From a virus, in IMG/VR virus record IMGVR_UViG_3300009086_000125, positions 1 to 20,453 of that record: 20,453 nt of DNA; one strand, given 5' to 3'. A program made the position numbers and the translations under genes. Each line of letters starts with the position of its first letter. Positions within the stretch are counted from its first letter, which is position 1. Positions 1 to 20,453 of the stretch are shown here, in pieces. The notes beneath the pieces were generated by a model, which worked only from the letters and a program-made list of their open reading frames with translations, searched no databases and was not told the origin of the DNA.

Positions 1-3000
1 ATATGTTCCAGAGTTTACAGCCTTCATTTTATCTAGTCCAAAGTTCTGTACTGCATACTTACGCATTACGAACTCTCCTGGAGTAAGCATTGCTGGAACT
101 GTGTCTGTGCCCCTGGCAAATCCCCCAGCTGCAAAATATTTTGGAACCATTCCACCAGATGATAACGGTATTGAATACTTTTGACCTGGGTATATCAGGT
201 TGGGGTTGCTACCAATAATAGACTTATTGGCATTATAGATCTTCTTCCACTGTGAGGCAGAACCATAAAACTTTTTGGCAATTCCAGATAGCGTATCGCC
301 ACTCTTTACGGTATATGTTTTTGTAGTAGGCTCTGCAGCTTCTGGTGCTGGGGTCTGCGTAGGCGTTTCTGCTGGAGTTGGCTCAGTCGGTGTAACTGCT
401 TCTGTAGTGTTGTCACTAAGTATCTTATCTGCATCAACAGTGATAGAGGCAGATCCATCTTCACCTATAGTTAGGTCTACGCCTTCGATGGCATTAAATG
501 CATCTATGAGTGACTGCTTATATGCATCAGTTTTTGTTATAGCTGCATCTATGTTACCCTCAATAAGTGACCATGCTGTTGCACTCTTGCCAAGATAGTC
601 TAGCTCTTCAATCCGAAGGTCTCTGGCTTCCTCTGCAATCGTAAGCAATCTTTGATTTGGTTCTATCCTTGACTCTTCAATTTCGGCAATGTTTTTGGTT
701 AAAGTTTCAATTTCTGATTCTATCTCTTTTTTGGTTAGAGTCTTTTCTATCTGCTTTCCAGTCTCCTCATCCCATACTTTGAATGTAATCTTTAGGCTTT
801 CTAGTTCTGCCTTGCGAGCCTTCTCTAGGTTTGTTGACTGTGCATCTCTTGCTCTCTCAGCCCGAAGCTTTCTCTCTTCCCTCTGTGCCTTTGCTGCTGC
901 TGCTAGGTCACCAGAAGCAAGAGCATCTGCTACATCTAGCTGTGCCCTTGATTGCTCGACTAGTGCCTGGTTTGACTCGTAGATACTGTCTAAAGCTTCC
1001 TGCCTTTGATCATACTTATCATTTATCTTTGACTCTTCTTCAGAGATTAAAGATAGTCCGTACTGGTAGTCATCTAGAACTACCTGGTCTTTTGCAATTT
1101 CTTGCTGAGCTAGCTTAATTGCATCTAATGTGTCCTGGTTATCTGCGGTAAACTGTAACTGTATTGCATTTTCCTGAGAACTAAAATAACCCTGAATCTT
1201 ACTAAACTGTTCCTTTAAGTATGAGGTTCTGCCCTCTGGCGTTGATAGCTTTAACTCTAGAGACTTTTTCTCAAGTACGTCAAAGTCTTTTACCAACTGC
1301 TGGACTTCTTCTGAGCTTGCAGCGGTTGCAATACTAAATGCTAGCTGAGCATCCTGTGCCACTTCAAAGGCGTCTGCCAAAGACATTCCTGCGGCACGAA
1401 GCTTTGTGATAGCCTTAAACTGCATATTTACATCTGACAACCCCTGCCTTAACGAAAGCTGGAAGTCTCCAATAGTTACTTCAGAGAATGCCTTGGCCAT
1501 AGCTTTTCCAGCTGAGGTTACCTTGACAACCCCATCATTAATCGATACAAAAGTTTTTCTGGTTTCTTCATCTAGACCATTGATGTAATCAATGAACTCT
1601 CTGCCATAGCCAGCTGAAACAAGCTTTTGGTCAAAGCCCTTAAAAATTTCAATGTTCTTAGTTCCTCCAAGAACCCTCTTCAATTCTCCTACTCCACCAG
1701 CTGCATTGATTGCTGCATCTCTAACCTGCTTTAGTCTAGTAAGAATGCTCTCAAATGGGTCTTGCTTTTGTGAGCCGTTGGAAGGTGTTGGTGATGGATC
1801 AGTTTCTTCTGTCCCGCCAACATTTTGCTGTTTGCCCTTTTGGACTTCGTATGCAGCTGCTTGATCAGAGTACTCTCTCATAAGGTAAGCTTGGTCATAC
1901 TTCTCTAGCTCATAGCCCCTTCCTGTGGCTAATAGATATCTTTGCACAGAATTCCAGTCTCCAGTTGCTACGAAGTCTACGAAGACTGAAGCGGAACCAA
2001 TCATTCCCTCTCCGAACAAAGTATCCCAGTTGTCAATTATAGCTTGTAGGCTTGGATCTTGCAAATCTTTGTTAAAATTAACCAAGAAGTCTTTAGACAT
2101 TGTCTCTGGCATACCTTGAATCAGCTTGACCATGTCTGTAACTTCTTGAAGGGTGTTTGTGTTTGATGACGCAGTTAAATCAATATTAATGCCATACTCT
2201 TTATTCATATTGGCTATTTGAGACAATGCCTCTACTTTGTTTTCATAGTCTTCGTCTGTATCGAATTGAGCTGACAGAGAGAACTCTTGAAGATATGTGG
2301 ACATTCCAGCTTCATCAAGACCTGACTTTATAAGTAGGTCCATCAACTGGCCGCCTGCAGCTGTCCCCTTTTCTTCTACAATTAAATCAAATTTTCTTTT
2401 AACAGATGCGTCCGTCTTGTCTAAACCAAGAAGCATGTTTACGGCATCAATGCTGAGATCTTTCGATGCGAAAGAAAGCTGCAAGGTTGTGTAGAATTCA
2501 GTGTCATCTCCAGCACTAAAGGCTTCGGATGCGGCATCATTAAGTCTTGATACTGCATCTTCTGCAAATACTCGTAACGGATTGTCCTCTTCATATCCAG
2601 ATAATACCGATGACTTTATAGCATCGCCAAATACCTTGGAGTCAAACTCATCCTTATAGCCAACAATGACGTCTAATGACTTTGAATTAGCTGCTAGCAG
2701 GGCATCAGTATCTCTTTTTCTATCAGCTATTAGAGAGTTTAGTTCATTTTCTAGCTTAGTTCTTTTTTCAACATCTGAGGTTGCAGTAATTTGGTTCTTT
2801 AAATCATCTTCTCTAGTTTGGTATTGAGAGTTTAGAGAATCTAAGAGTTGTTGGTTCTGCTGTACCTGATTTATTCCAAGAGCTATTGCTGCTGATTGCA
2901 ACTCTGCAGTTTGTCTAGTTTTTTCCAAAATAAATTCTGGGTCAAGGTCTGATATGTCAGAGTTATCTGCACCAATTGCAAAGCCAAACCCATCTGCTGC

Positions 3001-6000
3001 CCAACCTTCTAGTCCTGCTACAAAGCCATCCCAGCCACCTCTTGCATAGGCAATGTCTCTATCTACGGCGTCTTGAATTCTCTTGCCAGAAATTGCATCT
3101 TTGATTTTACCCGACAATGCTTCTGGATCAGTCGCTAGAGCTACAGTATCTGATAGACTTTCTAAGGATTGTTGTTGGATTTCTAGCATTACCCTGAGAG
3201 GATTGTTTATTAGGTCTGTGCCATTTGGACCAGTAATGCTAATTACCGTGGCTGCCACATCTGCAGCAAAGCTGTAGTCATTTAGCTCTGTGCCTATGGC
3301 AGATGCAATACTTGCTGCCTCTCCAGATGTTAAAATGCCCTCTGCCAATCCAACAGAAAGCTGTCGGCCAATCGCTGCTGCTGCGTCTGACTTTGAAAGA
3401 CCCTGGGAGATTAGAGTGTCTATGTCTCCTAGCAGGTTTTGCCCCGCCTCTGATTCTAAGTATGTTTGACCATATTTTCTTTGTGCGTTTGTATCTCCAG
3501 CTAGCTGGTCTTCTTGCTCTCTTCTTCTGGACTCTGTAGCTGATACACGGCCAGTTGCCTCTGACATAGCTATTAGCTTTGAGGTGTTCATAGTTAAGGC
3601 GTCGCCAAACTTCTTGCCGTCCTCCCTAGCCTTATTCATCATCTCATTATATTTCATGAATGCGAATACTCCTAGCCCAACTACTGCCACTAGAGCAGCT
3701 ATTGGTGCACTAAGAGATAACAAAATCGGACCAATCATTGCAAGTCCGCTTGCAATTGGAACTATAGACTGAGCAATCTCTCCAACTTGACCACCCATAC
3801 CAGATGCAACACCAGCACCCATTGCAACCATTCCTGCCAAACCAGCAACCCTGCCTGCACGAGATACACGCTTTTGAGCTTTAGATTGCTTTGTTAGCTT
3901 TTTGTATGCCTCTCCAGTCATTGGAGTTCCGTCTGGATTGGTTACTACATTTCCGTCTTTATCATAAGCTAAAGGCTGTGTTCCTGGAACATCCGTTCCA
4001 ACCTCAGCAACCTGCTGTCGCTGATTTGCAAGCTCTCTCTTACTTCTATCTAGCTGTGTTTCTCCAGCTATATCTGCAATACCATCCATGCCAGCATTTT
4101 TACGCATAGTGTCTGCAAGAATACCGCCATACTTTGTCTTACCCAGAGCACCGTCCATAAGAGAGGTTTCAATCTTTCCTACGATCTTGCCACCGATGCC
4201 TGAAAGCTTTCTCTTTGCTGTTCCGCCAATAGATAGGTCAGCGTCAGACAGCCCGTCTACAATATTATTTTGCATTGATGGCAGCCCCATCCTTGCTGCT
4301 GCTTCATCTGAAATACCGCCAGAAGGAGCTGTAGGTGAGGTTGGGATTGTTGGTGGGCCATAACCGTTCGAGGAATTTAGGCCAGCATCGAAGTTGATCT
4401 TATACTCTCTAGCATCATCTGCACCATCGGGACCAGACAATGGATGAGGACTGTTACGGTCTCTAGCATACATGTATGGATCTTCAGATTTTGCCTCTAC
4501 CTGTCTTCCAAATTCTTTTGCGTACAGGTCTGCGTCTGTGGTGGCATCCGCTACTGGCTGAACAGATGGGCCATTCAACTTATCTAATGATCTTGTTCCT
4601 GTTTCAAAGGTTCCGCCTGGAACAACATGTTTGCCAGCACCTACCGTAAAACTATTTGTCCTAAGCTTACCAGACGACTTGGTCCTTGCGACTGCGATGT
4701 CGGTGCCCGTAGCAAAAACTTGAGGCCTACCAGCGGTTTGCCTTAATTCTCCCTCTCCAGATGCTACTATGTCCTCGTAAAATGCTTCTGCAGAACCTGC
4801 AACCTTTCCAGCTGATGTCTTTATATTTTGAACACCGACTTGACGTGCAGTAACTGGCATAGAAGATCGTGCCTTCATTCCAGCAGCCACGTCCTGCCTT
4901 GCTTCATTTCCAGATGTAGCAAACTCGTTTATAACTGTGTTGGTCACATCTGCCATTAGCTGATCTAGCCAACCAGTGACTGATTTATCAATGTTTCCGT
5001 TGTCTATAGCACTTGCTATTCTTTGACCAATCTCAACATCTAGCTGTGATACTGCAGCATCAATTGCTGCACCAGAGCCCATCTGTCCTGCTGCCTGTGC
5101 CCTAGAAGAAACATTCTTAAACCCCTCTCCAGAGTTCTTGTCCCACTCAGAGGTGAACTCCTGTGAAGACATTCCAGTGCCTCTGGCTTTTTGATTTAGG
5201 GTTGTGGATTTTGTTGCGGTTAAGTCAGACAGGACTATGGTTGCTTCTAGCAGTCTGTCTGAGAATGTAGAAATTCTTGGGAATATTTTATCTAACTCGG
5301 CTAGAATTGCTGGAGTTTTTGCCATTGGCATTGACATGTGCGTCTCTTGCATACCAGGGGTTCCCTTTGCAAACCCAGGAATGTTGTCAGAGATGATCCC
5401 CTGAATTAATGGACCATATTTTTTTGCCCTATCTGTAGGAATAACAGCTTCTCCAGGAGAAAGCATGGCTGGCACTATATCTCCAGCACCCTTTGGACCA
5501 GGAACGCTAAATATACCACTAGCTAGCTTTAAGGGGTTTCCCTTTGGATCTACAAGCCCAGTGGTCCTACCCATTGTCCTGCCAGTTGCAGATGAAATAT
5601 TGTATGAGCTAGCGGCTGCGTTTGCTGCCTGATATGCCCCTACAAGATTATAAAGTGCTCCTGCTTCAGAAGTAAATATTTGAGCTAGCTGAGCATGTGT
5701 CTGACCCAAAGATCCTGCAACAGCAGCAGCCTCTAGCTGTTCTTGTGTCATGTAGCCTAGCTCCATTGACACTCCAGAGGATGCACCAGACAAAGAAAGC
5801 ATTACGCTTCTTACAACACCAAAACCTTTTATTAGGTTCGCTACACCGTTAGCTAGTAGACCAAAAGTCATTAGCGCTACTGGGGCAATAAGTCCTAGTA
5901 CAGCAATTGCTCCAATAACAAATTGCTTGACTCCAGCATCCATATTGTTAAATTGCTTTAGCAGCCCATTAGCAAACTCAATGATAGGGGTTATTAGCTT

Positions 6001-7551
6001 TATGAATTCTTGGCCCAGTGGAACCAGAGATGCCTTTATGTCTTCTAGTGACTTTTGGAACTTGTAGGCTGGCGAATCTTCTACACGCTTTAGCTCTCTC
6101 TCGGAGAGGATTGCTAGCTCTGCTGCGGTTGCCCTTGAAAGATCTAGAACTCTTTGTGCCTGAGTACCCTCGGCAATAACGTTCTGGAACAATGTTGAGA
6201 TACGGGAGAACTGGAACTTTCCAAACAACTGTTCGATGGCTTGGGCTCTATTTAGTGGATCTAGCTTGTCTAGAGCCTGGGCAAAGCCAATAACTGTTCC
6301 CTTAAGATCTCCAGCATTAGCCTCTACGAGACCCTTGACATTTATGCCAAAACTTGCAAGCATGTCAGAGGACTGCTTAGTAGGATTAATAAGTGAAGCA
6401 AGACCAGACTTTAGCGCATTGGCACCCTCGGAAGCATTAATGCCACCTTCACGCATGGCGGTCAGGAAGTATGCTAGATCTTCTACGTCTCCACCAAGCT
6501 GCTTTACAACAGGACCAGCCTTTGGAATAGCAATGGTCAAGTCTTCGATTGCTGTAACTGTTTGGTTTTCTACAGCGTTTAGGAAGTCTATCTTAGATGC
6601 TAGCTCTTCTGTGGAAACTCCAAAAGCATTTGTTAGAGAGATTGAGGTCTTTAGGGCTTCGGACTGTTCTACCCCACCAAGAACAGCAAGCCTTGTTGCT
6701 TCTACAACCTGGGCAGTAAGAGCTGCACCCATCTGACCCATTGCAGCGGCTTCGGCTGCCAGATCCATGGTGTCTTTAACTGCAATGCCATACTTGGTGA
6801 ACTCAGAAGCTAGTCTTTGGATACTATCCACCATCTTGTCAGTTTCTGCTGCTGTGGTGTTTAGCTCCCCGTAGACCCTCTTAAACTTTATTACTGCATC
6901 TTCCATCTCCATGAATGCTTTGCCAGCAGTGGATGCCATAATAGAAAGTGGTAGGGTGAAACCAACCATAAGCTGGCGACCAGCCCACTGGGTGTTTTTA
7001 CCAAAGTTTAGAAGATTTGTAGAACCTTGCTTTAAGAGCTGATTAAAAACTTGCTGCTTTTGAGCAGCCATTTGCATCTGGGTTCCCAGATTGTTCATAT
7101 CAAGGGATAGGGGCCTTACCTTGATTGCTTCAATTGCTCCGTTGGCATCCCGACCCATTTTTATATATTGGGTCTGAATGGTCTTTACCCGTTCACGAGC
7201 AACTTTGTCAATTGTATTAAATTCATTTTTGAACATGCTACTAAAGCTTTTAGTAGATGCCATACCGTACTTAAAGTACTGGCCCATTGAAAGCTTATTT
7301 TTTTCCAGGGACTCTGTGAATGAGTCTGCTGTACTTTTTACATTACTTAAGCTTGCAGAAAATTGTTTTGTAGAGTTTATAGAATTTATTAAATTCTTAG
7401 ACATGTTGTCTGACATAGCAGCATTTGCTGCACTACCAGACGTTCTTAAGGACTGATGAAAGGCCGATATCTGACTTTGTAGGGCTTTGATTGACGCCAA
7501 CGCACTGGACGTATCAATATTAATCCCAATATTGGTTTCAATATCAGCCAT
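1..7551 (-). CDS. Tape measure protein, giant, C-terminus beyond the window
   Basis: Sets tail length and is ejected ahead of DNA. I translated the frame from ATG 7551 to base 1 (2517 codons); spot checks near 5040, 4440, 3660, 1980 and 1020 found it in phase. Start: [16 protein letters not shown] at the N-terminus, preceded by GAGGT 8 bases upstream. Residues about 185-465 resemble the TP901-type tape measure core ([32 protein letters not shown]). Hydrophobic helices lie near 540-580 and 1265-1300. Long charged helical stretches occur near 1540-1620 and 2135-2340. A LysM domain spans about 2411-2462, and the motif VPAMLxPGE occurs twice. At about 1.5 angstrom per residue, 2517 residues imply a tail of at least about 375 nm if mostly helical. 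It follows the two chaperone genes, as expected. No peptidase or lytic transglycosylase motif was recognised in the visible part. Confidence 0.96.
52..108 (-). other. Second VPAMLxPGE motif of the tape measure protein
   Basis: Residues about 2482-2500 contain [19 protein letters not shown], preceded by [16 protein letters not shown]. This is the usual C-terminal tape measure motif (glycine-rich, then D-x-(I/V)-PAML-x-PGE-(F/Y)-V). It follows the LysM domain directly. The copy near residue 690 is about 1790 residues upstream, so the motif is duplicated within one protein. Confidence 0.75.
166..321 (-). other. LysM peptidoglycan-binding domain inside the tape measure protein
   Basis: Residues about 2411-2462 of the tape measure read [20 protein letters not shown], then an [10 protein letters not shown] helix and an [14 protein letters not shown] end. 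This is a full LysM signature: YxVxxGDTLxxIA start, NxxxI middle and GQxLxIP-like end. LysM modules bind N-acetylglucosamine-containing glycans. A proline, threonine and glutamate-rich linker ([20 protein letters not shown]) sits immediately before it, as is common for LysM modules tethered to a larger protein. The likely role, by inference, is to anchor the ejected tape measure tip in host peptidoglycan. Confidence 0.93.
5428..5484 (-). other. First VPAMLxPGE motif of the tape measure protein
   Basis: Residues about 690-708 read [19 protein letters not shown], followed by [21 protein letters not shown]. Glycine-rich sequence plus D-x-(I/V)-PAML-x-PGE is a recurrent motif of phage tape measure proteins, normally seen towards the C-terminus. 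Here it sits in the first third of the protein, just after the first hydrophobic region. Its exact function is not known to me. Confidence 0.7.
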
Positions 7552-7574
7552 TCATTAGTACCTCGTTTTGTGGA

Positions 7575-7898
7575 CTATTTGCCCAAGTTACCTACCACGG
7601 AGCTATCCGACATCTTAATGCCAGAGGCTTCCTCTACAATCTTATAGACTGTTGGTAGGTCGATGTTGTCTTCCAACGCTTTGATGTCTCCAGCTAGCTC
7701 TGGCTTGTACTGCTCCATAGCAATCTGAACACACTCCATTAGAAGATTCATTGACTTGTCATTATCATCAGCTACTGCTGCGATGCCCTCGAACTTCTTC
7801 ATAAATGAGCGAAGTAAGGAAATCTTTAGTGGACGAACTGTAAGCTCGGTTCCATCAATTAGCTTGATGCTTTGTGATTCATTGACTGTTGTAGCCAT
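7575..7898 (-). CDS. Short tail assembly chaperone, paralogue of the upstream gene
   Basis: A 107-residue protein located between the long chaperone and the tape measure gene. It matches the first ~95 residues of that chaperone: both share LIDGTEL near residue 13, PLKI-x-x-LR-x-FM-x-KFE near 23-37, and LPT-x-YKI-x-x-x-A-x-GIK near 81-95. This corresponds to the N-terminal (gpG-like) domain of tail assembly chaperones, which coat the tape measure before tube polymerisation. It ends at GNLGK-stop with no C-terminal extension. The start follows AGAGG with a 5-base gap after GAGG, and an extended -10 lies upstream. Only 23 bases separate its stop from the tape measure ATG, so a frameshift extension like lambda gpGT would have to run into the tape measure gene. 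Function is inferred from homology to its neighbour and from position. Confidence 0.85.
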   Translation of the reverse strand: MATTVNESQSIKLIDGTELTVRPLKISLLRSFMKKFEGIAAVADDNDKSMNLLMECVQIAMEQYKPELAGDIKALEDNIDLPTVYKIVEEASGIKMSDSSVVGNLGK

Positions 7899-7934
7899 CT
7901 ATTCCTCTTCTCTATAACCAATATGGTCTTATTA

Positions 7935-7943
7935 ATTATACCA
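7935..7943 (-). promoter_or_regulatory. Extended -10 promoter for the short chaperone and tape measure
   Basis: The minus strand reads TGG-TATAAT in the 56-base gap between the two chaperone genes. The TGn extension is perfect. The hexamer at 17-base spacing upstream is AAGCAA, not a -35 consensus. The predicted start is near 7928, giving a leader of about 30 nt that includes the AGAGG ribosome site. Confidence 0.6.
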
Positions 7944-7954
7944 CAAAGGGGATT

Positions 7955-8650
7955 CTATTGCTTGGTCAAATCAGTGTAATCTAGGCCCAAACCTATGCCA
8001 AATCCAGATTGTTGAGCCTTATAGCCTTGGAATGAAGTGATGTCATTAGGGTCATTGGTCTTACCGCCACTAAATACCCTGGCCTTCATCTCTTCCCAAG
8101 CATTTGCATTGCTGTTACCAGTCTTTTCGTCTAAGTCTATACCCTGAATCGCTGCCAAGAATTTTTTCTGCTGATAGTCAGCTTCGTTTTGACTCTCCAG
8201 TATTGCTATTAGCTCAGGCATGGACAGTGAGGTTTCTAGCTCCTCGTAGTCTTTCCAGATACCCAGCAAAAAAGCACGGCTTTCAAGCTTAGCAAGATCC
8301 AGTGTTTCCCAGGAAGATCCGCTCTGCGTTGCCTGCTCTTTTACGCCCTCATCATTTTTATCAGCATCTACTTTTATTCCAGCTGCAACATCAAGTATCT
8401 TATATATGGTTGGGAGGTTTACACTGTCTTCTAGATCATCTATTGTTTTTATTGATGGATAGTACTGCTTCATCGCTACCCTGGCACACTCTGCTAGAGC
8501 AGACACCGCTTCTTCATCTCCAGATGCTTTTTTTACATCTTCAAACTTTTCCATAAACTCACGAAGGTATCTAATCTTAAGCGGAGTAAGATATAGCTCT
8601 GTTCCGTCTATTAGTTCTATGATTCCAGTGTCGTATATTTTACTTGCCAT
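7955..8650 (-). CDS. Long tail assembly chaperone in a single uninterrupted frame
   Basis: A 231-residue protein. Residues 1-95 form the N-terminal chaperone domain (IIELIDGTEL, LTPLKIRYLREFMEKFE, LPTIYKILDVAAGIK). Residues ~113-231 form the extension that other phages usually add by programmed frameshifting: LESRAFLLGIWKDYEELETS, then SMPELIAILESQNEADYQQ and KFLAAIQGIDLD, ending in a glycine-rich tail. Such proteins bridge the tape measure and the tail tube subunit. Here both parts lie in one continuous frame. No Shine-Dalgarno precedes the ATG. Instead a TGG-TATACT element places the predicted transcription start on the A of the ATG, suggesting leaderless expression. It is separated from the major tail gene by a strong terminator. 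Lies in the canonical position upstream of the tape measure. Confidence 0.9.
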   Translation of the reverse strand: MASKIYDTGIIELIDGTELYLTPLKIRYLREFMEKFEDVKKASGDEEAVSALAECARVAMKQYYPSIKTIDDLEDSVNLPTIYKILDVAAGIKVDADKNDEGVKEQATQSGSSWETLDLAKLESRAFLLGIWKDYEELETSLSMPELIAILESQNEADYQQKKFLAAIQGIDLDEKTGNSNANAWEEMKARVFSGGKTNDPNDITSFQGYKAQQSGFGIGLGLDYTDLTKQ

Positions 8651-8656
8651 CTTACA

Positions 8657-8665
8657 AGTATACCA
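8657..8665 (-). promoter_or_regulatory. Extended -10 promoter giving a probably leaderless chaperone mRNA
   Basis: The minus strand reads TGG-TATACT-TTGTAAG-ATG. Counting the last hexamer base as -7, +1 falls at 8650 or one base before it, on the start codon. There is no ribosome-binding site between promoter and ATG. The first T of TGG is also the last T of the preceding terminator's U-tract, so the two elements share a base. The -35 region would lie inside the terminator stem. Confidence 0.6.
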
Positions 8666-8702
8666 AAAATAAAACTGCCCCGACCGAAGCCAGGGCAGTT
8701 TT
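8665..8702 (-). terminator. Strong intrinsic terminator after the major tail protein gene
   Basis: The arms AAAACTGCCC (8671-8680) and GGGCAGTTTT (8693-8702) pair perfectly. On the minus strand the inner TGGC and GTCG also pair (two wobbles) around a UUCG loop closed by C-G, giving a 14-bp stem capped by a cUUCGg tetraloop. TTTT-A-TTTTT follows. The plus strand also has a T-run, so it could work in both directions. It lies 27 bases after the major tail stop codon. Confidence 0.92.
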
Positions 8703-8729
8703 TATTAAGTTATTTGTAGATGCAGTCTA

Positions 8730-9395
8730 TTAGACAGCAGCGGCTGGGATTACTCGGTCTACGATCTTACCGTATGAACCAGAAGAATCTGGTAGTAGAC
8801 GGAAAGAAACCTCGAACATTGTAGCCTCGTCACGCTTAGCGGATACGGTTACGTTCTCGATTGATAGAGCACGGTAAGCAGTGTAGATACGCTCAATGCT
8901 TGAGCCAGCCTCACAGTCACCCGTACCAGGACCAACTGCAACAAGACCACGCTCAACTGGACACTCACCTAGGTTACCAGATGCAAGGTTAAGAGAGGCT
9001 GAGCCTGTTCCTAGTCCTGTAACACCAGTAATAGCCTCGTCCCAGTCAGCTGTGTTACCAGCGATGGCTAGAAGTAGGTTCTCTAGAGTTGCCTCAGCGA
9101 AAGCTGTGTTCATGTTTACGGTCATACCCTGCTTGTATAGCTTTGCAGCGTCAAGTACCTGGTCAACCTGTACCTCACCGAAGTCAGGCTGGAAGACTAG
9201 TTCTAGACCGTTCATTGTGTAACCAACGTTACGATATCCTGCACCGAGTGTTTCATCGGTCAGGGTTTCACGGTAGGATGTGCCGTCTGTTGAATAATCT
9301 GGAAGATCCGTTGCTGGATCAATAGCTCCAGAGTATGCAAATAGAGCAGCTGCACCAACGATGATCTGTGCTGAATCACCACGTGTATATGCCAT
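8730..9395 (-). CDS. Major tail protein (tail tube subunit)
   Basis: A 221-residue protein beginning MAYTRGDSAQIIVGAAALFAYSG, typical of siphovirus tube proteins in which an N-terminal strand precedes a compact beta fold. It contains GYTMNGLELVFQPDFGEVQVDQ near residues 58-80 and an ALSIENVTVSAKRDEATMFEVSFRLLPD strand region near 172-200, and ends DRVIPAAAV. Its place between tail terminator and tail chaperones is that of lambda V-type proteins. The start has a strong site (GAGGTG, 7 bases from ATG) and a TATACT element upstream. A strong terminator follows. Both fit a highly expressed product. Base composition is noticeably richer in G and C than in neighbouring genes, as is often seen for abundant phage proteins. 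Assignment rests mainly on position and fold style. Confidence 0.88.
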   Translation of the reverse strand: MAYTRGDSAQIIVGAAALFAYSGAIDPATDLPDYSTDGTSYRETLTDETLGAGYRNVGYTMNGLELVFQPDFGEVQVDQVLDAAKLYKQGMTVNMNTAFAEATLENLLLAIAGNTADWDEAITGVTGLGTGSASLNLASGNLGECPVERGLVAVGPGTGDCEAGSSIERIYTAYRALSIENVTVSAKRDEATMFEVSFRLLPDSSGSYGKIVDRVIPAAAV

Positions 9396-9448
9396 ATTAA
9401 TTCACCTCTTTTGTTTGATTAATAAAAGGGCGTGTTTCCTCATTTACA

Positions 9449-9454
9449 AGTATA
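9449..9454 (-). promoter_or_regulatory. Candidate -10 element for the major tail protein gene
   Basis: The minus strand reads CTG-TATACT-TTGTAA; the TG is one base out of the TGn register. The string GTATACTTGTAA is identical to that at the long-chaperone promoter. The predicted start is near 9442, leaving a leader of about 47 nt with GAGGTG ahead of the ATG. No -35 box at 17-base spacing (TTAAAT). Confidence 0.45.
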
Positions 9455-9460
9455 CAGCAC

Positions 9461-9479
9461 TTTTAAATATTATTTAAAA
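9461..9479 (-). repeat. AT-only perfect inverted repeat at the end of the tail terminator gene
   Basis: TTTTAAATA, a one-base centre, then TATTTAAAA: a perfect 9-bp palindrome overlapping the stop codon of the 180-residue gene and lying just upstream of the major tail promoter. With only A-T pairs it would be a weak terminator at best; it could equally be an UP-like AT-rich element or an operator. Function unknown. Confidence 0.4.
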
Positions 9480-10016
9480 ATCTGGACTATTTGGGTCAAC
9501 AGATAGGTGGTAGTCGTAGTCAATAATTATTTTATTTCCTGCGTAGGTTCTAGCAGTTCCAAAGTCGACGATGTCTCTGGACTCTTCTAAATGATAGATC
9601 TTAAAGTTATGGAAGTAAAAGTTGCAGGATATGCTTTCGCCCTCTACGGTTATGGGACCCCTATTCTTTGCCCACTCGTTTATCTCTTCGGCAGTCTCAT
9701 CTTCTCTGTCCATCAATCTTAAAATATTTTCTTGTAGCCTAATCATGTTGAGTTGGTAATCAGACCCTGTTGAATAAAAGTAGTATAGAACTTGCTCACA
9801 TTTTATGTGTGGGAATGCTTTACGACGCATCTTAAACATTCTGTCGTATACCGACATCATACCGCTTTGTTCTAAGGAAAAAGAGTTTAGGGTCTCAAGG
9901 GTTGATGGCCCTGTGGGGAAAAATGGTAACGTGGCAAATCCAAGATTTTCCTCAAGCTTTTCTTTAAGGTATGTATTAATCCAAAGTATTGGTGTGTTTA
10001 GTAGTGACTGTGCCAT
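9474..10016 (-). CDS. Probable tail terminator / tail-to-head joining protein
   Basis: A 180-residue protein with no motif I can name with certainty. Position argues for the tail terminator: it is the last joining gene, directly before the major tail gene. The length is in the usual range for that group. Residues ~1-30 are helical (LLNTPILWINTYLKEKLEENLG). A central basic and aromatic region (MFKMRRKAFPHIKCEQVLYYFYS) follows, then a helix with LRLMDREDETAEEINEWA near 105-122, and a beta-rich end (CNFYFHNFKIYHLEESRDIVDF and KIIIDYDYHLSVD). The mixed helix then strand pattern suits the terminator fold. Its ATG overlaps the upstream stop by one base (TAATG), indicating translational coupling. 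Confidence 0.65.
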   Translation of the reverse strand: MAQSLLNTPILWINTYLKEKLEENLGFATLPFFPTGPSTLETLNSFSLEQSGMMSVYDRMFKMRRKAFPHIKCEQVLYYFYSTGSDYQLNMIRLQENILRLMDREDETAEEINEWAKNRGPITVEGESISCNFYFHNFKIYHLEESRDIVDFGTARTYAGNKIIIDYDYHLSVDPNSPDF

Positions 10017-10696
10017 TATCCATCTGCCCTTGCTCTTGTTATAAAGTTGTATCCAACAGATCTACCAGCAGACCTTCCAAAAGTCTTTCCTCTAGAAATA
10101 CTATTCTTGTAGTCTTTAGACGTCTTTAGATAATCTAGTATACCACTGTTACGCAACCAGGCTTGTGAAAAATATTGATTTACAAATACATTTACGATAT
10201 TTTCAAATGATCCCTGGGCTTCTGTTCCACCTGGGCTTTCTACTGAAACGCTGCCTTTTACAAATACTTGCTCCCCGTCTTCATTAACGAACGACAAAAC
10301 ATCTGCTCTCTTAGGTCTTATTACCACTGGAATGCCCTGCTCCATAATCCTGGCCTTATCATAAAATGGAACTGACGATCCACTCTTTATAGATGTTGAT
10401 TGCCTAAACGTAAAGTTAAAAGAAAGTCCAAAGCTATTTGATACATAGTTAATATCAAATAGTCTTGAGCTGGGGTTGCCAGCTTCATTCCACTCATACA
10501 TGTGCTGCAGGGCAGCAGGATTTACTCTTGCATTAGAGTCTACGAATTGCCTAATTGCATCAATCGCATCTTTGCCTACATTGTCTACGAATACGCTTTT
10601 ACCCTGGTTAATTCCCTCTATGTATCCATTAGAGTAATCAAGTACGTTATTCATTTCTTTTAAGAATTTCTTGTCATCAAAGAATACGTTTAGCAT
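10016..10696 (-). CDS. Neck / tail completion protein, HK97 gp10-like by position
   Basis: A 226-residue protein in the slot between head closure and tail terminator, where HK97 gp10-like tail completion proteins sit. A helical N-terminal region (FFDDKKFLKEMNNVLDYSNGYIEG) precedes DAIRQFVDSNARVNPAALQHMYEW, where ALQHMYEWNEAGNPSSRLFDI is the most distinctive segment (~82-102). A beta region then carries FGLSFNFTFRQS and GIPVVIRPKR. The C-terminus is basic and glycine/serine-rich (SRGKTFGRSAGRSVGYN). It is coupled on both sides through TAATG overlaps. The exact role is inferred from order and not from a diagnostic motif. Confidence 0.65.
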   Translation of the reverse strand: MLNVFFDDKKFLKEMNNVLDYSNGYIEGINQGKSVFVDNVGKDAIDAIRQFVDSNARVNPAALQHMYEWNEAGNPSSRLFDINYVSNSFGLSFNFTFRQSTSIKSGSSVPFYDKARIMEQGIPVVIRPKRADVLSFVNEDGEQVFVKGSVSVESPGGTEAQGSFENIVNVFVNQYFSQAWLRNSGILDYLKTSKDYKNSISRGKTFGRSAGRSVGYNFITRARADG

Positions 10697-11148
10697 TATA
10701 CGTCTGCCGCCTGATTCTCGGATCTACGAAGAACTAGCTTATAATACTCTACGCCGCCAAATGGACCAACAAACGGCTCTTGAGTTGCAATTTCAAAGAT
10801 TGTTGATTTACCTGCTCTTGGCCCAGATGTTTCGAGATATATTTCATTACAGTTAGAGTCTTTGATGTTGGTTACAATTACGTTGGTTATTGATGCATTA
10901 GAGTCTCTGCTTGAAACACGGATGTCTGTTTTTGCTCTACCGATTATGATTGTGTCTTGTGTAATGTTTACGTTAGGCTTTATCTCTTCTTTTAGTGCTG
11001 ACCCAGCACCAGTAAGGCTACATGCAATAGTTCTATCTAAAACCCAGGTCTTAGAAACATTTCCGTATGCACCTTGCTCTACTATAGGGTAGTATATATC
11101 TGCCTGCATTGGGAACATAAAATCTGTAACTTCGCAGATTACATTCAT
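10696..11148 (-). CDS. Head closure (stopper) protein
   Basis: A 150-residue, mostly beta-strand protein. The segment MQADIYYPIVEQGAYGNVSKTW (about 14-35) followed by RTIACSL is the usual start of head-closure proteins of the SPP1 gp16 type, where a strand pair describes the tested interface: D-(I/V)-Y-x-P, then Y/G-x-x-x-K-x-W. Later strands include DTIIIGRAKTDIRV and EYYKLVLRRSE. It follows the connector gene with a one-base TAATG overlap, and GGAG lies upstream of its ATG. It would sit under the connector ring and keep packaged DNA from leaking. Identification is from position, size and strand pattern. Confidence 0.68.
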   Translation of the reverse strand: MNVICEVTDFMFPMQADIYYPIVEQGAYGNVSKTWVLDRTIACSLTGAGSALKEEIKPNVNITQDTIIIGRAKTDIRVSSRDSNASITNVIVTNIKDSNCNEIYLETSGPRAGKSTIFEIATQEPFVGPFGGVEYYKLVLRRSENQAADV

Positions 11149-12299
11149 TATAGTACTCCGAATCTAGTTATTGTTTGGACATACTTACCAAGTATCTTGT
11201 CAACAATAATATTTCCCGTTCCCTCTAGCATCTTCTTGTCGAACTGAATTTTGAACTGGTCAGTGTTGTACGATGTGATATACCTCTTGTAATACTCCAT
11301 CTTTCCACACTTAATATCTTCGATCAGTAGCTTGGTTGCATACTCTATCTCTGGTGGTATAGCCTTGTACCCCGCATCCAGAATGAAGGTGTAGTCAAAG
11401 TCTCTTTGAAATGCTGGAGAGCCAGGGCTTGCAAAGCCAAGATCTCCATTTGATGCTGGTAGTGCAATTGGGGCAGACTGATAGCGATTAATTCTATCGG
11501 TATACACCTTGTAGATTGCCGAATTGTCTAGCGTCACAGCGTAGGCATCATACCAGACTCTTTCTACAGTTCCAACCGATTCCTCAGTTGCAAGCGAGTA
11601 ATCGCTTATGGTTTTAGAAATTCTAAATGAATACTCATTAATAATTTCAGATATTCTAAATGGGCTGTTGAGCTCGGCAAAGTCTTGCGAGAATCCAGCC
11701 AACTCAACTAGATTGCCCACTGAGTAACCGTGCTTTACGGTTGTGGTAAGTCCCACACCGTCATTTACGTCTTGCAGTACATCGTAGAATGAGGCTACGC
11801 TTATTGCGGTGTCTTCGCTATTGTAGACCATTACATTGTTCTCGTAAACCCTTAGAACTTTGTTTGTGTCGTGCCAAAGCGGATAGTAGTCTGTGTTATT
11901 TCCCACACCCTGAACTACTAGCTTATGATTATAAAAACCATCACTAGTAAACTCATCAATGATTGCCCTCGCAACAATCTCAAGCATTTTGTACTCTGCA
12001 ATTTCTGAAGCTATTGTGCCAAGGCTATTTGGGTCTACATATGGTCTGTAAACATTTAGGTTGCTGTCTACTACAGCTAGATTTGTTGTATCGTATATTC
12101 TAATAGCAAAGTCTCTGTCAAACTGGATCTTTGACTGAGGCAGCTCATATACGATTTGAGCAGACGAGTTAGATGTAACATCGACTGTTTCTATCGAGTG
12201 GTCCACCAGATCCTCTAGCTCAATGACATAGTTGGTGTCAGCATCTGGGACATCCCAGGTAGTTACTAGCGGATATGGTGGAACCCTCAATATTTCCAT
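11148..12299 (-). CDS. Head-tail connector (adaptor) protein with inserted beta modules
   Basis: A 383-residue protein, far longer than the usual ~100-residue gp6/gp15-type adaptors. Residues 1-90 look like a beta-sandwich-like extension (VIELEDLVDHSIETVDV, FAIRIYD). Residues ~94-125 have the adaptor-like helix (IASEIAEYKMLEIVARAIIDEF and TSDGFY). Residues ~188-228 contain KHGYSVGNLVELAGF and PFRISEIINEYSFRI, matching the small HG-x-x-VG-x-x-V-x-(I/L)-x-G beta module common in phage virion proteins. Residues ~315-372 return to helix (PPEIEYATKLLIEDIKCGK, then DKKMLEGTGNIIVDKILG), the C-terminal part typical of adaptors. The gene starts 4 bases after the DGDGDG gene, with only AAAGG as a weak site. 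Assignment is from helix pattern and order. Confidence 0.72.
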   Translation of the reverse strand: MEILRVPPYPLVTTWDVPDADTNYVIELEDLVDHSIETVDVTSNSSAQIVYELPQSKIQFDRDFAIRIYDTTNLAVVDSNLNVYRPYVDPNSLGTIASEIAEYKMLEIVARAIIDEFTSDGFYNHKLVVQGVGNNTDYYPLWHDTNKVLRVYENNVMVYNSEDTAISVASFYDVLQDVNDGVGLTTTVKHGYSVGNLVELAGFSQDFAELNSPFRISEIINEYSFRISKTISDYSLATEESVGTVERVWYDAYAVTLDNSAIYKVYTDRINRYQSAPIALPASNGDLGFASPGSPAFQRDFDYTFILDAGYKAIPPEIEYATKLLIEDIKCGKMEYYKRYITSYNTDQFKIQFDKKMLEGTGNIIVDKILGKYVQTITRFGVL

Positions 12300-12303
12300 T
12301 TGA

Positions 12304-12762
12304 TTATAGAGCCTTTATCTCGTCTTCAGTTGCTTCTCGAACGTATTCAAGTGTTAGCCACTGGTCTGCTTCCTCTCTCGAAACAATGTGGTAGCCTCTA
12401 GAGAGACGTCCAACGCCCTCCCAGTATGCATTCTTTGTTGAGAACACTGCTACCTTTTCTGAGCTTAGCTTTGGTGTTGCCTTTGGCTTTGGCTCCTCTT
12501 TCTTAGGAGCTGTAGGCTTTGATGCAGCAGGCTTAGCTTCTGGGGCTGGAGCCTCTTCCAGCTTTTCCTCTACAGCAGCATCCTCTACTGGACGAGCAAA
12601 TTCTGTTCCATCCTGAACGATACCATCGCCATCCCCATCCCTTGCGTCTGGGTTAAAACCTTCTGGCAGGTCTGTTGCTGGACGCTCAAACTTTGTTCCG
12701 TCCTGGACCACGCCGTCTCCATCGCCATCTGTGGCTTCTGGGTTAAATACTTCTCTTGCCAT
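12304..12762 (-). CDS. Small DGDGDG-repeat protein behind the capsid gene
   Basis: A 152-residue acidic protein. Two units of 30-residue period each hold FNP-(E/D)-A-x-x-DGDGDG-(V/I)-VQDGT-x-F-x-RP (residues 6-28 and 36-58). The loop D-x-D-x-DG-x-x-x-D resembles the calcium-binding loops of dockerin or thrombospondin type 3 repeats. A proline, alanine and lysine-rich linker (71-98) leads to a compact C-terminal domain (~103-152) with VAVFSTKNAYWEGVGRLSRG, YHIVSREEADQWLTLEYV, then REATEDEIKAL. I recall similar C-terminal segments in actinophage proteins encoded next to the capsid gene, but cannot verify this here. Starts with a perfect AGGAGG 6 bases before ATG. It may decorate the capsid, but no function is proven. 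Confidence 0.8.
   Translation of the reverse strand: MAREVFNPEATDGDGDGVVQDGTKFERPATDLPEGFNPDARDGDGDGIVQDGTEFARPVEDAAVEEKLEEAPAPEAKPAASKPTAPKKEEPKPKATPKLSSEKVAVFSTKNAYWEGVGRLSRGYHIVSREEADQWLTLEYVREATEDEIKAL
12589..12747 (-). repeat. Two tandem calcium-loop repeats with 90-base period
   Basis: Units at 12679-12747 and 12589-12657 encode the two DGDGDG loops. The marker TCTGGGTTAAA-type sequence (plus strand GGTTAAA at 12651 and 12741) recurs exactly 90 bases apart. Synonymous positions differ between units (for example GTTCCATCCTGAAC against GTTCCGTCCTGGAC), so the duplication is old and protein-level selected. Confidence 0.85.
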
Positions 12763-12780
12763 AATATTCCTCCTGAATCA

Positions 12781-12789
12781 ATTATAACA
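12781..12789 (-). promoter_or_regulatory. Extended -10 promoter directly behind the capsid terminator
   Basis: The minus strand reads TGT-TATAAT, then TGATTC and AGGAGG. The predicted start falls on the first base of AGGAGG (12774), so the transcript would begin with its own ribosome site and have a leader of only about 12 nt. The region where a -35 would lie is inside the preceding terminator stem. Confidence 0.6.
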
Positions 12790-12796
12790 GATTACT

Positions 12797-12830
12797 AAAA
12801 AAGGGGCAGGAGCTGAGTAGCCCCTGCCCC
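12797..12830 (-). terminator. Intrinsic terminator after the major capsid gene
   Basis: On the minus strand GGGGCAGG-GGC (12830-12820) pairs with GCT-CCTGCCCC (12813-12803), with one G-T wobble, across a 6-base loop; TTTTTT follows at 12802-12797. It is an 11-bp GC-rich stem, located 20 bases after the capsid stop codon. A promoter element follows within 8 bases. Confidence 0.93.
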
Positions 12831-12849
12831 CTTAAGGTTTAGTTTAGAT

Positions 12850-13992
12850 TTAGCTATCTGCAGCTGCGTCAGCAAATGCGATTGCGTCCTCTTCCTCCCA
12901 CTGAATACCGAAACGTACGAATACGGTGTACTCAATGGTGTCCTTCTTTGCCTTGTACTCACGGTTTACAGTGATGTCTCTCTGGAAACCCCAAATGCGG
13001 TTAGCTGGGAAGGTTAGGTCTACGTAGCCAGTTGGGTAGTAAGGAACTTCCTGTACATCGACACCAAGAACACGAGTAGTACGTGCTCCACCGAATGTCT
13101 GCCCCATACCGTCTAGGTAGTCTTGACGGTTAGCCTGAGTTGAACCTGGGGTCATTCCTGCGAATGCCTCAGCAACAGCGTCAGCTAGTGTACCGTTGTG
13201 CTTAACGATTCCCTGGAATGCGTCAGTACCAGCGTAGAACTTAAGATTGTTCTTAAGTGCACGGTACTTGCGTGGCAATGCCAGGATGATCTGCTGCATA
13301 ACGTCTGGAGTCCATGCATTGTCAGCTACAGTAACTACAGCCTCGTGTGCGTCTCCAGTGGTTGCCTTGTTGACAAATCCGTCCATGATGGACAAGAAGT
13401 TGCCAGTAGCACCGTCACCGTTAATAGCTAGATCCTCGATGTCATTCGCAAAAGCGTTTGTCATCAATCGTACTAGGTGGTCCTCAAGTGCGGCACCTTC
13501 GATGCCATCCTCAAGGGACTCTGATGAGACCTCCCAGTCTAGACGGATCTTCTTTGTAGTAAGCTCCACCTTGCTGAATGTCGCACCTGCGTTGGTGTAG
13601 TCACCGACAGCCTGTGCGGCTGCACGAATAACACGCTCTCCAACATTAACCTTCTCGAGCTCCATGGTGTTTGCACGCATGGTAACACGACGGCCATCCT
13701 TGGCGAGAACAGTAGCATCCCAAACATAGTCAATAAAACGACGTGCCTGCTCTGGGCGTAGGATACCGCTGCCATCTGTACCAGATGGGTTTACGGCATT
13801 AGGTCCTGTTGTTAGACCATATTCTGCGTTAGGGATGTTGTTTAGGACACCACCTGTTGCATAGTTACCAGGAACATTCTCAGCTGTATCGCTGCCAGAT
13901 GCCATTGCACCCTGACCTTGATATAGACCTGGAGCAGTACCACCTAGTTCGCCAGTTTCACCTGGCTGGTTTTTGATAATCTCTTCCGACAT
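12850..13992 (-). CDS. Major capsid protein, HK97 fold
   Basis: A 380-residue protein. Residues 1-~75 are low-complexity glycine/asparagine-rich. The HK97-type core begins with GILRPEQARRFIDYVWD (76-92). It continues through the TTKKIRLDWEVSSESLEDGI segment (145-164; the strand leading into (S)EE-LED is a hallmark of this capsid family) and LEDHLVRLMTNAFANDIEDLAINGDG (169-194, the long spine-helix region). Residues ~228-262 (WTPDVMQQIILALPRKYR and LKFYAGTDAF) and the end IWGFQRDITVNREYKAKK then EYTVFVRFGIQWEEEDAIA close the P and A domains. A separate scaffold region is encoded upstream, which fits the lack of a long delta domain. The start has AGGAGGTG 5 bases before ATG, the strongest site in the window, and a terminator follows. 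Confidence 0.95.
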   Translation of the reverse strand: MSEEIIKNQPGETGELGGTAPGLYQGQGAMASGSDTAENVPGNYATGGVLNNIPNAEYGLTTGPNAVNPSGTDGSGILRPEQARRFIDYVWDATVLAKDGRRVTMRANTMELEKVNVGERVIRAAAQAVGDYTNAGATFSKVELTTKKIRLDWEVSSESLEDGIEGAALEDHLVRLMTNAFANDIEDLAINGDGATGNFLSIMDGFVNKATTGDAHEAVVTVADNAWTPDVMQQIILALPRKYRALKNNLKFYAGTDAFQGIVKHNGTLADAVAEAFAGMTPGSTQANRQDYLDGMGQTFGGARTTRVLGVDVQEVPYYPTGYVDLTFPANRIWGFQRDITVNREYKAKKDTIEYTVFVRFGIQWEEEDAIAFADAAADS

Positions 13993-14022
13993 ATTGTCAC
14001 CTCCTAAGTGATTTTTGTTGTC

Positions 14023-14631
14023 TTAATTAAATAAGTCGGCAGTTTTGAGGAAACGTCCGCCCCATAGGGATTTCTGAACCTGTTCTGGTTCAGATTCCTG
14101 TACGATCTCGCCTAGATCGCCAGATTTACGGAAAGCGGTGTCTGCCTCTACGGCTTCAAACCTCTTTCCAAATTCATTAAAGTCACTCTTAGCAGATACG
14201 AGATCTTCCTTTACGGACTTGATATCGCTGGCGTTGCCATCAATTGACTTCTTTAGTTCAGCAATCTCGTCATTTAATGACTTTACGACTGCTGTTAGGT
14301 CGCTAAAGGCTGATGCAATACCGTCTTTTAGGTCAGTTACGACTGCGGTTACATCATCTGATTTTGATACCTCTTCAGTTGCATCTACAGAGTCGGACTT
14401 CTCGTCGTAAGACTTGTCCTCTTCCTTCATGTCTTCTGACTTCTCTTCAGTTTCAGCATCGTCTGCCTTCTCTTCCATCTCGTCTTCGTCCATGTCGTCT
14501 GTCTTTGCAACGTCTGCGTCGTCTGCCTTTTCAACAGCCTCAGCTACGGCGTCTGCCTCTGGAGCGACCTGTGCTTCTGCAACTACGTCGTCAGACTTCT
14601 CGACGATCTCTTCATTAGTTGTTTCGTTCAT
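14023..14631 (-). CDS. Nested scaffold protein from an in-frame internal start
   Basis: Within the protease gene, codon 252 is an ATG preceded by AAAGGAGG (14647-14640) with 8 intervening bases: a site stronger than that of the full-length gene. Reading in the same frame yields 202 residues, starting MNETTNEEIVEKSDD. They contain only the acidic region and the coiled coil, not the protease. This is the arrangement of lambda C/Nu3, where the scaffold is translated from inside the protease gene so that many scaffolds are made per protease. What I see is the ribosome site and in-frame ATG; that the product is made is inferred. Confidence 0.72.
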   Translation of the reverse strand: MNETTNEEIVEKSDDVVAEAQVAPEADAVAEAVEKADDADVAKTDDMDEDEMEEKADDAETEEKSEDMKEEDKSYDEKSDSVDATEEVSKSDDVTAVVTDLKDGIASAFSDLTAVVKSLNDEIAELKKSIDGNASDIKSVKEDLVSAKSDFNEFGKRFEAVEADTAFRKSGDLGEIVQESEPEQVQKSLWGGRFLKTADLFN

Positions 14632-15384
14632 AGGATCTTCCTCCTTTGTCATCTTAGCAAGATTCATGCCTTTAGCACTATCAACTAAGAACTTTATCAT
14701 TTCTATTTTTTCGTCATCATTTTTTTCAACGAAACCTATGTTCTTCATTTGATCTCCAGATGAAGGGCTAACTGCTGAGTCTTCCTCAGAAAGCAGTACT
14801 AGGCCAGTCTGGTCATCCCAGAACACATTCTCTAGTGTAGTTTCGTCTCCCTTGACGACATCTACACCGTCTACCTTTTCGATAGACATGATGTTTGCAA
14901 ACTGATTAGCTGGAGTGTCTACTAGAGAAAGCTCTACTAAGTCGTATTCTTTGATAACACGAACTGACTTGTCCATCTTCTCGTCATAGGCGTCGTCCCA
15001 CTTGTTCATTCTACCGCCAATAGAAAAGCCCTGGAGAGTTCCATCCATAACCTTTTCCCATGTGTCCTGTGCACCCTTTGAAACGTATGCAGAAACATAA
15101 ACTCCTGCATAAAACTTCTTGGTGTCTGGATCAAAGTACTTGTCTTCTTTGAATGAAACCATCTTTCCGACGGCTAGTGGCTGGTGCATTTCTCGAATGT
15201 TACCACGGAACTTAGCAAAAGCCTTCATGCTTGCATCTGCAGTGACGATGTCATCCTGCTTATCTACGTTATCGAGTGTAGCAAATCCTGAGACGATACG
15301 CCTCTCTTTGTCAACCTTACTGAACGGCATTGAGAGACGGAGGTTGTCCCCGTCTGAACTCCATTGTGCCTTAGATATAGTCAT
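14023..15384 (-). CDS. Prohead protease fused to a C-terminal scaffold
   Basis: A 453-residue protein between portal and capsid genes. Residues ~1-165 match the phage prohead serine protease type (XkdF / S78-like): VSGFATLDNVDKQDDIV (31-47), EMHQPLAVGK (65-74), GTLQGFSIGGR (115-125), then VELSLVDTPANQ (150-161). H67 and S121 are the likely catalytic pair, with E151 or D156 as candidates for the third residue. Residues ~250-345 are extremely acidic and alanine-rich, and ~345-420 form heptad-like coiled coil (LTAVVKSLNDEIAELKKSI). The end SLWGGRFLKTADLFN is probably the capsid-contacting tip. Protease and scaffold are usual partners in prohead assembly. The -10 upstream leaves only about 3 nt of leader before the ATG, with AGGG the only possible ribosome site. 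Confidence 0.88.
   Translation of the reverse strand: MTISKAQWSSDGDNLRLSMPFSKVDKERRIVSGFATLDNVDKQDDIVTADASMKAFAKFRGNIREMHQPLAVGKMVSFKEDKYFDPDTKKFYAGVYVSAYVSKGAQDTWEKVMDGTLQGFSIGGRMNKWDDAYDEKMDKSVRVIKEYDLVELSLVDTPANQFANIMSIEKVDGVDVVKGDETTLENVFWDDQTGLVLLSEEDSAVSPSSGDQMKNIGFVEKNDDEKIEMIKFLVDSAKGMNLAKMTKEEDPMNETTNEEIVEKSDDVVAEAQVAPEADAVAEAVEKADDADVAKTDDMDEDEMEEKADDAETEEKSEDMKEEDKSYDEKSDSVDATEEVSKSDDVTAVVTDLKDGIASAFSDLTAVVKSLNDEIAELKKSIDGNASDIKSVKEDLVSAKSDFNEFGKRFEAVEADTAFRKSGDLGEIVQESEPEQVQKSLWGGRFLKTADLFN
14640..14647 (-). promoter_or_regulatory. Internal Shine-Dalgarno site inside the protease gene
   Basis: The minus strand reads AAAGGAGG, then AAGATCCT, then ATG. It is a near-perfect anti-SD match in the codons for TKEEDP, whose amino acids are not otherwise constrained to this sequence. 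It sets the start of the nested scaffold product at 14631. Confidence 0.75.
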
Positions 15385-15393
15385 ACTACCCTA

Positions 15394-15399
15394 ATTATA
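15394..15399 (-). promoter_or_regulatory. Candidate -10 element for the protease-scaffold gene
   Basis: The minus strand reads TATAAT-TAGGGT-AGT-ATG. The predicted start near 15387 gives a 3-nt leader. There is no TGn extension (CGC) and the hexamer at 17-base spacing (TGTAAC) is a poor -35. It lies just after the short portal hairpin. Confidence 0.45.
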
Positions 15400-15410
15400 G
15401 CGTACTTTTT

Positions 15411-15432
15411 ATAAAAGTTACAGAAATGTAAC
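15411..15432 (-). terminator. Short hairpin after the portal gene
   Basis: On the minus strand GTTACA-TTTC-TGTAAC forms a perfect 6-bp stem with a 4-base loop, followed by TTTTAT. It begins 3 bases after the portal stop codon. With few G-C pairs it is a weak terminator or an RNA 3'-end stabiliser. Confidence 0.55.
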
Positions 15433-15435
15433 ATT

Positions 15436-17058
15436 TTATTCTGAAGCCGCTCCCTCTCCTTGTGCATTCCTACCATCTATTGTACCAGATGAATCGGATT
15501 GCGTGTTCGATCTTTGAGTATCTCTTTCACGATTGCCCGCTAAATTAGCACGGGCATCTGTAGATTGACGGGCAGACATTTCAAAAGGTTCGTCTCCGTC
15601 TGGCCTTTGGGGCAAACCAAGTGCGTCACGTGCTTCGTTTGGCACCATGATTTGTGTCTTTACGTAACGCTCTAAAATCTGAGACTGTGCAATCTCGTCG
15701 GTCAGAGTTAGCTCGTTAAATACAAAGTCTAGAATGTCTGTCTTCTCGTGGACAATCTTATTAATCATCTTCTCGATATTGGTTTGTGCTGGTCTAGCTA
15801 CCTGCTCTTTAAAGGTCCTGTCCTGAGCCAAAGCTGCAGCAATAGAGGATGAGTCTCCTCCACCAATCTTAGACAATGGCACCTGATGTGCAACTAAGAT
15901 GTCTTCTCTATTACGAAGCCTATACTCATTGAATGAAGCTTCTTGAACACCGTTCTCAATTGGCTTCATATCAAACTCTACCTTGTTTGTATCAGAGTCT
16001 CCAGGCAGCGGTATATAAAGAGTTCTGTGTGACTGCCCCTTTAGGCTAGTCTGTAAGAATCTAAACATCTTGTCTTCTGCATCAGAGGATAGCTTGGCAC
16101 CCTTTAGAGTTACGACGTATCTTGGAACAGCCTTGTTGGCAAAGTAATCGATGTTGTACTGGCTTGCTAGCTGGTCTCCATGTAGAGATGAGATAGCTGC
16201 CATTATATCTGGTACCCCGTAAAATGTATTTAGCGGAGAATATTCTTTATAGTGTAGAATCTCGTTTGGTCTAGGATCTCCTGTAAGCGGGTTTGCATTC
16301 TTTGCCCCAAAATTACGGAAGTATATAACCTTCTGACCAATAATCTGGACAAAGCCATCACGTAGCCTGCGTACACGCATTGTGGTGGATGGGATGTGTC
16401 CTACATATCCAATCTCTCCGTTAGTCTTTCTTCCAATTTCAAGGTAGCCATTTCCAGTAGCCTGAACGTCTGTATAAAACTTCATCATTGTGTGAGTAAA
16501 CGAGTCATCCTTGTTTAGGTTTTCAAGCCAGTCTGTTAGCTCAACCTTGGCTCGCTCAATTCTTTTACGAGCACGTGTGGTGGCATCTGGATTCTCTGTT
16601 GATTCTAGCTTAAGCAATGTCCTCTTAGACATCTCAAAGTCAAAGCCGAGGCCGACAATGTTTTCTACCTTGGCGTCGATGGCTGCGTGGTTAGCAAATG
16701 ATGTGTCGTAGTAGTTTGCTAGCTCATACAAGTTCCATGGTGGTGTGATCACATCAAAGATTCCGTATCCATTTCTGAATACGTTACCTGGGTTAATCTG
16801 CTTTGATGCTGCACCTTCTCCAACAGAGATTGCTCTGGCTGCCCCAGCGTACTGGGCAGTGGTCAGGTCTACGTTTGTTGGCTGTGCCGTATCGTATGCC
16901 TTTGAGAAGTTTCTGTCTTCTCTACGCTTAAAGTTTTTCTCGATGCCAGATAGAGTTTTTAGGTGATCCCATGTCTTGTTGAATGGATCTTTGGCCTTAA
17001 ACAGGTCCTCTTCTTGCTCCAGCTCTGGTAGGCTTGCACCTACAATATATTCGCTCAT
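15436..17058 (-). CDS. Portal protein
   Basis: A 540-residue protein forming the dodecameric DNA gate at the capsid vertex. Residues ~96-140 carry GYGIFDVITPPWNLYELANYYD and the VENIVGLGFDF segment. The middle holds FYTDVQATGNGYLEIGR (194-210) and YKEYSPLNTFYGVPDIMAA (270-288; a Y-x-PLN-x-x-YG-x-P segment is a hallmark of HK97/PBSX-type portals). Then come RLRNREDILVAHQVPLSKIGG (380-400) and QIMVPNEARDALGLPQRPDGDE (469-490), the wing-to-stem end. The final ~45 residues are polar and disordered. It overlaps the upstream gene by ATGA, so it is translationally coupled. A short hairpin follows the stop. The family assignment is firm; the exact portal subfamily is not. Confidence 0.93.
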   Translation of the reverse strand: MSEYIVGASLPELEQEEDLFKAKDPFNKTWDHLKTLSGIEKNFKRREDRNFSKAYDTAQPTNVDLTTAQYAGAARAISVGEGAASKQINPGNVFRNGYGIFDVITPPWNLYELANYYDTSFANHAAIDAKVENIVGLGFDFEMSKRTLLKLESTENPDATTRARKRIERAKVELTDWLENLNKDDSFTHTMMKFYTDVQATGNGYLEIGRKTNGEIGYVGHIPSTTMRVRRLRDGFVQIIGQKVIYFRNFGAKNANPLTGDPRPNEILHYKEYSPLNTFYGVPDIMAAISSLHGDQLASQYNIDYFANKAVPRYVVTLKGAKLSSDAEDKMFRFLQTSLKGQSHRTLYIPLPGDSDTNKVEFDMKPIENGVQEASFNEYRLRNREDILVAHQVPLSKIGGGDSSSIAAALAQDRTFKEQVARPAQTNIEKMINKIVHEKTDILDFVFNELTLTDEIAQSQILERYVKTQIMVPNEARDALGLPQRPDGDEPFEMSARQSTDARANLAGNRERDTQRSNTQSDSSGTIDGRNAQGEGAASE

Positions 17059-17426
17059 TCTTCTTCCCCGTAAACTTCTAGTGTCTTCTTGGCTGCTATT
17101 ACTGCACCAAGATCATTCATGCTTGGTATCAGGCCCTGGTTTAGCCTGTCCATTTGCTCGGAGTGCTCTTCGTCTGTTATTCTGGCTGCACCTGGGAAAA
17201 ATATTGGTTGGCCATCTGCCTCGCCGTAGTGAGCTGCTGCATCCCTTAGCTTCTGTATTTGATTCTCATCGTCTTTATTGGCAGGAACGTTTAGAACGTT
17301 TCCCTGTCCATCTGTGAACCACTTACCATTTGACTTTTTCCAAACATAAGTTCCCCACGCATAACCAGTTTTTTCAACTAGTGTTACCTTGGCCTTACCA
17401 AGGGCTTCTTCAAATTTGTCTTTCAT
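17055..17426 (-). CDS. Small unknown protein immediately before the portal gene
   Basis: A 123-residue protein of unknown function, from ATG 17426 (an in-frame GTG lies two codons upstream at 17432). The N-terminus is amphipathic (KDKFEEALGKAKVTLVEK). A central WGTYVWKKSNGKWFTDGQGN segment, with four aromatic positions, looks like a small beta domain. A polar helix (DDENQIQKLRDAAAHYG) and an end with EEHSEQMDRLNQGLIPSMNDLG follow. ATG 17426 is preferred because the upstream TGG-TATACT places the predicted transcript start at 17427, after the GTG. It has no Shine-Dalgarno. Its stop overlaps the portal start (ATGA), so it is co-translated with it. I do not recognise a family. Possible roles include portal-assembly help or a small head component. 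Confidence 0.75.
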   Translation of the reverse strand: MKDKFEEALGKAKVTLVEKTGYAWGTYVWKKSNGKWFTDGQGNVLNVPANKDDENQIQKLRDAAAHYGEADGQPIFFPGAARITDEEHSEQMDRLNQGLIPSMNDLGAVIAAKKTLEVYGEEE

Positions 17427-17433
17427 AACCACT

Positions 17434-17442
17434 AGTATACCA
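17434..17442 (-). promoter_or_regulatory. Extended -10 promoter before the portal pair
   Basis: The minus strand reads TGG-TATACT-AGTGGT-T-ATG. The predicted start is 17427, one base ahead of the ATG, again suggesting a leaderless or one-base-leader mRNA. The 9-base TGGTATACT is identical to that at the long-chaperone promoter. It overlaps the stop region of the LamG gene. Confidence 0.6.
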
Positions 17443-17444
17443 TA

Positions 17445-20400
17445 CTAAACTGGTGTTACGACTGAAGAATCCCATTTTACGTCTTTATATACAGAATATT
17501 TGTAAGAATTAAACTGAAGAGTCTTATCTGATGTTACTAATATCCTATTTGTTCCAGAATACTCTCTAAATATTGTAGAGGGATCTACTATATAGGCTCC
17601 TTCAACAGAAATATATAGAATATCCTGCCATAGCAATTGTGTGGGTGTAGTTAGATCTTCCCAAAAGTTTGCCAAATCTGATAGCTGATTCCACTTTCTA
17701 AAGATAACGCTCAGGGATGTTTGAGTGGATGGTAGCTGATAGTAAGATATGTTGTTAAATAGTGCTGGGCCAGTTAGCCTGATTGCACCAAGCTCTCCCT
17801 CAAACAGTAAGGAATCTGAAAACTGAATACCGATAATAGACCAGGAATCCATCTCTAGGAATAGGTCCTTGACGATAATTCCATTTAGGTAATATGCTAT
17901 ACCAGATACTGGAAGCTTAGTCTCTTGATTAATACCGTATATCTGACCACGTGTTCTTGATGCATTAGTGGCTACTAAATAAAACTTTGCGTATAGGTTC
18001 GAAGACTCTACCTCGAAAATCTCTGTAGCAGTTTCTGGAAAAAGTCCCTCTTGGTACTGCATGGCAAACTGGATAGCACCAATTGCATACTCAGTGACAA
18101 GCGATCTGTTTATGGGTATTGATATGCCTGTCTTACCAGGGTCTCCGCAGACTTTTATACCGCTATATTTTGATGTATAAAGGTATGGGGTGCTACCCTT
18201 GTAGGTAGAATATGCACCTATAGACTTATAGTTATAGTATATTGCACTTCTAGAGTATGGGTATATGTCATATCCGAATCTAGTTCCGACTGGATTTGGG
18301 GACTTAAAGTTGAGAGACTGTGAGGCTAACTGAAGGCTTTTCACCTTTACTGGAGTAGTCTGGGTACCTGGATTTTGTATCTCTACGTGAATTCCAATAG
18401 ACAAGTTCTTAAAGTCTGCACTAGATGGAAGTTTTATGATATCTCCAGAAACTACCTCGTACTTTGTCTGTAGCCACTCGGATCCTGGCTGAACTACGTG
18501 GTTTTGAGCAGGCTGTGCCCTTGTTGTAAAATATTGATCCAGACTGTTTGATCCATTAGCCAGATACTGGAAGGTTACATATGTCCTAACTATGGAGCCA
18601 CTAGTGTCTATGGATCCATCTGGAGATGTGAGCGGCCTTGGGACTGAACAATTAAACTGAATAAAATCTAGGTCTAATACCGTATCCCCAGACCCATCTG
18701 ATACGTAACTAGCCAAATAAGAAAGAGGAACATAGTCTTCCCAGTATGAATCTACAGCAACATCTAAAGTAAAGGTGTCTACTATGTGTCTAGGAACCAT
18801 TGTGTAGCTTGCTATGTGGTCCTGGAACCTTCCAAAAACAAATGAGTCCGCAAAGCCACCATCCATCACTGCCTCGAAAGATACCCACGTTCCAGATATC
18901 GGATCTATAAATCCACCTATCACATCAAATGGTATTTGTCCGTCTAGGCCTTCTGCGTCAAAGTAAAGATAGAAGACATCTGAGAGGTCGGACGCCGATG
19001 ATGCCGCTCCGTTATTACTGAAGAATGATTCGACCTTTTGTGCATTTCGGCTTGTGCAGAATCCAACATTATATATTCTTCCAGAGAATGTTTTTTCAAA
19101 ATTTTTGCTTCCACCAACGTAAACCTTTAGCTGATCCTTATTTCCAAAAAATGTTTTTAGGCTACCGCCATAAGTATTGGCAAGCTTTTCTATATTAAGA
19201 CCTACAGAAAACGCCACGTTTGGAACAATTGTTTCTAATGAGTACAGAGTACTAGCTTCTGAGTTGCCATATTTAAACTTATAGCTAATGAGGTTATCTT
19301 GTAGGGTAATTGCAAAATAGTTTCCCGTTGTTTCATTCTCTATGTTAACCAGTATTTGCTCTAGGGCTGAGTTCTCGGTTGGCTTAACAACAGCATAGAT
19401 AGCAGCAACATCCTCTCCAATAGCATTTAGCTTATTAAAGAATAGGTATCCGTTTTCAGAGGACCAGTCTGTTGGCCTTAGAGTTATATAATCTCTAGCC
19501 TCTCCAGAAAAATTATTATCTACCTTGTTCTCAGATAGCCAGTTATTATAAGTTCTAGATGGTGAAGAGAATACCGCCGATGGTGGCAAATAGTTAGGTG
19601 TTGAAATTGATGTGTTGTTTACAAATAGATTATCTGTAGCTCCCTGAGACCATCTACCAATATCTGGATAGTTGTAGTTGTTTGTATAGTCAGAGAATGA
19701 GTAGTCCATGAAAACTGATGCCCCATTATATGCGGTATTTAAATTTTCTGGAAACTCGACCCCTTGACCATATACAAACCTTCTCTTAGCAACTACTTCT
19801 GGTACCCTGTATGGATAGATGCCTATGCAATCAATCTCCATTACAGAAAGATCTTCATATGAATATATACCGAGCCAATCCTGATCCTTGTTGGTAGATG
19901 TGACTGTGTCATAGATAAACTTTTCTGGAAAAGATAAGGAGTTCTCGTCTAAAGATAAAGAGATAACCACCTCTCCATTAACTATTAGGCTGGCCGACTT
20001 TGAGCTGATTCTTGTATCTAATAACATTGGCCTACCCCACTCTCCTACAAAGTGCGATCCTATAACATCCCCTATCTTAAGCATCAGGAATTGGCCGCTG
20101 ACATATAGTCCATCTGTTGAGTCTATGTATACGCCATTTGACAGAACCTTGCCTATTGGCCCCATAATTCTTCTTGGTTCGCTTGTGTAAGTATCTACCC
20201 TAAGCCAAAATTCTACGGTATGCTCTCTATACTTGCCAGACTCATTCATTGCACCAAAACCAGGGAAGATTATAGATGGTCCGCTGTTGCTATAAACCTT
20301 GGTAGAACTAGATGCACCGTATACCATTGGAGATCCAGTGTTTCTAGCATAAAGCTGATTATCTGAAGAAATGTAGTAGGCGGTCTCATCTGCAAAGCCA

Positions 20401-20453
20401 TATGGTGCTGCAGGAACTCCGTACTGCTGATCTGTGTATATTGATTCTGGCAA
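17445..20453 (-). CDS. Large multi-domain LamG/jelly-roll protein, 5' end beyond the window
   Basis: The frame is open to the right edge; 1002 codons are visible, and the edge codon TTG is probably not the true start. Residues ~55-220 (numbered from the edge) read as a LamG/concanavalin-like lectin domain: HTVEFWLRVDT, then SASLIVNGEVVISL and MEIDCIGIYPYRV. A second such region lies at ~320-480 (FFNKLNAIGEDVAAIYAVV, VYVGGSKNFEKTFSGRIYNV). A third, near the C-terminus, includes GIAYYLNGIIVKDLFLE, WSIIGIQFSD and ELGAIRLTGPALFNN. The linkers are Ser/Thr/Tyr-rich. Such folds bind glycans or act as virion-surface modules. It sits ahead of the portal gene rather than with the distal tail genes. Probably a virion surface or host-adsorption protein; the role is inferred. 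Confidence 0.85.
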   Translation of the reverse strand: MPESIYTDQQYGVPAAPYGFADETAYYISSDNQLYARNTGSPMVYGASSSTKVYSNSGPSIIFPGFGAMNESGKYREHTVEFWLRVDTYTSEPRRIMGPIGKVLSNGVYIDSTDGLYVSGQFLMLKIGDVIGSHFVGEWGRPMLLDTRISSKSASLIVNGEVVISLSLDENSLSFPEKFIYDTVTSTNKDQDWLGIYSYEDLSVMEIDCIGIYPYRVPEVVAKRRFVYGQGVEFPENLNTAYNGASVFMDYSFSDYTNNYNYPDIGRWSQGATDNLFVNNTSISTPNYLPPSAVFSSPSRTYNNWLSENKVDNNFSGEARDYITLRPTDWSSENGYLFFNKLNAIGEDVAAIYAVVKPTENSALEQILVNIENETTGNYFAITLQDNLISYKFKYGNSEASTLYSLETIVPNVAFSVGLNIEKLANTYGGSLKTFFGNKDQLKVYVGGSKNFEKTFSGRIYNVGFCTSRNAQKVESFFSNNGAASSASDLSDVFYLYFDAEGLDGQIPFDVIGGFIDPISGTWVSFEAVMDGGFADSFVFGRFQDHIASYTMVPRHIVDTFTLDVAVDSYWEDYVPLSYLASYVSDGSGDTVLDLDFIQFNCSVPRPLTSPDGSIDTSGSIVRTYVTFQYLANGSNSLDQYFTTRAQPAQNHVVQPGSEWLQTKYEVVSGDIIKLPSSADFKNLSIGIHVEIQNPGTQTTPVKVKSLQLASQSLNFKSPNPVGTRFGYDIYPYSRSAIYYNYKSIGAYSTYKGSTPYLYTSKYSGIKVCGDPGKTGISIPINRSLVTEYAIGAIQFAMQYQEGLFPETATEIFEVESSNLYAKFYLVATNASRTRGQIYGINQETKLPVSGIAYYLNGIIVKDLFLEMDSWSIIGIQFSDSLLFEGELGAIRLTGPALFNNISYYQLPSTQTSLSVIFRKWNQLSDLANFWEDLTTPTQLLWQDILYISVEGAYIVDPSTIFREYSGTNRILVTSDKTLQFNSYKYSVYKDVKWDSSVVTPV

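Follow-up and report, generated by a model that had tools for sequence, protein, structure and literature searches.

In most long-tailed phages, ribosome slippage on one gene yields two helper proteins for tail building. In the locus described here, a complete long form and a separate short form are encoded side by side, and the question is whether these two genes have taken the place of the slippage. The analysed window, a stretch of 20,453 nucleotides from the IMG/VR record IMGVR_UViG_3300009086_000125, represents the structural module of a tailed phage, encoded entirely on the minus strand: portal, maturation protease, major capsid, connector and tail genes. The order of the genes of interest is major tail protein – LONG – SHORT – tape measure, in agreement with annotated Streptomyces phages. 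In our reading, to which a probability of about 0.8 is assigned, two genes have taken over from a programmed -1 frameshift that was lost; SHORT would be the ancestral G and LONG its diverged, in-frame GT duplicate.

The LONG open reading frame (7955..8650, minus strand; 231 aa, ATG start) encodes a GT-type tail assembly chaperone, complete and in a single frame, as stated in the preliminary description, and is composed of a G-like domain (residues ~1-96), a linker and a T-like domain (residues ~110-231). SHORT (7575..7898, minus strand; 107 aa, ATG start) begins 56 nt after the LONG stop codon and is a separate G-type paralogue possessing the G-like domain only; at the gene level, the G domain is thus common to both, and the C-terminal domain is restricted to LONG. 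Upstream of LONG lies the major tail protein gene (8730..9395, minus strand; phrog_2175, E 2e-31), whose homologues are annotated as major tail proteins and whose product is the presumed partner of the T-like domain. Downstream, the tape measure gene (1..7551, minus strand) starts with the ATG at 7551, 23 nt after the SHORT stop codon, and comprises at least 2517 codons, the reading frame being open at the contig end; it is syntenic in the Streptomyces phages, and its product is the presumed client of both chaperones. The C-terminal part of this frame contains a LysM-like stretch close to the end of its readable portion. Elsewhere in the window, positions 12304-12762 encode a small protein in which two similar DGDGDG-VQDG repeats precede a linker rich in Pro, Ala and Lys.

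The paralogy of the two proteins is evident from the alignment of SHORT to residues 1-94 of LONG (46% identity, E 1e-27) and from their common family, phrog_10504, matched by the LONG N-terminal domain with E 3e-22 and by SHORT with E 4e-21. The C-terminal domain of LONG belongs to another family (phrog_10474, E 1e-14); since the two halves match different families, they are suggested to be separate reading frames in other phages. The LONG alignment covers both open reading frames of the Streptomyces frameshift chaperones, and tblastn revealed homology to annotated tail assembly chaperones of Streptomyces and Rhodococcus phages, with E values down to 1e-31. A Pfam search with LONG and SHORT matched no family. 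The structure of LONG was modelled from an alignment (mean pLDDT 79, above 90 across most of the G-like domain), this model replacing a poor single-sequence prediction with a mean pLDDT of 40. Among predicted viral proteins the model had two unnamed matches (E 2e-14 and 5e-8), and its similarity to named tail assembly chaperones, including the GT of N15, was weak (E 1e-3 or weaker). A Foldseek search of the model against the PDB gave nothing significant and matched no solved structure, a result that counts against the two-gene reading.

The start signals of both genes are characteristic. An intrinsic terminator (8671..8702, minus strand), formed by a 14-pair stem followed by ATTTTT, is located between the major tail protein gene and LONG. 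It is succeeded by a -10 element, TATACT (8657..8662, minus strand), placed exactly 6 nt upstream of the LONG ATG and predicting a leaderless start. SHORT is preceded by the -10 element TG-G-TATAAT (7935..7940, minus strand), which is a part of its own promoter, TGGTATAAT, and by a Shine-Dalgarno site, AGAGGA (7903..7908, minus strand). Leaderless messages are common in mycobacteria. Two other genes of the window look similar in this respect: the maturation protease gene (start at 15384), with TATAAT 9 nt ahead of its ATG, and a gene called from a GTG at 17432, where TATACT lies some 7 nt ahead of an in-frame ATG two codons further on (17432-17424), which may be the true start.

The same signals were found throughout the related loci. 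A -10 element (TANA[AC]T) stands 5-9 nt before the ATG in all 184 distinct LONG upstream regions, none of which has a Shine-Dalgarno match of at least 4 nt, whereas such a match is present in 199 of the 200 distinct SHORT upstream regions. A stricter -10 pattern, applied initially, had missed 42 LONG genes using TAGAAT or TAAAAT, and the wider one covers all of them; for comparison, a stricter pattern than the wider one occurs at that spacing in 5% of shuffled LONG upstream regions. SHORT also has a -10 match in 159/159 upstream regions, mostly 24-38 nt before the ATG. These start features are kept far above chance expectation, and a leaderless LONG with a leadered SHORT appears, on sequence features, to be a near-universal contrast in the pair clade. 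The LONG message is predicted to be leaderless from the promoter spacing and from the lack of a Shine-Dalgarno match in 184/184 regions. The preliminary description had spoken of a leaderless look of the long form and of a promoter and a ribosome site proper to SHORT, and the sequence features fit all of these. The terminator, which it did not mention, has counterparts as well: the region upstream of LONG folds with a mean z of -6.4, and 120/120 regions lie below -2. The gap between LONG and SHORT shows no terminator-like fold (mean z -0.5); the LONG transcript therefore probably continues into SHORT.

A search for other phages with this gene pair, as proposed in the preliminary description, returned 223 distinct IMG/VR loci with LONG in one frame followed by SHORT, and where LONG stands by itself, the locus is truncated by the end of the contig. 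The same picture emerged when the capsid gene served as anchor in a search neutral to architecture: all 44 loci spanning the region carry the pair, and 0 the frameshift form. Both genes are under strong purifying selection, with dN/dS values of 0.080 for LONG and 0.088 for SHORT (the latter over 341 pairs). Degradation or absence of SHORT in close relatives, which had been named as an outcome that would speak against the proposal, was thus not found; a single contig (L219) has a frame-breaking indel in this gene, and an apparent third form in L303 proved to be an indel next to a contig end. In L315, a methyltransferase-like gene (2267-2896) is inserted between LONG and an intact SHORT. The WhiB protein is a marker of actinobacteria and their phages. 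Its gene was detected in 12/12 large pair contigs, which points to actinobacterial hosts, and a control search gave a WhiB signal in Corynebacterium only; the pair phages probably infect actinobacteria.

At the sequence level, no frameshift extension of SHORT, the other outcome named as speaking against the proposal, was found. No pair locus has a second C-terminal or T-like domain downstream of SHORT, and the open extension past its stop codon has a median of 13 nt; together with the 23 nt left before the tape measure gene in the window, this agrees with the earlier claim that there is no room for an extension of the short gene. LONG is a single open frame, and its junction has a GGGAAAY or CCCAAAY heptamer in 0 of 178 cases. 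An in-frame, mostly A-rich heptamer occurs in 30 of these 178 junctions, by chance or otherwise, and this counts against the replacement of frameshifting by two genes. Near the SHORT end of L050 (4995) and L051 (5023) a GGGAAAC is found in frame, either a relic or a chance occurrence, and no T-like domain follows it in either locus. The relative frame of LONG and SHORT is spread over the three registers (63/60/44), which indicates no frame coupling, and the gap between them has a median of 50 nt, from 26 nt upward. Judged from sequence, the pair is a G/GT chaperone system from which the frameshift is missing.

Relatives that bear the frameshift, not mentioned in the preliminary description, were found among both cultured and uncultured phages. 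The 127 cultured Streptomyces phage records have one G copy, followed by T, and in the regions that were read T lies in another frame than G. In these cultured relatives the heptamer at which the T frame opens is CCCAAAT, CCCGGAA or GGGAAAA, in a -1 relation; some of the Streptomyces phages, such as Sham, have the chaperone annotated as a joined gene, an annotation shared by NiceHouse and Francesca, two Rhodococcus phages that are more distant. For close uncultured relatives, the frameshift form was recovered as well, in a search that used the major tail protein as its anchor and was blind to the chaperone type. All 57 distinct uncultured frameshift loci contain an in-frame GGGAAAY or CCCAAAY heptamer (GGGAAAC in 30, CCCAAAC in 18, CCCAAAT in 8 and GGGAAAT in 1) with G and T in a -1 relation, and their G genes carry a Shine-Dalgarno site in 57/57 cases, as SHORT does. 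A scan of genome contigs yielded a single match and no prophage or host. The matching contig (L253, CAINGU010000031.1) has a frameshift-form locus with CCCAAAC and is binned as an uncultured cyanobacterium MAG; it is possibly a phage contig in the wrong bin.

Two trees bear on the origin of the pair. In the G-domain tree, SHORT and the frameshift-form G form one clade (support 98/95) with SHORT nested inside, and LONG stands apart as a clade with a long stem (99/97). Since SHORT groups with the frameshift-form G, it is best read as the ancestral G, the LONG domain being the diverged one; this descent of SHORT is a further addition to the preliminary description. The AU test did not reject a LONG+SHORT clade (p 0.31): the two may be sisters, the duplication could be placed at more than one time, and this counts against the two-gene reading. 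In the tape-measure tree, the frameshift forms branch at the base. A single clade (100/100) contains every pair genome, together with one frameshift lineage (L324 and relatives). On this tree, as sequence evidence goes, the frameshift is the ancestral state, and the pair probably arose once. The frameshift cassette of the lineage inside the pair clade was apparently imported by recombination. The tape measure of L423, a member of this group, is closest to those of pair phages (62%, vs 44-47% to those of other CCCAAAC-type phages), and its major tail protein is closest to that of the frameshift phage L438 (80%, vs 57% to that of a pair phage); this mismatch fits the import of a block comprising the major tail protein and chaperone genes, and not a re-invention of the frameshift. 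L423-L434 and L324 are apparent natural recombinants, combining a tape measure of the pair type with a block of major tail protein and frameshift chaperone genes from another lineage.

The function of chaperone could also rest on LONG alone, with a shorter form arising through A-rich slippage or internal starts, and with SHORT in another role, e.g., the regulation or inhibition of tail assembly. The A-rich or similar in-frame heptamers in 30/178 LONG junctions would suit this explanation, as would the identity of just 46% between SHORT and the LONG N-terminal domain. However, these heptamers are not conserved, and the diverged domain is that of LONG, SHORT being the one that groups with the G of the frameshift relatives and retains their leadered start type. 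As SHORT is moreover present in every intact pair locus and under purifying selection, we regard a chaperone made by LONG alone as unlikely.

That LONG and SHORT constitute one coupled unit, in which read-through, reinitiation or a shift from LONG leads to SHORT, could be suspected from their close spacing, but it is disfavoured by the spread over three registers and by gaps from 26 nt upward; SHORT is equipped with a promoter and a ribosome site of its own, and the methyltransferase-like gene of L315 separates the two. Such coupling is very improbable. It is harder still to believe that SHORT is a functionless, decaying leftover of a duplication: the indel of L219 breaks it in one contig, but its low dN/dS, its occurrence in 223 distinct loci and its nearly invariant Shine-Dalgarno site contradict decay. 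The preferred reading remains that of two genes in place of a frameshift; with regard to the preliminary description, the observation is confirmed, the interpretation is supported, and the account was largely right.

Compared to known systems, the pair occupies the same site as G/GT of phage lambda, between the major tail protein and the tape measure, and consists likewise of a short G-like and a longer T-extended form; lambda, however, makes both from one locus by slippage, whereas the pair consists of two diverged paralogues with no conserved slippery site. The nearest cultured relatives are the Streptomyces phages of Stanwilliamsviridae (Samistivirus, Faustvirus, Gilsonvirus and others; ~35-45% identity). 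They share the homologous G and T domains and the gene order, but each of their genomes has a single G, with no second paralogue, and T lies in the -1 frame behind CCCAAAT or CCCGGAA. An evident frameshift has also been reported as lacking in some EA subclusters of Microbacterium phages, where two open reading frames are apparently expressed separately; a full GT with a G paralogue was not reported there (PMC7302621). A laboratory mutant of TP901-1 has a permanent in-frame G-T fusion resembling LONG; it lacks a separate G, in contrast to the pair phages, which keep SHORT as a free G, and producing the fusion only, it forms non-infectious particles (PMC4493119). An annotation survey lists many genomes without an annotated frameshift (PMC10885494). 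We found no account of a GT gene accompanied by a distinct G paralogue in the open-access literature searched; one may exist in subscription papers.

From these features we infer the function of the pair, its transcripts and its G:GT ratio. In lambda, G binds the tape measure and T recruits the tail tube protein, and a balance of G and GT is needed, their ratio of about 30:1 being crucial (PMC5009743). With its G-like and T-like parts fused in one frame, LONG would make a GT-type protein only. The natural pair combines such a fusion with a separately kept G, so the simplest explanation is that SHORT gives G, LONG gives GT and the start signals set the ratio. The LONG message, transcribed from its own promoter directly after the terminator, would be leaderless and weakly initiated. 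A transcript running on from LONG into SHORT would hold G messages at no less than the number of GT messages, and with its own promoter and strong ribosome site SHORT would be the better initiated gene, bringing G into excess over GT. The ratio formerly set by frameshifting would thereby probably be set by a leaderless GT gene of low output and the better-initiated G gene behind it, with G coating the tape measure and the T-like domain of GT recruiting the tail tube protein, as in lambda. In Mycobacterium smegmatis, leaderless reporters yield less protein than leadered ones, although not always via lower translation efficiency (PMC7148126); the similar translation efficiency of leaderless and leadered messages in some mycobacterial comparisons counts against this explanation.

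Few uses of recoding in phages are as conserved as the tail-chaperone frameshift, and laboratory disruption has so far been the main way of testing whether the frameshift itself or only the protein ratio is needed. The pair would represent a natural, ancient and widespread replacement of the frameshift, and would indicate that duplication can stand in for programmed frameshifting in evolution. The close relatives that keep the frameshift, and the recombinant lineage between them and the pair phages, make the question directly testable; in two-gene constructs G and GT could be varied independently. For annotation, the pair is a warning against taking every two adjacent chaperone genes for a frameshift pair. 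For the phages themselves, it appears fairly likely that in a large uncultured clade, probably of actinobacteria, duplication has replaced frameshifting and passed the control of the G:GT ratio to the type of promoter and start site, with a leaderless GT and a Shine-Dalgarno-led G. The two G domains would then be free to specialise, and the imported cassette suggests that the two solutions may be interchangeable.
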